From the NCBI RefSeq assembly GCF_902170305.1, contig NZ_CABHWW010000014.1:186001-250000 (forward strand): 64,000 bases of DNA, read 5' to 3'. Made by a program: the position numbers and the translations under genes. A model generated the notes under the pieces. That model ran no database searches. It was not told where the DNA came from and worked only from the letters and a program-made list of their open reading frames with translations. Below, in pieces: positions 1 to 64,000 of this stretch. Origin of the DNA: Yersinia alsatica. Lineage in GTDB: Bacteria > Pseudomonadota > Gammaproteobacteria > Enterobacterales > Enterobacteriaceae. Every line of letters starts with the position of its first letter. Within the stretch, counting starts at the first letter, position 1.

Positions 1-1
1 A

Positions 2-2749
2 ATTGAGCCCGTTTCTCAAGCCTCGGCTAATCAACGTAAAGGCCGCTGTGGTCGTGTGTCGGACGGTATTTGTATCCGTCTTTACTCGGAGCAGGATTTT
101 CTCTCACGTCCTGAATTTACCGATCCTGAGATCCTGCGCACTAATTTGGCGTCAGTTATCCTGCAAATGACCTCATTAGGTCTGGGGGATATAGCTGCAT
201 TCCCATTTGTGGAAGCGCCGGATAAACGCAATATTCAAGATGGTGTGCGGCTGCTGGAAGAGTTAGGGGCGATACAAACCGCGGATAATGGTCATCAGCA
301 ATTAACACCACTAGGCCGTCAGTTGGCGCAATTGCCGGTCGATCCTCGTCTGGCGCGCATGGTGCTTGAAGCACAGAAAAGTGGCAGTGTGCGGGAGTTG
401 ATGATTATCACCTCGGCGTTATCTATTCAGGATCCGCGTGAGCGGCCAATGGATAAACAGCAAGCCTCTGATGAGAAACATCGCCGCTTTGCCGACAAAG
501 ATTCTGATTTCCTGGCGTTCGTTAACTTGTGGGATTACCTGAAAGAGCAGCAAAAAGAGCTATCATCGGCACAATTTCGTAAGTTATGCCGCAGCGATTT
601 CCTGAACTATCTGCGGGTACGCGAATGGCAGGATATCTATACTCAGCTGCGTCAGGTCGTGAAAGAGCTAGGAATCCCGGTCAACAGTGTCGCGGCGGAT
701 TATCGCAGTGTGCATACCGCAATACTGACCGGCTTACTATCTCATATCGGTCAGAAAGATGTTGATAAGCAAGAATATACCGGTGCGCGCAATGCCCGAT
801 TCGCTATCTTCCCCGGGTCCGGCTTATTTAAAAAACCGCCGAAATGGAGCATGGTCGCAGAATTGGTTGAAACCAGCCGTTTGTGGGGCCGCATTGCGGC
901 TCGTATTGAGCCAGAGTGGATTGAACCTTTGGCGCAGCATCTGGTTAAACACCATTATAGCGATCCGCATTGGGAGAAAGCGCAAGGGGCGGTGATGGCC
1001 AGTGAGAAAGTCACCTTATTTGGCTTGCCGATCGTGACTGAGCGCAAAATAAACTATGGCCCGATTGACCCGCCACTGTGTCGCGAGCTGTTTATCCGTC
1101 ATGGATTAGTCGAAGGGGATTGGCAAACGCGCCATGCTTTCTTCCGCGCCAATTTGAAACTATTGGCCGAAGTGGAAGAACTGGAGCATAAATCCCGTCG
1201 GCGCGACATTCTGGTCGATGATGAGACACTGTTTAATTTCTATGATCAGCGTATTGGTCGCGATGTTATTTCAGCGCGTCATTTTGATAGCTGGTGGAAG
1301 AAAACCAGTCAAACCCAACCCGAGTTGCTTAACTTTGAAAAAACCATGCTTATCAAGGATGGTGCTAACAAAGTTAACCCGCTGGATTACCCAAATTTTT
1401 GGCATCAAGGCTCACTAAAGTTACGGCTTTCCTATCAATTTGAACCAGGTACTGATGCCGATGGGGTTACGGTGCATATTCCATTGCCTATTCTCAATCA
1501 GGTTCAGGAGCAGGGCTTCGACTGGCAGATCCCCGGGATTCGCCGTGAGTTAGTGGTGGCACTGATCAAGTCATTGCCCAAACCGGTTCGCCGCAATTTT
1601 GTTCCTGCGCCTAATTATGCGGAAGCTTTTCTGGCACGAGCAACGCCACTGGAGACAGGGCTGCTAGATGCCTTAGAGCGCGAGCTTCGTCGCATGACTG
1701 GCGTGACGGTGTCACGTGAAAGTTGGCAATGGGAGCAGGTACCAGACCACCTGAAGATGACATTCCGGGTGCTGGATGACAAAAATCGAACGCTACGTGA
1801 AGGCAAAGATCTTGCTGCCTTGAAGTTGCAACTACAAGAGAAAGTGCAGGAGACGCTCTCTGCGGTTGCTGACGATGGTATCGAACAAAATGGTTTGCAT
1901 ATCTGGAGCTTCGGTTCTCTACCTGAATGCTATGAACAGCGCCGTGGTGGATATGAAGTCAAAGCTTATCCGGCGCTGGTGGATGAAAAAGACAGTGTAG
2001 CTATTCGTTTGTTTGATACAGAATCTCAGCAACAACAGGCCATGTGGCAAGGAACTCGGCGCTTATTGCTGCTGAATATTCCCTCTCCGATTAAGTATTT
2101 GCATGAAAAGTTGCCGAATAAATCCAAACTCGGCCTCTATTTTAATACGTATGGCAAAGTGATGGATTTAATTGATGATTGCATCGCTTGCGGGGTGGAT
2201 AAACTGGTCGCCCAAAATGGCGGCCCAGTGTGGCAAGAGGCTGATTTTGCTCGGCTACAAGAAAAAGTCCGAGCCGAGCTGAATGAAACTGTGGTCGATA
2301 TTGCCCAGCAAGTTGAACAGATCCTTACCACGGTATTCAGTATTAATAAGCGGCTGAAAGGCCGGGTCGATATCTCGCAGGCCTTAGCGCTTTCCGATAT
2401 CAAAGCCCAACTTGGGGGCCTGATTTATCGCGGTTTCGTCACCAATAATGGCTGGAAGCGGTTACCGGATACATTACGTTATTTACAAGCGATTGAGCGC
2501 CGGATGGAAAAACTGGCGGTGGATCCTCATCGCGACCGCGCACAAATGCAACGCGTTGAACATGTGCAGCAGATGTGGCAGCAATGGCTCAGTAAGCTAC
2601 CGCCAAAACGTCAGCAAGATGAAGATGTTAAAGAAGTCCGCTGGATGATTGAAGAGTTGCGTGTCAGCTTATTTGCTCAGCAATTAGGGACACCATATCC
2701 GATTTCCGACAAGCGTATTTTGCAAACAATGGAACAGCTTTCTGCCTAA
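2..2749 (+). CDS. hrpA: ATP-dependent RNA helicase HrpA, C-terminal part (5' truncated by window)
   Basis: The reading frame is open from base 2, so this is the 3' two thirds of a gene that begins outside the window; a GTG at 56 is internal. The first residues contain the superfamily-2 helicase motif VI, QRKGRCGR. Helicase-associated (HA2) and OB-fold regions and the long C-terminal domain typical of HrpA follow. About 915 of the usual roughly 1300 residues are present. HrpA is a cytosolic DEAH-box RNA helicase involved in mRNA processing and in rescuing stalled ribosomes. Similarity to the E. coli protein is strong throughout. A GC-rich hairpin follows the stop codon. Confidence 0.95.
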   Translation: MEPVSQASANQRKGRCGRVSDGICIRLYSEQDFLSRPEFTDPEILRTNLASVILQMTSLGLGDIAAFPFVEAPDKRNIQDGVRLLEELGAIQTADNGHQQLTPLGRQLAQLPVDPRLARMVLEAQKSGSVRELMIITSALSIQDPRERPMDKQQASDEKHRRFADKDSDFLAFVNLWDYLKEQQKELSSAQFRKLCRSDFLNYLRVREWQDIYTQLRQVVKELGIPVNSVAADYRSVHTAILTGLLSHIGQKDVDKQEYTGARNARFAIFPGSGLFKKPPKWSMVAELVETSRLWGRIAARIEPEWIEPLAQHLVKHHYSDPHWEKAQGAVMASEKVTLFGLPIVTERKINYGPIDPPLCRELFIRHGLVEGDWQTRHAFFRANLKLLAEVEELEHKSRRRDILVDDETLFNFYDQRIGRDVISARHFDSWWKKTSQTQPELLNFEKTMLIKDGANKVNPLDYPNFWHQGSLKLRLSYQFEPGTDADGVTVHIPLPILNQVQEQGFDWQIPGIRRELVVALIKSLPKPVRRNFVPAPNYAEAFLARATPLETGLLDALERELRRMTGVTVSRESWQWEQVPDHLKMTFRVLDDKNRTLREGKDLAALKLQLQEKVQETLSAVADDGIEQNGLHIWSFGSLPECYEQRRGGYEVKAYPALVDEKDSVAIRLFDTESQQQQAMWQGTRRLLLLNIPSPIKYLHEKLPNKSKLGLYFNTYGKVMDLIDDCIACGVDKLVAQNGGPVWQEADFARLQEKVRAELNETVVDIAQQVEQILTTVFSINKRLKGRVDISQALALSDIKAQLGGLIYRGFVTNNGWKRLPDTLRYLQAIERRMEKLAVDPHRDRAQMQRVEHVQQMWQQWLSKLPPKRQQDEDVKEVRWMIEELRVSLFAQQLGTPYPISDKRILQTMEQLSA

Positions 2750-2757
2750 TTAGCACC

Positions 2758-2794
2758 GCTCCGCGCTGAGACATAACTGTTTTTCGTGCGGAGC
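2758..2794 (+). terminator. Hairpin after hrpA
   Basis: GCTCCGC (2758-2764) pairs with GCGGAGC (2788-2794) and is followed by TTTGCTTC, so it is a weak intrinsic-terminator candidate for hrpA. From here to the toxin gene at 3095 I see no other gene. Confidence 0.4.
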
Positions 2795-3094
2795 TTTGCT
2801 TCACTCCCTTTTCCCCTTAAATCCCTGTTTGTCTCGACATCCATATGATTTATCAATTGTTATTTATATTTTTGCTATGTAATCGATGAAGAGTTTCAAC
2901 TCTTCTGCGAAGCCGATCGAGAGTCACTAATTAACTCCCACATCCCGCCGCTTCATTATTGCCTGGAGTCTTTGACTACAGGTATATCTGTCTTGGCAAT
3001 TGGGCGGGTTGTTCAAAGTTTGTCTGATTGTGGGTCACCATGTTTGATTACATTTGGTGAGTTTGATAGAGTTTTTTCAGAGCAAGGATTGCTT

Positions 3095-3424
3095 ATGTAT
3101 AAGATTAATTTGTTGCGGTTGTCGCAGCGAGAGTTATTCAAATTACCAGCAGGTATACAGGCGGCTTTGATTAAGGCCATGGATGAGCTTGAAGCATATG
3201 GACATGAGTTGAGAGAGCCAGTAGTTCGCGATATCGGGCGAGGCCTGAAAGAACTGCGGGTCAGTGCAAAGGAGGGGTTAGGGCGCGGTTTTTTCTTTTA
3301 TCAAGCTGAGCGACAAGTTTATGTCATTCATATTTTGCAGAAGAAAACGCAAAAGACCCCAAGAAGGACACTGATGTTGGCCTATCAGCGCATGAAGGAA
3401 CTCAAACGGAGATTGCAGCCATGA
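3095..3424 (+). CDS. RelE/HigB-like toxin (phage Gp49-like family)
   Basis: This encodes a small basic protein of 109 residues in the Gp49/HigB branch of the RelE superfamily, which are mRNA-cleaving toxins. Features seen are an N-terminal helical part, a central block GRGLKELRVS and a strand GRGFFFYQ followed by VYVIHILQKKTQKTP, the usual HigB pattern with its Lys/Arg-rich end. The frame stays open upstream to 2972, but the ATG at 3095 has a purine-rich site (AGCAAGGA) ahead of it and gives the normal family length. Its stop overlaps the antitoxin start (ATGA at 3421-3424), as expected for a toxin-first HigBA operon. Toxicity is inferred from family only. Confidence 0.8.
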   Translation: MYKINLLRLSQRELFKLPAGIQAALIKAMDELEAYGHELREPVVRDIGRGLKELRVSAKEGLGRGFFFYQAERQVYVIHILQKKTQKTPRRTLMLAYQRMKELKRRLQP

Positions 3425-3744
3425 AAAAACAAGATGATTTTGACATTATTCCTTTTGCTGAAGTTAAAGCAGCGGCTTTAACTCATCCTCAGGTCAGTGA
3501 AGCTTATTCAGATATACAGATTCGGCAAGCGATGATGACGGAGCTGAAAGCCGCCCGTCAGCAATGCCATCTCACACAGGAAGAGGTCGCCCAACGCGCA
3601 GGGCTGAAGAAGCAAAATATCAGCCGTATGGAGAAAGGCATCATTTCACCAAACCTGACAACATTAAGCCGATATGCCGCCGCACTCGGTGGGACTTTTG
3701 TGTTTAAATTTAATCAAAAGCCCCAGAGTGTTAATAAAGAATAA
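3421..3744 (+). CDS. XRE-family antitoxin (HigA-like)
   Basis: This 107-residue protein has a helix-turn-helix domain at about residues 38-92 (QCHLTQEEVAQRAGLKKQNI, then SRMEKG). It is the expected partner of the HigB-like toxin just upstream: it would bind the toxin and repress the shared promoter. The start overlaps the toxin stop by four bases, so translation is probably coupled. The N-terminal 35 residues include FAEVKAAALTHPQVSEAYSD, a segment often seen in HigA2-like antitoxins. Family identity is clear; target and function are inferred. Confidence 0.82.
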   Translation: MKKQDDFDIIPFAEVKAAALTHPQVSEAYSDIQIRQAMMTELKAARQQCHLTQEEVAQRAGLKKQNISRMEKGIISPNLTTLSRYAAALGGTFVFKFNQKPQSVNKE

Positions 3745-3780
3745 TCAGGTGTTGAATATTGAACCTTGTGGCTTAATTTT

Positions 3781-4623
3781 CTATTTGGCTTTCTTAGTGA
3801 CTTTATTTGCCAGTGCTTTTAACCGATCTCTAATAGCAGTAACGGCTAAAGCGCGGTTATCTGCAAGATAGCGGTCCTTCGCGGCGGGAGCTGAACTTTG
3901 AATGGCAATCAAAGACCAGTTCTCGCCATCTTTCAGCAGTAAGGGTGAGCCACTATCGCCCGGTAAAGTATCACATTGGTGTGAAAGTACGCCTTGCTGT
4001 GCCCAGCCAGTAATCAGGCAATTCTCATGGCTGTATAGTGTGTCTAGGTGGTCAAGCGGATAACCTGCCTGCGTTATTTTACGATTAACTTGCTTCAGTG
4101 CTTGTGTCAGCTCATTAGCAGTGCCATCCCATAATGGCAGCGGCTTGATCGGAATACTTTTTGCATTGGTTAACCGAATAAGAGCAAAGTCATAAGCGGC
4201 AGCGGCCGGCGGTACTATCCAGCCGTCACCATCAGGTTTAAGTTTCTTACCTAACTTAGCATCGACCAGAGTTTCCAAATGAGATGTTTGATATTTCCAA
4301 TGGCCATTATGGGAAATAAACCGTAAGGCAATGGCGCGATCAATCTTCCCTGGCGGAGCTAATACGCAATGGCCAGCAGTGAGCGCAAGGTGAGGGGAGA
4401 TTAACGTGGCGGTACAAAGATTGCCGCTAGCAGTTTCAACTTGTCCAATAGCTTGCCATGGCCATTCGGTACTATCGGTTACGACTGTACGGTCATCTTT
4501 ACCAAAAAACAGGGTTGTTTGATCCGCAACACTGCTATCAGCAGCTGGTGTATCAGTCGGAGGGGCGGCAATAGCGGTAGAAAGAGGTAAAAAACTTAAT
4601 AGCAATAATGAAGATAAACGCAT
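3781..4623 (-). CDS. ydgD: Trypsin-like serine protease YdgD, secreted
   Basis: A predicted periplasmic S1-family peptidase of 280 residues. A signal peptide ends near residue 20 (STAIAA). The catalytic triad is visible: His in LTAGHC, Asp in YDFALIRL and Ser in LPGDSGSPL. Extra Cys residues ([22 protein letters not shown]) are placed for disulfides. The sequence closely follows E. coli YdgD, including [19 protein letters not shown]. It lies downstream of asr and ydgU on the same strand, the same order as in E. coli. Its physiological substrate is not known to me. It converges on the HigA-like gene. Confidence 0.9.
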
Positions 4624-4805
4624 AAATAGTTAGCCTTGCCTTTATTTACCGACCAAGAGGTTATCTATCAACACACAGTTGAAAACTGTTGATTAAACGG
4701 CTCATCATGAATCCCACTATCGCTAACTATAGACATAATTAGCCGTGTGGAACATTGTCGATAATTGATTTTTCAATAATTTTAGCGCGGCACCAGCCAC
4801 TGGTA

Positions 4806-4886
4806 CTATAAATAAAAAAATAATGTGATCACACCGCAAATAACTAATGTAGCTAAAGTGATTTCAAATAAGTAGCGACGCAGCAT
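4806..4886 (-). CDS. ydgU: Small membrane protein YdgU-like (26 aa)
   Basis: A 26-residue ORF, MLRRYLFEITLATLVICGVI plus a short tail, starts with ATG at 4886 and ends with TAG at 4806. An excellent ribosome site (AGGAG) lies about 8 bases before the ATG. The product is one hydrophobic helix with a basic N-terminus. E. coli has a similar 27-residue protein, YdgU, at the same place between asr and ydgD. Here it follows the asr terminator, so expression probably depends on readthrough or a local promoter. Function is unknown. Confidence 0.7.
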   Translation of the reverse strand: MLRRYLFEITLATLVICGVITLFFYL

Positions 4887-4902
4887 TTTCAGCACTCCTG
4901 AT

Positions 4903-4928
4903 AAAAAACACCCGGAAAACCGGGTGTT
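4903..4928 (-). terminator. Intrinsic terminator of asr
   Basis: AACACCCGG and CCGGGTGTT form a perfect stem with an AAAA/TTTT loop, and on the minus strand it is followed by TTTTTTAT. It lies between asr and ydgU, so it would end or attenuate asr transcription. Confidence 0.8.
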
Positions 4929-4992
4929 GAGTGAATCAGCTGTTACAGTCAATCGTGGAGAGCTGGCTCCAGCTTTATTTAGCTAGAGGCTG

Positions 4993-5283
4993 CTACTTTG
5001 CGGCAGGGACTGCTGCCGGTGCAGATTTACTGTGTGTTGCTTTTTTATGGTGTTTTTTGGCTGCCTGAGCTTTTTGCATTGGCGCGGCTTTATCCATTTT
5101 TTTCATCGAATCTGACTTCATCGATTTCTTAGCTTTTTTGTGGTGCATAGTTTTAGCTGGAGCACTATGTGCAGCAGGTGCAGTTGCCATCGGTGCTGCT
5201 GGCGGTGCAACCGTGTCTGCGGCGAAGGCGACAGATGACATACCCAGAGTTGCAGCAACAATCAGAGCTAATACTGTTTTCAT
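4993..5283 (-). CDS. asr: Acid shock protein Asr
   Basis: This 96-residue protein has a signal peptide ([22 protein letters not shown]) followed by a low-complexity, very basic region rich in Ala, Lys, His and Pro ([22 protein letters not shown]). That composition and the N-terminus match the periplasmic acid-shock protein Asr, which is induced at low pH and processed at the KK-rich linker. In E. coli asr is activated by RstA and PhoB. A candidate RstA box lies about 100 bases upstream here, and rstAB is 3 kb away. A strong terminator follows. Confidence 0.9.
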
Positions 5284-5385
5284 GATTTATTCCTCAGTGT
5301 TCTGTTTGTATATCGGCCCCGTTGGGTCGTTGTAATGAGAATAGAGGAAATGATGAATAGCTTCCGTGAGTCATTGGTTTCGGCT

Positions 5386-5399
5386 TGTAACCGATTGTA
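5386..5399 (-). promoter_or_regulatory. Candidate RstA box upstream of asr
   Basis: The minus strand reads TACAATCGGTTACA, matching 10 of the 12 specified positions of the RstA consensus TACATNTNGTTACA as I recall it. It is about 100 bases upstream of the asr ATG. A possible -10 (TATTCA, 5354-5359) lies about 26 bases downstream. A second, poorer match (AAACTTTAGTTACA) is at 5460-5473 on the plus strand. Confidence 0.55.
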
Positions 5400-5559
5400 C
5401 AGGGCTGATTGTTCTCGGTAATCAGTCGCTCGATATATCTCTCACTCTATTTAAACCTCAAACTTTAGTTACAACATACAGTATGCTGTGAGTTAAAAAA
5501 CGGCACTCTTTAGCCATGTGCCAATTGGGTATTACGCTGGGATCTAAGCTTGGCAGAGG

Positions 5560-5589
5560 AATACTGCCGCTCAGGGTGAGGGCAGTATT
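5560..5589. repeat. Inverted repeat downstream of the M32 carboxypeptidase gene
   Basis: AATACTGCC (5560-5568) pairs with GGCAGTATT (5581-5589) around a 12-base loop. It follows the stop of the minus-strand carboxypeptidase gene and could terminate or stabilise its transcript, but there is no T-run on that strand. The rest of 5400-5618 shows no gene. Confidence 0.4.
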
Positions 5590-5618
5590 TTGAGGTTTAG
5601 TTTGTGTGCAAAAGCAGA

Positions 5619-7100
5619 TTATAAATAACGCCGTTCTAGATGCTGACGGAAAAAGCGCGGATTAAGTGGTTCACCTGTAGCTTTAGTGATCAGTTCGGCG
5701 GTTAAATAGCGGCTACCGTGTTGCCAGATATTCTGCTGCAACCAAGTGAATAGGGCGCTAAGGTCGCCATTGGCAATATTTTTATCTAAGTCAGGAATTG
5801 AGCTGCGGGCAGTTTGGAATAATTGGGCGGCGTACATAGCGCCTAGTGTATAAGTAGGGAAATACCCAAAGGCGCCATCCGTCCAGTGAATATCTTGCAT
5901 ACATCCATTACGGTAGTTGCCTTCAGTGCTAATCCCGAGATATTGCTGCATTTTCTCATTCCAGAGCGCGGGAATATCTTCTACCTCTATTTCACCGCTA
6001 ATTAATGCCTTTTCAATCTCATAGCGCAAAATGACATGCGCAGGATAGCTGACTTCGTCAGCATCAACCCGGATAAAGCCAGTTTTGACACGTTGATTGA
6101 GAGCCACAAAATTTTGCTCGGCAAAAGCAGGCTGCTCACCAAATTGTTGGATAACCAGCGGGCGAACAATTTGTAGAAATTCCTCACTGCGCGCTAATTG
6201 CATCTCAAACAGCAAGCTTTGCGATTCGTGAATTGCTGTCGAGCGAGCATGTGATATTGGTTGGCCTAGCCATTCACGGGGAAGGTTTTGCTCGTAACGG
6301 GCATGGCCGGTTTCATGCACAATGCCCATTAATGAACTGAGGAACTCTTGCTCATTATAACGGGTAGTAATACGTACATCTTGGGGAACACCGCCACAGA
6401 ATGGATGCACACTGACATCAACGCGCCCGCCGTCAAAGTCAAAACCCAGTACTTTCATCACATTCAAGCCAAGCTGGCGCTGTTTTTCTAGGTCAAATGG
6501 CCCTTGTGGGATCAGGCAACGTTCATTGGCTTGTTTGGCGGTGACTTGCTGTAATAACTCAGGTAGCCACTGCTTAAGATCGCCAAAGATACGGTCCAGA
6601 TCGGCGCTATTCGTCCCCGGTTCATATAAATTCAGTAAGGCATCATAGCGCGATGTACCCGCGGCTTGTGCGCGAATTGCCGCTTCTTCGCGACTGAGTT
6701 TGACCACTTCACGCAGATTTTCTGCAAAGCCATTCCAATCATTGGCGATACGTTGTTGCCGCCAGGCATGTTCACAGCGCGCTCCTGCCAGTGATTTGGC
6801 TGCAACCAGTGCTTCTGGCAATAACACCGCATTATTGTAATGGCGGCGCATTTCACGCACATTCGCCCGCTCAATGTCATTGAGTGTTTCTTGCTCGGCT
6901 TGTTGCAGCCACTCACCGACCTGTTTGGCGGTTAGAATCTGATGTTGCAGTACATTTAACTCAGCCATAGCCTCTGAGCGAGCAAGGTTACCTTTGGCGG
7001 GCATCATGGTTTGCATATCCCATCCGGCAATAGCCGACAAATGCTCAAAACGGGAAAGGCGAGTGAAAGTGGTGCGCAGGTGCTGATAAGCATTAGTCAT
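5619..7100 (-). CDS. Metallocarboxypeptidase, family M32 (Taq-type)
   Basis: A cytosolic zinc carboxypeptidase of about 493 residues, the normal M32 length. The zinc-binding HEXXH motif is present as HETGH, followed by the family block HESQSLLFE that supplies the third ligand. The segments FGYFPTYTLGAMYAAQLF and HPFCGGVPQDVRITTRY are also characteristic. The ATG at 7100 is preferred because GGAG lies 7-10 bases upstream; the in-frame ATG at 7112 would add four residues and overlap that ribosome site. M32 enzymes remove C-terminal residues from peptides. No operon partner is evident. Confidence 0.92.
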   Translation of the reverse strand: MTNAYQHLRTTFTRLSRFEHLSAIAGWDMQTMMPAKGNLARSEAMAELNVLQHQILTAKQVGEWLQQAEQETLNDIERANVREMRRHYNNAVLLPEALVAAKSLAGARCEHAWRQQRIANDWNGFAENLREVVKLSREEAAIRAQAAGTSRYDALLNLYEPGTNSADLDRIFGDLKQWLPELLQQVTAKQANERCLIPQGPFDLEKQRQLGLNVMKVLGFDFDGGRVDVSVHPFCGGVPQDVRITTRYNEQEFLSSLMGIVHETGHARYEQNLPREWLGQPISHARSTAIHESQSLLFEMQLARSEEFLQIVRPLVIQQFGEQPAFAEQNFVALNQRVKTGFIRVDADEVSYPAHVILRYEIEKALISGEIEVEDIPALWNEKMQQYLGISTEGNYRNGCMQDIHWTDGAFGYFPTYTLGAMYAAQLFQTARSSIPDLDKNIANGDLSALFTWLQQNIWQHGSRYLTAELITKATGEPLNPRFFRQHLERRYL

Positions 7101-7147
7101 AGAACACTCCATAAATCTGATATGCCAACTTATGTCATTGGTGGCAA

Positions 7148-8461
7148 TTAATTAAGACTATCTGGGTCAGTAGACAGTGAGTAAAGACTTTTTACCGGCC
7201 AACAGAATCTGAAGCTGGCACCACCTAATGAACTGGCATCGACAGAGATACTGCCTTGATAAGCCAGTGCAATGGAGTGAACAATAGCCAATCCCAGGCC
7301 ACAGCCACCGGTGGCGCGATCTCGGCTTGGGTCGAGGCGAACAAATGGCTCGAAAACTCGAGCTCTTTCTTCCAGTGGGATACCTGGCCCGTCATCTTCA
7401 ACTTGCAAACAGGCGTTATCGCCATCAAACCATAACCCAACCCGCAGTCGTTTGGTGGAGTAACGTAGGGCGTTATTGACTAAATTATCCAGAACGCGCT
7501 CCATCAGACGCAGGTCAACCGCACCAAAATCCCCGTGATGGGGGATATCCAGTTCAATCTCGCGCTCACTATGAATCAAGCGCATATCCATAACCTTTGT
7601 GGTTAACCAGCCCGGCAGATCTATGGGTTCAAGATTTAGGGAGACTTGCGGGCGGTCCAGACGAGCATAAGTGAGAAGTTCGTCGATCAGAGCTTCCAAC
7701 TGGCCAATATCATGATTCAAAGCCTGTTGTTCACTTTCAGTCAGATTATCACTCATTGCTAAACGATAGCGTAGGCGAACTAGTGGGGTGCGCAACTCAT
7801 GTGCAATCCCATCAATCAGCAGCTTTTTACTGACAATCAAGGTGCTGATATTGTCTGCCATTTGGTTAAAGGCGACCCCCAGGCGGCTTAAGCTAGACGT
7901 GGGATCAAAATGTGTTCGCTCATCAAGATGACCCGCCCCCAAGCGCTGGGCCGCATTTTCCAGTTTAAGTAAATCTTTCCAGTGGGGGCGCATCCAGAGG
8001 AATACGGGTAAAGCTAAAGACATGCCAATCAGAATGAGTAAGGCTAAATCGAGCAAACGCATCTGATGCAGATAAAATAGATAGGGGACTGGGCCTACCG
8101 CGAGGACATAATGGCTGCGAGGTATTCGTTGCAGGAATGTATATTCATCATCCAGCGCAATGATTTCGCCTGCCCGTAGGCGCTTATTCAGCCGCTCGCC
8201 AAGGTCACGTTTATCGAGTGGCTCGATATGTAATTGGAAAGAAAGATTTAAATCTAATGTGGCGATGGTTTTGTTCCAGTCTTTTAGCGGGATCTCGCGT
8301 AACTCACTGCGCATTAAAGACAGCGAGCTTTTCATCAAATCATCGAGTGACTGACGCCCAGCGCGCTCTGCGGTGACTTTATAAACCAGCCCGACTAACA
8401 TCGCCATCACCAAAAAACAGACGAATAGCAATAAGAAAAACTGAATAAATAGCTTCCTCAT
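7148..8461 (-). CDS. rstB: Sensor histidine kinase RstB
   Basis: An inner-membrane histidine kinase of 437 residues. TM1 is near the N-terminus (LFIQFFLLLFVCFLVMAMLV), then comes a periplasmic sensor region and TM2 around residues 135-160. Next are a HAMP linker, the HisKA H-box (DGIAHELRTPLVRLRY) and an ATPase domain with N-box (LVNNALRYS), G1 (VEDDGPGIP) and G2 (GGCGLGLAI). The start at 8461 overlaps the rstA stop (ATGA), which favours it over an upstream in-frame start at 8479. RstB phosphorylates RstA; the pair is linked to PhoPQ, acid and Mg2+ responses in relatives. Confidence 0.95.
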   Translation of the reverse strand: MRKLFIQFFLLLFVCFLVMAMLVGLVYKVTAERAGRQSLDDLMKSSLSLMRSELREIPLKDWNKTIATLDLNLSFQLHIEPLDKRDLGERLNKRLRAGEIIALDDEYTFLQRIPRSHYVLAVGPVPYLFYLHQMRLLDLALLILIGMSLALPVFLWMRPHWKDLLKLENAAQRLGAGHLDERTHFDPTSSLSRLGVAFNQMADNISTLIVSKKLLIDGIAHELRTPLVRLRYRLAMSDNLTESEQQALNHDIGQLEALIDELLTYARLDRPQVSLNLEPIDLPGWLTTKVMDMRLIHSEREIELDIPHHGDFGAVDLRLMERVLDNLVNNALRYSTKRLRVGLWFDGDNACLQVEDDGPGIPLEERARVFEPFVRLDPSRDRATGGCGLGLAIVHSIALAYQGSISVDASSLGGASFRFCWPVKSLYSLSTDPDSLN

Positions 8462-9186
8462 TGCTGCACAGACTCCCATGCATTCGGGGCGAACAAGTAC
8501 CCTTTATTGCGCACGGTTTTGATGCGGAAAGGTTCAAGAGCATTGTCATAGAGTTTGCGGCGCAAACGCGAAATAGCGACATCGATGCTGCGGTCCATCC
8601 CGTCATAACTGACGCCGCGCAAGTTTTTCAAGAGCGCCTCGCGATCCATTATGATGCCAGCATGTGTTGCCAACTCCCATAGCAGATCAAAGTCAGAGGT
8701 GGATAACGTAATCTCTTCATCACTGAGATTGACCTGCCGATTGACTGGGTCAATGCAAAGTAAGCCAAAATGAATCGCGTTATAGCCGGTGAGCGGCGGG
8801 CTGATAGTCTCTTTAGTCTGCTGCTGATTGTGCTGACGGAGATGCAAACGTAAGCGGGCTAACAATACCGCTGGCGGTGTGGTTTTCAGGATATAGTCAT
8901 TGGCCCCCATCTCCAGAGAGAGAATATGGTTCATATCACTGTCCAGTGAGGTCAACAGCACGATGGGGCCGTCATAACTTGGTCGCAAGTCGCGACACAA
9001 TGTCATCCCATCTTTTCCAGGCAACATGATATCGAGCAACACCAGGTCAGGCTGTTGATCTTCAATAACCGCTTGCGCTGTATCACCGCGTGGTTCTACA
9101 TACACATCGATGTCATGCTTGCCCAGATAGGCTGCAATCAGCTTTCCGACCTCCGGGTCGTCTTCTACAAAAACTATTTTGGTCAT
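8458..9186 (-). CDS. rstA: Response regulator RstA (OmpR family)
   Basis: A 242-residue response regulator. The receiver domain begins MTKIVFVEDDPEVGKLIAAY, with acidic residues EDD, the phospho-acceptor Asp in DLVLLDIMLPG and Lys in YILKTTP. A winged-helix OmpR/PhoB DNA-binding domain follows (about residues 140-235; SIDVAISRLRRKL). The frame extends upstream to 9240, but the start at 9186 matches the family. It is translationally coupled to rstB. A likely target in this window is asr, which carries a candidate RstA box. Confidence 0.95.
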   Translation of the reverse strand: MTKIVFVEDDPEVGKLIAAYLGKHDIDVYVEPRGDTAQAVIEDQQPDLVLLDIMLPGKDGMTLCRDLRPSYDGPIVLLTSLDSDMNHILSLEMGANDYILKTTPPAVLLARLRLHLRQHNQQQTKETISPPLTGYNAIHFGLLCIDPVNRQVNLSDEEITLSTSDFDLLWELATHAGIIMDREALLKNLRGVSYDGMDRSIDVAISRLRRKLYDNALEPFRIKTVRNKGYLFAPNAWESVQQ

Positions 9187-9425
9187 GTTTTTCAGTTTAT
9201 AAAAGGGCCGGAATTCAGCATAGCGCGCTGTTGGCAGCAATACTATGCACGTTACTTATTCTACTTGTTATTAATGCTAGTGAGTGATTGCTAGACAACG
9301 GGCAAATCATTTCATTATATTAATGTAAGTGATTATATCGTCATCTCTATCTGGTTGCGCCCATCGTTTATATATCAATATCTATGATTAATGAATAGCT
9401 GTATCGATCAGCTAAGGACTGAGGG

Positions 9426-9842
9426 ATGAGTGGCGAACACATTGGTGTGCCAGCGCACAGTGAGAAAGTCTGCTTCGATTACACGGAATTTTTGGCCGCT
9501 TCTTGCAAAAAGCGTTGGAGTTTTCTTGATGCTATTTATGGTGTTATGCCAATTTTTGGGATGGTGGTAAAATCGCAAACTGAATTGGAGAGAACCCCGC
9601 AAGAGCGGCTTACGGCCTTGGCTCTACAGGTTTTGTCAACCCAACTTAGTGATGAAACGAATATTGTTCGCTTGATTCGACTAGCGGAGCTGCAGGGCAT
9701 AACCGCGCTGGATATTCAGTTGCCTTATGCTTTGGAAACCGCGCAGCTCGGAGAAATTAAGCAAAAATTTCCGCAGTCGATGGGGCTGAGTCAGAAGGGC
9801 GAATGCTTATCTGTGGACATCTTGGGAACAGAAAATTACTAG
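9426..9842 (+). CDS. Hypothetical protein, 138 aa
   Basis: I do not recognise this protein. The ATG at 9426 has a good ribosome site (AAGGACTGAGGG). The product has no signal peptide or membrane segment. It reads as a soluble, largely helical protein, with a C-terminal half (ALQVLSTQLSDETNIVRLIR; ALDIQLPYALETAQLGEIKQ) that could be a small regulatory or adaptor domain. It is divergent from rstA and converges on ydgI. Coding is supported by length, ribosome site and fit between neighbours, but it could be lineage-specific. Confidence 0.6.
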   Translation: MSGEHIGVPAHSEKVCFDYTEFLAASCKKRWSFLDAIYGVMPIFGMVVKSQTELERTPQERLTALALQVLSTQLSDETNIVRLIRLAELQGITALDIQLPYALETAQLGEIKQKFPQSMGLSQKGECLSVDILGTENY

Positions 9843-9925
9843 CGGCGTTAACAAAATATTCAAATGGACAAACTCGTTTAACTGGCCTGTCCATTTGAGA
9901 TATTTATTTCGCTACTATTTTCAAC

Positions 9926-11317
9926 TCATTGCATTGCGAGCCAGGTTGCCGGGATAGTGGCGATTAACACTAGGCAGATAGCCGCACGTTCCAACGTATT
10001 GAGTAGCCGTAGCCCTTCATGCCCTTTACGTGCATAAATGAATACCGCCAGTCCTGGTGCGTATAGCAGGACAGAGAGCAACAGGTATAATAATCCCGCA
10101 GCATAAATCAGCCACAAGCCATATAAGCAAGCACCAGCGGCTACCACAATCAACCGCCAATCCTGACGTTTTAACGCCACTTTAAACAGAAATGCGCCAA
10201 CCAGAAAGTAGGGCACCAGGATCATTTCTGATGCGATCGTCAGCAAAGTATTGTAATTACTGCCGGTCAGCCAGATAAGGATCAGTGCCACTTGTACCGC
10301 ACAGTTGGTCAACCACAGGGATTTGGCCGGAGCATTGTGTTGATTGTGATGGCGGAATATTTTAGGGAATGCGCCGTGGTTAGCAGCAACCATTGGCACT
10401 TCTGCTGCCATAATGGTCCAGCTCAGGTATGCGCCGCAAACAGAAATAATCAGCCCGGTGGCAATAATAACTTCCCCCCAAGACCCCATCATCTCAACCA
10501 TAATACCGGCCATCGAAGGGTTACGCATGCCAGCCAATTCAGCGCGAGGCACCACCCCAAGGGACAATAACGTAATGAGCAGGTAAACACTGAGTGCGGA
10601 GAGCACCGCCAGCATGGTAGCGCGCCCAACATCTTTTTTATTCCGTGCTCTGGCAGACACCACCACGGCGCCCTCTACACCAATAAAGACCCACAAGGTG
10701 ATCAGCATAGTGTCTTTCACTTGCTGCCATACTGGGGTGTGCAGCGCAATACCGGTAAAATCAAAACTGAAGGTATCGAGGCTGAAGGCGAAACCCGCCA
10801 GAACAATAAAACCACCAATAGGGAGCAGTTTCGCCAATGTGGCAGCCAGATTGATACTGGCGGCAGTTTGCACGCCGCGTAACACCAGAGCATGCACCAA
10901 CCACAGCAGGAAAGATGCCCCCAATAATGCCTGCCAGGTATTTCCTTCACCAAAGATAACGTTGCCCGATTTATCGGTAAAGAAACTCAAGGCGGCAAAA
11001 ACAATCACTAAGTAAGAGACGTTGGCAATCACCGCGCACAGCCAGTAGCCCCAAGCCGAGAAAAAGCCGATAAGGTCGCCAAAACCCTCTTTGGCATAGG
11101 TGAATATTCCACCATCCAGATCAGGGCGCAGGCGCGTTAATAGCAACATCGCAAACGCCAGGAAAATGATCCCCACGCCGGTAATACTCCAGCCAATAAG
11201 CAAGGCTGCCGGGCTGGCAACTTCAGCCATATTTTGCGGCAAGCTGAAGACACCTGCACCCAGCATAGAGCTGAGGACCAGCGCAGTTAGCGCAGTCAGG
11301 CCGAGTTTTTTTTCCAA
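9926..11317 (-). CDS. ydgI: APC-family amino-acid antiporter YdgI (putative arginine/ornithine)
   Basis: An inner-membrane transporter of 463 residues with about 12 hydrophobic segments, close to E. coli YdgI along its length. The N-terminus has the APC-superfamily signature GAGVFSLPQNMAEVASPAAL, and the segment TLWVFIGVEGAVVVSARARN is typical of the basic amino-acid/polyamine antiporter (ArcD) branch. In relatives this branch exchanges arginine for ornithine, but the substrate here is inferred. It is a single gene convergent with the 138-aa gene and sits next to ydgH, as in E. coli. Confidence 0.92.
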   Translation of the reverse strand: MEKKLGLTALTALVLSSMLGAGVFSLPQNMAEVASPAALLIGWSITGVGIIFLAFAMLLLTRLRPDLDGGIFTYAKEGFGDLIGFFSAWGYWLCAVIANVSYLVIVFAALSFFTDKSGNVIFGEGNTWQALLGASFLLWLVHALVLRGVQTAASINLAATLAKLLPIGGFIVLAGFAFSLDTFSFDFTGIALHTPVWQQVKDTMLITLWVFIGVEGAVVVSARARNKKDVGRATMLAVLSALSVYLLITLLSLGVVPRAELAGMRNPSMAGIMVEMMGSWGEVIIATGLIISVCGAYLSWTIMAAEVPMVAANHGAFPKIFRHHNQHNAPAKSLWLTNCAVQVALILIWLTGSNYNTLLTIASEMILVPYFLVGAFLFKVALKRQDWRLIVVAAGACLYGLWLIYAAGLLYLLLSVLLYAPGLAVFIYARKGHEGLRLLNTLERAAICLVLIATIPATWLAMQ

Positions 11318-11534
11318 TTGTGGATCCTGGTTTTTAGAGTATTAATGAATGGTTACTGGCTTTTAAGCAGCATTATATGAGGCGAATATATCAAGACCTG
11401 ACAGATAATAGCCCCAAAATTTTTGGAAGATTTTACGGAGTGGGAAGCGATCATGCAATGATTGGTTATGCGATTTCGGCAAAAAATTATTCAATCAACG
11501 CTCATCAACGGCGGGTATATTACGAGCCAATAAC

Positions 11535-11561
11535 AAAAGGGCAGCTAATGGCTGCCCTTTT
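11535..11561 (-). terminator. Intrinsic terminator of ydgH
   Basis: AAAAGGGCAGC (11535-11545) and GCTGCCCTTTT (11551-11561) form an 11-bp perfect stem with a 5-base loop and flanking T/A runs. It lies just after the ydgH stop codon on the minus strand. The interval 11318-11534, upstream of ydgI, shows no gene. Confidence 0.85.
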
Positions 11562-11580
11562 GATGATTATTCAAACAAAT

Positions 11581-12534
11581 TTATTTGAACAGGTCAGCAC
11601 TCACGCTCAAGTTACCGCCGCTCTTATTCTGCCATTGGCGAGTCACGTGGTAGTACTTAGCCCCTTTTGCCGCCGCACGTTTGGCGACTTCGTGAGAGAC
11701 ATCCGTCATGCTGTTAAAGTGACCAGTGAAGCTAACAGAATCAAACGGCACCATCTGCGCGGCAGTGGTGTTATTCAATTCTTGAATCTGAGTGCCATCT
11801 GGCAGCGTTACGGTGTAACGTTTACCAGTTGATGATTGGGTTTCAAAGAAACGGCCAACATCAGCACTCGGTGTACCTGAAGAGGCCACACCCGGAATTT
11901 CAACATTTGCTGCAGCTGCGCCACCGGCTGCCAGCGCAGCACGACCCGCATCTGAATCCGCAGGAATCACATCCGGGCTTTGTACCACACGTTTGGCGGC
12001 ATCTTCTTTATAGACATAGGCCGTCACGAACTGGTTGCCACCTTGGTTGGCATCGACCTGACGCACGATGAAGAAGGAGTAAGCGCCTTTCTCTTTTGCT
12101 GCTTTGGAAATGGCGTCACTGATATCAGGTTGGCTACGGAAGAAACCGCTGACAGAAACAGTGTCATAAGGTTGCAACGCGTAGGCTTCTGCTTTTGGTA
12201 ATTCTTTAACACCATTAAAGACGCGATACTGGGTCTCTTTGCTCACTTCCGGTGCATCATTATGATAAACATCGGCCGTTACACGCCAGTTGCCGCCATT
12301 ATTGTTGCTGTTGATATCTTGGATATAGAAAGAGTCTGCGCCCAATTTATCAGCACGGCGGGATACCGCATCAGCTGCTTCATTGATTGCATTAAACCGG
12401 CCAGTAATAGTAATGCGATCAAAGGGCTTGATGGCTGCTGCTTGCTCTGGAGCGAGTTCTTTTGCCGCATGTGCAGCAGAAAGCGCGGTGAGTGATAGCA
12501 ATGCCGATGCGATGATCGTGTATTTCAGCTTCAT
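11581..12534 (-). CDS. ydgH: Periplasmic DUF1471 protein YdgH
   Basis: A secreted protein of about 317 residues with a signal peptide cleaved near SAAHA/AK. It contains three copies of the YdgH/BhsA/McbA (DUF1471) fold. Each begins with a similar phrase: PFDRITITGRFNAINEAADA, PYDTVSVSGFFRSQPDISDA and PFDSVSFTGHFNSMTDVSHE. The single-domain relatives BhsA and McbA are stress and biofilm proteins; the three-domain YdgH has no firm function known to me. The ATG at 12534 has AAAGGA upstream and a good signal peptide, so it is preferred to the in-frame start at 12558. A terminator follows. Confidence 0.93.
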   Translation of the reverse strand: MKLKYTIIASALLSLTALSAAHAAKELAPEQAAAIKPFDRITITGRFNAINEAADAVSRRADKLGADSFYIQDINSNNNGGNWRVTADVYHNDAPEVSKETQYRVFNGVKELPKAEAYALQPYDTVSVSGFFRSQPDISDAISKAAKEKGAYSFFIVRQVDANQGGNQFVTAYVYKEDAAKRVVQSPDVIPADSDAGRAALAAGGAAAANVEIPGVASSGTPSADVGRFFETQSSTGKRYTVTLPDGTQIQELNNTTAAQMVPFDSVSFTGHFNSMTDVSHEVAKRAAAKGAKYYHVTRQWQNKSGGNLSVSADLFK

Positions 12535-13002
12535 AAAAAATCCTTTCGCCTTGCGCATTAACGTTGATACGTGCGGAACAATTGATGTGTAACAGAATAG
12601 CAGATGATTATTACATGTAATAATGGCGAGTGTCTCCGCAATTTATATGACTTAGTATATGAATTATGAAGTTCAGCCGCCCGGTACTTTACATTAAGAA
12701 TCGATATAAGCTTTACGAATAATGGCTTTAACGTCATAAGTGCTGATTATTTACATTTTTCTAACTTAATCCCGCGCGGTGACTGGGTTGTACCACATTG
12801 AGAAAACTTATTATTTTGGCGCAAAGTTGCAGGACAAGCCGCTAGTAATTATTCTTTCTATAGTGAATTATACAGAGTTCTTTCCACCTGCCAGTTTTAG
12901 TGAAAAAACTGCGTCTGTTGCGCACACAGATATGGATCATCAGTCACATTTTCAGTAGGTTATAGGGAGCTATAGCGAAGCAGGTTTTTATCATAGGGCA
13001 AT

Positions 13003-13126
13003 TACCCAAAGTATTTGAAACAGCGGGTAGGCAGCAAACGAATAAATCTCGGTGAGCTGACGTAGGTCAGTGATTCGGGAGCAAGAGAGCAGCTAACACC
13101 CCTGCAGCTTCAAATATGCAGGGTAT
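13003..13126. repeat. Palindromic intergenic repeat (Yersinia-type, about 124 bp)
   Basis: The ends are inverted copies: TACCCAAAGTATTTGAA on the left and TTCAAATATGCAGGGTA on the right. Inside is a smaller palindrome (CTGACGTAGGTCAG). This layout matches a short non-coding repeat found many times between genes in Yersinia and relatives, as I recall it. It ends about 40 bases before pntA, so it may be transcribed in the pntA leader. The rest of the 12535-13166 gap shows no gene. Confidence 0.65.
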
Positions 13127-13154
13127 GACAATACTCATCATCAAAGACAGGTAA

Positions 13155-14693
<1,539 letters not shown>

Positions 14694-14811
14694 GTTTATA
14701 TAAAGCCGGGCTTGCCGAAAGTGCAGGCGGGTAAAGCTGAGTTGATGAAAATGTTGATTAAAAAAATTTTGCTGATGAAAACAGTGTCATACAAAAATAA
14801 AGGAGTAACTG

Positions 14812-16203
14812 ATGTCTAGTGGTCTTGTTACAGCTGCGTACATAGTTGCTGCGATTCTATTTATTTTCAGTTTGGCTGGGCTGTCGCGCCACGAAACATC
14901 CAAACAAGGTAACACCTTTGGTGTGACCGGTATGGCCATCGCGCTTATCGCGACCATTCTGGGGCCAGACTCAGGCAATGTTGCTTGGATTATCATTGCT
15001 ATGGTGATTGGTGGGGCAATCGGTATTTATCTGGCGAAGAAAGTCGAAATGACTGAAATGCCGGAACTGGTGGCTATCTTACACAGCTTCGTGGGTCTGG
15101 CGGCGGTTCTGGTTGGCTTTAACAGTTATCTGGATCATGGCCCAGTGGTCATGGATGCGGTGATGGTGAATATTCACCTGACCGAAGTGTTCTTGGGGAT
15201 CTTTATCGGTGCGGTGACCTTCACCGGTTCTATTGTTGCCTTCGGTAAATTACGTGGGATTATCTCCTCCAAGCCGCTGATGCTGCCACAACGCCATAAG
15301 TTGAACTTGGTCGCGCTGGTTGTTTCATTCTTGCTGATGATTCTGTTTGTCAGAACCGATAGCGTCGCGCTGCAAGTGGTCGCACTGCTATTGATGACCT
15401 TGATTGCTTTGGGCTTCGGCTGGCACTTGGTTGCATCCATTGGGGGTGCAGACATGCCAGTGGTGGTCTCGATGCTGAACTCCTACTCCGGTTGGGCCGC
15501 AGCAGCAGCAGGTTTCATGCTCAGCAACGACCTGTTGATTGTAACCGGTGCATTAGTCGGTTCTTCCGGTGCGATCCTGTCGTACATCATGTGTAAAGCG
15601 ATGAACCGTTCGTTTATTAGCGTGATTGCCGGCGGCTTTGGTACTGATGGCTCTTCTACTGGTGATGCCGAAGAGATGGGCGAATACCGTGAAACTACAG
15701 CGGAAGAAGTGGCCGACCTGCTGAAAAATGCTAGCTCGGTTATCATCACCCCTGGCTATGGTATGGCAGTTGCACAAGCTCAGTACCCCGTTGCGGAAAT
15801 TACGGCAAAACTGCAAGCCCGTGGGATCAAAGTGCGCTTTGGTATTCATCCGGTAGCTGGGCGTTTGCCTGGCCATATGAACGTGTTATTGGCGGAAGCT
15901 AAAGTGCCTTATGACGTGGTGCTGGAGATGGACGAAATCAATGATGATTTCCCAAGCACCGATGTGGTATTGGTGATTGGTGCCAACGACACCGTTAACC
16001 CAGCCGCACTCGAAGATCCGCGCAGCCCGATTGCCGGTATGCCAGTGTTGGAAGTGTGGAAAGCGCAAAGTGTCATTGCCTTTAAACGTTCAATGAATAC
16101 CGGCTATGCTGGCGTTCAGAACCCATTGTTCTTCAAAGACAATACTCAGATGTTGTTCGGCGATGCTAAAGACAGCGTAGAAGCCATCTTACGTGCGTTG
16201 TAA
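14812..16203 (+). CDS. pntB: NAD(P) transhydrogenase subunit beta PntB
   Basis: The 463-residue partner of PntA. It has about nine N-terminal membrane helices (domain II, proton channel) and a C-terminal NADP-binding domain III from about residue 285. That domain includes [37 protein letters not shown] and [10 protein letters not shown], all hallmarks of this subunit. A ribosome site (AAAGGAG) precedes the ATG. The 118-base gap from pntA contains no obvious terminator, so the two genes should be co-transcribed. An intrinsic terminator follows. Confidence 0.97.
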
Positions 16204-16224
16204 TCGTTAGTGTTGTAGCTGAAA

Positions 16225-16253
16225 AAGGGCCACTGATGTGGCCCTTCTTTTTT
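16225..16253 (+). terminator. Intrinsic terminator of pntAB
   Basis: AAGGGCCAC and GTGGCCCTT form a 9-bp stem with a TGAT loop followed by CTTTTTT, about 20 bases after the pntB stop. It can also serve the convergent uspE gene. Confidence 0.85.
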
Positions 16254-16286
16254 GGCATTAAATTTGAAAATCAGATGAGAGGGCGA

Positions 16287-17243
16287 TTATTCATCATCTT
16301 CGTGGTCTTCATCACTTTCAATCGGGCAAGTAAAACCTTCTGGTTTAATGGCCAATAAATCACATTTAAGATGGTCGATCACATGTTCGGTGGTGTTACC
16401 GATAAAGGCGGCAGATAGCCCGGTGCGCCCCAAAGTACCCAGCACCACTACCCCGGCGCGTAAATGCTCAGCTAAGTCCGGGATAACTTCTTCAGGTAAT
16501 CCTTTCTCCACATGAGTGAATTTTTCGTCAATACCAAACTGCTGACGTAATGCTTTCATCGCCACCAAATGCTGACCGCGAATAGCATCGTTGTAGACAC
16601 TCGGGTCAAAATCAGGCAATTCAATAGCAATATTGATCGGCGTTACCGGATAGGCGCTGATTAAATGCACCTGAGTTTGGTTAACATGCTCAGCCAGTTC
16701 TCTGGTTTCTTTCACTAAACGTAGATTGAGAGGGTCGTGCAGGGGATCTTCGCTGGATAAGTTGACGGCCACCAATGCGGTACCACCTTCCGGCCAAGGT
16801 TGGTCTTTTACCATCCACACCGGGCATGGACATTTACGTAATAAGTGCCAGTCAGTTGGGGTGAAAATAATGGATTCCAATCGGTCATGTTGATGAGCCA
16901 TTTTTAGCAACAAATCGTGCTTATATTTCAGGACTTCCTGAATAATGGCTTCATACGGGCGATTGTGCCATACCACTTTGATTTCAATGGGCACGCCAGC
17001 ATCAAGATAAAATCGGCACTGTTCGCTGATCCATGCTGAGCGTTGGCTAATGACCCCTTTGCGCATAGCCGTGCGCTCATCCGGGGACAGCAGGGTGGTC
17101 ATGTCATATGACAAGTCATAAATAGCTAAAAATGCTTTGATTGCGCCGCCATTACGCTGCACAAGATAAACTGCACGTCTTAATGCAGGCTGATCATCCT
17201 GATTGGGGTCAATAGCCACCAGAATATTCTGATACTTTGCCAT
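16287..17243 (-). CDS. uspE: Universal stress protein UspE (tandem Usp domains)
   Basis: A 318-residue cytosolic protein made of two universal-stress-protein domains. The first starts [20 protein letters not shown] and the second at about residue 155 ([14 protein letters not shown]). The second ends with the ATP-loop-like [20 protein letters not shown]. Length and sequence agree with UspE (YdaA). The gene lies immediately downstream of fnr on the same strand, the usual enterobacterial arrangement. UspE contributes to stress survival and motility/adhesion phenotypes in relatives. The C-terminus is very acidic. Confidence 0.95.
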
Positions 17244-17325
17244 AGTGTCTCCTTACTACCGTGAATTAACAGTATGTTAGTTAAAGAGTAAACCATGAAA
17301 GTGAAAGAGGACAGGGAGAGAGCAA

Positions 17326-17374
17326 ATCAGACCAATAAATAAGAGTTATCCTCTTGGGCATTTATTGATCTGAT
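17326..17374. repeat. Long nested inverted repeat between fnr and uspE
   Basis: ATCAGACCAATAAAT (17326-17340) pairs with ATTTATTGATCTGAT (17360-17374) with one mismatch, and AAGAG/CTCTT is nested in the loop. It begins a few bases after the fnr stop codon, so it may form the 3' end of the fnr transcript or a processing site. There is no clear T-run. Confidence 0.5.
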
Positions 17375-17381
17375 ATCCGAC

Positions 17382-18134
17382 TTAAAGATTAGGTCTTGGA
17401 TTACCGGCTAACTGGGCCAACGCTTCGGTATTCTCAATGGTGATGTACTTGCCTTTCACACTCAGAATATCGCTTTTCTGGAAACGGCCCAACAAGCGGC
17501 TGATAGTTTCTACCGTCAACCCTAAATAGTTGCCGATATCACCGCGCGTCATGGTCAGACGGAACTCACGTGGAGAGAAGCCACGTTGAGCAAAGCGGCG
17601 CGAAAGATTATAAATAAAGGCGGCCAGACGCTCTTCTGCATTCTTTTTAGAAAGCAGCAAAATCATGTCTTGATCACCTTTTATCTCGCCACTCATCAGG
17701 CGCATCATCTGCTGGCGCAGATTTGGCATTTTGCCGGATAAGTCATCCAGTGTATCAAACGGGATTTCGCACACCATGGAAGTTTCCAATGCCTGAGCAA
17801 AGCTTGGGTGCTGCAAGTTACTGATAGCATCAAAACCGACTAAATCGCCCGCCAGATGGAAACCGGTAATCTGCTCATCACCTTCTTCGGTAATGGTATA
17901 ACTTTTAATGGTCCCGGAACGGATGGCATACAGGGATTTGAGTTCATCACCTGCTTTAAACAGCGCCTGTCCTTTCTGAATAGGTTTTTTCCTTTCAATG
18001 ATATTGTCGAGCTGGTCCAGCTCGTTTTCATTTAAGGTAAACGGAATACAGAGCTGGCTGATACTGCAATCCTGACAGTGAATTGCACAACCACCAGACT
18101 GAATACGTCGGATTACGCGTTTTTCCGGGATCAT
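17382..18134 (-). CDS. fnr: Anaerobic regulator FNR
   Basis: A 250-residue CRP/FNR-family regulator that senses oxygen through a [4Fe-4S] cluster. All four cluster ligands of the E. coli protein are present: Cys20, Cys23, Cys29 and Cys122. A cyclic-nucleotide-binding fold spans roughly residues 30-150. The C-terminal helix-turn-helix includes [14 protein letters not shown], with the Glu/Ser/Arg set that reads TTGAT half-sites. Length equals that of E. coli FNR. An FNR site upstream suggests autoregulation. Confidence 0.98.
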
Positions 18135-18152
18135 AGGGTATTCCCATTAATA

Positions 18153-18166
18153 TTGATATGCGTCAA
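18153..18166 (-). promoter_or_regulatory. FNR box at the fnr promoter
   Basis: The minus strand reads TTGACGCATATCAA, one mismatch from the FNR consensus TTGATNNNNATCAA. It lies 19 bases upstream of the fnr ATG, a place where it could block transcription initiation. This fits known negative autoregulation of fnr in E. coli. Confidence 0.75.
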
Positions 18167-18206
18167 TTTTAACATCTTTTCTTGCGTCTGATAAGAGCAA
18201 CAATAG

Positions 18207-18725
18207 TTAGCGTGCTAAAAGATAACCCTCATGCATTAATAACCAGCGTTTTCGCTCCACGCCACCGGCATAACCAGTCAATGCACCTTGTTGCCCAATC
18301 ACCCGGTGGCAGGGGACAACAATGGAGATTGGATTCAGGCCATTTGCCATCCCAACCGCTCTGGACGCCGTTGGGCGGTTAATTCGCTTTGCTAACTCGC
18401 CATAGGTAATCGTCTCACCACAGGGGATTTTGCGTAATTGATCCCAGACCTGACGCTGAAAATCAGTACCGGCGGTCTTAACCGGTAAATTATCAATAAT
18501 ATTGAGCTCACCGGCAAAATAGCGTTGCATGCTCTCGCTTAAACCGCCGGGATTACGTTTTTCAACCAGCGTAAAGCTATTTTTGCCGTAATGATTGTTT
18601 AGCAATTTTATCAGCCGATCATAATGATCAGTCCAATCGATGGCCCGTAACCGGTGTTCTTCATCTGCAATGAGCAACAGTTCACCCTGAGGCGTTGTCA
18701 TCCTATCAATCAAAAACGTTTCCAT
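18207..18725 (-). CDS. ogt: Methylated-DNA--protein-cysteine methyltransferase Ogt
   Basis: A 172-residue DNA repair protein that removes O6-alkylguanine and O4-alkylthymine lesions by transferring the alkyl group to its own cysteine. The active site is PCHRVIG with Cys139. The DNA-binding part has TYGELAKRINRPTASRAVGM, with the arginine finger in SRAV. The length fits Ogt (171 residues in E. coli) rather than the larger Ada. It follows the fnr region in the same orientation, as in E. coli. Confidence 0.95.
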   Translation of the reverse strand: METFLIDRMTTPQGELLLIADEEHRLRAIDWTDHYDRLIKLLNNHYGKNSFTLVEKRNPGGLSESMQRYFAGELNIIDNLPVKTAGTDFQRQVWDQLRKIPCGETITYGELAKRINRPTASRAVGMANGLNPISIVVPCHRVIGQQGALTGYAGGVERKRWLLMHEGYLLAR

Positions 18726-19014
18726 AAGTCTCCGCTATCTTGCTGTCATTGGTTGATGAAAATCTGCAACGGTGAATATTTTACTGGCAATTATTGCATG
18801 AAAAAGAGCTTCGATAGATCACTATCCGGATGTGAAAGCAAAAAGCTGTTCTTATTGCGGCATTAATCGCATAACACAGAAAGTTTAGTTATAAGGTCGG
18901 GGTGGGCGAAGTGAGTTTTAGCCGCTAGGATGAGAGTTTGTGAACGCGGTTTGTAATCATATTGCTGGCGGAAATACTGCTGGCGAAATCCATCTAATAT
19001 CAGGTAGCCCATTC

Positions 19015-19803
19015 ATGTCCAATACCCTGTTGTATCCTCTATTACGTGATGGTGAACCGCCGGCGGCGGCTATTGAACGTCCAGCAAGTCGCTCACCTTT
19101 TATTTTACTGGCAGATCATGCCGGGCAGCGCATTCCGGCTCAGTTAGGTGATTTGGGATTACCCACCGGAGAGATTGATCGGCACATCGGCTGGGATATT
19201 GGTTCACTGGCTACCGCGCAACTGCTTAGCCAGTATCTTGATGCCACATTGATTCACCAGCGCTATTCGCGCTTAGTGATTGATTGTAACCGCACCCCGG
19301 GGATCGCCAGCTCTATTCCTGAAATCTCGGAGCACACGCGGATTATACGTAACATCGGCGTGACGATAGAAGAGGCCGAAGCCCGTGGTGCTGAGGTATT
19401 CCAGCCGTATCATGATTTGATTACACAAACACTTAATCGGCGTCGTGATAGTGGGCAGCCCAGTGTCATTATCTCGATGCATAGCTTTACACCCTCATTT
19501 AAAAATAACGATCGCCCGTGGCAAATTGGGACCTTATTTAATCGTAACCCGGCCTTTGCTTTGCAATTGATTGAGCTTTTACAACAAGATAGCTCGCTGA
19601 ATGTCGGGATTAACCAACCTTACGCCATGACGGATGCAACAGACTTTACTCTGCCATTCCATGCCGAACGTCGGCAATTACCTTATGTGGGTATCGAGAT
19701 TCGTCAGGATCTTATTACGCAACAAGCGGGGCAGGAGCAATGGGCTCATCGTCTGGCAACACTATTACCACAGGTATTAGCGACATTAAATGGTGCAAAA
19801 TAA
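19015..19803 (+). CDS. N-formylglutamate amidohydrolase family protein
   Basis: About 262 residues, belonging to the N-formylglutamate amidohydrolase (FGase) family of metal-dependent amidases. Family blocks seen are FILLADHAGQRIP, DRHIGWDIGS, LVIDCNRTP, ISMHSFTP and YVGIEIRQDLI; the His and Glu residues there are the likely metal ligands. The classical enzyme acts in histidine breakdown, but no hut genes are nearby, so the substrate is open. The ATG at 19015 gives a typical N-terminus; the frame stays open to a GTG at 18940, so the start is uncertain. A single gene with no clear operon. Confidence 0.8.
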   Translation: MSNTLLYPLLRDGEPPAAAIERPASRSPFILLADHAGQRIPAQLGDLGLPTGEIDRHIGWDIGSLATAQLLSQYLDATLIHQRYSRLVIDCNRTPGIASSIPEISEHTRIIRNIGVTIEEAEARGAEVFQPYHDLITQTLNRRRDSGQPSVIISMHSFTPSFKNNDRPWQIGTLFNRNPAFALQLIELLQQDSSLNVGINQPYAMTDATDFTLPFHAERRQLPYVGIEIRQDLITQQAGQEQWAHRLATLLPQVLATLNGAK

Positions 19804-19946
19804 GTGGTGGAATATGTATTTCCCCGATAAATATCTGTTTTGCATCAATGATCAAATGGGACTTATGACTAGCAGCAATTAATTGGCTATTATCGACCTT
19901 AACCATCACATTTTATTCATAACATGATCCTAAGGTTGACTATCAC

Positions 19947-20465
19947 GTGGAATCTAAGCCTGCGCGTATCCTGATCAGTGCCTGTTTAATGGGAAAACCT
20001 GTTCGTTATAACGGCAGTGCTCTGTCTGTTCATGATGAAATTATTCAACGCTGGCAGGATGAAGGGCGACTGGTTCTGGTTTGCCCTGAGTTAGCCGCCG
20101 GTATGCCGGTACCGCGCCCTCCGGCTGAAATCCAGCAAGGTAATGGCGAGGCCGTGCTACAAGGGCAGGCGCGGGTGATTGAACAATGGGGTAATGATGT
20201 TAGCCGGGAGTTTCTGCAAGGCGCTTATCAGGCATTGGACGTGGCACAAAAACACCATTGTAAACTCGCCATTCTGACAGAAGGCAGCCCATCCTGCGGG
20301 AGTAGCCGTATTTATGATGGTCATTTTAGGGGTACTCAACGTACTGGTCAGGGGGTAACCACGGCACTATTACGTCGCCACGGGATCACCGTGTTCAGCC
20401 ATCTTCAACTTGAACAAGCAGATGATTTTTTGCGAAGCTGTTCACAAATCAAGGTTGAAAATTAA
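19947..20465 (+). CDS. DUF523 family protein
   Basis: A 172-residue protein of the DUF523 family. It has the conserved opening ILISACLMGKPVRYNGS, then LVCPELAAGMPVPRPPAEI and the C-terminal EGSPSCGSSRIYDG. The conserved cysteines (SACLMG, VCPE, PSCG) suggest a metal, Fe-S or thiol site, but no function is established to my knowledge. Translation starts at a GTG (19947) with TAAGG upstream. In many bacteria such domains accompany DUF1722 or photolyase genes; none is seen here. Confidence 0.8.
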   Translation: MESKPARILISACLMGKPVRYNGSALSVHDEIIQRWQDEGRLVLVCPELAAGMPVPRPPAEIQQGNGEAVLQGQARVIEQWGNDVSREFLQGAYQALDVAQKHHCKLAILTEGSPSCGSSRIYDGHFRGTQRTGQGVTTALLRRHGITVFSHLQLEQADDFLRSCSQIKVEN

Positions 20466-20573
20466 TCAAATGTCATAAAAACACGGTACACTGTATAAAT
20501 AAACAGTGGTTACGTAACAATCGTATCTTTGATCACTTAATTTTGCTTGAAACCATTAAGTCGAGGTAGCGAT

Positions 20574-21047
20574 ATGACATTTAAGATAGTTGAAAAACAA
20601 CCGCAACACGTCGTCAGTATCCGGGTGGTTGGCCCTTATCATGAGACCATCCCACTAGGATTTGACCAACTTTCATCGCTCTATGCTCAGCACCAAATCC
20701 CCGGCCGAGACTGGCTAGCACTGTATTGGGATAACCCAGAAACCAATCCTCCGGCCCAATTGCGAGCTGATGTGTCGCTATCGGTCGCAGATGACTATGT
20801 CTTGCCTGAAGAACTCAATAATCAACTGCAATTACAAGTGATCCCCGGTGGTTGGTATGCGGTGTATAGCACTCGAGTAACAGATGATGATTACGCCAAA
20901 GCATGGGGTGAATTGTATCACCAGCATCTGCCGCAAAGTGGCTATCGCCCAGCGGACGGCGCATGTTACGAGGTTTACCTTAATGACGGCAGGAGTGATG
21001 GATATTTTGATATTGATATTTATCAATCAGTTGAGAAAGCGCAATAA
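20574..21047 (+). CDS. GyrI/SbmC-like protein
   Basis: A protein of 157 residues with the GyrI-like (small-molecule-binding SHS2) fold, similar over its length to E. coli SbmC/GyrI. Shared blocks are VGPYHETIPLGFDQL, ALYWDNPETNPPAQLRADV, GGWYAVYSTRV and CYEVYLNDGRSDGYFDIDIY. E. coli SbmC protects gyrase from toxins such as microcin B17. The ATG at 20574 has GAGGT upstream and gives the family length, so the frame's earlier start at 20547 is not used. It is encoded alone. Confidence 0.8.
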   Translation: MTFKIVEKQPQHVVSIRVVGPYHETIPLGFDQLSSLYAQHQIPGRDWLALYWDNPETNPPAQLRADVSLSVADDYVLPEELNNQLQLQVIPGGWYAVYSTRVTDDDYAKAWGELYHQHLPQSGYRPADGACYEVYLNDGRSDGYFDIDIYQSVEKAQ

Positions 21048-21178
21048 AGTGCAGCAGCAGCCGGGTTAGCCAGTTCGGCTGCTGACTCAAACCATCTTTG
21101 TATTCATCTTTATTCTTTATATTGAAGCCACTGATGATAGCCAAGGCTCATTCTTTTTGCGGGTGTCTACTGCCACTT

Positions 21179-22147
21179 TTATCTGTCTGCATTTTGCTGC
21201 TCAGTAGTTAGAAATAGTTGGCTTAGCCAGTCACTGAAAATCCGGACGCGCGGGGAAAGCTGGCGATTATGGGGATACAGAAAAGAGACTGGCATGGAGG
21301 GTGGAGCATACTCCGGCAGTATCTCAATCAATGTTCCGTTCATTAAATCGGGTTCAATGTGATAGCGCGGCACCTGAATAATCCCTAATCCCAGCCGTGC
21401 AGCAGCCACGAAACTTTCTGCGCCACTGACCGACAAAACAGTACGTAGCTTAATTTGATGATATTCAGGGGATGAGCGGGGCGATGATGGCTGATGTGAG
21501 TTTGCTTTTGGGGGGCGCGGCAATGTGCCATGCGCACTAAATTCCAAGGGCATCAGTCCACCGGTCGCGCTTGAACGAAAGCCGACCATCTGGTGTTCTG
21601 CCAGCTGTTTTAAGCTGTGTGGCATTCCATATTGTTGCAGATAACTCGGTGCAGCACAGGTGACTTGGGGTAATAGTGCGACTCGGCGGGCGACCATGTC
21701 ACTGTCTTGCAAGTTCCCGACACGTAGCACGCCATCAATGCCTTCACGAATCAAATCGACCAACCGGTCACCTTCACTGATAAATAATTCAATATCAGGG
21801 TATTGAGCAATAAAGTCAGGTAATTGCGGCAACACAAAATGGCGGGCCAGAGTGCCTTGTACATCAATTCGCAGTAAGCCTCGCGGCTTGGCATTGGCAA
21901 ACGCCATTTCAGCATCTTCAATGTCGGCAATAATGTGCAGGCAGCGCTGATAGTATGCTTCACCATCCAAGGTCGGGCTGACATGCCGGGTTGTTCGTTG
22001 CAAGAGACGAACATTTAAGCGCTTTTCCAGTTGCTTAATCGCATCGGTCACCGTAGAGCGTGGCAAATTTAAATCTTCGGCTGTTTGGGTAAAACTGCGC
22101 TGTTCCACTACTCTGGTAAACACACGCATTGCATCTATTCGGTCCAC
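21179..22147 (-). CDS. LysR-family transcriptional regulator
   Basis: A 322-residue LysR-type regulator. The N-terminal winged helix-turn-helix reads MRVFTRVVEQRSFTQTAEDL, followed by PRSTVTDAIKQLE. The C-terminal effector domain (LRIDVQGTLARHFVLPQLP) is interrupted by a Pro/Ser-rich stretch around residues 218-232 that is unusual for the family. It is divergent from a short-chain dehydrogenase gene, with an inverted-repeat operator between them, so it probably controls that gene. The start is a GTG; an ATG six codons later is also possible. Confidence 0.85.
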   Translation of the reverse strand: MDRIDAMRVFTRVVEQRSFTQTAEDLNLPRSTVTDAIKQLEKRLNVRLLQRTTRHVSPTLDGEAYYQRCLHIIADIEDAEMAFANAKPRGLLRIDVQGTLARHFVLPQLPDFIAQYPDIELFISEGDRLVDLIREGIDGVLRVGNLQDSDMVARRVALLPQVTCAAPSYLQQYGMPHSLKQLAEHQMVGFRSSATGGLMPLEFSAHGTLPRPPKANSHQPSSPRSSPEYHQIKLRTVLSVSGAESFVAAARLGLGIIQVPRYHIEPDLMNGTLIEILPEYAPPSMPVSFLYPHNRQLSPRVRIFSDWLSQLFLTTEQQNADR

Positions 22148-22162
22148 GCTATTGTTCGCTTT

Positions 22163-22202
22163 ATTCGGATAGTGTTACCGAATAATAGTGGATTATCCGA
22201 AT
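22163..22202. promoter_or_regulatory. Putative LysR operator between regulator and dehydrogenase
   Basis: ATTCGG-N9-CCGAAT (22163-22183) is a perfect inverted repeat, and a further half-copy (TTATCCGAAT) follows at 22193-22202. Its place between divergent LysR and SDR genes, close to the LysR start, fits an autoregulatory site. Confidence 0.6.
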
Positions 22203-22310
22203 AGGTAAAGGTGGCATTCTCTGTTTACCGATTTGGCGGCGACAGATCTCATTGGGATATGCGGCCAATCAGCGAACACTGACCATTAAACTGACCTTCA
22301 GGGGAATATC

Positions 22311-23051
22311 ATGACGAATACAACTCAGCCCGTTGCCATTGTTACCGGGGCATCGCGCGGTATTGGTGCCGCTATAGCTGAACGCTTGGCGCACGATGGC
22401 TATACCGTGCTTATTAATTATTCTCGGGCTGATAATGAGGCCGAAGCCTTAGTGCGCAAAATACAACAAGCGGGTGGAAATGCATTAAGCGCCAAAGGCG
22501 ATATCAGTGACCCCATCGCCGTTGCTCAACTATTTGCCAAAGCTGAAACGGCTTTTGGTGGTGTCGATGTGTTAGTTAATAATGCGGGAATTCTGTCTCT
22601 TAGCACGATTGCTGAGAGTGATGATGAGCACTTCGACCGCCAAATTGCCATCAACCTAAAAGGCAGTTTTAACGGAATGCGGGAAGCGGCTAAACGGCTG
22701 AGAGATGGAGGCCGTATTGTTAACTTCTCAACCAGTGTGGTGGGGCTAAAACTGGAGAAATATGCTGTTTACGCGGGCACAAAAGCCGCTGTTGAAACCA
22801 TGACTGCCATATTGGCAAAAGAATTACGGGGCCGCAATATTACGGTCAACGCTGTTGCTCCTGGGCCAACAGCGACCGACCTGTTCTTAAATGGTAAATC
22901 ACCTGAGCTGATTGAAAAAATGGCAAAAATGGCCCCACTGGAAAGATTGGGTACACCTGAAGATATCGCGGCGGCAGTGGCCTTTTTAGTCAGTAAAGAG
23001 GGTGGCTGGATTAATGGACAAGTTTTGCGGGCCAATGGGGGGCTAATTTAA
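22311..23051 (+). CDS. Short-chain dehydrogenase/reductase (SDR)
   Basis: A 246-residue classical SDR oxidoreductase using NAD(P)H. The cofactor-binding motif is TGASRGIG near the N-terminus and NNAG is near residue 90. The catalytic Ser, Tyr and Lys are in FSTSVVG and YAVYAGTK (YxxxK). The Arg/Ser after the second strand (NYSRADNEAEA) suggests NADP preference. It resembles 3-oxoacyl-ACP-reductase-like stress SDRs; the substrate is unknown. It is paired with a divergent LysR regulator, the usual arrangement for inducible detoxification SDRs. Confidence 0.88.
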   Translation: MTNTTQPVAIVTGASRGIGAAIAERLAHDGYTVLINYSRADNEAEALVRKIQQAGGNALSAKGDISDPIAVAQLFAKAETAFGGVDVLVNNAGILSLSTIAESDDEHFDRQIAINLKGSFNGMREAAKRLRDGGRIVNFSTSVVGLKLEKYAVYAGTKAAVETMTAILAKELRGRNITVNAVAPGPTATDLFLNGKSPELIEKMAKMAPLERLGTPEDIAAAVAFLVSKEGGWINGQVLRANGGLI

Positions 23052-23123
23052 CGCCATCGAGTTGTTTGGCTGCGAAAGGTCTGGGAATAATCTTGAAAGT
23101 TAAGGATTAATAATTAATTGCGC

Positions 23124-23157
23124 TTGTCATAAAAGCGTCATTAGCCTGTTTTAGTAT
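23124..23157 (+). promoter_or_regulatory. Pho box and -10 of the phoA promoter
   Basis: TTGTCATAAAAGCGTCAT (23124-23141) matches the PhoB box (two CTGTCAT-like repeats). TAGTAT follows after 10 bases at 23152-23157, the same spacing as in the E. coli phoA promoter where the box replaces the -35. phoA begins 58 bases further on. Confidence 0.85.
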
Positions 23158-23214
23158 CCGTTGTAATCAATAAATACAATTTGTATTACTGTTTTACAAC
23201 AAGGAATTCTACTG

Positions 23215-24645
23215 ATGCAGAACCGCATATCCACTTTGTCCGGCATAGCGTTATCCACCCTGATCTTAAGCAGCTCTCTGTTTGCACCGAATGCGGTTGC
23301 CGCCGCTACTGGGCTATACGATCGCAGCGCTCATGGCGATGTCACCCAGTTTGGCGGAGCGCGTCGTTTGACGGGGGATCAAACTCAAGCTCTGCGTGAC
23401 TCGTTATCTAATAAGACGGTAAAAAATGTCATTTTATTGATTGGTGACGGCATGGGGGATTCAGAAATCACCTCTGCACGTAACTATGCTATGGGGGCCG
23501 GTGGCTTCTTTAAAGGCATTGATGCCCTGCCGCTGACAGGGCAATACACCCACTATTCATTAGATAAAAAAACGCAAAAGCCAGATTATGTCACTGACTC
23601 AGCCGCTTCCGCGACCGCATGGTCTTCGGGTGTAAAAACCTATAATGGCGCGCTGGGTGTCGATGTGTTTGGCAAAGATCATGTCACTATTTTAGAACTG
23701 GCTAAAAAAGCGGGTAAAGCTACCGGTAATGTGTCAACCGCAGAGCTGCAAGATGCGACGCCAGCAGCACAGTTTGCGCATGTCACCGGGCGTAAATGTT
23801 ACGGCCCAGAAGAAACCAGTGAGAAATGTGGCACCAATGCATTGGAAAATGGGGGCCGCGGTTCTATTACTGAGCAAATGATTGAAGGGCGCGCCGATGT
23901 CACTTTGGGTGGTGGCGCAAAATCATTCAGCCAGTTGGCTAAAGCCGGTGAGTGGAAAGATAAATCACTGCGTGACCAAGCATTGGCCCGTGGTTATGTG
24001 ATTGTCGAAAACCTTGATGACTTGAATGCCATCAAACAGGCAGACCAGAAGAAACCGCTTTTAGGGCTATTCAGCTCTGGCAATATGCCGGTGCGCTGGC
24101 AGGGGCCAAAAGCCTCTTACCACGGCAATCTCGATAAACCCGCGGTTGTATGTGAAAATAATGCCGAACGTACCAAGGATATTCCAACGCTGGCAGTCAT
24201 GACTGAAAAGGCCATTGACCTGCTGAAAACCAATAAAAATGGCTTCTTCCTGCAAGTAGAAGGGGCGTCGATTGATAAACAAGACCACGCCGCTAACCCA
24301 TGTGGCCAGTTTGGCGAAACCGTCGATCTGGATGAAGCCGTACAGAAAGCACTGGAGTTCGCCCGTGCTGATGGTAACACCTTGGTTATTGTGACGGCAG
24401 ACCACGCGCATTCCAGCCAAATTATAGAAGCTGACGCTAAAGCTCCAGGTTTGACGCAAGCATTAACCACTAAAGATGGTGCGATAATGGCGATCAGCTA
24501 TGGCAACTCTGAAGATGACTCCCAAGGGCACACCGGTACCCAATTGCGTATCGCTGCTTATGGCCCACATGCAGCCAATGTTGTCGGTCTAACTGATCAG
24601 ACCGACCTGTTCTTTACCATGCGTGATGCTATGGCAATTAAATAA
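23215..24645 (+). CDS. phoA: Alkaline phosphatase PhoA
   Basis: A periplasmic, zinc/magnesium-dependent phosphomonoesterase of 476 residues. A signal peptide ends near NAVAA. Asp78 lies in the metal-binding GDGMGDSE, and the nucleophilic Ser is about residue 129 in TDSAAS. Metal-site blocks [22 protein letters not shown] and GHTGTQLRI are intact. Cys pairs in [13 protein letters not shown] and VCENN...NPCGQF fit the disulfides of enterobacterial PhoA. AAGGA precedes the ATG. A Pho box upstream indicates phosphate-starvation control by PhoBR. Confidence 0.97.
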
Positions 24646-24667
24646 ATTCCCTTTCTTTTTGTTGAAT

Positions 24668-24696
24668 AATCCCGGTGCAGTTATGGCCGGGATTTT
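24668..24696 (+). terminator. Intrinsic terminator of phoA
   Basis: AATCCCGG and CCGGGATT form the stem, and TTTTATT follows. It lies about 25 bases after the phoA stop codon. Confidence 0.75.
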
Positions 24697-24834
24697 TATT
24701 GTAGCCATCCCTCCCAGGCTTTTATTTCTGCCGAAATCTCCTTTTTACATCATCATCGCTTATCAATTGTTATAATAATAACATTTTAGATTGTCTGGTT
24801 AAGGCGAAAAACCGAATTACCTCCCTTTCATTGC

Positions 24835-24850
24835 TGCGATCATTGTCACA
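24835..24850 (+). promoter_or_regulatory. Candidate CRP site of the deo(KPX) operon
   Basis: TGCGATCATTGTCACA differs at one base from TGTGA-N6-TCACA. It lies about 75 bases upstream of deoK, which fits catabolite control of a sugar operon. Confidence 0.55.
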
Positions 24851-24872
24851 CACATAACATTTATAGCCTGAT

Positions 24873-24892
24873 AATGTTATTGCATTAACATT
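24873..24892 (+). promoter_or_regulatory. Inverted repeat upstream of deoK, possible repressor operator
   Basis: AATGTTA-N6-TAACATT is a perfect inverted repeat. Extra AACATT copies lie at about 24781 and 24856, so three copies of the same hexamer are spread over about 110 bases ahead of the operon. This pattern fits a DeoR/DeoQ-type repressor, whose gene is not in the window. Confidence 0.45.
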
Positions 24893-24925
24893 TAATGATA
24901 AAAAAATAGCATAGAGGAAGGGACA

Positions 24926-25855
24926 ATGGATATTGCAGTCATTGGTTCGAACATGGTTGATCTGATCACCTACATTGATGAAATGCCACAAATCGGGGAA
25001 ACATTAGAAGCACCGGATTTTGAAATCGGGTGCGGCGGTAAAGGGGCGAATCAGGCAGTAGCCGCGGCCAGATTAGGCGCCAATGTCATGATGGTCACTC
25101 GCGTGGGTGATGATCTGTTTGCAGAAAATACCATTCGAAACTTACAACAAGCGGGTATTGATACCCAATATGTGAAAACAGTCGCCGGAACGTCCAGTGG
25201 TGTCGCACCCATTTTTGTCGATAAGTCATCACAAAATCGCATTCTCATTATCAAAGGTGCGAATAACCACCTGTCACCGGCAGATATAGACGCTGCGGTT
25301 GATGCCTTAAAGACCTGCCAGTTGATCATCTTGCAACTCGAAATACCATTAGAAACGGTCTATGCCGCGATTGATTTTGCTCGTCAGCACCAGATTAAAG
25401 TCATTCTCAATCCAGCCCCGGCATCTAAAGCGCTTGATATTGGCTATGCCTGTCAGTGCGAGTTCTTCATGCCAAATGAAACCGAACTTGCCATTCTGAC
25501 CGGAATGCCAGTGGACAGTCTGGATAATATTTATCGGGCAGGGCGCAGCTTGTTGGATAAAGGTCTACATAACCTGATTATTACGTTGGGGCATCGTGGT
25601 TCTTTATGGATGCATGGCGAAGACATTCACCATGTGCCGCCGGTCAGTGTTCATGCCATTGATACCAGTGGCGCTGGCGATGCTTTTATTGGCTGTTTTG
25701 CTCATGAATATGTTCAGCACGGAAATGTATTAAAAGCTATGGAGATGGCCTCTGCTTTTGCAGCATACAGTGTCACCGGCAAAGGAACACAACGTTCTTA
25801 CCCTGACGCGTCGCAATTTATTGATTTTTTAAATACCCTACACCAAGGAAAATAA
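24926..25855 (+). CDS. deoK: Deoxyribokinase (ribokinase family)
   Basis: A 309-residue PfkB-family sugar kinase, close to Salmonella DeoK from its first residues (MDIAVIGSNMVDLITYIDEM). Sugar-binding GGKGANQA is at about residues 37-44, and the second PfkB signature with the catalytic Asp is DTSGAGDAFIG near residue 250. It would phosphorylate 2-deoxy-D-ribose at C5 for the aldolase DeoC, which is not in this window. It is the first gene of a three-gene operon with a permease and a mutarotase-like gene, matching the deoQKPX layout without deoQ. AGAGGAAGGG precedes the ATG. Confidence 0.85.
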   Translation: MDIAVIGSNMVDLITYIDEMPQIGETLEAPDFEIGCGGKGANQAVAAARLGANVMMVTRVGDDLFAENTIRNLQQAGIDTQYVKTVAGTSSGVAPIFVDKSSQNRILIIKGANNHLSPADIDAAVDALKTCQLIILQLEIPLETVYAAIDFARQHQIKVILNPAPASKALDIGYACQCEFFMPNETELAILTGMPVDSLDNIYRAGRSLLDKGLHNLIITLGHRGSLWMHGEDIHHVPPVSVHAIDTSGAGDAFIGCFAHEYVQHGNVLKAMEMASAFAAYSVTGKGTQRSYPDASQFIDFLNTLHQGK

Positions 25856-25856
25856 A

Positions 25857-27188
25857 ATGCGCCTGAATACCGTTCAACTGCCAGATGGCTATTTAAATAA
25901 AACCCCTTTATTCCAATTTATTTTGCTTTCCTGCTTATTCCCACTCTGGGGATGTGCAGCCAGTCTGAATGATATTTTAATTACTCAATTTAAAAGTGTT
26001 TTCGCTCTCAGTGATTTCGCCAGTGCATTGGTACAAAGTGCCTTTTATGGTGGCTACTTCCTGATTGCTATTCCCGCATCATTAGTGATTAAGAAAAGCA
26101 GTTATAAAGTGGCTATCTTGATTGGGCTAACACTTTATATTGTTGGTTGTACATTGTTTTATCCCGCATCGCACATGGCAACTTACACCATGTTTCTGGC
26201 GGCTATTTTCGCCATTGCCATTGGTTTGAGCTTCCTCGAAACCGCCGCCAATACCTACAGCTCAATGATTGGTCATAAGGATTACGCCACTCTGCGCCTG
26301 AATATCAGCCAGACGTTTTATCCGATTGGCGCATTGATGGGGATAGTATTAGGCAAATATTTGGTATTCCAGGAAGGCGACAGTTTACAGAGTCAAATGG
26401 CATCAATGACGCCAGAGCAGATCCATGAGTTTCGTCTTAGCATGTTAGAACACACCTTAGAGCCTTATAAATATCTAATCTTTGTCCTATTACTGGTAAT
26501 GCTGCTCTTTGTCATTACCCGTTATCCACATTGCAAGCCTCAAGGCGACAGTAATAAGAAAGTGGCCCAGCCATCATTAAAAGAAACACTGAAATACCTG
26601 GCAGGGAATGGTCGCTTTAAAAAAGGCATTGCGGCACAGTTCCTTTATGTTGGTATGCAAGTCGCAGTCTGGTCTTTTACTATTCGTCTGGCGTTGAATC
26701 TTGGCGCATCTAATGAACGAGATGCTGCAAACTTTATGATCTACAGTTTTATTTGCTTCTTTATCGGTAAGTTTGTTGCCAACTTCCTGATGACCCGTTT
26801 TAAAGCAGAGAAAGTGTTAATTGCCTATTCCATCTTGGGAGCATTAACCCTGCTATATGTGGTCTGTGTACCTAACTTTACTGCGGTTTATGCCGCCGTA
26901 TTTGTCAGCGTATTATTCGGGCCGTGCTGGGCCACCATTTATGCCGGCACATTGGATACAGTAGACAATAAATATACCGAGGTAGCTGGGGCGATTATTG
27001 TCATGTCAATTGTCGGTGCTGCGGTTGTTCCTGCCTTGCAGGGCTTCGTCTCTGACCATTTAGGCTCAATGCAGCATGCTTTTGTTGTCTCTTTACTGTG
27101 CTTCGCCTATGTAGGTTTCTATTTCTGGGGTGAACTGCGCAATAAACAGCGAGTCAATGCGGCAACATTGGCAAATAACGAATCCTAG
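25857..27188 (+). CDS. deoP: Deoxyribose permease (FucP-type MFS)
   Basis: A 443-residue inner-membrane proton symporter of the FucP branch of the major facilitator superfamily, with about 12 hydrophobic segments. FucP hallmarks are LFPLWGCAASLNDILITQF in TM1, QSAFYGGYFLIAIPASLVIK and the TM4 block FLETAANTYSSMIG. Position between the kinase and mutarotase-like gene, with only one base between the deoK stop and its ATG, points to 2-deoxyribose as substrate (DeoP). Substrate identity is inferred from context. Confidence 0.83.
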   Translation: MRLNTVQLPDGYLNKTPLFQFILLSCLFPLWGCAASLNDILITQFKSVFALSDFASALVQSAFYGGYFLIAIPASLVIKKSSYKVAILIGLTLYIVGCTLFYPASHMATYTMFLAAIFAIAIGLSFLETAANTYSSMIGHKDYATLRLNISQTFYPIGALMGIVLGKYLVFQEGDSLQSQMASMTPEQIHEFRLSMLEHTLEPYKYLIFVLLLVMLLFVITRYPHCKPQGDSNKKVAQPSLKETLKYLAGNGRFKKGIAAQFLYVGMQVAVWSFTIRLALNLGASNERDAANFMIYSFICFFIGKFVANFLMTRFKAEKVLIAYSILGALTLLYVVCVPNFTAVYAAVFVSVLFGPCWATIYAGTLDTVDNKYTEVAGAIIVMSIVGAAVVPALQGFVSDHLGSMQHAFVVSLLCFAYVGFYFWGELRNKQRVNAATLANNES

Positions 27189-27207
27189 TTAAACGGGGAG
27201 TAGAATA

Positions 27208-28221
27208 ATGACCGCTAAAATAGCGCTGTTCCGTGAACAATTCAGCCGCCATGAGCAGGAAATTTTTCACAGCGACAACTTTACTGTGACCAGCTTTAAA
27301 TATGCATCGGGAATTGAAGCCTTAAAGATTAGCAACTCTCGTGGTTATGTGACTATCTTACCTTATTACGGGCAGATGATTTGGGATGCTGAGTTTGATG
27401 GCCATAATTTGAAAATGGATAACATGTTCTCTCAACCAAAACGGGGAGAGAATATTGTCGATACTTACGGTTGTTTTGCTTTCCACTCAGGTTTGCGCCG
27501 TAATGGTTGCCCATCACCGCAGGATGACCATGTCCTTCATGGCGAAATGCCTTGCGCCGAAATGGATCACGCCTGGTTAGTTATTGAGGGTGACAAGCTA
27601 GCACTAACAGGAAGTGTGGAATATGTGAAAGGGTTTGGTGATCACTATTGCGCGCAACCGCTGGTGAGATTAACCGCTGGGAGTGCGCAGTTTGATATTG
27701 AAATGAATGTCACCAACTTGGCCAGTGTCCCAATGCCGCTCCAATATATGTGCCATATGAATTACACCTATATTCCGGGGGCCACTTTCCGCCAAAATTT
27801 ACCGGGTTCAGCATTAAAACTCCGTGAAACGGTACCGGCACACGTACAGCCAACACCACAGTGGTTGCAATACACTCGGCAATTACAGGATCGACCTGCG
27901 GGATTAACTGATTTAAATGAGCCGGAGTTCTACGATCCAGAGATCGTTTTCTTTGCCGATGATTTATCACAGTACGTTGATGAAGCCGAGTTCTTTATGT
28001 TGGCTCCACAAGGGCATCGTTTTGTAACTCGTTTTTCAACCGCACAGTTTAATTATGGTACTCGCTGGATACTGTATAACGGTGATCAGAAAGTGGCTGC
28101 TTTTATTCTACCGGCAACCTGCCGTCCAGAAGGATATCTGGCAGCAAAAGAAAAGGGGACTTTACTGCTACTTTCACCGGGAGAAACGCGTCATTTTAGC
28201 GTGACAACTGGCGTGGTCTAA
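27208..28221 (+). CDS. deoX: DeoX-like aldose epimerase-fold protein (DUF4432)
   Basis: A 337-residue protein with a galactose-mutarotase-like fold (DUF4432 family). It has the strand pattern YVTILPYYGQMIWDAEFDGH near the N-terminus and HGEMPCAEMDHAWL with likely catalytic His/Glu residues. LQYMCHMNYTYIPGA lies in the middle. It sits 19 bases after deoP. The third gene of the Salmonella deo(Q)KPX operon is of this type and is thought to help interconvert deoxyribose anomers. The enzyme activity is inferred. Confidence 0.78.
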   Translation: MTAKIALFREQFSRHEQEIFHSDNFTVTSFKYASGIEALKISNSRGYVTILPYYGQMIWDAEFDGHNLKMDNMFSQPKRGENIVDTYGCFAFHSGLRRNGCPSPQDDHVLHGEMPCAEMDHAWLVIEGDKLALTGSVEYVKGFGDHYCAQPLVRLTAGSAQFDIEMNVTNLASVPMPLQYMCHMNYTYIPGATFRQNLPGSALKLRETVPAHVQPTPQWLQYTRQLQDRPAGLTDLNEPEFYDPEIVFFADDLSQYVDEAEFFMLAPQGHRFVTRFSTAQFNYGTRWILYNGDQKVAAFILPATCRPEGYLAAKEKGTLLLLSPGETRHFSVTTGVV

Positions 28222-28304
28222 ATACAGGATATTTCTTTTGGTGGGCAAGGAGGCCCGCTAAATATCGGCAAGCCTATCTCGCATAACTTCGGACACAATA
28301 AAAA

Positions 28305-29084
28305 CTAAAGGCGGCCATAGAACGTCATTCTGGCGCTTTCTGATAGCGAAATATCAGGTTGAGCATTATAGGCCAGTACCACCAGCATGCGGGTAATGTC
28401 ACCCTGCGTCGGTGTGACACGGTGAATAGCATTTCGTCCGCGGAATAAGACTAAATCACCGGGTTCAATCTGTAATGTTTTAGGCGTAATTTGTTGATTC
28501 AATAGTTTTTCCACCCCGGAATAGTTCATTTCCCCTTGGTCGGCATCTCGCATCTCTTCAATATATTCAAAAACACCCCCCGCCTGAGGTTTTTGCACTA
28601 ATAAGGTGATAGCAAATGATGAATTATCAAAGTGCCAACCCAGTTCTTGGCCTTGAGCGGCATAGTGTAAATTAATGGAAGAAAGTGAGTCCGCATAGGG
28701 ATGGAGCTGCTTTTCATTTAATACGGCGCACAGAAAGTTTTGAAAATCTGCTGCGGCATATAAGGTTCTGAGCGCAGAATCTACCGGGATGTCTTCATCA
28801 GTAATACAGCCCTTTGATGAGGTCACCAAGCGATTTCTGGGATGTTCAACGGCAAAATCCGTATCAGTTTTAGTTAGATAAACATTGTGTTGATTAGCGG
28901 CATAATAAGCCAGGTGCTGATGCTCGATACCTTCTTGTTTGATGCTATCGAGTGCTTGGGGTAATAAGAAGTTTGATAGGACTAATGCCCCATAGCTTTC
29001 TAAAGTCTCTTTACACTGGGCGATGAAGGCTAAGTCGTTAACTGGATTCGCCGCCATATTAATGATTTCATCGAGTTTCTGCAT
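28305..29084 (-). CDS. 2-oxoglutarate/Fe(II)-dependent oxygenase
   Basis: A 259-residue protein with the jelly-roll iron site of the 2OG-Fe(II) oxygenase superfamily. His151 and Asp153 are in GWHFDNSSF, His221 in NAIHRVTP, and Arg232 is the likely 2-oxoglutarate anchor in ITRMLVVLAY. The facial triad retains Asp, so a hydroxylase is more likely than a halogenase. The nearest resemblance I recall is to HalD/ArpA-like small-molecule hydroxylases; the substrate is unknown. GGGGA lies six bases before the ATG. It is divergent from a GcvA-type LysR gene that probably regulates it. Confidence 0.75.
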   Translation of the reverse strand: MQKLDEIINMAANPVNDLAFIAQCKETLESYGALVLSNFLLPQALDSIKQEGIEHQHLAYYAANQHNVYLTKTDTDFAVEHPRNRLVTSSKGCITDEDIPVDSALRTLYAAADFQNFLCAVLNEKQLHPYADSLSSINLHYAAQGQELGWHFDNSSFAITLLVQKPQAGGVFEYIEEMRDADQGEMNYSGVEKLLNQQITPKTLQIEPGDLVLFRGRNAIHRVTPTQGDITRMLVVLAYNAQPDISLSESARMTFYGRL

Positions 29085-29232
29085 ATATCCCCGCAGTGAT
29101 GCTAAATGTTGCTTGGTTTCTATGACTAACTGTATAGGATTAGTTGTAACTGGAATAACAATAAAACGTTAATGATAGGTTAAGTTCAGCTATCGATAGC
29201 GACAGTACAGATAATGGGGAAGGGAGCGAATA

Positions 29233-30135
29233 ATGGGGAGTTTAAAAGCAGTTCGCTTGCCAAAATTAACTGCCATTTTAGCATTTGAAACCGCAGCAAA
29301 AATGGGGAGTTTAGCTCGTGCAGCTGCATGCCTATCATTAACACCTGCGGCGGTTAGCCAGCAAATTCGTCAATTAGAACAGCATTTGGGCATTCAACTC
29401 TTTGCCCGGTCAAAATCAGGGGTTGAACTGACTAAGCAAGGCAGTGCTTATTTGGCTTATGTGCAACAAGCCTTTGAAACATTACGGGTGGCACAACAGA
29501 GCCTGGAGCGAGATAAAGGCGATTTATCGCTAAATATCTTTGCATTGCCAGCACTCGCCAGTCGCTGGCTTAATCCGTTGCTCAAACACTGGCTGACACA
29601 GCATCCGGATATCGATATCCGTATTCATGCAACGCATTCAGCTGTGGACTTTAATCGTACTGCGGCTGACTTTTATTTAGCTTTTGGTGATGAGTATTAT
29701 CCTCAGCAAGAAAAAGAGGTTTTATTCCAAGACTGGGTCTTCCCGGTGGCTAGCCCCAATTTATTAACCACTGCTTGGTCAGAAGGGAAACACCACATTA
29801 ACTACCCCATGATTCATGTTGATTGGGGCAAAGAAGGGCAATTTCTCCCCGACTGGCATGAGTGGTTGTTGTCTGCAAAATGGTCGCAATGCACGCCTAA
29901 TCGTGGGCCAATCTATAATTTAACCGCCATGGCGATCGATTCAGCGCTGGCGGGTAACGGCATTTTGCTGGGACAGCAGCATTTGATTAAAAAAGAATTA
30001 GCGGACGGTCGCTTAATTCAATTATCTGACCACAAACTGCCAGTGACGAAACCTTATTATTTAATTTATCCCAAACGCACGTTGGACAAACCTAAAGCGG
30101 CGGAATTTATCCAATGGTTGCATAGTCTTTGCTAG
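29233..30135 (+). CDS. LysR-family regulator (GcvA/AmpR-like)
   Basis: A 300-residue LysR-type regulator. Its opening (LPKLTAILAFETAAKMGSLA, then RAAACLSLTPAAVSQQIRQL) is typical of the GcvA/AmpR branch, with the effector domain from about residue 90. GGGAAGGGAG precedes the ATG. The 148-base gap to the divergent oxygenase gene is the likely control region. By analogy with this branch, it may respond to an amino acid or related ligand. Confidence 0.85.
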   Translation: MGSLKAVRLPKLTAILAFETAAKMGSLARAAACLSLTPAAVSQQIRQLEQHLGIQLFARSKSGVELTKQGSAYLAYVQQAFETLRVAQQSLERDKGDLSLNIFALPALASRWLNPLLKHWLTQHPDIDIRIHATHSAVDFNRTAADFYLAFGDEYYPQQEKEVLFQDWVFPVASPNLLTTAWSEGKHHINYPMIHVDWGKEGQFLPDWHEWLLSAKWSQCTPNRGPIYNLTAMAIDSALAGNGILLGQQHLIKKELADGRLIQLSDHKLPVTKPYYLIYPKRTLDKPKAAEFIQWLHSLC

Positions 30136-30235
30136 CTGAATGCATAATCAACTGGCATAATTGACTTATTGTATGCTTGGATTCACGACGAAGCCGAGTA
30201 CATACTATTTAAAATAAAACAGTAACTTATTATTT

Positions 30236-30271
30236 AACCGATAAATTGCACTTAAGTCTAATTTATCGGTT
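30236..30271. repeat. Perfect inverted repeat before the TerB-domain gene
   Basis: AACCGATAAATT (30236-30247) and AATTTATCGGTT (30260-30271) form a 12-bp perfect stem with a 12-base loop, followed by TCCTCT. It could end the LysR transcript or be an operator for the following gene, 125 bases downstream. Confidence 0.5.
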
Positions 30272-30396
30272 TCCTCTGTGGTTTTTACCGTGATCTATTT
30301 ATGTAAAAAGCATGCGTAAAAAGAACTATTTATTAGAAATTGCCATTAAAGGCAGAATAAAAATTACTATTTTAAGATAGGGGCATATAAACCATC

Positions 30397-32772
30397 GTGG
30401 CTAAGAGAAAATCTACTGGTACCGGCTGGGTTATCCTACTGATCGTCGTTTTAGGTTTGATCACTGGTATCCCAAGAGAGGCGTGGATTGCACTGAGTGC
30501 AGCTATCTTATGCATGTATTTTGTCTGGCAGAATCTCAAAGGCGCCAGAACCCACGCGCGCCCGGCTATCAATACGGATATGCAAAAAACCGCGGCGATA
30601 CCCGATCTGGGCGACTACCAGATTGCCCCTGCGCAGTTAGAAGCAGAACAATCTGCGGCAACTGATGAACAGATCCAAAAGCCATTAGGTGATGAAGATA
30701 AGAAGCCGAAATCAAAACAGCCAGAAACATCTCGAGGTTCTTTAGCCCGGGCTTCCTGGCTTCGCCCGGGGGAACTGGCGGTGGTGGCGGGAATAACCTT
30801 ATCTGATGGTATGGTTTACATTGGTAATAAATACAAAAGTAATCGTACCGGAGCAGAGCCGGCATTTATTAATCCATCGATGGAGGTCGCGACAGAAGAA
30901 ATTGATATTTCATTGCCCCTGATAGACAGTGCGCCCGATTATTCGACTTGTTCACCTGAGGCGAGAAAGGGATATTTACAGTGGTTATCCTCAGGTCGTA
31001 AATTACCTACCGCAGATATTGGCTATGTTTTCTTATTTTTCTATGGCTTAGAACATCGCATACTCATTGATGCAGCAATAGATACAGTGGCGAAAAAAGA
31101 ACTTCCTATAATTGAATCTGAAATTAATCGCCTGCTAAATATCTATGGTAAAAATAATGCCTTTAATCATTATGCGCAAAATCTATTAGTTTATATTTCG
31201 AGGGTGAATATAGATGAGAAGCTTTATCTCTCACCCCCGCCGGTGGTGCGCGAAGCCTCAACTGAATTTCCTTTGGCGCTGTTAGTTGGGTTAGGGCAGC
31301 TAGCCATTGACCAAAAGCCCTTACCAGCAGCATGGGCGCTAGCGTGGGGGGAAGCCGACCCGGCTATCAACCAGAATATTTCGATGGCGCATTGTGCTGA
31401 TGCTTTTGCCACATTATTCCAACAACGTTATCAAGAACAATACGGCGAAGGTTTTCTATTGCCGGTCAATAAAACCAAATTACAAATATTCTACCGCCCA
31501 GCCTCTGCGGGCTTAATGGGGCAAGAGTTTTTCCAACAGATTGCCGACTTGCCAAATGTTACTGTATGCAAAGCGCATCGCGATAAGTTGCGGGTAATAT
31601 TTGCCGCATGTCAGCAGGATCTTGATATCTATAATCGTTTTGCCAGTGTTAATCCTAAGAGGAAGATGTCACTGGAAGGGCAGTTATTGATGCCAATGAT
31701 ATTGTGGTCCAAAGAATTGAAAACTGAGCTAGAGAGTATCAAAGCCAGAGTGGGATACGGTTTACTGATGGTCACGCTAGCTGAGCTGTTTACTCAACTC
31801 AGTACTGCCTGTGGCACCAAGCCATTAGAGCGTTTATCTCGCAGCCATGTTATGGCATTGACTTATGCACTAGCCTCTTTGCAAGTGGGTGTCGAGCCTG
31901 ATGTGAGAGCCGATAACCGCACCCCGGTATTACAAGATACAGTGGCGCTGTTCCCGATTGAATCACTGGCTGCCGAGTCGGCGACGTTTGACACCTACCG
32001 CGTGACCATGCTTGCTGTGGAACTGGCTTGTGCCGCAGTGATGATCGATGGGCGTATCGGTGAACCTGAATCCATAATATTGACCCGGCATATTGATGCC
32101 TGGGGTTTCTTAAGCCCGGGTCAACGCATGCGTTTAAAAGCTTATCTACAACCGGGCATTCGTAAAAGTAATACTTTGTTAGCGCTAAAGAACAATTTGG
32201 AGCCGCTTTCACTGGAGAATCGCCGAGTTATTGCTCGTTTCCTGGCTCATTTAATGCAAGTTGAAGGGACAATCACCCCACAGGAAGTCAAATTCCTTGA
32301 GCGGGTCTACCAGCGTTTTGCTCTGGACAGCAAATGGGTCTATGCCGATCTTGATAGCCGTGCAACACCCATGACGTTAAGTCTGCCGTCACCAACAGCC
32401 GAAGTTATTACCGATACCGACCGCGTTAATTTACTGAAAAAAGAGAGTCAGGAGCTGGTCACATTACTTGAGAATCTATTTGTTACTGAAACCGTCGTGG
32501 CACAGACAGCGGAAGAAATTAACCCACAATCAATGGCGGCGATCAGTGCTAATTTGCCTGATGGTACGGTGACGTTCTTGAAGTTACTCATTTCCCGTGA
32601 TACTTGGGAGCGAGAGAAATTGGTCGATATTGCCTGTGATATGGAAATTAAACTTGAAGATGCTTTGGTGGAAATTAACCGAAAGGTATTAGCTGCGTTT
32701 GAGGTGCCATTGATCACTGGCGAAGAGACTATCACCCTAGATCGCGAGATATCAGCAGCACTCCTTGCTTGA
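30397..32772 (+). CDS. Membrane-anchored TerB-domain protein, 791 aa
   Basis: A large protein of the TerB_N/TerB/TerB_C architecture. Two hydrophobic segments lie near the N-terminus (about residues 8-25 and 28-45), then a charged linker and a TerB_N region at about 125-330. A TerB-like acidic helical domain is at about 545-600 (ACAAVMIDGRIGEPESIILT) and a TerB_C domain at about 680-790. TerB domains bind metal ions and are thought to act as membrane-associated sensors linked to tellurite resistance and phage defence. No other ter genes are nearby. The start is a GTG with a distant AGGGG, so it is less certain than the frame. Confidence 0.75.
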   Translation: MAKRKSTGTGWVILLIVVLGLITGIPREAWIALSAAILCMYFVWQNLKGARTHARPAINTDMQKTAAIPDLGDYQIAPAQLEAEQSAATDEQIQKPLGDEDKKPKSKQPETSRGSLARASWLRPGELAVVAGITLSDGMVYIGNKYKSNRTGAEPAFINPSMEVATEEIDISLPLIDSAPDYSTCSPEARKGYLQWLSSGRKLPTADIGYVFLFFYGLEHRILIDAAIDTVAKKELPIIESEINRLLNIYGKNNAFNHYAQNLLVYISRVNIDEKLYLSPPPVVREASTEFPLALLVGLGQLAIDQKPLPAAWALAWGEADPAINQNISMAHCADAFATLFQQRYQEQYGEGFLLPVNKTKLQIFYRPASAGLMGQEFFQQIADLPNVTVCKAHRDKLRVIFAACQQDLDIYNRFASVNPKRKMSLEGQLLMPMILWSKELKTELESIKARVGYGLLMVTLAELFTQLSTACGTKPLERLSRSHVMALTYALASLQVGVEPDVRADNRTPVLQDTVALFPIESLAAESATFDTYRVTMLAVELACAAVMIDGRIGEPESIILTRHIDAWGFLSPGQRMRLKAYLQPGIRKSNTLLALKNNLEPLSLENRRVIARFLAHLMQVEGTITPQEVKFLERVYQRFALDSKWVYADLDSRATPMTLSLPSPTAEVITDTDRVNLLKKESQELVTLLENLFVTETVVAQTAEEINPQSMAAISANLPDGTVTFLKLLISRDTWEREKLVDIACDMEIKLEDALVEINRKVLAAFEVPLITGEETITLDREISAALLA

Positions 32773-32837
32773 GCCGGTCCACAATAATCGCTACCATAAC
32801 GCGCCTAATAATGCCAAATGTCAGAGAGATAAGCGTA

Positions 32838-33512
32838 ATGAAATACCAATGGATACTGTTCGATGCGGATGAAACTCTATTTCACTTTGATGCCTATGAA
32901 GGGTTAAAGCTGATGTTTTCACGTTTTAACGTAGATTTCTCCGTACAGGATTTCGACCATTATCAATTGGTTAACAAGCCACTGTGGGTTGACTATCAAG
33001 ACGGGAAAATATCAGCAACTGAGTTGCAAAATACGCGTTTTGAGATGTGGGCTGAAAAATTAGGTGTGGCGGCGACGCGCTTGAACAGTGAGTTTTTAAC
33101 CGCTATGGCAGATATCTGTTCATTGCTGCCTGGTGCACGGGAACTGGTTGATGCTCTGAGCGGCAAAGTTAACATGGGTATCATTACCAATGGTTTTACC
33201 GAGTTGCAAACCATACGTTTAGAACGCACTGGCTTAAAAAATGTCTTTTCTCCGCTGATTATCTCTGAAGAAGTGGGGGCAGCTAAACCAGATGTTGCCA
33301 TATTCGAACATGCTTTTAATTTAATGAATCATCCGGCGAAAGAAAATATTCTGATGGTAGGGGATAACCTCCATTCTGATATTCAAGGCGGGATTAACGC
33401 CGGGATCGATACCTGTTGGCTTAATATGCATGGCGCAGCAGCCGATAATAATATTGCACCTCGCTATCAAGTCAGCTCATTGGCAGAATTACAAAAATTA
33501 TTGCTGGCGTAG
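32838..33512 (+). CDS. yjjG: Pyrimidine 5'-nucleotidase YjjG (HAD family)
   Basis: A 224-residue HAD hydrolase matching E. coli YjjG, a house-cleaning nucleotidase acting on dUMP/dTMP and non-canonical pyrimidine nucleotides. Motif I is WILFDADETLF (nucleophile and acid Asp), motif II is ITNGFTELQ, motif III is Lys in AAKPDVAIF, and motif IV is MVGDNLHSDI. The open frame runs upstream to 32769, overlapping the TerB gene, but the ATG at 32838 gives the family N-terminus. A terminator follows. Confidence 0.93.
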   Translation: MKYQWILFDADETLFHFDAYEGLKLMFSRFNVDFSVQDFDHYQLVNKPLWVDYQDGKISATELQNTRFEMWAEKLGVAATRLNSEFLTAMADICSLLPGARELVDALSGKVNMGIITNGFTELQTIRLERTGLKNVFSPLIISEEVGAAKPDVAIFEHAFNLMNHPAKENILMVGDNLHSDIQGGINAGIDTCWLNMHGAAADNNIAPRYQVSSLAELQKLLLA

Positions 33513-33534
33513 TTCAGGGATATTTAATTAAACG

Positions 33535-33575
33535 AAGGCCGTTAACGAGACATTATCGATAACGGCCTTTTTATT
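33535..33575 (+). terminator. Intrinsic terminator of yjjG
   Basis: AAGGCCGTTA (33535-33544) pairs with TAACGGCCTT (33560-33569), followed by TTTATTT. It lies 23 bases after the yjjG stop and also faces the convergent small gene. Confidence 0.85.
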
Positions 33576-33620
33576 TGCCTAATAGCCTATTTATGCCGCT
33601 AGGATAATAAGGAAATTATA

Positions 33621-33914
33621 TTATCCCTGATGAGGCATTAATGATGGCGTACCGGCAAAGGCGGGCTTGCTGCTCTGTAGCGCTTGTTCATCTTGGCTGA
33701 TACTGCCGCTATTGGCTGCCCAAACGCCTTCTGGTGTTTTGGTCACGGCCTGATGGTGTGAATTCAAGTCTTGCCCAACTGCGGCGATATGGGTACTTTC
33801 AGTTCCACCACTGTTATCGGCCCACGGAATTTGTGGGTCCGCAGCGCGGGCGATATTGGCACTGGCTAAAGTAATGATGGCAATGGTCAGAGCATATTTG
33901 ATTTGAGTGTTCAT
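33621..33914 (-). CDS. Small secreted hypothetical protein, 97 aa
   Basis: I do not recognise this protein. It has a clear signal peptide (MNTQIKYALTIAIITLASAN, cleavage near IARAA/DP). The mature part is about 73 residues, polar and rich in Gly, Ser, Gln and Asn. It contains two similar phrases, PWADNSGGTEST and VWAANSGSISQD, suggesting a short internal duplication. There are no cysteines or membrane segments, so it should be periplasmic or released. It is a single gene convergent with yjjG. Confidence 0.65.
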   Translation of the reverse strand: MNTQIKYALTIAIITLASANIARAADPQIPWADNSGGTESTHIAAVGQDLNSHHQAVTKTPEGVWAANSGSISQDEQALQSSKPAFAGTPSLMPHQG

Positions 33915-34154
33915 ATTATACCTGCTTATTTCGTAGCAAATACGTCGTCTGCCATGTGGCAGAACCCTCTCACTCAGGCGAATTACTGTCGGGGGAGATA
34001 CTCATCAAGCTTATGCCGCTGTTGTGCCTTTGATTTAGCAACAAGTGCGATATGTTGCGATATTGTATATTAAAATGTAACTGATTTTGGCGCAATGTAA
34101 TGTAATGCGTATCACTTGGTGGCCATTCAATCTACAACCGGGTGCATAGCATTA

Positions 34155-34198
34155 TTTTACCCGGGTATTATTGACATCTATATTTACCCGGGTAAAAT
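34155..34198 (+). promoter_or_regulatory. Promoter with two ACCCGGGT palindromes (operator) for the DUF2239 gene
   Basis: TTTTACCCGGGTA (34155-34167) and TTTACCCGGGTAAA (34183-34196) have centres 27 bases apart. A -35 (TTGACA, 34171-34176) lies between them and a -10 (TAAAAT, 34193-34198) overlaps the second, with a 16-base spacer. A related half-copy (ACCGGGT) is at about 34137-34143. This is a repressor-operator layout for the gene at 34230. The rest of the 33915-34154 gap shows no gene. Confidence 0.7.
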
Positions 34199-34229
34199 TA
34201 AAAAACTTTAAATTCTGGACAAAATCGCT

Positions 34230-34835
34230 ATGCCAACTGTAACACAACCCTCATTCACCAGCTTTGATGGCTGGCAACGGATTGCCCACGGCAATTTAGA
34301 AACCAACGCACTGGCAGTAAAACGGGCGGTGGAATCAGGTTCTATCCACTCTATATTGACCTTTGACGACCATACTGGACATGTCATCGAGTTAGACATC
34401 CGTGGCACGGATGCTGAGATGATCGCGCGATTACCTCAAGAGTCTCAGGATGTTGAGATTCAAGAATCTGAAGCTGAGCAATCTCAATCTCGCAGTCGCG
34501 GGCGACCAAAGCTCGGCGTGATCGCTCGCGAGGTTACGTTGTTACCTCGTCACTGGGATTGGTTGTCAACACAACCGGGAGGCGCATCAGTTGCTTTACG
34601 TAAGCTAGTTGAAGAGGCTAAACGCCGTACCGCGACACAGGAAGATAAGAGAAAGGCTCAGGAACGAGCTTATCAATTCATGTCAGCAATGGCTGGTGAC
34701 ATGGCTGGTTTTGAAGAAAGTACGCGAGCATTGTTTGCCGGAGACTCAAATAAATTCATTCAGCTCACAGCCAATTGGCCATGCGATGTTCGTGACTATG
34801 CATTGAGTCTGGCTGGTTACGATCGCGCTGAATAG
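34230..34835 (+). CDS. DUF2239 family protein
   Basis: A 201-residue protein of the DUF2239 family. The N-terminal half (SFDGWQRIAHGNLETNALAV; ILTFDDHTGHVIELDIRG) is a small beta-rich unit. An acidic/Arg linker (QSQSRSRGRPKLGVIAREV) leads to a helical C-terminus with LLPRHWDWLSTQPGGASVAL. The RGRPK stretch resembles an AT-hook and may touch nucleic acid. Function is unknown to me. Its promoter carries two palindromic operators, so expression is probably tightly controlled. Confidence 0.78.
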   Translation: MPTVTQPSFTSFDGWQRIAHGNLETNALAVKRAVESGSIHSILTFDDHTGHVIELDIRGTDAEMIARLPQESQDVEIQESEAEQSQSRSRGRPKLGVIAREVTLLPRHWDWLSTQPGGASVALRKLVEEAKRRTATQEDKRKAQERAYQFMSAMAGDMAGFEESTRALFAGDSNKFIQLTANWPCDVRDYALSLAGYDRAE

Positions 34836-34861
34836 GGGCAGGTCAGAAATGATAGACGCCA

Positions 34862-34887
34862 ACACGGCTGCCAATAAACAGCCGTGT
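34862..34887. repeat. Hairpin between convergent DUF2239 and ilvN genes
   Basis: ACACGGCTG and CAGCCGTGT form a 9-bp perfect stem with an 8-base loop. It lies between two convergent genes and could act as a terminator, but neither side has a strong T-run. Confidence 0.45.
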
Positions 34888-34938
34888 CGGTATTAAAGGT
34901 GAGATCAGATTTTTTCTACTTTTATTAAAGCGAAAGCA

Positions 34939-35271
34939 TCAACGCTGATTGGCGACCAAATCTTCGACTTGGTCAAAAATCGGCATTTCAGCCCCAAAGC
35001 GACGCACCTGAAGGACATCCTCTAACTTTTCTAGCTGACTTATCATTTGTAGCAGGCGCTGATCATCCAAGACCTGCAACCAAATACGGCTTTCTTCGCC
35101 GCCCGCTAGCGGCATACATAGAATCCCTTCTACGTTAAAGGCGCGACGGGCAAATAAACCGCAGATATGGGACATAACTCCGGGATGGTTGCGTACTGTG
35201 AGCAATAGCGTTACTCGCGCGGCAGTAGGTAAGTCTGCAGTTGGTTGAGCTGTGCTGTGTTGATTTGTCAT
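34939..35271 (-). CDS. ilvN: Acetolactate synthase I small subunit IlvN
   Basis: The regulatory subunit of acetohydroxyacid synthase I (110 residues), carrying an ACT domain that binds valine for feedback control. The match to E. coli IlvN covers [20 protein letters not shown]-like and [11 protein letters not shown] segments. GGAGGTGAG lies just before the ATG at 35271, which begins one base after the ilvB stop, so that start is chosen over a TTG further upstream. An N-terminal extension of about 15 residues relative to E. coli is seen. Confidence 0.92.
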
Positions 35272-35272
35272 A

Positions 35273-36940
35273 TTACTCACCTCCAATCATATCGATATTG
35301 GCCGCGCCCGGAGGCACCATCGGATACACTTTTTCATCTACATCAATCAGTGCGTGGATCAATACCGGCCCCGGGCGGTTCAATGCTTCATGTAATGCAG
35401 CATAAGGGTCACTCGCGGTATTAAGGTCGCAGGTTGAGAAACCAAATCCTTCGGCAATATGAATGAAATTAGTCCGATAAGGGTAGTCAGCAGCAAAAAT
35501 TCGTTTGCCGAAGAACAATTCCTGTTGCTGATGGACTAAACCTAACGATTGGTTGTTCATCAAAATAATTTTGACGTTCAGTTGCTCTTCAGCTGCCGTC
35601 GCCATCTCCTGAATATTCATCATCAAGCTGCCATCACCGGAAAAACACACCACTTTTGCTTGGGGTTTAGCCAGTGCGGCACCAATAGCGGCGGGCAAAC
35701 CAAATCCCATAGTGCCCAACCCGCCGGAGGTTAACCACTGGCGCGGGCGGTGCAAAGGATAAGCTTGAGCCACCCACATCTGATGCTGTCCAACATCAGT
35801 GGTGATGATAGTTTCGTCATCCAGCGCTTCAGCGGCGGCACGAATCAAACCATAGTGGCACAGTGGGTTTCCGCTATTGGGTTGATTGAACGGGAACTCG
35901 CGCTGCATATCACTGACGGTTGCGCGCCACTCACTGCGAGTGTTGCTCTCAACCAAGGGCAATAAATGAGTCAATACCTGTTGAATATCTGCATTCATCG
36001 CCAGATGTGGACGGCGAATTTTACCCAGTTCAGCTGGATCGATATCAACGTGAATAATGCTGGCATCAGGGCAGAATTGCTCGGCTTTTCCGATGGCTCG
36101 GTCATCAAATCTGGCTCCCAGCACAATTAATAAGTCAGCTTGCTGCATGATTAAATTGGTGGAGCGCGCGGCATGCATCCCCAGCATTCCTAAGGATAAT
36201 GGGTGGTCAACAGGCATCGTGCCTAACGCCATTAATGTCATGGTGGTTGGCAAACCCGCTTTTTCTGCCAGCTGTATGGCTTGCTGATGAGCGTCAGAAC
36301 TGACGATCCCGCCCCCCAGATAGAGCACTGGCCGAGCCGCTCGGTTAATCATTTGCGCGGCTTGCGCAATAGCGATTGGCTCAATCGGGCAGGGAGCATC
36401 AGCTACCCCGGGCGCAGGCAGGTTATCAATCTCAATGGTGGCCGTTTGCACATCTTTAGGGATATCAATCCATACCGGGCCGGGACGACCAGACTGTGCA
36501 ATGCGGAATGCGGCAGGGATCACCCGGGTGAGTTCGTTGATATCACGAACCAGATAGTTATGTTTGGTAATAGGAATCGACATGCCGTAGGTATCAACTT
36601 CTTGAAAAGCATCAGTGCCAATCATAGAAGAGGAAACTTGGCCGGTAATACAAACCAGTGGAATTGAGTCAAGTTTGGCATCGGCAATCGCCGTCACCAG
36701 ATTTGTCGCACCGGGGCCACTGGAGGCCAAACAAACGGCGGTTTGTCCAGTGGCTCTGGCCATGCCTTGCGCCATAAAACCGGCACCTTGCTCATGTCGC
36801 GCCAATACATGGCGAATAATGCGGCTCTGCCCCAGCGCATCATACAGCGGTAGCGCGGCACCGCCGGGGATCCCGGCAACGGTGGTAATACCTTGCTGCT
36901 CCAGCAAGCGAACTATTAATTGGGCGCCTGTATAACGCAT
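35273..36940 (-). CDS. ilvB: Acetolactate synthase I large subunit IlvB
   Basis: The catalytic subunit of acetohydroxyacid synthase I (555 residues). It condenses pyruvate, or pyruvate and 2-oxobutyrate, in branched-chain amino-acid synthesis. The ThDP activator Glu is in [11 protein letters not shown]. The central FAD-binding domain contains [12 protein letters not shown], and the ThDP/Mg2+ motif is [12 protein letters not shown] ending at NN. AAAGGA precedes the ATG. The gene is preceded by a Val-rich leader peptide and attenuator, so it should respond to valine/leucine tRNA charging as in E. coli. Confidence 0.96.
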
Positions 36941-36983
36941 GGTTATATCCTTTATCAGGGCCGGCGGCTAACAGAGTGGGGCT

Positions 36984-37020
36984 AAAAAGAAACCCCGCTC
37001 GGCTGGCGCCGGCGGGGTTT
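36984..37020 (-). terminator. Attenuator terminator of ilvBN
   Basis: On the minus strand AAACCCCGC and GCGGGGTTT form a stem followed by CTTTTT. It lies between the leader peptide and ilvB, the position and form of the ivbL-ilvBN attenuator. Confidence 0.85.
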
Positions 37021-37046
37021 GGGAATCTTTCTGGATTCGGTACCCG

Positions 37047-37145
37047 TTACGGCGCGCTGCCGACCACCACCACCACGCGCACGACGACTACCGCGTCAAC
37101 ATGCGCGGTGTTTAGTAGGGCGAAATTGGCAGTGGAATAGTTCAC
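37047..37145 (-). CDS. ivbL: ilvBN leader peptide IvbL (32 aa)
   Basis: A 32-codon ORF starts at a GTG (37145) and ends at TAA (37047). Its C-terminal half reads AVVVVRVVVVVGSAP, nearly the same as the E. coli IvbL ending (AVVVVRVVVVVGNAP), and the overall length is also 32. The first half (MNYSTANFALLNTAHVD) differs but keeps two adjacent Leu codons. Ribosome stalling at the Val run when valyl-tRNA is scarce would prevent the terminator at 36984-37020 from forming. The ribosome site is weak. Confidence 0.85.
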   Translation of the reverse strand: MNYSTANFALLNTAHVDAVVVVRVVVVVGSAP

Positions 37146-37386
37146 GGGATATCTCATCAATAAGTGTAATAAGCCTTAAAAGATAAACACGATTAGCAAA
37201 AAGGCACAAGAGTGCAGAACAACAAGAATGCAAAAACCCAAGATTGATCACAGAGTTGTTGAGAACAATGTTGTCCTCATCAGCTGGCGCTAATTTCACT
37301 CAATGTCGTTTTGTTGATGCCTTGTTTAAATTTTAAACATTAAAGTAACATCTCTTGGCTTGAATGGAATAACGCAGAAGGGACTT

Positions 37387-38181
37387 ATGCATAAATCATT
37401 GTCGTTGGTTTTAATTGCAGTTTTAGCCGGCTGTGGTGCGAAATATAGCCCACATGAAACAGTTGATATTGATAATTATACGACAACTCGCATTGCGCAA
37501 ATTATAGCAACTCAAGTAGACACCGCTCAGGGTCAATCTGCGGGTGAAGTTATCAATAAAGTCTCCGCCGAATTTCTAGGGACACCTTATAAAGCCAATA
37601 TGCTGATGGGATCTGCAACAGAAGCTGAAAAATTGGTGATAGATTTCAGAGGGCTAGATTGTTTTACTTATCTTGATTATGTTAATTCGTTACGTAAATC
37701 TACAGATAGCAATATATTTGTTCAGCGGCTTATTGAAACGCGCTATATCAATGGTGATGTTAGCTATAAAAATCGCAAGCATTTCTTCACCGATTGGTCA
37801 CAGCGACAACCCTTAAATGCCCAGGATGTGACCGCAACAATAAGTTCGCACGCGGTTACTGTCACTAAGTATCTGAATAAGAAAGAGGATGGCGGTGAGT
37901 TTATCCCAACGTTGGGGGTGACAAAACGCGATGTGGTTTATATTCCAGCCGAGTTTGTTGATGATACGGTTGTGCATAATTTAAAAATCGGTGATTACAT
38001 TGGTATTTATACCAAAATTAAAGGGTTAGATGTCACTCATACCGGTATTTATATTATGACGCCCAATGGACCAATGTTGCGTAACGCCTCGTCAATGAAA
38101 AAGAATATGAAAGTTGTTGATTCACCATTTATTGAGTATGTAAAAAACACGCCTGGAATTATTGTGCTTAGAGCATTGTAA
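37387..38181 (+). CDS. DUF1460 NlpC/P60-like lipoprotein (putative peptidoglycan amidase)
   Basis: A 264-residue lipoprotein with signal MHKSLSLVLIAVLAGCG, where the lipobox LAGC gives the lipidated Cys. The rest is a DUF1460 domain, a papain-like NlpC/P60 relative known to include N-acetylmuramoyl-L-alanine amidases. The candidate nucleophile is Cys in GLDCFTYLDYVNSL and the His is in VTHTGIYI. The frame opens at 37360, but the ATG at 37387 starts the signal peptide directly. It is followed after about 100 bases by an N-acetylmuramoyl-L-alanine amidase gene, so the two may act together on cell-wall fragments. Confidence 0.82.
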   Translation: MHKSLSLVLIAVLAGCGAKYSPHETVDIDNYTTTRIAQIIATQVDTAQGQSAGEVINKVSAEFLGTPYKANMLMGSATEAEKLVIDFRGLDCFTYLDYVNSLRKSTDSNIFVQRLIETRYINGDVSYKNRKHFFTDWSQRQPLNAQDVTATISSHAVTVTKYLNKKEDGGEFIPTLGVTKRDVVYIPAEFVDDTVVHNLKIGDYIGIYTKIKGLDVTHTGIYIMTPNGPMLRNASSMKKNMKVVDSPFIEYVKNTPGIIVLRAL

Positions 38182-38284
38182 ATATCTATTACCCAAATGT
38201 TCTCGTTAAATGTGGGCTAAGTGAAAAATAGGGATGTATTGATTAACACATATTAAATGATGTTGATACCACAAGGAGTTCACT

Positions 38285-39058
38285 ATGTATCAGATTGATT
38301 ATAATAGTTATCGCTCTGTTAAGGGGTTTAATTTTCGCGTCAGATTTTTAGTGCTTCATTATACTTCGGAGAACTTTTCAGATTCGATGGCTTCTCTAAC
38401 AGGGGATAAGGTCAGTGTCCAATATCTGGTGCCAGATATTACTGATGAGAGCTATATTCAGGCTGGATTTAAAGATATACGCATCTTTAATCTCGTGGAT
38501 GAGAGTGCGCGCGCCTGGCATGCTGGCGAGAGTGGCTGGGCAGGGCGTACTCAAATTAATGATAGCTCGGTTGGTATTGAAATTGTCAATTTGGCAACTG
38601 AAAGTAAAGGTGTTTTTAATTTTCCACCTTATCCAGCTGAACAAATTGCCGCCGTCAAACAGCTGGCCGCCAATATTTTACAACGTTACCCCGATATCAC
38701 CCCGGTCAATGTGGTGGCTCACTCTGACATTGCCCCCACCCGAAAAAGTGACCCAGGCCCAGCCTTCCCTTGGCAGGAGTTATATGAAGCGGGAATAGGG
38801 GCTTGGTATGATGATGATACCAGGCAAAAATACTCTCAAAACTTTATATCCCATGGCTTGCCGACCAGAGCGGAACTGCTCAGTCACTTCAGTACTTATG
38901 GTTATGATATTACTTACACTAACAGTGAAGATGGCTATAAATATCTGGTGCGTGCATTCCAGCTACACTTCCGCCCCGAAAATTACAGTGGAATAATTGA
39001 TATTGAAACTGCTGCGATTTTATATGCTCTAGTAGAGAAGTATTTTCAGGCAATTTAG
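38285..39058 (+). CDS. N-acetylmuramoyl-L-alanine amidase (Amidase_2, AmiD/AmpD-like)
   Basis: A 257-residue zinc amidase. Ligand His residues are in FLVLHYTSENF and VVAHSDIAPTRKSDPGP, with Asp as the third ligand, and the substrate-site GWAGRTQINDSSVGIEIVN is also present. The C-terminal 80 residues form a peptidoglycan-binding-type helical domain (LVRAFQLHFRPENYSGIIDI, then ETAAILYAL), as in AmiD. No signal peptide or lipobox is visible, unlike E. coli AmiD, so it may act in the cytosol on recycled muropeptides. GGAG lies before the ATG. It is next to the DUF1460 gene. Confidence 0.87.
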   Translation: MYQIDYNSYRSVKGFNFRVRFLVLHYTSENFSDSMASLTGDKVSVQYLVPDITDESYIQAGFKDIRIFNLVDESARAWHAGESGWAGRTQINDSSVGIEIVNLATESKGVFNFPPYPAEQIAAVKQLAANILQRYPDITPVNVVAHSDIAPTRKSDPGPAFPWQELYEAGIGAWYDDDTRQKYSQNFISHGLPTRAELLSHFSTYGYDITYTNSEDGYKYLVRAFQLHFRPENYSGIIDIETAAILYALVEKYFQAI

Positions 39059-39118
39059 TGAGTTTTCGGGTTGTACGTGGCAAGAATGCCGGTAGCAAGA
39101 AAATGTTCACTTAATAAC

Positions 39119-39157
39119 AGTCACTCACTCTCGGCTTATTGCTAAAAGTGAGTGACT
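39119..39157. terminator. Bidirectional hairpin between amidase and srfC
   Basis: AGTCACTCACT (39119-39129) and AGTGAGTGACT (39147-39157) form an 11-bp perfect stem between convergent genes, with CTCTTT after it on the plus strand. Confidence 0.65.
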
Positions 39158-39161
39158 CTCT

Positions 39162-41597
39162 TTACGCTTTAATCAGTTTTAATAAGGCTGCCAACTGTTC
39201 GCGATGGAGCCCACTAATTTCATTACTGGCTGAGTAACCTTCGTTGTGAATAATCATTTCACCTAAACCAACCAGCCAATCATAAATATAAAATGCGGTG
39301 TTATTGGTTGGGGTGAGCGCCAGTTTTGTTAATCGATGTGATGCCCCCAGAGGAGAGGCTGACTTAGGCGGCTGAACAAAAATCTTATAGCCACGATTAA
39401 TTCGGCTGTTAGGGCGCTGATCTTCACTGATTTGTAAGAAGCCGAGCCAGGCAACAAAATCCCCTAATACGCTGAGGGCGCGGGATACCTGACGATCAGC
39501 TTTGGTTTCGCGTTGCAAACCCACAGGTTCGCTGTCTGCCAGTGTCTTGATCAACTGCCCGACGATATTTAAGCGGATACTGGCGGTAATTAGTTCCGCA
39601 ACCAGCAATTCAACCGTGGGCTTATTAATGCCCAGTAATTCGATCAACGGCCCATTTTCCGGCAATTGCCGTAAGTGATTGACCCAGTAACGGTGTACTT
39701 TGGCAGCATATTCCGCGTCATAGTCACTCCCGAGCTGTGTCGCAGTCGCGGTGGGTATTTCAAAGGCAACAGGTTGGTCGCTGAATAAATCGATATCAAT
39801 ACCAATGCTAAAAGGTTCTGTGTTAGCGGTCGGGATTTTCAATTCAGCCGCGTGACTCTGCTGTTGCAAATACAAACCACGTAAATCATCACGAGAGGGT
39901 AATAAACGTTCTAATAACTCGCCATGTAGGCCAGTGCGGGTTTGCAGTGCTTTAAGCAATGTCTCAGCAATAAGCTGTTTTTGCTGTGATTCATTCGCTT
40001 CAGGTTGATACCAACCCGCTAGCACATTCTCTGTCAGTTCCCGTTGCAGTTCATGGAGTTGCTCGGTAAGACGCTCAGTTTTAATATCTCGGCGAACTTC
40101 CTGAGCCAGATAAGCCACCATCCGTTCAATGCCACGAGTATCCAGTGCCAGCATAGTACCCCAGCTATCCCCGGGGTTTCCCACGTAACGTTGAACCGCT
40201 TCGTCATGGTTTTTTGCACCATCCGCAACCATGCGCTGATCAAAAGGTGTTAATGCCCAGATAAGCCCCGGGTTTCGCCGCGAACGGACTTGGCTATTCT
40301 CACCTTGAGACTGCTTAACCCAATAATCCAGCTTCTTACCAACCGTTTTCACTGCGTCGCGTTGAGCCGCCGCATTGCAAACCAATAACAGATTGATTTG
40401 TTGTTTGTCAGTGTAACGCTCCAGCAAGTAGGCATTTTTAGCTTGCGACAACCCAGCAGCTAGCGGGTAAGTGGGGTGCTCAGGGACAGCATTGTCAAGC
40501 GCAGCACTAAAATCAGGAAAATCTAATAAGTCGATTGATTCAAATACATTTTCTGCTGCCGACATCGGCAGCGGGATCTGTAACTCGACCGACAATAAAG
40601 TTAATTCAGCAAGTGACAACGTCACTGAATCATTAACGGTATCGTCTGCGACAGGCAGCACTTGGATATGGCTATCAGCAGGGGTGTTAAGGTCGCCAAG
40701 TGTGGCGATATTCATGATGCCGTTGGCCGGCAACAGCATATCATCGACTAATACACTCAGCGGTGCCAGTAATTGCGGCGCGCCGCCCAAATGCTGCAAT
40801 GTATAGGCGAAATGGCGATAAGCCTCGGTCAGTGGCTGAGATTCGGCCCACAGCAGTGAGAATAGGCGGGCACGGTCATCAATACTCAAATAAGGGGCAA
40901 GTTCAGTCGCCATGGGCCAAAAATGTGCCGCCAATATTTTCTGCCGTGATGTGTCATGGCGAACCAAATAGTCCCAGAGGCTAATAACATCATCACTGGT
41001 TATGCCAGCAACAACAGCAGGTTGTTTGCGCATCACCAACTGTTGTAGATGGTCGTTAATATGCTGCTCATCCAAAGTATTTTCGTGAGTCTCTTGCCGT
41101 TGGCTTTTCGTTTGATTTTCCAGCAAAAAAACACTGGTGACTATCTTAAGAAGATCCACTTCACTCAGCAGCGAAAGCTGCACCGGATGGCTCTGGTGAT
41201 GAGCTATTGTTGGGCTCATTCCGGTCTGATAGCTAAAGCGAGTGACCAGACCGCTGGCTTGATACCCCGGTTTGATTTGCTGCCAAAAGTCGAGAGTTTT
41301 CCCCATCAACGTCGTTTCCAGTCGGCCATGTTCATTCGGCATCAGCGCTGAAATAAGGTGCTGTTTCCCGGCGGATGACTGGCCAAAAAAGCCAATACTC
41401 ATGGCTGTTAATGACGTCGCTGCTAAATGGCGCGCTTTATTACGATGGCGGCGTAATTTGATGGTCAGTTGGTCAGCTTCGATATCCAGACGAATAGCAT
41501 GTTGGCGCGTATTGTTAATCCAATCAATAGTCTGATCAATGCCTTGAGTCACCTGCTGAAGCTGGCTATTGAGCTGAAGGTTGGTTAATGATTTCAT
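39162..41597 (-). CDS. srfC: SrfC-like putative virulence/effector protein with dynamin-type P-loop
   Basis: An 811-residue protein matching the SrfC family of Salmonella and relatives. A coiled N-terminal region leads to a P-loop at residues 72-79 (GQSSAGKQ), and a second motif resembling a G3 box, LLDFPDF, is at about 357-363. This suggests a large dynamin-like NTPase. The residue after the P-loop Lys is Gln rather than Ser/Thr, so nucleotide hydrolysis is uncertain. Its start overlaps the srfB stop (ATGA). Salmonella srfABC is SsrB-regulated and was described as a candidate virulence locus; the mechanism is unknown. Confidence 0.82.
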   Translation of the reverse strand: MKSLTNLQLNSQLQQVTQGIDQTIDWINNTRQHAIRLDIEADQLTIKLRRHRNKARHLAATSLTAMSIGFFGQSSAGKQHLISALMPNEHGRLETTLMGKTLDFWQQIKPGYQASGLVTRFSYQTGMSPTIAHHQSHPVQLSLLSEVDLLKIVTSVFLLENQTKSQRQETHENTLDEQHINDHLQQLVMRKQPAVVAGITSDDVISLWDYLVRHDTSRQKILAAHFWPMATELAPYLSIDDRARLFSLLWAESQPLTEAYRHFAYTLQHLGGAPQLLAPLSVLVDDMLLPANGIMNIATLGDLNTPADSHIQVLPVADDTVNDSVTLSLAELTLLSVELQIPLPMSAAENVFESIDLLDFPDFSAALDNAVPEHPTYPLAAGLSQAKNAYLLERYTDKQQINLLLVCNAAAQRDAVKTVGKKLDYWVKQSQGENSQVRSRRNPGLIWALTPFDQRMVADGAKNHDEAVQRYVGNPGDSWGTMLALDTRGIERMVAYLAQEVRRDIKTERLTEQLHELQRELTENVLAGWYQPEANESQQKQLIAETLLKALQTRTGLHGELLERLLPSRDDLRGLYLQQQSHAAELKIPTANTEPFSIGIDIDLFSDQPVAFEIPTATATQLGSDYDAEYAAKVHRYWVNHLRQLPENGPLIELLGINKPTVELLVAELITASIRLNIVGQLIKTLADSEPVGLQRETKADRQVSRALSVLGDFVAWLGFLQISEDQRPNSRINRGYKIFVQPPKSASPLGASHRLTKLALTPTNNTAFYIYDWLVGLGEMIIHNEGYSASNEISGLHREQLAALLKLIKA

Positions 41598-44500
41598 TTT
41601 CTAAATACGCTCCCACTATCAATCCAATAATGGGTTGATGCTGAACCATTGCTGGCTAAGGTGTTTAGCTTAAGACGCAGATGATGCGATGGAACGCGGC
41701 TACCATCTTGCAATACCGCATCAGCTATCTCAAAACGCTCGGGGCCACTGTTTTTATCAATCCTGCTTTTATCAACCCAGCTTTTATCAACCCATGAATT
41801 ATCGCCTGTTGCCAGTTTCAATCTGACATGCAACACACTATCCCCAGCGACTTTGCGCGCCAATTCTTGATCAACAATCGACAAGCTATAAAGGGGCGAA
41901 GCCGGCCAGCGGTCGTTATCGAGTTGACGGAATCCAAGGCACAATGTGCCTCTTACTTGAAAGCGGACCTCAGATGGCAAGGTATAATCTGCGCTATCAA
42001 GATCAATATCGCGATAGTAGACATTTTCATCAGTCAGGGCGTCGCTATTGTCCAGCATACCAAGATAGCGAATAGTCGAATAAGGCTGGAAATCGCCCGC
42101 TTTAAAGTAAAAACCGGCCAGTCGCAAATCCAGTGCCAACAAACACAGCATGGCTCCCACTGCTGCCGTAGATTTCGGGTTCTCAATACGGCCTTGTTTA
42201 CTAAACGGGTACCAATCACTGGTATGGTATCCATCCAGTGAAAGAATACGGTTGTTAGGCAGCGGTTGTAGATGGCGGAACAGGGCTTGAATACCGGGGA
42301 AGCGCGAAGGGCGGCCGGTCAATAACAGCACATCACAGCTATAGAGCGACACCACTTCCGACAGCGAACGCAGATTTTGCGTAATGCTCATCCGGTTAGA
42401 TAAAAACTCGCCGTGCAATTTACTTAATTTCAATACTAACGGCACCTGCAAGATATCAAACTCAGCCGCATCGGCAGGCAGCTCGCGCTGAACCTCACTG
42501 TTGATATACTCCAGAACTTTCGCAGTCGGTTGTTGGGATAATAACTCACCGAAATTGGCCTCAATTTCTGCATTGGTATCCAATGGATCAAAGCTTTCAT
42601 AAGCTTCCAGAATTGCCCGACCAACTGGCATAAATATCTGTAATGTAGCTTGCTGCCGCAGTGCTGATTGCCCGTCCATGCGACCATCATTACCGAACAA
42701 CTTATCCATCAACACATCAGTATTGGCGACGGCGGCTTTCTTAAGATGCGCCTGAAGTGCGGGCAAAATATAGAGCTGAATAACATCCAGCAAAATATCG
42801 TCGCCAGCCACTTTAAATCCTTCACGGAACAATAAACGTGGGCTGATTTTGACATTATTCCCCATGCCGCCATCCAACCAATATTGGGTGATAGCCAAGT
42901 CGGTGGTGCCGCCGCCAATATCAATTGAGGCAATGCGTAAGGTTTTCCCTGCGCTTTCTCCGGCTTCAAGTTGCTTATCAGGCCGGGCCATGCTGGCAAA
43001 GAAAGCAGCGGTGCGCCCACCGAAGTTAACCTGCGTTTCGTTATACAGATAAACCATTTGGCCACAGGTGGCTTCATCCCATTCCATCTGGACACTGGGT
43101 ACTGGGACTGAGCTTTTGGCGCGGTCTGCTTCGGAGACAAAGTTATCATCAGCCGGATGCCAGCCCATAGATTTCCATACCAGTGCAATGGCTTCCTTCA
43201 TCCGACGACGGAAAATCTCGCGTTCCGGTTTTGGCATCGCCGAAGGCAGCGTCAGAATAATGGCGCGTAATTGACGTGGAGCATTGGCATGGGTCATTTT
43301 CAGCCGCTGTGCCGCACTGTTTATTTGCATCAGTGCCTGCGCTAATAACTCCGATAACATGAAGGTCATCAATGAGCTGCGGCTATAGTGCGGCGAAAAT
43401 ACCGGCAGCCGATCATCCAGCGGCAAGCTATATAAAGGTTGGCCGTCATCATTGACCAAATTAGTCAGCGGCGGTGCGGTAGCCAGTGGTTCATCGGTCT
43501 GTGTGGATTGAGTTTCATTAAATCGCCAGCCTGGGGTATAGGTCTCTTCATCCCATAAATAGCGGCGCGGACTGGAAATCCCAGTAGAACCTTCGGTTCC
43601 TAAGCGATGCAGCGCCATTCGACTCGCTTCACTACCCACCCGGGTTATTGCAGGCCAAATAAAGGCATCGTCGCGACCACTCTCCACCGAGAAATTCTGC
43701 TTGCCGAATTTGGCTTGCGCGAATTCAACCCGGCTTTCAAACAGTTCGTTATACAGATGATGAGGTTCGCTTAAGTCACGTATTTGCAATTCGTAAGTCT
43801 GTTTTAGGCCATTACTTTCATCGGCATGGTCTTCAACTAAAATACCGCAAGTATGTGAGTTACCGACATCAAGAATAAGGTCAACATTCACCGCCGGTTC
43901 TTGCAGGGTGCTGGTATTGATTTTAATTTCCGGTACACCAACTTGGTTGCCCAGTAATTCGAGCAAGTTAAGGTAGTGGGCCTGATATTCAAATTCACGC
44001 AGTGAAGCACTGATATGCCGCGCAGTACGTTCTTCCTGCTCAGAAGCTTGCTGGATAAACACTTCACGTAACCAGCCATCTACCCAGGTTAAATCCAGAA
44101 ACTCAGCTAACTCTTCATTATGGTAGGCTAGGGCAAAACTCAGTCCGGTCTTAATATCGTTCTCATTCGGCGCCAGATATTCGTTAGCATGACCTTCAGG
44201 ATAAACTTTGGTATCAAAGGCCAGTGTCACCCGCAAAGTATTGCCATCTTGATCTGGGCTATCCAAGACTAAAATTTGCATTCTGGCCCAGTTATCTGGC
44301 CCATTAATGAAAGTGCGTGGCGGATTAAAACGCAAGAAAGGCAAGGGGAGCCAAATCTTATTCAGCAACTTCAGCGATTGTTCTAGCGGGAAGCTAAATT
44401 CAGGTTTAACAATCTCAGGCGCGGCACCCGGCACCATAAGAGAATATTTACCATTATGTTCATTATAATTCAGTCGCAGCAGTGGGCCGTTTGCACTTTT

Positions 44501-44623
44501 ACGGACGAATTTATTGGGCAGTTCAGTCTCTAATTCAGGTTTTAAAGCGAAGTCCAAAAACTGGATGCCACTATTCTGAATCAGCGTAATTTTCTGTTTA
44601 TAGTCAGTGATCGTTGCCAGCAT
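41594..44623 (-). CDS. srfB: SrfB-like protein with actin/Hsp70-type ATPase signature
   Basis: A protein of about 1009 residues of the SrfB family. Two actin/Hsp70 phosphate motifs are visible: DVGNSHTCG at about residues 252-260 and DIGGGTTDLAIT at about 568-579. A third, adenosine-like motif (LLLTGRPSRFPGIQALF) follows at about 780. This gives it an ASKHA ATPase fold with long insertions. Near the C-terminus is a short tandem repeat (SWVDK). The ATG at 44623 is chosen; a GTG at 44641 inside srfA is possible. It lies between srfA and srfC with close coupling on both sides. Confidence 0.85.
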   Translation of the reverse strand: MLATITDYKQKITLIQNSGIQFLDFALKPELETELPNKFVRKSANGPLLRLNYNEHNGKYSLMVPGAAPEIVKPEFSFPLEQSLKLLNKIWLPLPFLRFNPPRTFINGPDNWARMQILVLDSPDQDGNTLRVTLAFDTKVYPEGHANEYLAPNENDIKTGLSFALAYHNEELAEFLDLTWVDGWLREVFIQQASEQEERTARHISASLREFEYQAHYLNLLELLGNQVGVPEIKINTSTLQEPAVNVDLILDVGNSHTCGILVEDHADESNGLKQTYELQIRDLSEPHHLYNELFESRVEFAQAKFGKQNFSVESGRDDAFIWPAITRVGSEASRMALHRLGTEGSTGISSPRRYLWDEETYTPGWRFNETQSTQTDEPLATAPPLTNLVNDDGQPLYSLPLDDRLPVFSPHYSRSSLMTFMLSELLAQALMQINSAAQRLKMTHANAPRQLRAIILTLPSAMPKPEREIFRRRMKEAIALVWKSMGWHPADDNFVSEADRAKSSVPVPSVQMEWDEATCGQMVYLYNETQVNFGGRTAAFFASMARPDKQLEAGESAGKTLRIASIDIGGGTTDLAITQYWLDGGMGNNVKISPRLLFREGFKVAGDDILLDVIQLYILPALQAHLKKAAVANTDVLMDKLFGNDGRMDGQSALRQQATLQIFMPVGRAILEAYESFDPLDTNAEIEANFGELLSQQPTAKVLEYINSEVQRELPADAAEFDILQVPLVLKLSKLHGEFLSNRMSITQNLRSLSEVVSLYSCDVLLLTGRPSRFPGIQALFRHLQPLPNNRILSLDGYHTSDWYPFSKQGRIENPKSTAAVGAMLCLLALDLRLAGFYFKAGDFQPYSTIRYLGMLDNSDALTDENVYYRDIDLDSADYTLPSEVRFQVRGTLCLGFRQLDNDRWPASPLYSLSIVDQELARKVAGDSVLHVRLKLATGDNSWVDKSWVDKSRIDKNSGPERFEIADAVLQDGSRVPSHHLRLKLNTLASNGSASTHYWIDSGSVFRK
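41752..41796 (-). repeat. Three 15-bp tandem repeats inside srfB
   Basis: Units TTTTATCAATCCTGC, TTTTATCAACCCAGC and TTTTATCAACCCATG encode SWVDK-SWVDK-SRIDK on the minus strand. The copy number can change in steps of five residues without breaking the frame. Confidence 0.85.
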
Positions 44624-44627
44624 AATA

Positions 44628-45971
44628 TTATTTAGTCTCACGCTTCATCGTCATTGGAAGGGTCGTATTGGCATCATAACGGCCTTTACAATCGGCAATA
44701 CCGCTAGCACCTTGCTTACAGACCAGCTCAGGCATTTGATATTTTGACCCATCACTACACTGTGCTCGGTAACGGCTATTGATCACCAAGTTGCCCGACT
44801 TCATCAGCCCGGCAGTAATATTGGCGCGACAAGTGACATTATCGCCGTGGGTTATTTTGGCAGTACCTTTCCCATTCTTAATCTGATATTTCAAGCTTGG
44901 TGCTTTACCCGTATGGGCGGTTTTAATATCCGGGCTAACACGCCAGTTGCCATTCAGGAAGGTGGTAGAGCCAACCTTGACGGCATCGGAGGGTAATATC
45001 AGCGCACTTTTACTCTGTGCCTCAGTTAATACCGGCACGACGACAGACTCGGTAATAACCGCGGCCGGAGTGACGATGGTGGCATTTTCCAACGGCAGTT
45101 GTGGCTCAATGGCGGGTTGCACAATCTTGGTAATTGGCGCGGTAACTGGCGGAGTAACCTCCTGAATTTTAGGCGTTTTATCTTCAGCAGACACGGCTTT
45201 AACTTCGGGTGCCGCAGAGGCTCTCTCTGGCATGCTGCCGCTAAATTGCACGATTAAAGCGATCATTAACGCCAGTGCCGGTAACATCCAACTTAATCGT
45301 AACCAGCGAGATGATTTTTTTACCTCGGTAACTGGCGGTGCGAGTTCACTCACCGGCTCGGGCGGTATCTCTGGCGCAATATCGGCTTGAGGAGGTAGCT
45401 CAATAGCGGCAACAGTGGCAGGGGCCACCGAGGTAATGGGCGCAGGCGGAGTGGCGCTCAGTGTCGAGAAAATCGGTTCACTGTTTTCTGCCGTCTCGCG
45501 TAAACAATCCAATGGGTCAGTGCGTGTTTTCTTATCCTGACTGACAAATCCCCAGAACGTCAGCACTGGCTTGCCAGCAACTAAATACACGTGGTTTTGA
45601 TCAGGAAACTGCATGGCTTTAGCGAGCAACACGCCAAATAGTCGTTGCGCCGCTTTATCTGATTGCTGTGCTCGTTGGCAGAGGTCATTGACACTCGACA
45701 GACACGCCGACAATTGCTTAATGGCGGCTTTGCGCTCAGTGGTGCTGGCGGCTATCCATGAGGTGACTTTACCGTCAATCGGGGAATACCAGTCAATACG
45801 ATCGCCTTGTTCATTGAGCTGAGGAATTGCCAGACAATCAGCAATATGCTGCTGTTTTTTAAGGCGTAATGCTTCTCTTATCTGAAGTGCAGCCGCATAA
45901 ACCGGCTGCCCGTTTTCGCCCAATGCCAGAATATCGGCCAAACTACCACTGCGTAAAAATAATTTTGCCAC
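44628..45971 (-). CDS. srfA: SrfA-like protein, single-pass membrane protein
   Basis: A 447-residue protein, first gene of the srfABC operon. The first 160 residues look globular and cytosolic (ending KPVLTFWGFVSQDKKTRTDP), followed by a Pro/Ala-rich linker. One membrane helix is at about residues 226-244 (WMLPALALMIALIVQF). A second low-complexity linker leads to a C-terminal domain (about 330-447) with several Cys (CRANITAG, RAQCSDGS, LVCKQGASGIADCKG). This arrangement puts the Cys-rich domain in the periplasm. The start is a GTG. Name and order follow Salmonella srfABC. Confidence 0.8.
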   Translation of the reverse strand: MAKLFLRSGSLADILALGENGQPVYAAALQIREALRLKKQQHIADCLAIPQLNEQGDRIDWYSPIDGKVTSWIAASTTERKAAIKQLSACLSSVNDLCQRAQQSDKAAQRLFGVLLAKAMQFPDQNHVYLVAGKPVLTFWGFVSQDKKTRTDPLDCLRETAENSEPIFSTLSATPPAPITSVAPATVAAIELPPQADIAPEIPPEPVSELAPPVTEVKKSSRWLRLSWMLPALALMIALIVQFSGSMPERASAAPEVKAVSAEDKTPKIQEVTPPVTAPITKIVQPAIEPQLPLENATIVTPAAVITESVVVPVLTEAQSKSALILPSDAVKVGSTTFLNGNWRVSPDIKTAHTGKAPSLKYQIKNGKGTAKITHGDNVTCRANITAGLMKSGNLVINSRYRAQCSDGSKYQMPELVCKQGASGIADCKGRYDANTTLPMTMKRETK

Positions 45972-46281
45972 GCAAAAGAGACCTTTGTAATGAAACCCAA
46001 GGCAGAAAATAATGTGTTATCTGCGACAGCCTATACTTTAGTGCGCAACAGTAGGAATCAAACGGCGGAATAAGTGGCAAAATGCCCCGTTGTTTGCTGG
46101 AAACGTGTTCGGCAATTAACCCGGTAGCCTTCGTTACAGGGTATCGCTTCTTACTCGCAGTACTTGGATTACTGAGAAAGTATTTTGCCAATTCCCGCAT
46201 AGAGAGAGCTACCTCTGTCGAGATTTATTGCGTAAGCTCTAGCAAAGTCATGGGAACGCGTATTGCAAGCAAGGAGATACT

Positions 46282-47742
46282 TTGAATCAGTCATCCACTA
46301 CAACTCATCTCTCGGCCATTGAGGCCATAGAGCGATTGGAGACGTTATACGAGTCGGCGCTGGCGGCATTGCGTGATGCCATCAGCGACTATATTCGTGA
46401 TGGTTCTTTGCCGGATGCAGGTGATAGGGCCAGAGGTTTATTCTCATATCCGCAGATCAGTGTCAGTTGGGATGGGCGGTTGCGTGACCTCCAGCGCACT
46501 CGTGCTTATGGGCGCTTCTCGCGCACCGGCCAATACAGCACCACTATCACGCGGCCTGCCTTGTTCAAACCCTATTTAACGGAGCAACTGACTTTACTCG
46601 AAAACGAGTATGGTGCAGTGTTTGAAGTGACACCGTCACAACAGCAGATGCCATATCCGTTCGTGATTGATGGCTCCGACCTTGTTCTTGACCGCTCAAT
46701 GACCGCGGGGCTGGCTCAACACTTCCCAACCACAGATTTGGCGATGATTGGCGATGGTATCACTGATGGTATTGATACTCTCACCGCCGACTTCCCACTG
46801 TCGCATTTTGATGCGCTGCGTACCGACTTTTCACTGGCGCGCTTGAAACACTATACCGGCACCCCGGCAGAACATATTCAGCCCTATATTCTGTTTACCA
46901 ATTACAGCCGCTATGTTGATGAGTTTGTCAGCTGGGCCTGCGAGCAAATTCTAGACCCGACCAGCCCTTACAAAGCTTTATCCTGCGCCGGTGGGAGCTA
47001 TATAACGGCAGAAAATGCGGATCCTGACAAAACCACTTCCGATCTGGCGTGGAAAAAGTACCAGATGCCGGCTTATCATTTAATGGCTGAAAGTGGGCAT
47101 GGTATTACGCTGGTGAATATTGGGGTCGGCCCATCCAACGCCAAAACTATTTGTGACCATCTGGCCGTCATGCGGCCCCATGCCTGGTTGATGATTGGGC
47201 ACTGTGGCGGTTTACGTGAGAGCCAGGCGATTGGCGATTATGTACTGGCTCATGCTTATTTACGTGATGACCATGTTCTGGACGCGGTGTTGCCCCCAGA
47301 TATCCCCATCCCCAGTATTGCGGAAGTGCAGCGAGCACTCTATGACGCCACTAAAGCGGTGAGTGGCATGCCGGGAGTTGAAGTCAAACAGCGGTTACGT
47401 ACCGGAACCGTGGTGACCTCGGATGATCGTAACTGGGAGCTGCGTTTTTCTGCTTCTGCATTGCGCTTCAGCTTAAGTCGTGCGGTGGCCGTGGATATGG
47501 AAAGTGCCACTATTGCCGCGCAAGGTTATCGTTTCCGCGTGCCTTATGGCACCTTACTGTGTGTCTCCGATAAACCGCTGCATGGCGAAATTAAGCTACC
47601 GGGTCAGGCTAATCACTTCTATGAAGGGGCGATTTCTGAGCACCTGCAAATTGGTATCCGGGCGATAGATTTGCTGCGCGCCGAAGGGGATCAACTGCAT
47701 TCCCGCAAGCTGCGCACCTTTAACGAGCCGCCATTCCGTTAA
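46282..47742 (+). CDS. amn: AMP nucleosidase
   Basis: A 486-residue cytosolic enzyme that splits AMP into adenine and ribose 5-phosphate. It matches E. coli Amn over its whole length, with very high identity in the C-terminal phosphorylase-fold domain (NIGVGPSNAKTICDHLAVMR; GHCGGLRESQAIGDYVLAHA; VDMESATIAAQGYRFRVPYG). Translation starts at a TTG with a strong AAGGAG site 6-11 bases upstream; no ATG fits better. The 310-base region upstream (45972-46281), shared with divergent srfA, holds no other gene I can support and no convincing Pho box. Confidence 0.96.
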   Translation: MNQSSTTTHLSAIEAIERLETLYESALAALRDAISDYIRDGSLPDAGDRARGLFSYPQISVSWDGRLRDLQRTRAYGRFSRTGQYSTTITRPALFKPYLTEQLTLLENEYGAVFEVTPSQQQMPYPFVIDGSDLVLDRSMTAGLAQHFPTTDLAMIGDGITDGIDTLTADFPLSHFDALRTDFSLARLKHYTGTPAEHIQPYILFTNYSRYVDEFVSWACEQILDPTSPYKALSCAGGSYITAENADPDKTTSDLAWKKYQMPAYHLMAESGHGITLVNIGVGPSNAKTICDHLAVMRPHAWLMIGHCGGLRESQAIGDYVLAHAYLRDDHVLDAVLPPDIPIPSIAEVQRALYDATKAVSGMPGVEVKQRLRTGTVVTSDDRNWELRFSASALRFSLSRAVAVDMESATIAAQGYRFRVPYGTLLCVSDKPLHGEIKLPGQANHFYEGAISEHLQIGIRAIDLLRAEGDQLHSRKLRTFNEPPFR

Positions 47743-47762
47743 TCTCAGCACCTAATCACTGG

Positions 47763-47789
47763 CAAAGCATCGGATCCATTGATGCTTTG
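47763..47789. terminator. Hairpin between convergent amn and LysR gene
   Basis: CAAAGCATC and GATGCTTTG form a 9-bp perfect stem with a 9-base loop. It lies between two convergent stop codons and probably serves both genes, though the T-tracts are short. Confidence 0.6.
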
Positions 47790-47793
47790 TCAG

Positions 47794-48648
47794 TTACTCA
47801 TTAGTAATCATCTTAATAAAGTTATCCCGCACCACGTCCGTAATGGCATCATTCCAGGCGATCCCAACAGGCCAACTGAGGTTATTGCCACTCAGTGGCA
47901 TAATATTGAGGGTAGCAGGGGCGATATGCACCACACTGTGTGGCAATAGTGCCACTCCGATACCGGCAACCACCAGTGCGAGTATGGTCTGAATATCTTC
48001 CACTTCTTGCATCTGCGGGGCATAAAGTTGGTTTGACTGCAAAAACAGGTCAATTTGCGCATTTAATCCACGCCCGCGCGCACTATATAACCGCAGCAAC
48101 GGCAGCTGTTTTAGCCAGGCATCGAGTGTTAGTGCTGTATTTTGGGGCGTAACCAGCACCAGTTGGTCGTCAAATAAGGGATGAAAATGTAGCGATGCTG
48201 TAGGCGGCATTCGCACAAAGCCAACTTGCAGTTCACCACCGGTCAATAATGCATATTGTTGGGCCGAGGGAATATCCTCCAACGTCATGGTGATAGCCGG
48301 ATATTGTTGTCTGAATTTTGCGATACAGTTCGGCGCAGTATAAAAAGTCGATAATCCAAAACCTACCGCTATGAATCCTTCCATTCCCTGCGCCACTCGC
48401 GCCGCATGCTGTACAAAAAAGTCAGACTGATTGACCACTTTTTCCGCCTCGGAAAGCAGTTGCTGCCCACTTCGCGTCAGTTCCGCACCATGACGCCCGC
48501 GAGAAAATAACTGCAGATTAAGCATTGATTCCAATAAGTTAATCTGCTTACTCAACGCCGGTTGTGTGACGCAAAGTGCTTGCGCCGCCTCGCTGTAGTT
48601 GCCTTTCTCGGCGAGCATAACAAAAGCTTTTAGCAATTTGAGATTCAC
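47794..48648 (-). CDS. LysR-family transcriptional regulator
   Basis: A 284-residue LysR regulator with N-terminal HTH (LKAFVMLAEKGNYSEAAQAL, then CVTQPALSKQINLLE). The effector domain is of the CynR/CbbR type (GFIAVGFGLSTFYTAPNCIA). It is divergent from a nitrilase-family gene, with a 112-base shared control region, so it probably regulates that gene. The ligand is unknown. Confidence 0.87.
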   Translation of the reverse strand: MNLKLLKAFVMLAEKGNYSEAAQALCVTQPALSKQINLLESMLNLQLFSRGRHGAELTRSGQQLLSEAEKVVNQSDFFVQHAARVAQGMEGFIAVGFGLSTFYTAPNCIAKFRQQYPAITMTLEDIPSAQQYALLTGGELQVGFVRMPPTASLHFHPLFDDQLVLVTPQNTALTLDAWLKQLPLLRLYSARGRGLNAQIDLFLQSNQLYAPQMQEVEDIQTILALVVAGIGVALLPHSVVHIAPATLNIMPLSGNNLSWPVGIAWNDAITDVVRDNFIKMITNE

Positions 48649-48760
48649 ATTCCATTCCTATTGGTAATCAATAAAGGAAAATCATTCATTATAAAGTTAT
48701 CAATACGGCTGCTGTAATAGCAATGATAAACATCAACAGCGGCTAACCTTGGAGGTTAAT

Positions 48761-49750
48761 GTGACTGAATCACAATTGATAACCGCAGCAACAGTGCAGT
48801 TCCAGCATCAGGCCAACAACAAGCAATATAATCTATTGGTTATTGAGAAGTTTATTGAACAGGCAGCAGTGCAAAATATCCAAATATTGGCCTTTCCAGA
48901 GATGTGCATTACCGGCTATTGGCATGTGCCGAAATTGACGGCAGCACAGGTCAGTGCTCTGGCCGAGACCATTGACAGCAGCCCCTCGATTGCCTTAGTG
49001 CGCGCTTTAGCGGTGAAGCATCAAATGCTCATTGGCGTCGGCCTGATTGAATTGGCTGATGATGGGCGGCTCTATAATGCTTATGTGGCCTGCATGCCGG
49101 ATGGATCTCTGCACACTCACCGCAAGCTGCATGCCTTTGAGCATCCGGCGATCAGTAGCGGCGATTCTTATACTGTGTTTGACACGCCATGGGGAGTCAA
49201 AGTCGGGATTCTCATCTGTTGGGATAACAATTTGGTGGAAAATGTCCGCGCCACCACTTTATTAGGGGCCGATATATTATTAGCGCCACATCAGACTGGG
49301 GGAACACATTCACGCAGCCCATATGGTATGAAGCCCATTCAACTGGCGTTATGGGAGCAACGGATTGAAAGAAAACAGGAAATGACTGCGGCCATTCGCG
49401 GAATCAATGGTCGAGAATGGTTAATGCGCTGGCTACCGGCGCGAGCACATGACAATGGCCTATTTATTCTGTTTAGTAATGGTATTGGCGCGGATGATGA
49501 TGAGGTCCGTACCGGCAATGCCATGATATTGGACCCTTACGGCCGTATCATCAATGAGACCTGGGAAGCGGCGGATATGATGGTCAGTGCCAAACTGGAT
49601 CTCTCATTGATCCCACTGAGCACCGGTCGTCGTTGGATTTATGGCCGCCGCCCAGAGCTATATACTCTTTTGACTGAGCGGCAAGGTTATGAGCGGGATG
49701 CCATTAGCGCGCGTTTTTCCACTGAAGTTACCGACCTGAAGCACCCCTAA
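48761..49750 (+). CDS. Carbon-nitrogen hydrolase (nitrilase superfamily)
   Basis: A 329-residue amidase/nitrilase-superfamily enzyme. The catalytic triad is Glu47 in AFPEM, Lys122 in HRKLHAFEHP and Cys153 in ILICWDNN. The sequence around Cys is of the N-carbamoylputrescine/aliphatic amidase sort rather than a true nitrilase; the substrate is unknown. The GTG at 48761 has GGAGG five bases upstream, which fixes the start. It is divergent from a LysR gene. Arginine-type scavenging genes follow within 2 kb. Confidence 0.87.
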   Translation: MTESQLITAATVQFQHQANNKQYNLLVIEKFIEQAAVQNIQILAFPEMCITGYWHVPKLTAAQVSALAETIDSSPSIALVRALAVKHQMLIGVGLIELADDGRLYNAYVACMPDGSLHTHRKLHAFEHPAISSGDSYTVFDTPWGVKVGILICWDNNLVENVRATTLLGADILLAPHQTGGTHSRSPYGMKPIQLALWEQRIERKQEMTAAIRGINGREWLMRWLPARAHDNGLFILFSNGIGADDDEVRTGNAMILDPYGRIINETWEAADMMVSAKLDLSLIPLSTGRRWIYGRRPELYTLLTERQGYERDAISARFSTEVTDLKHP

Positions 49751-49764
49751 CTGAGCCGTAACTA

Positions 49765-49803
49765 GCCGCAAGGCAGGGGGGCTTAAAATACCTGCCTAGC
49801 GGC
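49765..49803. repeat. Long imperfect hairpin after the nitrilase gene
   Basis: GCCGC-AA-GGCAGG (49765-49777) pairs with CCTGCC-TA-GCGGC (49791-49803). It overlaps the last codons of the small lipoprotein gene on the minus strand and could end transcripts from both sides. Confidence 0.55.
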
Positions 49804-49924
49804 GAACCCCGGTGCCAATGCTGATGCTGGAGATGCCACTCGAACCGCCGCTCACCCCAACATGGCCGGTATTCGCGCAGGCAATCAGTAACAATGTAAT
49901 CATCACAATGGTTAACTTTTTCAT
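49796..49924 (-). CDS. Small Gly/Ser-rich lipoprotein, 42 aa
   Basis: A 42-residue ORF with a lipoprotein signal (MKKLTIVMITLLLIACANTG, lipobox LIAC) and a 26-residue mature part made mostly of Gly, Ser, Ile and Val (VSGGSSGISSISIGTGVRR). AGGAAA lies 6-11 bases before the ATG. It follows apbE on the same strand, 98 bases away. Function is unknown; it is short enough to be missed by standard gene finders. Confidence 0.65.
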   Translation of the reverse strand: MKKLTIVMITLLLIACANTGHVGVSGGSSGISSISIGTGVRR

Positions 49925-50022
49925 TCGGTTTCCTGGGTTCACGAGCAAGCTATGGGTGCAGTGGCGGCAACCAAAGCTGGCATATCCATAATGATATTTA
50001 TCTTAATTATATCAAACTATGA

Positions 50023-51063
50023 TTAATGCTGATCGGGTGCCAAAAAAGCTTTGAATTGTGGCGTCATTACCGCCGTGAATCCTTGGTCAGTTTTAGTAAT
50101 CAAATACACCGCTAGCCCTTTGCTTTCTGCCAATCTCAGGGCTTTTTCGGTTCCCAGCACCATCAGCCCGGTATCCCAGCCATCGGCTTCTAACGCGGTG
50201 GTCGCAATCACTGTGGCGGACACCAATCTATGGTTAATAGGGCGGCCAGTGGCCGGGTCCAACACATGAGAATAACGTTGGCCTCCTTGCTCAAAATAGT
50301 TGCGATAACTGCCTGAAGTGCTGATGCTGTAGCCTTGCAGGTCAACCAGCGCCTGCACGGCATTTTCCTGATCTGTCGGTTTCTGAATGGCGACACGCCA
50401 TGGCTGCCCCTGACCATTAACGCCACGGGAAGAGACCGCGCCCCCCACCGAGACTAAATAGTTGGTAATTCCTTTTCGCATCATCAGGTTAACTAATAGA
50501 TCAACACCATAGCCTTCTCCCATGGTCGAGAGATCAACATATAAATCAGGTAAGTCTTTCTGCAACCATTCACCACGGTTATCACTGATAAGCGTCAAAT
50601 GCTGTAAGCCAACCTGTTGGCGTGCGCTATCTATCTGATCTTGAGTGGGTATCTGCGTTGGTTGCTTCTCTGGGCCAAATCCCCATAAGTTCACCAGCGG
50701 GCCAACAGTGATATTCATCGCGCCGTCGGTATCACGACCAATACGCTGAGCCAGCAAAATAATATCCGCCATACCACGGGGAATCGGCTGGGGTTCAGAC
50801 CCACGATACTGATTAAAGCGGGAAAGCACCGACGTTTGGCGATAGGTCGAAATATCATTATTGGCTTGCTCCAACAGCGCATCTATCTCTTGTTGTAGCT
50901 GATGTGGGTTGGGGGTGGTTGCCCCACTGATTTTGACACTGTAGAAGGTCCCCATGGTTTTACCTTCAATATCAATTTGTTGCCGGGTTTCAGTATCATT
51001 ACAGGCGGTCAGCAGGCCCAGTACCGCGCTCAGTAATAATCCGTTGGCAAAAAGGTGTGCCAT
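50023..51063 (-). CDS. apbE: FAD:protein FMN transferase ApbE (lipoprotein)
   Basis: A 346-residue periplasmic flavin transferase that attaches FMN to a Thr of target proteins such as NqrB/NqrC and RnfG/RnfD. Its lipoprotein signal ends LLTAC. Family blocks are GKTMGTFYSVKISG, MNITVGPLVNLWGFGP, YVDLSTMGEGYGVDLLV and SGSYRNYFEQGGQRYSHVLD. The acidic metal site near TALEADGWDTGLMVLG is intact. Length matches the family. The gene is single, followed by a tiny lipoprotein gene. Which protein it flavinylates is not shown here. Confidence 0.93.
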   Translation of the reverse strand: MAHLFANGLLLSAVLGLLTACNDTETRQQIDIEGKTMGTFYSVKISGATTPNPHQLQQEIDALLEQANNDISTYRQTSVLSRFNQYRGSEPQPIPRGMADIILLAQRIGRDTDGAMNITVGPLVNLWGFGPEKQPTQIPTQDQIDSARQQVGLQHLTLISDNRGEWLQKDLPDLYVDLSTMGEGYGVDLLVNLMMRKGITNYLVSVGGAVSSRGVNGQGQPWRVAIQKPTDQENAVQALVDLQGYSISTSGSYRNYFEQGGQRYSHVLDPATGRPINHRLVSATVIATTALEADGWDTGLMVLGTEKALRLAESKGLAVYLITKTDQGFTAVMTPQFKAFLAPDQH

Positions 51064-51251
51064 GGGAACGTCCTTACAAGAAAAATAGTTAGAGCGGGAT
51101 TATATGCTTTTCATCTAACAGCTGAATAGGTCGTAGTGATTGCCAGATACAGCGCAAATGTATAGTCGCCATGGGCGGATTCAACCAGATTAGTGACAGT
51201 ATCTGTTTAATAATCAGATTAATCCTTTCGCCATCAATCAAGAGAATCCCT

Positions 51252-52010
51252 ATGCACTTTACTCAAGCCATTGCCAGACTCCCTGCTGACACTTGCGGCA
51301 GCGGCCAGACGACCTCAAAATTGGGTGCGCCAAATATTGCGGCAACCGGCCGCCAGTTCTTGGCCTATGTGGATACTTTGCTGCGTCTTGGCCTGAAAGT
51401 GACTATTTTACCGGCAGCGCCAGCATTTCCAGATGCGCACTTTGTGGAAGATACCGCGGTTGTGATGCCGGAACTGGCGGTGATAACCCACCCCGGCGCG
51501 CCGAGTCGTCAGGGAGAAGTTGACACCATTGAGCCACTATTTACGGATCGCCCCGTTTTTCGTATGAGTCAGCAGGGTCATCTTGATGGCGGTGATGTTC
51601 TGTTAGTGGATAAACAGTTTTTTATCGGGTTAACTTCTCGGACCGATGAGGTGGGAATCAGTGAATTTTCTTCCGCGGTCGGGCGCTATGGCTATCGAGT
51701 GACCACCATCGAAGTGAGTGCTGGCCTGCACCTGAAATCTATTGTGAACTACGTGGGGCGCAACACATTATTGCTGACTGAGGATTATCAACAGCATCCC
51801 GCATTTGCCCATTTTAATACCATTGTTATTCCCGAGGCCGAATCTTACGCGGGTAATACCTTATGGATCAATGATACGCTGATTACACCTCAAGGTTATC
51901 CTTATACGTTGGCACAAATTGAAAAGCTGGGAATGCCCATTGTGCAACTTGATACCAGTGAATTTAAGAAGATGGATGGCGGCTTAACTTGCCTCTCACT
52001 GCGTTTCTAA
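51252..52010 (+). CDS. Dimethylarginine dimethylaminohydrolase family (guanidino hydrolase)
   Basis: A 252-residue member of the DDAH branch of the pentein (amidinotransferase) superfamily. The substrate-binding FVEDTAVV is present. The catalytic residues are His in LHLKSIVNY and the C-terminal Cys in GGLTCLSLRF; QGHLDGGDVL is also conserved. Such enzymes turn methylated arginine into citrulline plus an amine. The ATG at 51252 starts the family N-terminus (MHFTQAIARLP). It leads a group with a basic/polar amino-acid ABC transporter, so the pair likely imports and degrades an arginine derivative. Confidence 0.85.
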   Translation: MHFTQAIARLPADTCGSGQTTSKLGAPNIAATGRQFLAYVDTLLRLGLKVTILPAAPAFPDAHFVEDTAVVMPELAVITHPGAPSRQGEVDTIEPLFTDRPVFRMSQQGHLDGGDVLLVDKQFFIGLTSRTDEVGISEFSSAVGRYGYRVTTIEVSAGLHLKSIVNYVGRNTLLLTEDYQQHPAFAHFNTIVIPEAESYAGNTLWINDTLITPQGYPYTLAQIEKLGMPIVQLDTSEFKKMDGGLTCLSLRF

Positions 52011-52069
52011 CCCTTTTTATCTCTGACTATTCACCATCTCTATTATTTGCCACCAACGGGATCTTAACG

Positions 52070-52843
52070 ATGAAAAAGACATTAGCTGCATTATTGACTG
52101 GCCTGATACTTTCCGCTCCCGTGGCGGCTCAGACGATTGACACTATCAGTTTTGGGGTTGATGGGGGATATCCACCTTTTGACGTGCTGGCGCCTAGCGG
52201 CGAGATCACCGGTTTTGATATCGATATTGCCAATGCACTGTGTGACAATTTGCATGCCAAATGTGTCTTCGTCAAACAGCCGTTTGAGAGCATGATTGCG
52301 GCCCTCAATGCCCGTAAGTTTGATGCCATTATTGCGTCACTCAGTATTACAGAAGAGCGTAAAAAAGAAGTCGATTTTACTGACCGCTATTACCGCAGCG
52401 CCGCCCAGTTAGTCGCGCGCAAGGGCAGCCCATTGACACCTGATGTAGCCACGCTGAAAGGTAAAACGGTTGGCGTGCAAACCGGTTCTATCCATGAAAC
52501 CTATGCGAAAAAGCATTGGGCTGGGCAGGGCATAAAAATTGTTTCTTATGCTAACCAAGATAATGTGTATCTGGATCTGATGTCCGGGCGAATTAATGCT
52601 TCGCTACAAGATAATATTCAGGCTGCCAGTAGCTTTATTGATACGCCACGCGGGCAGAAATTTGCCTTTGCCGGTCCGGTGATTCAAGACGAAACCATCT
52701 CTACGGATGTCGGCATTGCGGTGGGTAAAGATAACCCGGCATTACGCGATGCCCTTAATGGTGCGATTAAGGCTATCCGCGCGGATGGTACTTATGACGC
52801 TATTGTGAAAAAGTATTTTAGTTTCGATATTTACGGTAACTAA
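52070..52843 (+). CDS. ABC transporter periplasmic substrate-binding protein (polar/basic amino acid)
   Basis: A 257-residue type II solute-binding protein of the HisJ/ArgT/ArtJ family. A signal peptide ends at APVAA/QT. Family signatures are FGVDGGYPPFDVL, GFDIDIANALC, IASLSITEERKKEVDFTDRY and the hinge KGKTVGVQTGS. Conserved Asp and Arg residues in the pocket fit a charged amino-acid ligand. It lies 59 bases after the DDAH-like gene and ahead of two permease genes. A methylated arginine or related ligand is inferred from the neighbour. Confidence 0.9.
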   Translation: MKKTLAALLTGLILSAPVAAQTIDTISFGVDGGYPPFDVLAPSGEITGFDIDIANALCDNLHAKCVFVKQPFESMIAALNARKFDAIIASLSITEERKKEVDFTDRYYRSAAQLVARKGSPLTPDVATLKGKTVGVQTGSIHETYAKKHWAGQGIKIVSYANQDNVYLDLMSGRINASLQDNIQAASSFIDTPRGQKFAFAGPVIQDETISTDVGIAVGKDNPALRDALNGAIKAIRADGTYDAIVKKYFSFDIYGN

Positions 52844-52910
52844 TTTTTGCTCCAGCCGGGTGGCGTGCTGAAACGCCCGGTTGCAGTTTCTCAGCATGGG
52901 GAGGCCGATA

Positions 52911-53600
52911 ATGGTAACAGACTATTTGCCGTTACTGGCACAGGGGGCGGGGTTATCGCTGTGTGTGATGCTGCTTTCATTGGCGGTGGCGCTGATTCTC
53001 GGGCTGATTAATGCGGTGATCAAACTGTTTGGCCCGCGCTGGTTACGTTGGATATCAACCGGATACACCACCTTGGTGCGCGGTATTCCTGAGCTGGTGA
53101 TCATGCTGTTGCTGTTTTTTGGCGGCGAAATGCTGGTTAACGGTTTTTTGAGCTTATTGGGGTTAGGGCCGGTTCGCTTCAATACCTTTATTTCCGGGGT
53201 GCTGGCGATTGGCATTGTGTTTGGCGCTTATTACACCGAAACCTTCCGTGGCGCTTTTCAAACGGTTGATCGCGGACAGCTCGAGGCTGCGGTGGCTTAC
53301 GGTATGCGGCCCGCTCAAGTATTCCGCCGCATTATGCTGCCGCAAATGCTCAGTTTTGCTATTCCCGGCATTAACAATAACTGGTTGGGTTTGATGAAAG
53401 CCTCGGCATTAATCTCTATTTTGGGCTTAGAAGATATGGTGTGGCTGGCTGAGCAAGCCGGGCGGGCGACCCAAAAACCTTTCTTGTTCTACTTCTTGGT
53501 GGCGATGATTTATATGGTTATCACCGCACTTTCCAGTTGGGGCTTCAGCTTGCTAGCACGGCGCTATGCGCTATCAACCTCAACGGCGAGGGCGCGCTAA
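52911..53600 (+). CDS. Amino-acid ABC transporter permease (HisQ/ArtQ type)
   Basis: A 229-residue inner-membrane permease with about five helices. The coupling loop is EAAVAYGMRPAQVFRRIMLP (the EAA motif), preceded by VRGIPELVIMLLLFF typical of the HisQ family. GGGGAGG lies just before the ATG at 52911. It overlaps the next permease gene by one base. Together they should form the heterodimeric channel; no ATPase gene is present nearby. Confidence 0.9.
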   Translation: MVTDYLPLLAQGAGLSLCVMLLSLAVALILGLINAVIKLFGPRWLRWISTGYTTLVRGIPELVIMLLLFFGGEMLVNGFLSLLGLGPVRFNTFISGVLAIGIVFGAYYTETFRGAFQTVDRGQLEAAVAYGMRPAQVFRRIMLPQMLSFAIPGINNNWLGLMKASALISILGLEDMVWLAEQAGRATQKPFLFYFLVAMIYMVITALSSWGFSLLARRYALSTSTARAR

Positions 53601-54322
53601 TGAATCTGCAAACGGTACTGGAAGCCATACCCACATTTCTGTATAGCGACGGTTCTGATACCACCGGGCTGGCCATGACTGCCAAACTGTTTTTGTTGTC
53701 GGTATTCCCCGGTCTGCTATTGGCGCTGTTAATGGCTATCGGGCAAGCATTTGGCCCACGCCCACTGGCTTGGTTGATCCGCAGTGTGACCTATTTCTTT
53801 CGCAGTACGCCGCTCTATCTGCAATTAATGCTGATTTATTATGGCCTTTCGCAGTTTGATATTGTGCAATTGGGCTGGCAGGATGACCAACCCTTCTGGT
53901 TGCTGTTCCGCGATGCCACATTCTGTGCCGTGCTGGCCTTGGTGCTCAATACCAGTGCTTATGTTGCCGAATTATTAGCTGGCATGATGGTGACATTTCC
54001 CCGTCAGGAGTGGGTGGCTGGCGAGGCATTTGGCATGACTCAGTGGCAAATCATCCGTCGGCTGGTACTGCCTGCGACCTTGCGCCGTGGTATTCCAGCG
54101 CTGAATAACGAAATGGTATTCCTGTTGCACGCGACCTCCCTTGCCAGCACGGTCACCTTGCTGGATATCACCGGCGTCGCCCGTGCTTTCTATGCCGCAA
54201 CTTATTCACCCTTTATCCCATTCTTGATGGCCGCAGCCCTTTATCTGCTCTGTACCTTTATATTGATATTCTTGTTTTCGCGCGCGGAACGGCGCTGGTT
54301 GGCATTTGCCCGCCACGATTGA
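53600..54322 (+). CDS. Amino-acid ABC transporter permease (HisM/ArtM type)
   Basis: A 240-residue second permease of the same transporter, with about five membrane helices. The EAA loop is AGEAFGMTQWQIIRRLVLP, preceded by YFFRSTPLYLQLMLIYYGL. The ATG overlaps the previous stop codon (TAATG at 53598-53602), so the two subunits are translationally coupled. It ends 22 bases before the convergent Lrp gene. The expected ATP-binding subunit is missing here and must come from elsewhere, for example a HisP/ArtP-type protein. Confidence 0.9.
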   Translation: MNLQTVLEAIPTFLYSDGSDTTGLAMTAKLFLLSVFPGLLLALLMAIGQAFGPRPLAWLIRSVTYFFRSTPLYLQLMLIYYGLSQFDIVQLGWQDDQPFWLLFRDATFCAVLALVLNTSAYVAELLAGMMVTFPRQEWVAGEAFGMTQWQIIRRLVLPATLRRGIPALNNEMVFLLHATSLASTVTLLDITGVARAFYAATYSPFIPFLMAAALYLLCTFILIFLFSRAERRWLAFARHD

Positions 54323-54343
54323 GGTGGCAGGCTGACCAGAGAT

Positions 54344-54799
54344 TTAGGAACGTTTAATCGCTTGCAGCTCGGTGATGGTAACAATTTTATCGACGCGGAA
54401 TTTTTTGCTGGTCAGCCAGGTATCGGCCAGTAAGCGGTAGTGTTCCATGTTGCGGCAGCCAATGCGTAGCAGGAAATCGAAACTACCGCCGACGAGCCAG
54501 CAATCCAGCACTTCGGGGGTTTTACGGACCTCTTGTTCAAAGGCTGCTTGGGAGTGACCGTGGTCAGCCAGCGCAATTTGCGCTTGGATCACAAATGCGT
54601 GCTCCGGCTCCGGTAACTCAATAATCGCGCTGTAGCCACGAATAATACCGGCGCGCTCCAGTAGCCGAACACGCTCCAGACAGGGGCGGGCGGTCAGATT
54701 GACCTGTTCAGACAGCTTCTGATAAGAGATACGACCATCCTGGCTCAGGATTTCAAGGATTTTTTTGTCAATTCGGTCAAGCCGGGCTTTCTTTTCCAC
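54344..54799 (-). CDS. Lrp/AsnC-family transcriptional regulator
   Basis: About 151 residues: an N-terminal helix-turn-helix (IDKKILEILSQDGRISYQKL then SEQVNLTARPCLERVRLLE) and a C-terminal RAM/AsnC domain (VLDCWLVGGSFDFLLRIGC). No ATG fits; a GTG at 54799 and a TTG at 54814 are the possible starts. With either, the start lies within about 15 bases of the ATG of the divergent AstE-like gene. Such regulators sense amino acids, and it probably controls the transporter/deacylase genes around it. Confidence 0.85.
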   Translation of the reverse strand: MEKKARLDRIDKKILEILSQDGRISYQKLSEQVNLTARPCLERVRLLERAGIIRGYSAIIELPEPEHAFVIQAQIALADHGHSQAAFEQEVRKTPEVLDCWLVGGSFDFLLRIGCRNMEHYRLLADTWLTSKKFRVDKIVTITELQAIKRS

Positions 54800-54813
54800 A
54801 GATAGGACGTCCA

Positions 54814-55932
54814 ATGAAAATCAATCACCATAAGTTACCTGAACATACCCTGAGTGGGCAGCGTCAATTAACCAGTTTTCACTTTGGCCAACCGGGTGTG
54901 GGCGAGAAAATCTACCTTCAGGCTGGCCTGCATGCCGATGAACTGCCCGGTATGCTGGTATTACATTATCTTAAAAGATTACTGAGTCAGGCGGAACGGC
55001 GGGCCGAAATTCAGAGCGAAATAATTATTGTGCCAATCGCTAACCCGGCCGGTATTGCGCAAGTGCTGCTTAACAGTGGAATCGGCCGTTTTGATCTGGT
55101 CAGCGGGCGCAATTTTAATCGTGATTTTCCTGATCTGGCTAAGTTGCTTCAGCAGCGGCTGGGCCACCAGACATTAAGTCAAGAAAGCCATCAGCTGCGG
55201 CAACAGATACGCCGCGAAATGGTTGATGCCTTACAAAATTTGCCTGCTAACAGTGAAGTGGATGCTTTACGGCAACATTTACTGATGTTGGCTTGTGATG
55301 CGGATCTGGTGCTGGATCTGCATTGTGATGATAGTGCCATTTTGCACTTATATGCCGATCCCGCCTGGCGTGAGTCGGTCGATACACTCGCGCGCTTTTT
55401 GCATATCGACACCGTGTTGCTGTCACAAGATAGCGGCGGTGGCTCCTTTGATGAAGCTTGCGGCTTGCCGTGGCACCGGCTGGCGCAGCAGCCAGATTTA
55501 AGTGCGCTGGCCCCGGCTTGCATGGCGGTCACCGTGGAGTTGCGAGGGCAGCAAGATGTCAGCCACGCGTTAGCCAGTGCGGATGCCGAACGTATTTACC
55601 ACTATTTGCAGTATCGGGGGGCCATTGCCGGGGCCAAGCCAGATATCCCGCAGCGCGACGTGGTGATGTTGCCATTTTCCGCCGGAGAAATTGTCACCGT
55701 ACCCGCCAGCGGCCTGTTGCTGCTAGTGCGTCAACCGGGCGACTGGGTCGGCAAAGATGAAGTGGTGGCTGAAATCATTGACCCCATAACTGATACCGTG
55801 AAAGCCGTACGGGCGAAAGCCGGGGGCATTATCTATGCCAGTCGTCGCGCGCCGTTTGTGACCTTGGGGGCTGAAGTCATGAAAATCGCCGGGAAAACAC
55901 CCTATGCCGGCGGCGGGGAAGTGGCGTCGTGA
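54814..55932 (+). CDS. AstE/AspA-family deacylase (N-acyl amino-acid type)
   Basis: A 372-residue zinc carboxypeptidase-fold enzyme of the succinylglutamate desuccinylase/aspartoacylase family. Zinc ligands are in GLHADELPG (His and Glu-type positions), a further His is in LDLHCDDSA, and the substrate Arg is probably in GRNFNRDFP. The C-terminus is a small lipoyl-like beta domain (GEIVTVPASGLLLLVRQPGD). Related enzymes remove acyl groups from amino acids (DoeB in ectoine breakdown, AstE in arginine breakdown). AGGAC precedes the ATG. Its neighbours suggest a role in amino-acid scavenging; the substrate is open. Confidence 0.83.
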   Translation: MKINHHKLPEHTLSGQRQLTSFHFGQPGVGEKIYLQAGLHADELPGMLVLHYLKRLLSQAERRAEIQSEIIIVPIANPAGIAQVLLNSGIGRFDLVSGRNFNRDFPDLAKLLQQRLGHQTLSQESHQLRQQIRREMVDALQNLPANSEVDALRQHLLMLACDADLVLDLHCDDSAILHLYADPAWRESVDTLARFLHIDTVLLSQDSGGGSFDEACGLPWHRLAQQPDLSALAPACMAVTVELRGQQDVSHALASADAERIYHYLQYRGAIAGAKPDIPQRDVVMLPFSAGEIVTVPASGLLLLVRQPGDWVGKDEVVAEIIDPITDTVKAVRAKAGGIIYASRRAPFVTLGAEVMKIAGKTPYAGGGEVAS

Positions 55933-55982
55933 TTGGGTAGTGCAACGCTAGGAGAACCTCGAAGGTAAAGGTTCGATAAATT

Positions 55983-56001
55983 AGGGGCCGTTTACGGTCC
56001 T
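55983..56001. repeat. Short hairpin between the deacylase and mutase genes
   Basis: AGGGGCCG-TTTA-CGGTCCT is an imperfect stem-loop between two convergent genes, with an AT-rich stretch on both sides. It is a weak bidirectional terminator candidate and marks the edge between backbone-like sequence and the cluster that follows. Confidence 0.35.
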
Positions 56002-56071
56002 ATTCTTATTAAGAATGACTATTCAATCTAAAAAATCGGTGCAGTTAATTCTGTCCGAGAATTGGATATGT

Positions 56072-57322
56072 TTATTTCAAATAATGGGCATCGTACTTCG
56101 ATTCGATAGATGACAACATACCTAAAAACTTAAATGGATCCAATGAGTTGATCCCCCCCCTCTCTTGTTTAATTTCAATAGGCATATTACCAACGTCACA
56201 CCATTGTAGAATACCCGCAGCATCAATATAAGCTCTCGATTTACCTTTATTATCAAAGTGAAGACAATAAGGTACATCAATAATACCCAAGCTAAATGCT
56301 TTGAGTATTGCCTCGCCAACATCAGAATCTAAATTCAGAACATGGCTTATTATATTAGTCGCTTCAGTATAAATTTCATGAAAAAATAAAGTACTGTCTT
56401 TATATGAATTGTACTCCCCCAGTGAATCCCAATGTTTACGGGCCCTTTCGAGGGAAGCAATATTTTCGACAATTGTCGGTATACGAAAAGCTTCTTTTAC
56501 CGTTTTGGTGATCAGCCTTTCAGCATGACCATATTTACAGATTTCAACGCTGGCCTTCAGTAGGTCTGTCGCCCCTTCGATGGTTTTTGGGAAAACCCCC
56601 ATATAGGTATACACAACAACATGCCATTCAGCCTTTTTAAGCCATTTCGTTGCCAATTCACGTAATGCACGAACTGCGCCGATATCTTGGCTGACCGATG
56701 TCTGCTGCGCATAGCTTAAAGAAAGACTGGTCAACCCATAACGTTCAAAAAAAACCCCTTCAATAATAGCAAGAGCCACTAGCAAGCCCGGCGGACACAT
56801 TTGCCCAAGCATACATCCGCCAAAACTCTCAATATGGAGAGGTCCAAACGCCCCTCCTATTGCAGCCATGTTTACACATTGTCTCCAAGAATTTACGGCG
56901 TCCTTCAACGGAGTACGGCTATATGGCAAGCAATACGAAATTGGGCCACCTTCGGTTGCCATAACACCACTTTCCACAAGACATTCAAATATGTGGTTAG
57001 GCAGAGAACTACCATGCCTGACTTGAACCATAAAATAGTCATCTTGAATGGTATTAAGTAAATCAATACATTTTCTAGAACCATGATTAATGATCGGATA
57101 ACCATTTAATATATGCCCAGCATCCAGACTTTTTTGAGCATTTACAATATCATCCACCCGAGTATAGCTGTCTAAAGTGATGGTACCCATCGTCGTTGCA
57201 TTGGCATTTTTGACGGCTGTTAATCCATTCAGCATCTTATCTGGGCAATCAAACCCCATACGAGGTTGTACCGTTAACATGCCGTTTCGATTGGCTTGGG
57301 TGACAATTTGGTTAAAATCCAT
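56072..57322 (-). CDS. B12-dependent glutamate (methylaspartate) mutase E-subunit homologue
   Basis: A 416-residue protein similar to GlmE, the catalytic TIM-barrel subunit of glutamate mutase, which rearranges L-glutamate to (2S,3S)-3-methylaspartate using adenosylcobalamin. Family blocks seen are TVQPRMGFDC, LNGYPIINHGSRKC, VRHGSSLPNHIFEC, ATEGGPISYCLPYSR, HIESFGGCM and a C-terminal GIIDVPYCLHF/CDVGNMPIEIK. Clostridial GlmE is about 480 residues, so this version is shorter. It lies 18 bases after a B12-binding subunit gene on the same strand. Both diverge from a ligase/exporter set, suggesting a biosynthetic rather than fermentative role. Confidence 0.85.
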   Translation of the reverse strand: MDFNQIVTQANRNGMLTVQPRMGFDCPDKMLNGLTAVKNANATTMGTITLDSYTRVDDIVNAQKSLDAGHILNGYPIINHGSRKCIDLLNTIQDDYFMVQVRHGSSLPNHIFECLVESGVMATEGGPISYCLPYSRTPLKDAVNSWRQCVNMAAIGGAFGPLHIESFGGCMLGQMCPPGLLVALAIIEGVFFERYGLTSLSLSYAQQTSVSQDIGAVRALRELATKWLKKAEWHVVVYTYMGVFPKTIEGATDLLKASVEICKYGHAERLITKTVKEAFRIPTIVENIASLERARKHWDSLGEYNSYKDSTLFFHEIYTEATNIISHVLNLDSDVGEAILKAFSLGIIDVPYCLHFDNKGKSRAYIDAAGILQWCDVGNMPIEIKQERGGINSLDPFKFLGMLSSIESKYDAHYLK

Positions 57323-57340
57323 GATAAGTATTTTCCCTGT

Positions 57341-57799
57341 TTATTCACTTGTCAGTAGCGCCAGAAAATCATCAAAGGAATCTCCCTGCTGGCTGTCGTC
57401 ATAAACTGCATCAAACCCTTCTGATAGTAATTCTTTGATATAAGCCACATTGCCCGCACCTGCTGTCCCCAGTTTTCCGCCGATAAAGCAGGGAAGGTGA
57501 CAAGTCAGTTTATGTTCCCTGATTTTTTTGATCAGGCGTCGACCATCAATATGTCCATGACCATTCACACTGCTAATAACCAGCATGTCAATATCTTCAG
57601 AAATGCAATTCTCAATAATCAATTCATCAGGAGTACAGGCTCCTAAATTCACTACTGAGTGGCCATAATGCTCAATCAACAATTGGATAAAAACCAGGTT
57701 CCATGTGTGGGAGTCTGAAGATATGCCTGTGAGTAAAATCTTCAGTGGTTTCTCAATCGTTAGTTTTTTGTTTCTTATAAAGCTAATGTGTTGACTCAT
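57341..57799 (-). CDS. B12-binding subunit of glutamate mutase (GlmS-like)
   Basis: A 152-residue cobalamin-binding domain of the GlmS type. The lower axial ligand is His31 in SDSHTWNLVF; the usual DxHxxG motif is here DSHTWN, with Asn instead of Gly. The other B12 motifs are SSVNGHG (residues about 90-96) and IGGKLGTAG. The first gene of a two-gene unit with the E subunit, it would bring the cofactor to that protein. AdoCbl is required and Yersinia can acquire or make B12, but no cob genes are visible here. I recall this DSHTWN variant from antibiotic-cluster mutases. Confidence 0.87.
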   Translation of the reverse strand: MSQHISFIRNKKLTIEKPLKILLTGISSDSHTWNLVFIQLLIEHYGHSVVNLGACTPDELIIENCISEDIDMLVISSVNGHGHIDGRRLIKKIREHKLTCHLPCFIGGKLGTAGAGNVAYIKELLSEGFDAVYDDSQQGDSFDDFLALLTSE

Positions 57800-57878
57800 A
57801 TTCTTATCACCATAAGCATATAAACTATTTAAAATAATTTAACTATTCATATAAATAAAAGTCAAAAAATACCACCGC

Positions 57879-57893
57879 GCCACCTTGGGTGGC
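57879..57893. promoter_or_regulatory. Palindrome in the divergent mutase/ligase intergenic region
   Basis: GCCACC-TTG-GGTGGC is a perfect 6-3-6 inverted repeat within an AT-rich 275-base region (57800-58074) that separates the two divergent arms of the cluster. It is the only GC-rich palindrome there and could be an operator. I see no gene in the region. Confidence 0.4.
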
Positions 57894-58074
57894 AATTATT
57901 TATTTGATAAATAAAGATGAATATAATATTAACGCCACGCGCCGTCTTATTTTAATATTAATTTATTTACACCATAAAAAGCCTGTGATAAGTTCTGTAA
58001 CACTTTAAGTACATATAAAACCAACCAAATATCAACAAACAATTCATTGATGCCATAGGCTATTAGGGGGTTGC

Positions 58075-59289
58075 GTGAGAGTTCTTGTTCTTCACTGTGT
58101 ACGCTATGAATCAATCCTTTACCATTTAGCAATTGACCATCAAAACAATGATGTCGTGTATATTGGCCTGCCTGATAAATTAGCTGATATTCCTAGCAAC
58201 CTCCGGTGTGAGAAAGTTAGTATCACTGGCGAAAAAGCACTGTATGAAGAAGTCGAGTCCTGGCTAACGGATCACCCTCAAAAATTTGATAAGCTTATTT
58301 CAGTTTCTGAGTTTGAATTGCTGACAGCGGCAAAACTCCGTGAGCGTTTCGGTATTAACGGGGCTAATTATGCACAAACAGAAAAGGTGCGTAATAAAGT
58401 GATTATGAAGCAGTGTGTGCAAAATGCGGGCATTCGCACTCCCCGCTTTGCTCATCTAACACACTGGTTTAAGGATCAAACGGTATTTCCTGTTGCAGGC
58501 AAAGTGGTCATTAAACCACTGGATGGTGCTTCCTCAAAGTACGTGACTATTTTTGCCACAGCAGAAAGCGCATTTGATACCTTAACTCAACGCACAACTG
58601 GAGTTCCTCAGCTTGATGCCGGTCAATATGATAATTTCGAGATAGAGGAATATTGTTCTGGGCCAATACTGCATATTGATGGCATTGTCAGCAACGATAA
58701 AATATTGATTATTATTGCCAGCCGATATATTAATTCTCTGCTTGATTTCGCCAATGGTACACCTTCCGGATCAGTTCAATTTGAAACGGATAAAGTATTC
58801 GAGAACTGGGTCAGTACAATTCTTGCTGCGACCGAAATTCATAACGGGGCGTTCCATTTGGAAGCAATTGAAACTGACAATGGCAACGTCTTTTTGGAGA
58901 TCGCTCATCGGGTAGGGGGAGCTAGAATATCGGATACCTTTGAACTAAAGACCGGTATCCACCCGTCTGTGGCAGAAATAAAAGCACATTTAGATAACGA
59001 CATTCAGTTAAATATTAAGTGGGATATGGATTATTTGTACGGATGGTTTATTTTCCCCGGACACCACCTTGCGGCAGATAAATACCAAATTTCAGGACAT
59101 GAATATCTACATGACCACCCAAATGTGTTGCATTTAAATCAGCTCCCCTTAGAACAGTATTTATTGAAAACTGTCACTTATAATGAAAAGCGTTTACCTC
59201 TGGCAGGCATTATCCGCGGGCAAACCACGCAAGAACTGACTAACATGCTCAATGAAATGTACTCTAGGGTGAAAATAACGAGTGCTTGA
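58075..59289 (+). CDS. ATP-grasp amino-acid/peptide ligase
   Basis: A 404-residue ATP-grasp enzyme of the L-amino-acid/dipeptide ligase type. The N-terminal domain starts MRVLVLHCVRYESILYHLAI. ATP-binding residues are in GKVVIKPLDGASSKYV, the lid strand is FEIEEYCSGPILHIDGIV, and the metal-binding block is HLEAIETDNGNVFLEIAHRV followed by GGARISD (His where many relatives have Asn). Such enzymes join a carboxylate to an amine through an acyl phosphate. The GTG start has AGGGGG four bases upstream. It heads the rightward arm and is followed by an exporter, as in dipeptide-antibiotic clusters. Confidence 0.85.
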   Translation: MRVLVLHCVRYESILYHLAIDHQNNDVVYIGLPDKLADIPSNLRCEKVSITGEKALYEEVESWLTDHPQKFDKLISVSEFELLTAAKLRERFGINGANYAQTEKVRNKVIMKQCVQNAGIRTPRFAHLTHWFKDQTVFPVAGKVVIKPLDGASSKYVTIFATAESAFDTLTQRTTGVPQLDAGQYDNFEIEEYCSGPILHIDGIVSNDKILIIIASRYINSLLDFANGTPSGSVQFETDKVFENWVSTILAATEIHNGAFHLEAIETDNGNVFLEIAHRVGGARISDTFELKTGIHPSVAEIKAHLDNDIQLNIKWDMDYLYGWFIFPGHHLAADKYQISGHEYLHDHPNVLHLNQLPLEQYLLKTVTYNEKRLPLAGIIRGQTTQELTNMLNEMYSRVKITSA

Positions 59290-59322
59290 ATGAAATATGG
59301 CTGATAAATATAGGGAATGTAA

Positions 59323-60516
59323 ATGAAGCCTTTATCATCGGCAGAGTTCTTTATTAACATGGCTCGCGCCATGCTGCTACTCAGCATAGCAAAATTCATG
59401 TTTGATGAGACCGGACAGATATGGATGGTCAGTATTTCATTTATTAGTGAGATATTTATTTCTGCCTGCATGCCGCTGTTAGCAGGGAAGTATGTTGATA
59501 ATCACGGCGTATCAGGTATTTTACGCGGCGTTGCTGCCATGAATATTTTCACTAGTTTGGTGACACTCTTAATTTGGTATCATGCTGGACTTTCTGCTGG
59601 ACTAATACTCTTTATCTCCATTGTGTTGAGTGCGTTATGGAGAATGAGTCGGCTATGTGTATTTAATCTCATCCCAACGTTGTTAACCTTCGAAAAATTA
59701 GAATGGGGCAATGGTAAGTTGATGTTTAATTCACAATTGGGGCAATTAATTGGCATAATCAGCGCTGGGGGGTTGTTATATTTTTTAAATTTTCCCACAG
59801 TAATCGGTGTTGTCTCTGTTTGCTTTATTATGGCAGCAATCGGTTATATTCAGGCAACATTGTTACCGACACATAATGGACCAGCAACGGAATTAAAACG
59901 TTTACACTTACCACAAACTATCAACAGCCTGATCAGTGCTTGCAAGCGATACGGGCTATTATTTGTGATCAGTGATTTTGATTTTACTGTTCTGGCAATA
60001 TTCAATATCTTGTTAGCTTCTATCGTGTCTGAGAACTTCGGTGGCAATGCCTTATGGATGTCGGGTATTGATGCATGCTATGCCCTTGGTGCTATTACCG
60101 GTGGAGCGCTTGTCAGCCATTGGCAAGTTAAAACACGATACTGGCATGTTACATCAGTACAGCTGATATTTTTAGTATGGCTGGGAACGTCAGCCGCTAT
60201 TACAACTAGTTATCTTATTATTATCGCTTCATTCATTATGGGATACTTTACCAGTTTTTCCGGTATTTATTGGCGTACGTTCTTGCAGCAAAAGCTACCC
60301 ACTGAAATACGTGGCACACTGACTGGTGTAAAGTTTATTTTATCTTCTCTGTGGATAGGCATGGTCAGTTTATTCATTTCATGGATACATCAATTTGGCT
60401 TTGATAAGGCTATTTACAGCTCTTTAGCTATTGTTACCTTGCAATTATTAATTTTGAGTTATTACAAAAAAACTCACCTCACACAGAAAAGAAAATTCGC
60501 TAAGCAGCACAATTGA
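59323..60516 (+). CDS. MFS transporter (likely exporter)
   Basis: A 397-residue inner-membrane protein with about 10-12 hydrophobic segments and the loop AGKYVDNHGVSGILRGVA after TM2, as in the MFS_3/EntS-like branch of small-molecule exporters. It lies 33 bases downstream of the ATP-grasp gene. The position suggests that it exports the product of the cluster and may give self-protection. The substrate cannot be read from the sequence. Confidence 0.8.
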   Translation: MKPLSSAEFFINMARAMLLLSIAKFMFDETGQIWMVSISFISEIFISACMPLLAGKYVDNHGVSGILRGVAAMNIFTSLVTLLIWYHAGLSAGLILFISIVLSALWRMSRLCVFNLIPTLLTFEKLEWGNGKLMFNSQLGQLIGIISAGGLLYFLNFPTVIGVVSVCFIMAAIGYIQATLLPTHNGPATELKRLHLPQTINSLISACKRYGLLFVISDFDFTVLAIFNILLASIVSENFGGNALWMSGIDACYALGAITGGALVSHWQVKTRYWHVTSVQLIFLVWLGTSAAITTSYLIIIASFIMGYFTSFSGIYWRTFLQQKLPTEIRGTLTGVKFILSSLWIGMVSLFISWIHQFGFDKAIYSSLAIVTLQLLILSYYKKTHLTQKRKFAKQHN

Positions 60517-60625
60517 AAATTAAAGTTTCGTTCTGATTTAAAATTTAATAATACCCCGTGGTTAAACAACAACTGAGTTAACGTACTGATTTTATTTTTA
60601 TTTAACTTTAACAAGGAGTATTATT

Positions 60626-61336
60626 ATGTCACGAAAAGATATTAATACTACAAAAGATTACTTTAAATCAGTATTGATTGGACATGGTGATAATGACTAT
60701 GAAAAATACATGAATACTGAATTTTTATTATCTTTACAAAGAAGTTCTGATGAGTGGATTCATCGGGATGAGCTTCTTTTTCAGATTATTCACCAATCTA
60801 CCGAATTGTGGTTGAAGCTGAGTAATGAAGAGTTAAAAGAAGCGATCAAACTACTTGAAGAACATAGTTTATCACACGCGACAGCACTCATTCAGCGTGC
60901 TTCACAATGTATTCGCTCTATTACAGAACAGTTGGAAATACTGACACATATGACGCCATACGATTTCTTTAGGATCCGTCCAATATTGGGTAACGGCTCT
61001 GGGTTGGAGTCCCCTGGCTGGAAAAACGTCAATACTATTGGCCGAGAAATGGCAAAAACAATAAACAACTATCTTGACGAAACTGAAACCGATCTGATTA
61101 AGGTTTATACCCAACAGACACACAGCGAAATATTTAATCTTTGCGAAGCGCTTATTAGCTGGGATGAGTGGGTTTCATTATGGCGTACCCGTCACTATAA
61201 AGTAGCTGTTAGGACGATCGGGCACAAAACCGTTGGAACCAAAGGTACACCGGTCGACAAATTAGCACAATTGATCGGTCATAAATATTTCCCTCGTCTC
61301 TGGCAATTACGCTCAGAACTGGTGGAGGAGTATTGA
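60626..61336 (+). CDS. Compact tryptophan 2,3-dioxygenase-superfamily protein
   Basis: A 236-residue haem protein homologous to tryptophan 2,3-dioxygenase (TDO), shorter than the typical 280-400. The distal His is retained (His56 in QIIHQSTELWLKL). The substrate-carboxylate Arg is in PYDFFRIRPILGNGSG, and the axial haem His is probably the one in WRTRHYKVAVRTIGHK. The end HKTVGTKGTPVDKL corresponds to the GTGGT/S loop of TDO. A strong AAGGAG precedes the ATG. It is the first of four closely packed genes. It could make N-formylkynurenine or oxidise another indole, as MarE does. Confidence 0.8.
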   Translation: MSRKDINTTKDYFKSVLIGHGDNDYEKYMNTEFLLSLQRSSDEWIHRDELLFQIIHQSTELWLKLSNEELKEAIKLLEEHSLSHATALIQRASQCIRSITEQLEILTHMTPYDFFRIRPILGNGSGLESPGWKNVNTIGREMAKTINNYLDETETDLIKVYTQQTHSEIFNLCEALISWDEWVSLWRTRHYKVAVRTIGHKTVGTKGTPVDKLAQLIGHKYFPRLWQLRSELVEEY

Positions 61337-61341
61337 TATTT

Positions 61342-62475
61342 ATGCAACCGATGTTGACGCCATCATACTTTCGACAACAATATTTTCCTCAGCTTGAGAG
61401 CCTGCACTGGTTAGCGAGTTGTAGTCTTTCGACCCCGTCATCTTTGTTGACAGAAAAAATGCAGGTGATGTTGGACGTAATGGCAAAACCACATTTGGCT
61501 TGGGACTTTTTTGAGAGCGAAATTGAGAGTGTGCGTCATAAAATCGCGAGACTTATCAATGCACAACCGCAGCAAATTGCGCTACTTCCTAATGCATCTG
61601 CCTGTGCCTTCCAAATTATCAGTACGCTAAAGTCATCCGCCACTGTTCGTCTGTGGTACTGCGACAAAGAGTTCCCGTCCATTGCCAACGTGTGGCAGGC
61701 CCAAGCAACATGCGGAGCTTTGATCAGTCATGGTAGTGAACATAAGCTGCTCGAGGCTGGGTTAAATGGCGAGAGTCAGGATCTTATCTCAACGCCACTG
61801 GTGGGATATTTACAGGGAGATTTGCTCCCTGTAGACGAATTGATTCATTTGAACAAAAACAGTCCTGCCAGAGTCGCTGTTGATGCCTATCAAGCGCTGG
61901 GCGTCATCCCTATCGACGTCCAAGCCTTGCGTTGTGACTACCTGTTTGGCGGTATGATGAAATATCTTTTCGGATTGCCGGGGTTAGCATTTTTGTATGT
62001 GCGGGATTTGTCAATTGCCAAGCTTAAGCCCCAATTTACGGGTTGGTTCGCCAGACGTGATCCTTTTGATTTCGAACCTCATGTACTCGATTTTTCCGCT
62101 GATGCTCGTCGCTTTGAAACTGGGACGCCAGCCGTTCCTGCGATCCTTGCAGCGCAAGCTGGGTTATCTCTACTCGAGCAAACAAACGCACTGGCTATCA
62201 GGCAACATATCATGGGTTTGATTGAGTATGCTGCTCACCTGCTACAACAGCAGGGGGAGCAATTGTTCGGTTATTCCTGCGCCCGCCAGCATGGCGCTCA
62301 CCTGGCATTACATGATGCAGCCCCCCATAAGTTGGCTCAGTTTCTTGAACAATACGCCATCGTTACCAGCCCTCGCGGAAAGGTATTGCGCTTATCCATT
62401 CACTATTTCAATAGCACAGATGATATCGATGCTGTCTGCCTGCGTTTGCGGCAATACCGCCGTTCTAATCGATGA
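61342..62475 (+). CDS. Class V PLP-dependent enzyme (kynureninase/cysteine desulfurase-like)
   Basis: A protein of about 377 residues with the fold-type I, class V aminotransferase pattern. The PLP-binding Lys (about residue 207) is in FGGMMKYLFGLPGLAFLY, and the Asp that pairs with the pyridine nitrogen is in VDAYQALGVIPIDV. The block FTGWFARRDPFDFEP with RRFETGTPAVPA resembles kynureninase. It may cleave or transaminate a kynurenine-like product of the neighbouring dioxygenase. The ATG at 61342 lies beyond GGAGGAG; a TTG at 61333 overlapping the previous stop is the alternative start. Confidence 0.78.
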   Translation: MQPMLTPSYFRQQYFPQLESLHWLASCSLSTPSSLLTEKMQVMLDVMAKPHLAWDFFESEIESVRHKIARLINAQPQQIALLPNASACAFQIISTLKSSATVRLWYCDKEFPSIANVWQAQATCGALISHGSEHKLLEAGLNGESQDLISTPLVGYLQGDLLPVDELIHLNKNSPARVAVDAYQALGVIPIDVQALRCDYLFGGMMKYLFGLPGLAFLYVRDLSIAKLKPQFTGWFARRDPFDFEPHVLDFSADARRFETGTPAVPAILAAQAGLSLLEQTNALAIRQHIMGLIEYAAHLLQQQGEQLFGYSCARQHGAHLALHDAAPHKLAQFLEQYAIVTSPRGKVLRLSIHYFNSTDDIDAVCLRLRQYRRSNR

Positions 62476-62485
62476 GATATGAAAA

Positions 62486-63766
62486 ATGAATGAACCACCC
62501 GATGTAATAGCTTGGCAGCTCACTACCAAGGCTGTCCCTGATTCGCCACGCGATACGACTATGAAGCTGATTAATCAGTTAGATGACTGGTTAAACGGGA
62601 GGATTTCGGCTCCTTTGCCGATGGCGGAAATACTGCAAGCCTTCCATGACTACGGCAAACAGTTTGTCGATAAGGCGTTGCTACAGCGTTTGGATGGGGT
62701 GCGCCAGAGACTTGCTGCTTCACAGTTGCTAGCCAATACATGGATAGGCGCTGCGTTGGCGACGTTGCTGGATAAATATGACGGTAAATATGATTACTAC
62801 TCCTATCTTGCATTGGATCTTCTCAACTGGGAAGAGAATGCGACAGGCAATGAAGCGCTGCTGGACTGGCGTTTGACACTACTCACTTTTGATATTATGC
62901 GCTTTGAATTTGCCGCACTGAGTGGCAATGAAAATTGGCTTCCCCGAATACCGAGTGATGAAAAACTCGCCTCAATGCGAGGTCGGCGTCTTCTGCGTGC
63001 TATGCAAGCAGCCCTAGAAAGACAGCAACTCACTCCACACAACGTGGAGAGCGGAGTTATAACCGAGATATCGAACTTATGGTCGCAAATTGACGCCCGA
63101 ATGAGTGAGACAGATAGGCTGCGACTAAACTATTCCTTACTACCAGTGGATAAAGTCCATGATGAATACCTTTTTTTACGGATACTGCAAACCTTTGAAA
63201 CTGTATTCAGTTGGCTGGCCGTCTCACTGAATCAGGTCATTCGGTTAGGAACGACCGATATTCATCAATCCCATCATTTGATCGAACGCTGTCATCAGCG
63301 ACTCTGCGAAGCTTCATTATTATTTCCTCTTCTATCTAGCTTGCGCGTTGAGGCCTTTCGTGACTTTCGCACCCATACCGAGGGGGCCAGTGCAATACAG
63401 TCCCACAGCTATAAAACTGTTGAATCGTTATGTCGAACGCCGAGTAAGGAACGTATTAATTCTATCGCCTATATTTCCGTGCCGGAAGTACGCAACAGAG
63501 TATTGCAGCAATCGGAGACCATCGATTCGGTTTATCTGAACATGGGGCAAACAGCAAGCATCAGCCCATCGGACTTAGCCGTTTTCTCGCAAGCAATGAA
63601 TGCATTCGAATTTGAACTGAAAAAATGGCGTCAATCGCACTACGGTATTGCGGTCAAAATGTTGGGAGTATCTCCGGGAACCGGATATACAGAGGGAACA
63701 CCTTATCTTAATGAAGTCCGGCATATTGCGGTATTCGAAGCCAATAAAATTCAGGAGATAAAATGA
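62486..63766 (+). CDS. Long TDO-superfamily protein, PrnB-like
   Basis: A 426-residue protein whose C-terminal 230 residues follow the TDO fold. HDEYLFLRILQTFETVF corresponds to the haem-pocket helix, FRDFRTHTEGASAIQSHSYK to the substrate Arg region, and WRQSHYGIAVKMLGVSPGTG plus TEGTPYL to the axial His and glycine loop. The distal His of TDO is replaced by Leu in ILQTFE. The first 200 residues are an extension not found in TDO and resemble the layout of PrnB, which opens the indole ring in pyrrolnitrin synthesis. The gene begins 10 bases after its neighbour and overlaps the next start. Confidence 0.7.
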   Translation: MNEPPDVIAWQLTTKAVPDSPRDTTMKLINQLDDWLNGRISAPLPMAEILQAFHDYGKQFVDKALLQRLDGVRQRLAASQLLANTWIGAALATLLDKYDGKYDYYSYLALDLLNWEENATGNEALLDWRLTLLTFDIMRFEFAALSGNENWLPRIPSDEKLASMRGRRLLRAMQAALERQQLTPHNVESGVITEISNLWSQIDARMSETDRLRLNYSLLPVDKVHDEYLFLRILQTFETVFSWLAVSLNQVIRLGTTDIHQSHHLIERCHQRLCEASLLFPLLSSLRVEAFRDFRTHTEGASAIQSHSYKTVESLCRTPSKERINSIAYISVPEVRNRVLQQSETIDSVYLNMGQTASISPSDLAVFSQAMNAFEFELKKWRQSHYGIAVKMLGVSPGTGYTEGTPYLNEVRHIAVFEANKIQEIK

Positions 63767-64000
63767 AGCCCTTACATAACCTGCCGGTGGCAATTGTCGG
63801 AGCAGGCCCAGTAGGGCTGGCACTTGCAGCCCGGCTCTCAACATTTAATATCGCCAGCGTAATCTTCGATAAAGCCCCATTTCTACAGAAAAAAGGCTCT
63901 AAAGCTTGTCTCATCCAGGGCGATGTCCTTGAAATCCTGGAAAAGATAGGATGTGCGACGCGGCTTGCCCAAGAGGGGATACACTGGCGTATCGCTCATA
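63763..64000 (+). CDS. FAD-dependent aromatic monooxygenase, N-terminus (3' truncated by window)
   Basis: The first 79 residues of a flavoprotein. LPVAIVGAGPVGLALAARLS is the dinucleotide-binding GxGxxG motif, and SKACLIQGDVLEILEKIG follows in the manner of group A hydroxylases (PHBH/UbiH/MhpA). CAGGAG lies six bases before the ATG, and the start overlaps the previous stop (ATGA), so it belongs to the same operon. It would use NAD(P)H and O2 to hydroxylate an aromatic ring. The rest, including substrate-specific parts, is outside the window. Confidence 0.85.
   Translation, partial: MKPLHNLPVAIVGAGPVGLALAARLSTFNIASVIFDKAPFLQKKGSKACLIQGDVLEILEKIGCATRLAQEGIHWRIAH

Follow-up and report, generated by a model that had tools for sequence, protein, structure and literature searches.

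Nikkomycin-type clusters carry a glutamate mutase (NikU/NikV) together with an ATP-grasp enzyme (NikS), and ATP-grasp ligases are accompanied by an MFS exporter in the clusters of bacilysin (BacD) and dapdiamide (DdaF). In the maremycin cluster, MarE, a haem oxygenase of the tryptophan dioxygenase (TDO) superfamily, makes 2-oxindole from beta-methyl-Trp (PMC11904535). Further, a PLP-bound aminoacrylate has been reported to add to isatin and give gamma-hydroxy-alpha-amino acids (PMC13397446). Here, we analysed a cluster at the right end of a window, a stretch of 64,000 nucleotides of Yersinia alsatica (contig NZ_CABHWW010000014.1, positions 186,001 to 250,000). Neither a described pathway with this gene set nor a description of a linked TDO pair was found in open-licence PMC papers.

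The cluster comprises 14 genes in about 15 kb, two on the minus strand and twelve rightward, in the order given in Table 1. The genes named in the window are intact ORFs, the FAD monooxygenase gene alone being cut by the window end, and beyond it lie the remainder of this gene and six more, reaching approximately 71258 when the window numbering is carried on (adding 186000 gives the position on the contig, C14). The gaps among the twelve rightward genes do not exceed 109 bp, and MutE/MutS diverge from them, 275 bp apart. The gene calls of a preliminary description of the window held up as intact ORFs with family matches, including its TDO-like call at 60626-61336 (Trp_dioxygenase, 89 bits). 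It had also described the last four genes in the window (TDO1, PLP, TDO2, FAD) as tightly coupled, which their gaps of -4, +10 and -4 bp confirm, and the extension past 64000 that it had suggested showed that the operon goes on. The starts of AT1, ATP-grasp 2 and ATP-grasp 3 were chosen by hand, in ORFs that open at 67093, 68681 and 69945, respectively.

Table 1. Genes of the cluster, in window numbering extended past position 64000.
Feature	Position	Strand	Basis
MutE, glutamate mutase large subunit, secondary-metabolism type	56072..57322	-	Pfam PF06368
MutS, B12-binding small subunit	57341..57799	-	B12-binding match
ATP-grasp ligase 1, opens rightward run	58075..59289	+	ATP-grasp_4 34.5 bits
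MFS exporter (predicted)	59323..60516	+	MFS_1 37 bits
TDO1, short tryptophan-dioxygenase-family haem protein	60626..61336	+	Trp_dioxygenase 89 bits
Class V PLP enzyme, kynureninase-like	61333..62475	+	Aminotran_5 102 bits; TTG start in ORF list
TDO2, second TDO-family protein	62486..63766	+	Trp_dioxygenase 46.9 bits
FAD aromatic monooxygenase	63763..65391 (C14:249763-251391; in window to 64000)	+	NF006002
AT4, BCAT-like aminotransferase	65411-66340	+	NF005146 254 bits, 6h65 315 bits
Cyc, isatin-hydrolase-like amidohydrolase	66356-67093	+	isatin hydrolase PDB chains 160-226 bits
AT1, HisC-like aminotransferase	67123-68220	+	TIGR01141 236 bits
VOC protein	68260-68730	+	PF00903 29.8 bits, cut-off 20.6
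ATP-grasp ligase 2	68768-70039	+	ATP-grasp_4 85.8 bits
ATP-grasp ligase 3, LAL_C2 domain	70029-71258	+	ATP-grasp_4 76 bits, LAL_C2 46 bits

The cluster has an M14 gene on one side and a yghU-type gene on the other. An M14 match was present in 19 further genomes of the genus; this site was readable in 11 of them, and in all 11 the two genes are close neighbours without the cluster. A nucleotide search of E. coli genomes with the cluster gave no match. The GC contents of MutE, MutS and ATP-grasp 1 are close to one another (40.5-41.6%). GC is weak evidence for an island, the right end of the contig being low as well (41.8%). We regard the cluster as a possible laterally acquired biosynthetic island that would make and export a small peptide by the tryptophan route set out below, an assignment that we hold at somewhat less than an even chance.

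The search for homologues that had been proposed earlier revealed a conserved gene set, with the order TDO1-PLP-TDO2-FMO-AT4-Cyc recurring in G682 and G1134, two whole genomes of another genus of the same (enterobacterial) family, and in Nonomuraea gerenzanensis. ATP-grasp 1 matches the N-terminal half of a fused 820-aa ligase of G682 at 46%, and the MFS exporter matches that of the G682 cluster at 39%; the second ATP-grasp ligase has no close match there (25%). TDO1 and TDO2 are adjacent or separated by the PLP gene alone in 7/7 loci, and Cyc is absent from three of these seven within the stretch examined. In Micromonospora the linked TDO pair stands next to a nitric oxide synthase, and in Streptomyces it lies within NRPS clusters. 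The distribution is patchy. TDO2 was not found in phages, no relative was among 34 pattern matches in viral contigs, and 296 genomes from the G520 phylum gave none at E 1e-20, in a search run without a positive control. A contig scan with the PLP enzyme gave 53 pattern matches, including two weak relatives.

What the sequences show is the make-up and order of the genes, their conservation, family membership and residues, and the structure of the island; the substrates, the order of steps and the product are inferred as follows. From tryptophan, the six-enzyme conserved module would build an unusual aromatic amino acid, which the ATP-grasp ligases would couple to other amino acids; a route through isatin is the most likely, although we stop short of calling it probable. 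TDO1 and TDO2 would form a heteromeric haem oxygenase like MarE, not a ring-opening TDO, and convert tryptophan to (3-hydroxy-2-oxindolyl)alanine (dioxindolylalanine). The kynureninase-like PLP enzyme would then cleave the C-beta/C-gamma bond by a retro-aldol reaction to isatin and alanine, Cyc would open isatin to isatinate (2-aminophenylglyoxylate), and AT4 would convert this alpha-keto acid by transamination into 2-aminophenylglycine. At some stage the ring may be hydroxylated by the FAD monooxygenase, the exporter would release the ligated peptide, and in the window genome MutE/MutS would probably contribute an additional unit, 3-methylaspartate. Precedents are the formation of 2-oxindole by MarE and the addition of a PLP aminoacrylate to isatin. 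The main rival is a divergent kynurenine route, in which the TDO pair would form N-formylkynurenine, Cyc would deformylate it, the PLP enzyme would act as a kynureninase, the FAD enzyme would hydroxylate, and the ligases would couple hydroxyanthranilate to amino acids. All four superfamilies needed from kynurenine to hydroxyanthranilate are present, and we consider this route quite possible, if on the unlikely side.

TDO1 lacks a middle segment of TDO but keeps the catalytic residues. In TDO numbering, the equivalents of the haem His, His55, Arg117 and Thr254 are all present in 5/5 TDO1 proteins, and the match of TDO1 to TIGR03036 (133.8 bits) is below the equivalog cut-off of 390.7. Ordinary ring opening by TDO1 is therefore possible, nearly all the checked TDO residues being kept, which favours the hydroxyanthranilate route. 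TDO2 keeps the haem His, Arg117 and Thr254 and carries Leu at the His55 position in 5/5; at Tyr24/Tyr27 it has other residues in 3/5 and gaps in 2/5, in rows trimmed from residue 191 where the alignment is unsure. Its N-terminal part of about 200 residues matches no family, and a single-sequence structure prediction was too poor to use (pLDDT 39). The label 'PrnB-like' given earlier to the protein at 62486-63766 was rejected: a search of Pfam, which we take to hold a PrnB model, at E up to 1 gave no PrnB match for 5/5 TDO2 homologues, and Trp_dioxygenase was the sole family matched by this protein. When 14 ordinary TDOs were included in a tree, TDO1 and TDO2 each fell on one side of a branch with support of 100/100. 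The ordinary set came from 15 locus candidates and a G805 gene, less two dropped for want of the motif, and loci with weak TDO matches (L006, L007, L033, L038, L039, L046, L086) were left out. The regions around the TDO matches in G805 and G040 hold ordinary-looking TDOs, and the window genome has no other TDO-family match.

Like MarE, TDO1 is a TDO-fold protein in a biosynthetic cluster and is missing a middle segment of TDO, and MarE His55 and Arg118 correspond, by way of TDO, to TDO1 H56 and R118 (PMC11904535). However, MarE is one protein, whereas two subfamilies occur together here, TDO2 with its Leu at the His55 position, and the TDO1 loop GTKGT is nearer to GTGGS of TDO than to SLGGR of MarE (PMC11904535). 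TDO2 has no clear role in the hydroxyanthranilate route. We tentatively propose, as an idea more doubtful than the isatin route itself, that TDO1 and TDO2 share active-site parts as a two-component haem oxygenase in a pathway via isatin to 2-aminophenylglycine.

For the PLP enzyme, a single-sequence PDB search gave kynureninase 1qz9 as the best match (49.7 bits), in favour of the hydroxyanthranilate route, narrowly above cysteine desulfurases; in a profile search, kynureninase came third and the cysteine desulfurase 4q75 scored slightly higher. The enzyme shares with kynureninase the fold, the lysine context and a C-terminal Arg, and its motifs KY[LM]xG[LV]PG and GW[FQ][AG]R (each 5/5, with GWFG in 3/5) resemble KYLNGGPG and GWFGH of kynureninase, which counts for the isatin route. 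It differs in the residue before the PLP lysine, which is Met, Ser or Gln in 5/5 and Tyr in 1qz9. This lack of Tyr, and cysteine desulfurases scoring as high, also count against the isatin route.

Cyc gave its best PDB matches to isatin hydrolase chains (160-226 bits), ahead of a cyclase of unnamed function (115) and of metal-dependent hydrolases (46-50); at E up to 1e-5, none of the matched chains bore the name kynurenine formamidase. Its match to the KynB model TIGR03035 reached 34.3 bits against an equivalog cut-off of 223.05, and kynurenine formamidase was rejected as the best name. Measured against the isatin hydrolases LaIHA and RsIHA (225-bit matches), HTGTHFDAPIH of Cyc fits the metal motif HxG[T/A]HxDxPxH (PMC6117287), and the Mn ligands, the Asp-His-His triad and Ile32/Leu34 are conserved at hand-counted positions (PMC6117287, PMC10470551). 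In contrast, Cyc has GITQ, and its aligned relatives GLTQ, GITQ or GLTS, in place of the GLQC/GLAS signature that PMC6117287 proposes for isatin hydrolase activity, the cluster proteins sharing G[IL]TQ; the WXW pocket motif is altered, and Cyc lies in a biosynthetic operon. The signature and the WXW motif count against the isatin route. A 25%-identical relative in this family has a different, C-C-cleaving activity (PMC10470551), so that family membership alone does not define the substrate. The hydroxyanthranilate route in turn is opposed by the nearness of Cyc to isatin hydrolases, by its lack of the I(L/I)E motif given for KynB in PMC6117287, and by the three loci with a TDO pair and no Cyc. 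It is favoured by Cyc being the sole PF04199 match of the window genome, where a further formamidase of the KynB type was thus not found; two additional PF04199 matches are present in each of G682 and G1134. The kynurenine-derived unit of the preliminary description is doubtful, since Cyc resembles isatin hydrolase and not kynurenine formamidase.

The FAD enzyme passes the cut-offs of NCBIfam NF006002 (534 bits, cut-off 416) and PRK08132, and no kynurenine monooxygenase model was among the best 25 of 52 matches, which argues against the hydroxyanthranilate route. AT4 and AT1 score below the cut-offs of NF005146 (279) and TIGR01141 (276.55), respectively. AT4 favours the isatin route because it needs an alpha-keto acid: isatinate fits, and no evident candidate arises on the hydroxyanthranilate route, in which AT4 has no clear role.

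With its three ATP-grasp ligases, one carrying an L-amino-acid-ligase domain, and an MFS exporter, the cluster resembles those of BacD and DdaF, but its matches to these two score 25-46 bits, the cut-offs being 850 and 840, and three ligases are present here. An operon for the breakdown of tryptophan, indole or isatin as a carbon and nitrogen source would suit the aromatic FAD hydroxylase and the degradation-like surroundings of the three Cyc homologues viewed (of 204 records). Two of these three, at 54-55%, stand directly before thiamine-diphosphate enzymes, which would suit isatinate breakdown and counts in favour of the isatin route. The ligases and exporter, the sporadic occurrence, and the lack among the 14 genes of a CoA ligase or a recognised post-TDO ring-cleavage gene (the VOC function being unassigned) make breakdown very improbable, and an ordinary tryptophan catabolism operon, which the preliminary description had named as a possible refutation, was rejected. 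The three ligases, the exporter, the island-like placement and the patchy distribution agree better with biosynthesis, in which a tryptophan-derived unit would go into a small amide or peptide. This part of the earlier reading stands, while the mutase as defining partner and the PrnB-like label do not.

MutE matches Met_asp_mut_E (PF06368, 292 bits) and, below the cut-off of 390.1, TIGR01503 (179.6), and it matches mutases of Streptantibioticus and Streptomyces at up to 49%. Arg66, Arg100, Arg149, Glu171, Tyr177, Tyr181 and Lys326, which we take to be the substrate-binding residues, are all identical to those of 6h9e_B (7/7, positions hand-counted). MutS matches B12-binding (37.5 bits) and, below their cut-offs, NF002612 (56.7 bits, cut-off 110) and TIGR01501 (48.3 bits, equivalog cut-off 135.8), and has DxHxWN in 6/6 aligned rows, where the usual B12-binding motif is DxHxxG. 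The pair is not the fermentation unit of the host, as had been considered earlier: a second, fermentation-type glutamate mutase lies elsewhere in the genome, at 31% identity to the cluster MutE.

No glutamate mutase was found in the whole genomes G682 and G1134 (0/2) or in the 31-kb Nonomuraea locus. The mutase is therefore a local addition and not the defining partner that it had been taken for, so that 3-methylaspartate would at most be one more building block here. As in nikkomycin-type clusters, a glutamate mutase stands beside an ATP-grasp ligase; here, however, no nucleoside genes were recognised among the 14, a tryptophan module is present, and the mutase is not conserved with the core. 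It is conceivable, though rather unlikely, that the mutase pair shares the island with the rightward operon but is functionally unrelated to it, the operon alone making the peptide. The absence of MutE from the other core loci, the divergent transcription across 275 bp, and the five MutE relatives viewed (of 30 records) lying near NRPS, PKS, AsnA or amino-acid genes and not near genes of the rightward operon speak for unrelated passengers. Against this, both parts are bracketed by one pair of host genes, their GC contents are similar (MutE, MutS, ATP-grasp 1), and ATP-grasp 2, at only 25% to its G682 counterpart, leaves a ligase that could use 3-methylaspartate. Such an arrangement is compatible with the main explanation.

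Taken together, these results raise the possibility, put forward with clear reserve, of an undescribed pathway that turns tryptophan via isatin into the non-proteinogenic amino acid 2-aminophenylglycine, or its hydroxylated derivative, and provides it to ATP-grasp ligases for making peptides, in bacteria belonging to two or more phyla, with a two-component haem oxygenase, a kynureninase-fold retro-aldolase and a relative of isatin hydrolase. Even under the hydroxyanthranilate route, the recurrence of a linked TDO pair in enterobacterial and actinomycete clusters is noteworthy. If the isatin route is true, it would represent a new biosynthetic use of tryptophan and a new role for kynureninase-fold and isatin-hydrolase-fold enzymes, with a haem oxygenase built of two diverged TDO-family proteins.

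The window covers bases 186001-250000 of contig C14. Following this contig past window position 64000, as the preliminary description had called for, we recovered the remainder of the FAD monooxygenase (FMO) gene and six more genes (see the table). The genes which that description had named in its biosynthetic cluster were found by ORF listing and family search to be intact ORFs inside the window, with the families expected. The twelve rightward genes are separated by -11 to +109 bp, while MutS and ATP-grasp 1 are divergent with 275 bp between them. The start codons of AT1, ATP-grasp 2 and ATP-grasp 3 were our own choice, downstream of the ORF opening.

Features of the cluster, its borders and related loci (window numbering, continued on C14, unless a locus is named)
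Feature	Position	Strand	Remark
AstE/M14-like gene	54814-55932		left border of island
MutS	57341-57799	-	
PRK08132-type FAD monooxygenase (FMO)	63763-65391	+	completed by contig sequence beyond the window
Class IV aminotransferase AT4 (BCAT-like)		+	after FMO
PF04199 cyclase Cyc		+	after FMO
HisC-like AT1		+	after FMO
VOC protein		+	after FMO
ATP-grasp ligases (two)		+	after FMO
yghU-type GST gene			right border of island
Peptidase_M85 gene	L003:5713-6726		C14 beyond the window
Autotransporter	L003:9765-11887		reaches contig end
TDO1-PLP-TDO2 trio	L011:9443-16284		Micromonospora zamorensis plasmid
PLP-enzyme homologue	L031:11947-13137		Streptomyces RerS4 plasmid
TDO and neighbours	L083:10925-18511		G805

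The cluster is an island in the 5.0-Mb genome. Searching 25 genomes of the genus for the M14 gene gave 21 loci in 20 of them, the window genome included. Of the other 19, 11 have the GST gene on the same locus, ~10 to 240 bp from M14; in the remaining 8 it was not seen within the 1.5-kb flank. Among the cluster genes, MutE alone was detected in the 21 M14 loci, at the window's own locus. In the nearest relative (L054) ~80 bp separate the M14 and GST genes, and the flanking sequence on each side aligns with the window genome around an insert of ~15.5 kb. The GC content of the island is 42.9%, against 48.2% to the left and 49.0% immediately to the right; by itself this is weak evidence for an island, because the right end of the contig is also low (41.8%) and individual cluster genes vary from 38.6 to 50.7%. 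Further along C14, one gene matches Pfam Peptidase_M85 (NF-kB-p65-degrading zinc proteases; 362 bits) and looks like an injected-effector-type protease, and the autotransporter has a pertactin-like passenger.

We surveyed the occurrence of the second tryptophan-dioxygenase-family protein, TDO2. A tblastn search matched 4 of 72,556 plasmid-collection records: Nonomuraea gerenzanensis (a record of chromosome size), Micromonospora zamorensis and two Streptomyces. A TDO2 profile gave full-length matches in 1 of 398 Pseudomonadota genomes (its own; 17 other matches, 35-41 bits), in 2 of 392 of the family (its own and G682, from another genus; three others, 37-62 bits) and in 2 of 12 of the genus of G682 (G682 and G1134; two others, ~60 bits), and the single protein searched against 147 near relatives matched its own genome plus two at near 20 bits. 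The gene order TDO1-PLP-TDO2-FMO-AT4-Cyc is common to the window genome, G682, G1134 and Nonomuraea. For these six proteins in order, the window shares 54, 40, 39, 53, 63 and 66% identity with G682 and 53, 44, 42, 48, 59 and 61% with Nonomuraea; the enterobacterial clusters thus show scarcely more similarity to each other than to their actinomycete counterpart, so neither derives from the other by recent copying. The G682 and G1134 clusters (98% over 15.3 kb, nearly identical) additionally carry MFS, AT1, VOC and ATP-grasp genes, ATP-grasp 1 being part of a fusion with a further ATP-grasp. The G1134 cluster sits between genes which we named from their ORFs as sucD-like and cydA-like. The Nonomuraea locus has a downstream ATP-grasp and an ORF that we read by eye as MFS. 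In Micromonospora the trio follows nitric oxide synthase and a flavohaemoglobin-like protein, possibly a nitro- or NO-linked tryptophan pathway; a 172-aa protein without family match also lies ahead of it. In the two Streptomyces plasmids (L010, NBC_01343; L013, NBC_01006) the TDO1 and TDO2 genes overlap within NRPS clusters, which also hold LysW-aminoadipate kinase, ArgC and acyl-CoA dehydrogenase genes. Counting the closely similar Streptomyces pair once and the near-identical G682 and G1134 once, the seven TDO2 loci amount to about five independent cases. Elsewhere, RerS4 carries a 42% PLP-enzyme homologue beside a KedN5-type radical SAM methyltransferase, with no TDO neighbours in the 25-kb stretch. 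G805, of the genus of G682, has an ordinary-looking TDO; on visual inspection the ORFs next to it resemble a cyclase-family hydrolase, a thioesterase and a 1742-aa NRPS, and the whole looks like another Trp-linked peptide cluster.

TDO1 and TDO2 are adjacent or parted by the PLP gene alone in all seven loci having TDO2, and the window genome gave no other TDO-family match. In a tree of five TDO1, five TDO2 and 14 ordinary TDO sequences, TDO1 and TDO2 were each split off by a branch with support 100/100. TDO1 lay among the ordinary TDOs and the TDO2 branch was very long; the window and G682 proteins were sisters in both groups. Of the residues checked, TDO1 has lost only Tyr113; it has Phe at that position, like 2 of the 14 ordinary TDOs. 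TDO2 is TDO-like in its C-terminal half, and its N-terminal ~200 residues had no match in the family search; its haem His, Arg117 and Thr254 are intact, and Leu replaces His55 in 5/5. Because part of the active site in TDOs is supplied by the neighbouring subunit (PMC11904535), a TDO1/TDO2 heteromer with shared sites is an attractive, though inferred, arrangement.

Glutamate mutase is separate from this conserved core. MutE had no match in the whole genomes of G682 and G1134 (0/2; the window genome, as positive control, was detected), and the 31-kb Nonomuraea locus likewise lacked one; in NBC_01343 a mutase and a TDO pair share one plasmid, roughly 140 kb apart. A different gene, whose product shares 31% identity with MutE, encodes the host's fermentation-type mutase. 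MutE matched 30 plasmid records, and the five inspected relatives (44-49% identical; Streptomyces, Methylobacter) adjoin AsnA and NRPS genes, PLP/AMP-ligase/PKS genes or amino-acid metabolism genes. By alignment, MutE has the substrate-binding residues of crystallised glutamate mutase, making 3-methylaspartate the likely product. MutS and its secondary-metabolism relatives carry DxHxWN (6/6 aligned), where the usual cobalamin motif is DxHxxG.

The core enzymes can be placed on a route from tryptophan through dioxindolylalanine, isatin and isatinate to 2-aminophenylglycine, followed by ATP-grasp coupling. By profile score the PLP enzyme is equally close to cysteine desulfurases (107 bits) and kynureninase (104 bits), but it shares with kynureninase the lysine context and a GW motif. 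Addition of a PLP aminoacrylate to isatin, giving gamma-hydroxy-alpha-amino acids, is described in PMC13397446, where we assume alanine to be the donor; the reverse reaction would convert dioxindolylalanine to isatin. In that study, isatin itself was not transaminated by the enzymes used. AT4 would act on isatinate, a fitting substrate because it is an aryl alpha-keto acid. Cyc scored 160-226 bits against isatin hydrolase chains, 115 against a cyclase of unstated function, 46-50 against metal-dependent hydrolases and 34 against the KynB model (cut-off 223). It keeps the Mn ligands, the Asp-His-His triad and the Ile32/Leu34 contacts; GLQC/GLAS, a signature proposed for isatin hydrolase activity (PMC6117287), is not conserved in it. 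Cyc matched 204 records, and surroundings were inspected for three: the Deinococcus and Rhodococcus homologues (54-55%) lie directly before thiamine-diphosphate enzymes, the former also near a salicylyl-CoA hydroxylase-type gene, and that of Tsukamurella (49%) adjoins a nitrilase-type gene near indolepyruvate oxidoreductase and salicylyl-CoA hydroxylase-type genes. Such surroundings would fit a conversion of isatin via isatinate to 2-aminobenzaldehyde or anthranilate, but for each of the thiamine-diphosphate enzymes the 25 top-ranked NCBIfam models all scored below their cut-offs. Taken as a whole, the isatin route is a tentative proposal, less likely than not, and its main rival, a hydroxyanthranilate route, is about as probable.

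Taken together, the computed evidence makes us highly confident that this is a real, conserved and horizontally distributed biosynthetic cluster, and its product is probably a peptide that contains a Trp-derived unit and is assembled by ATP-grasp ligases.
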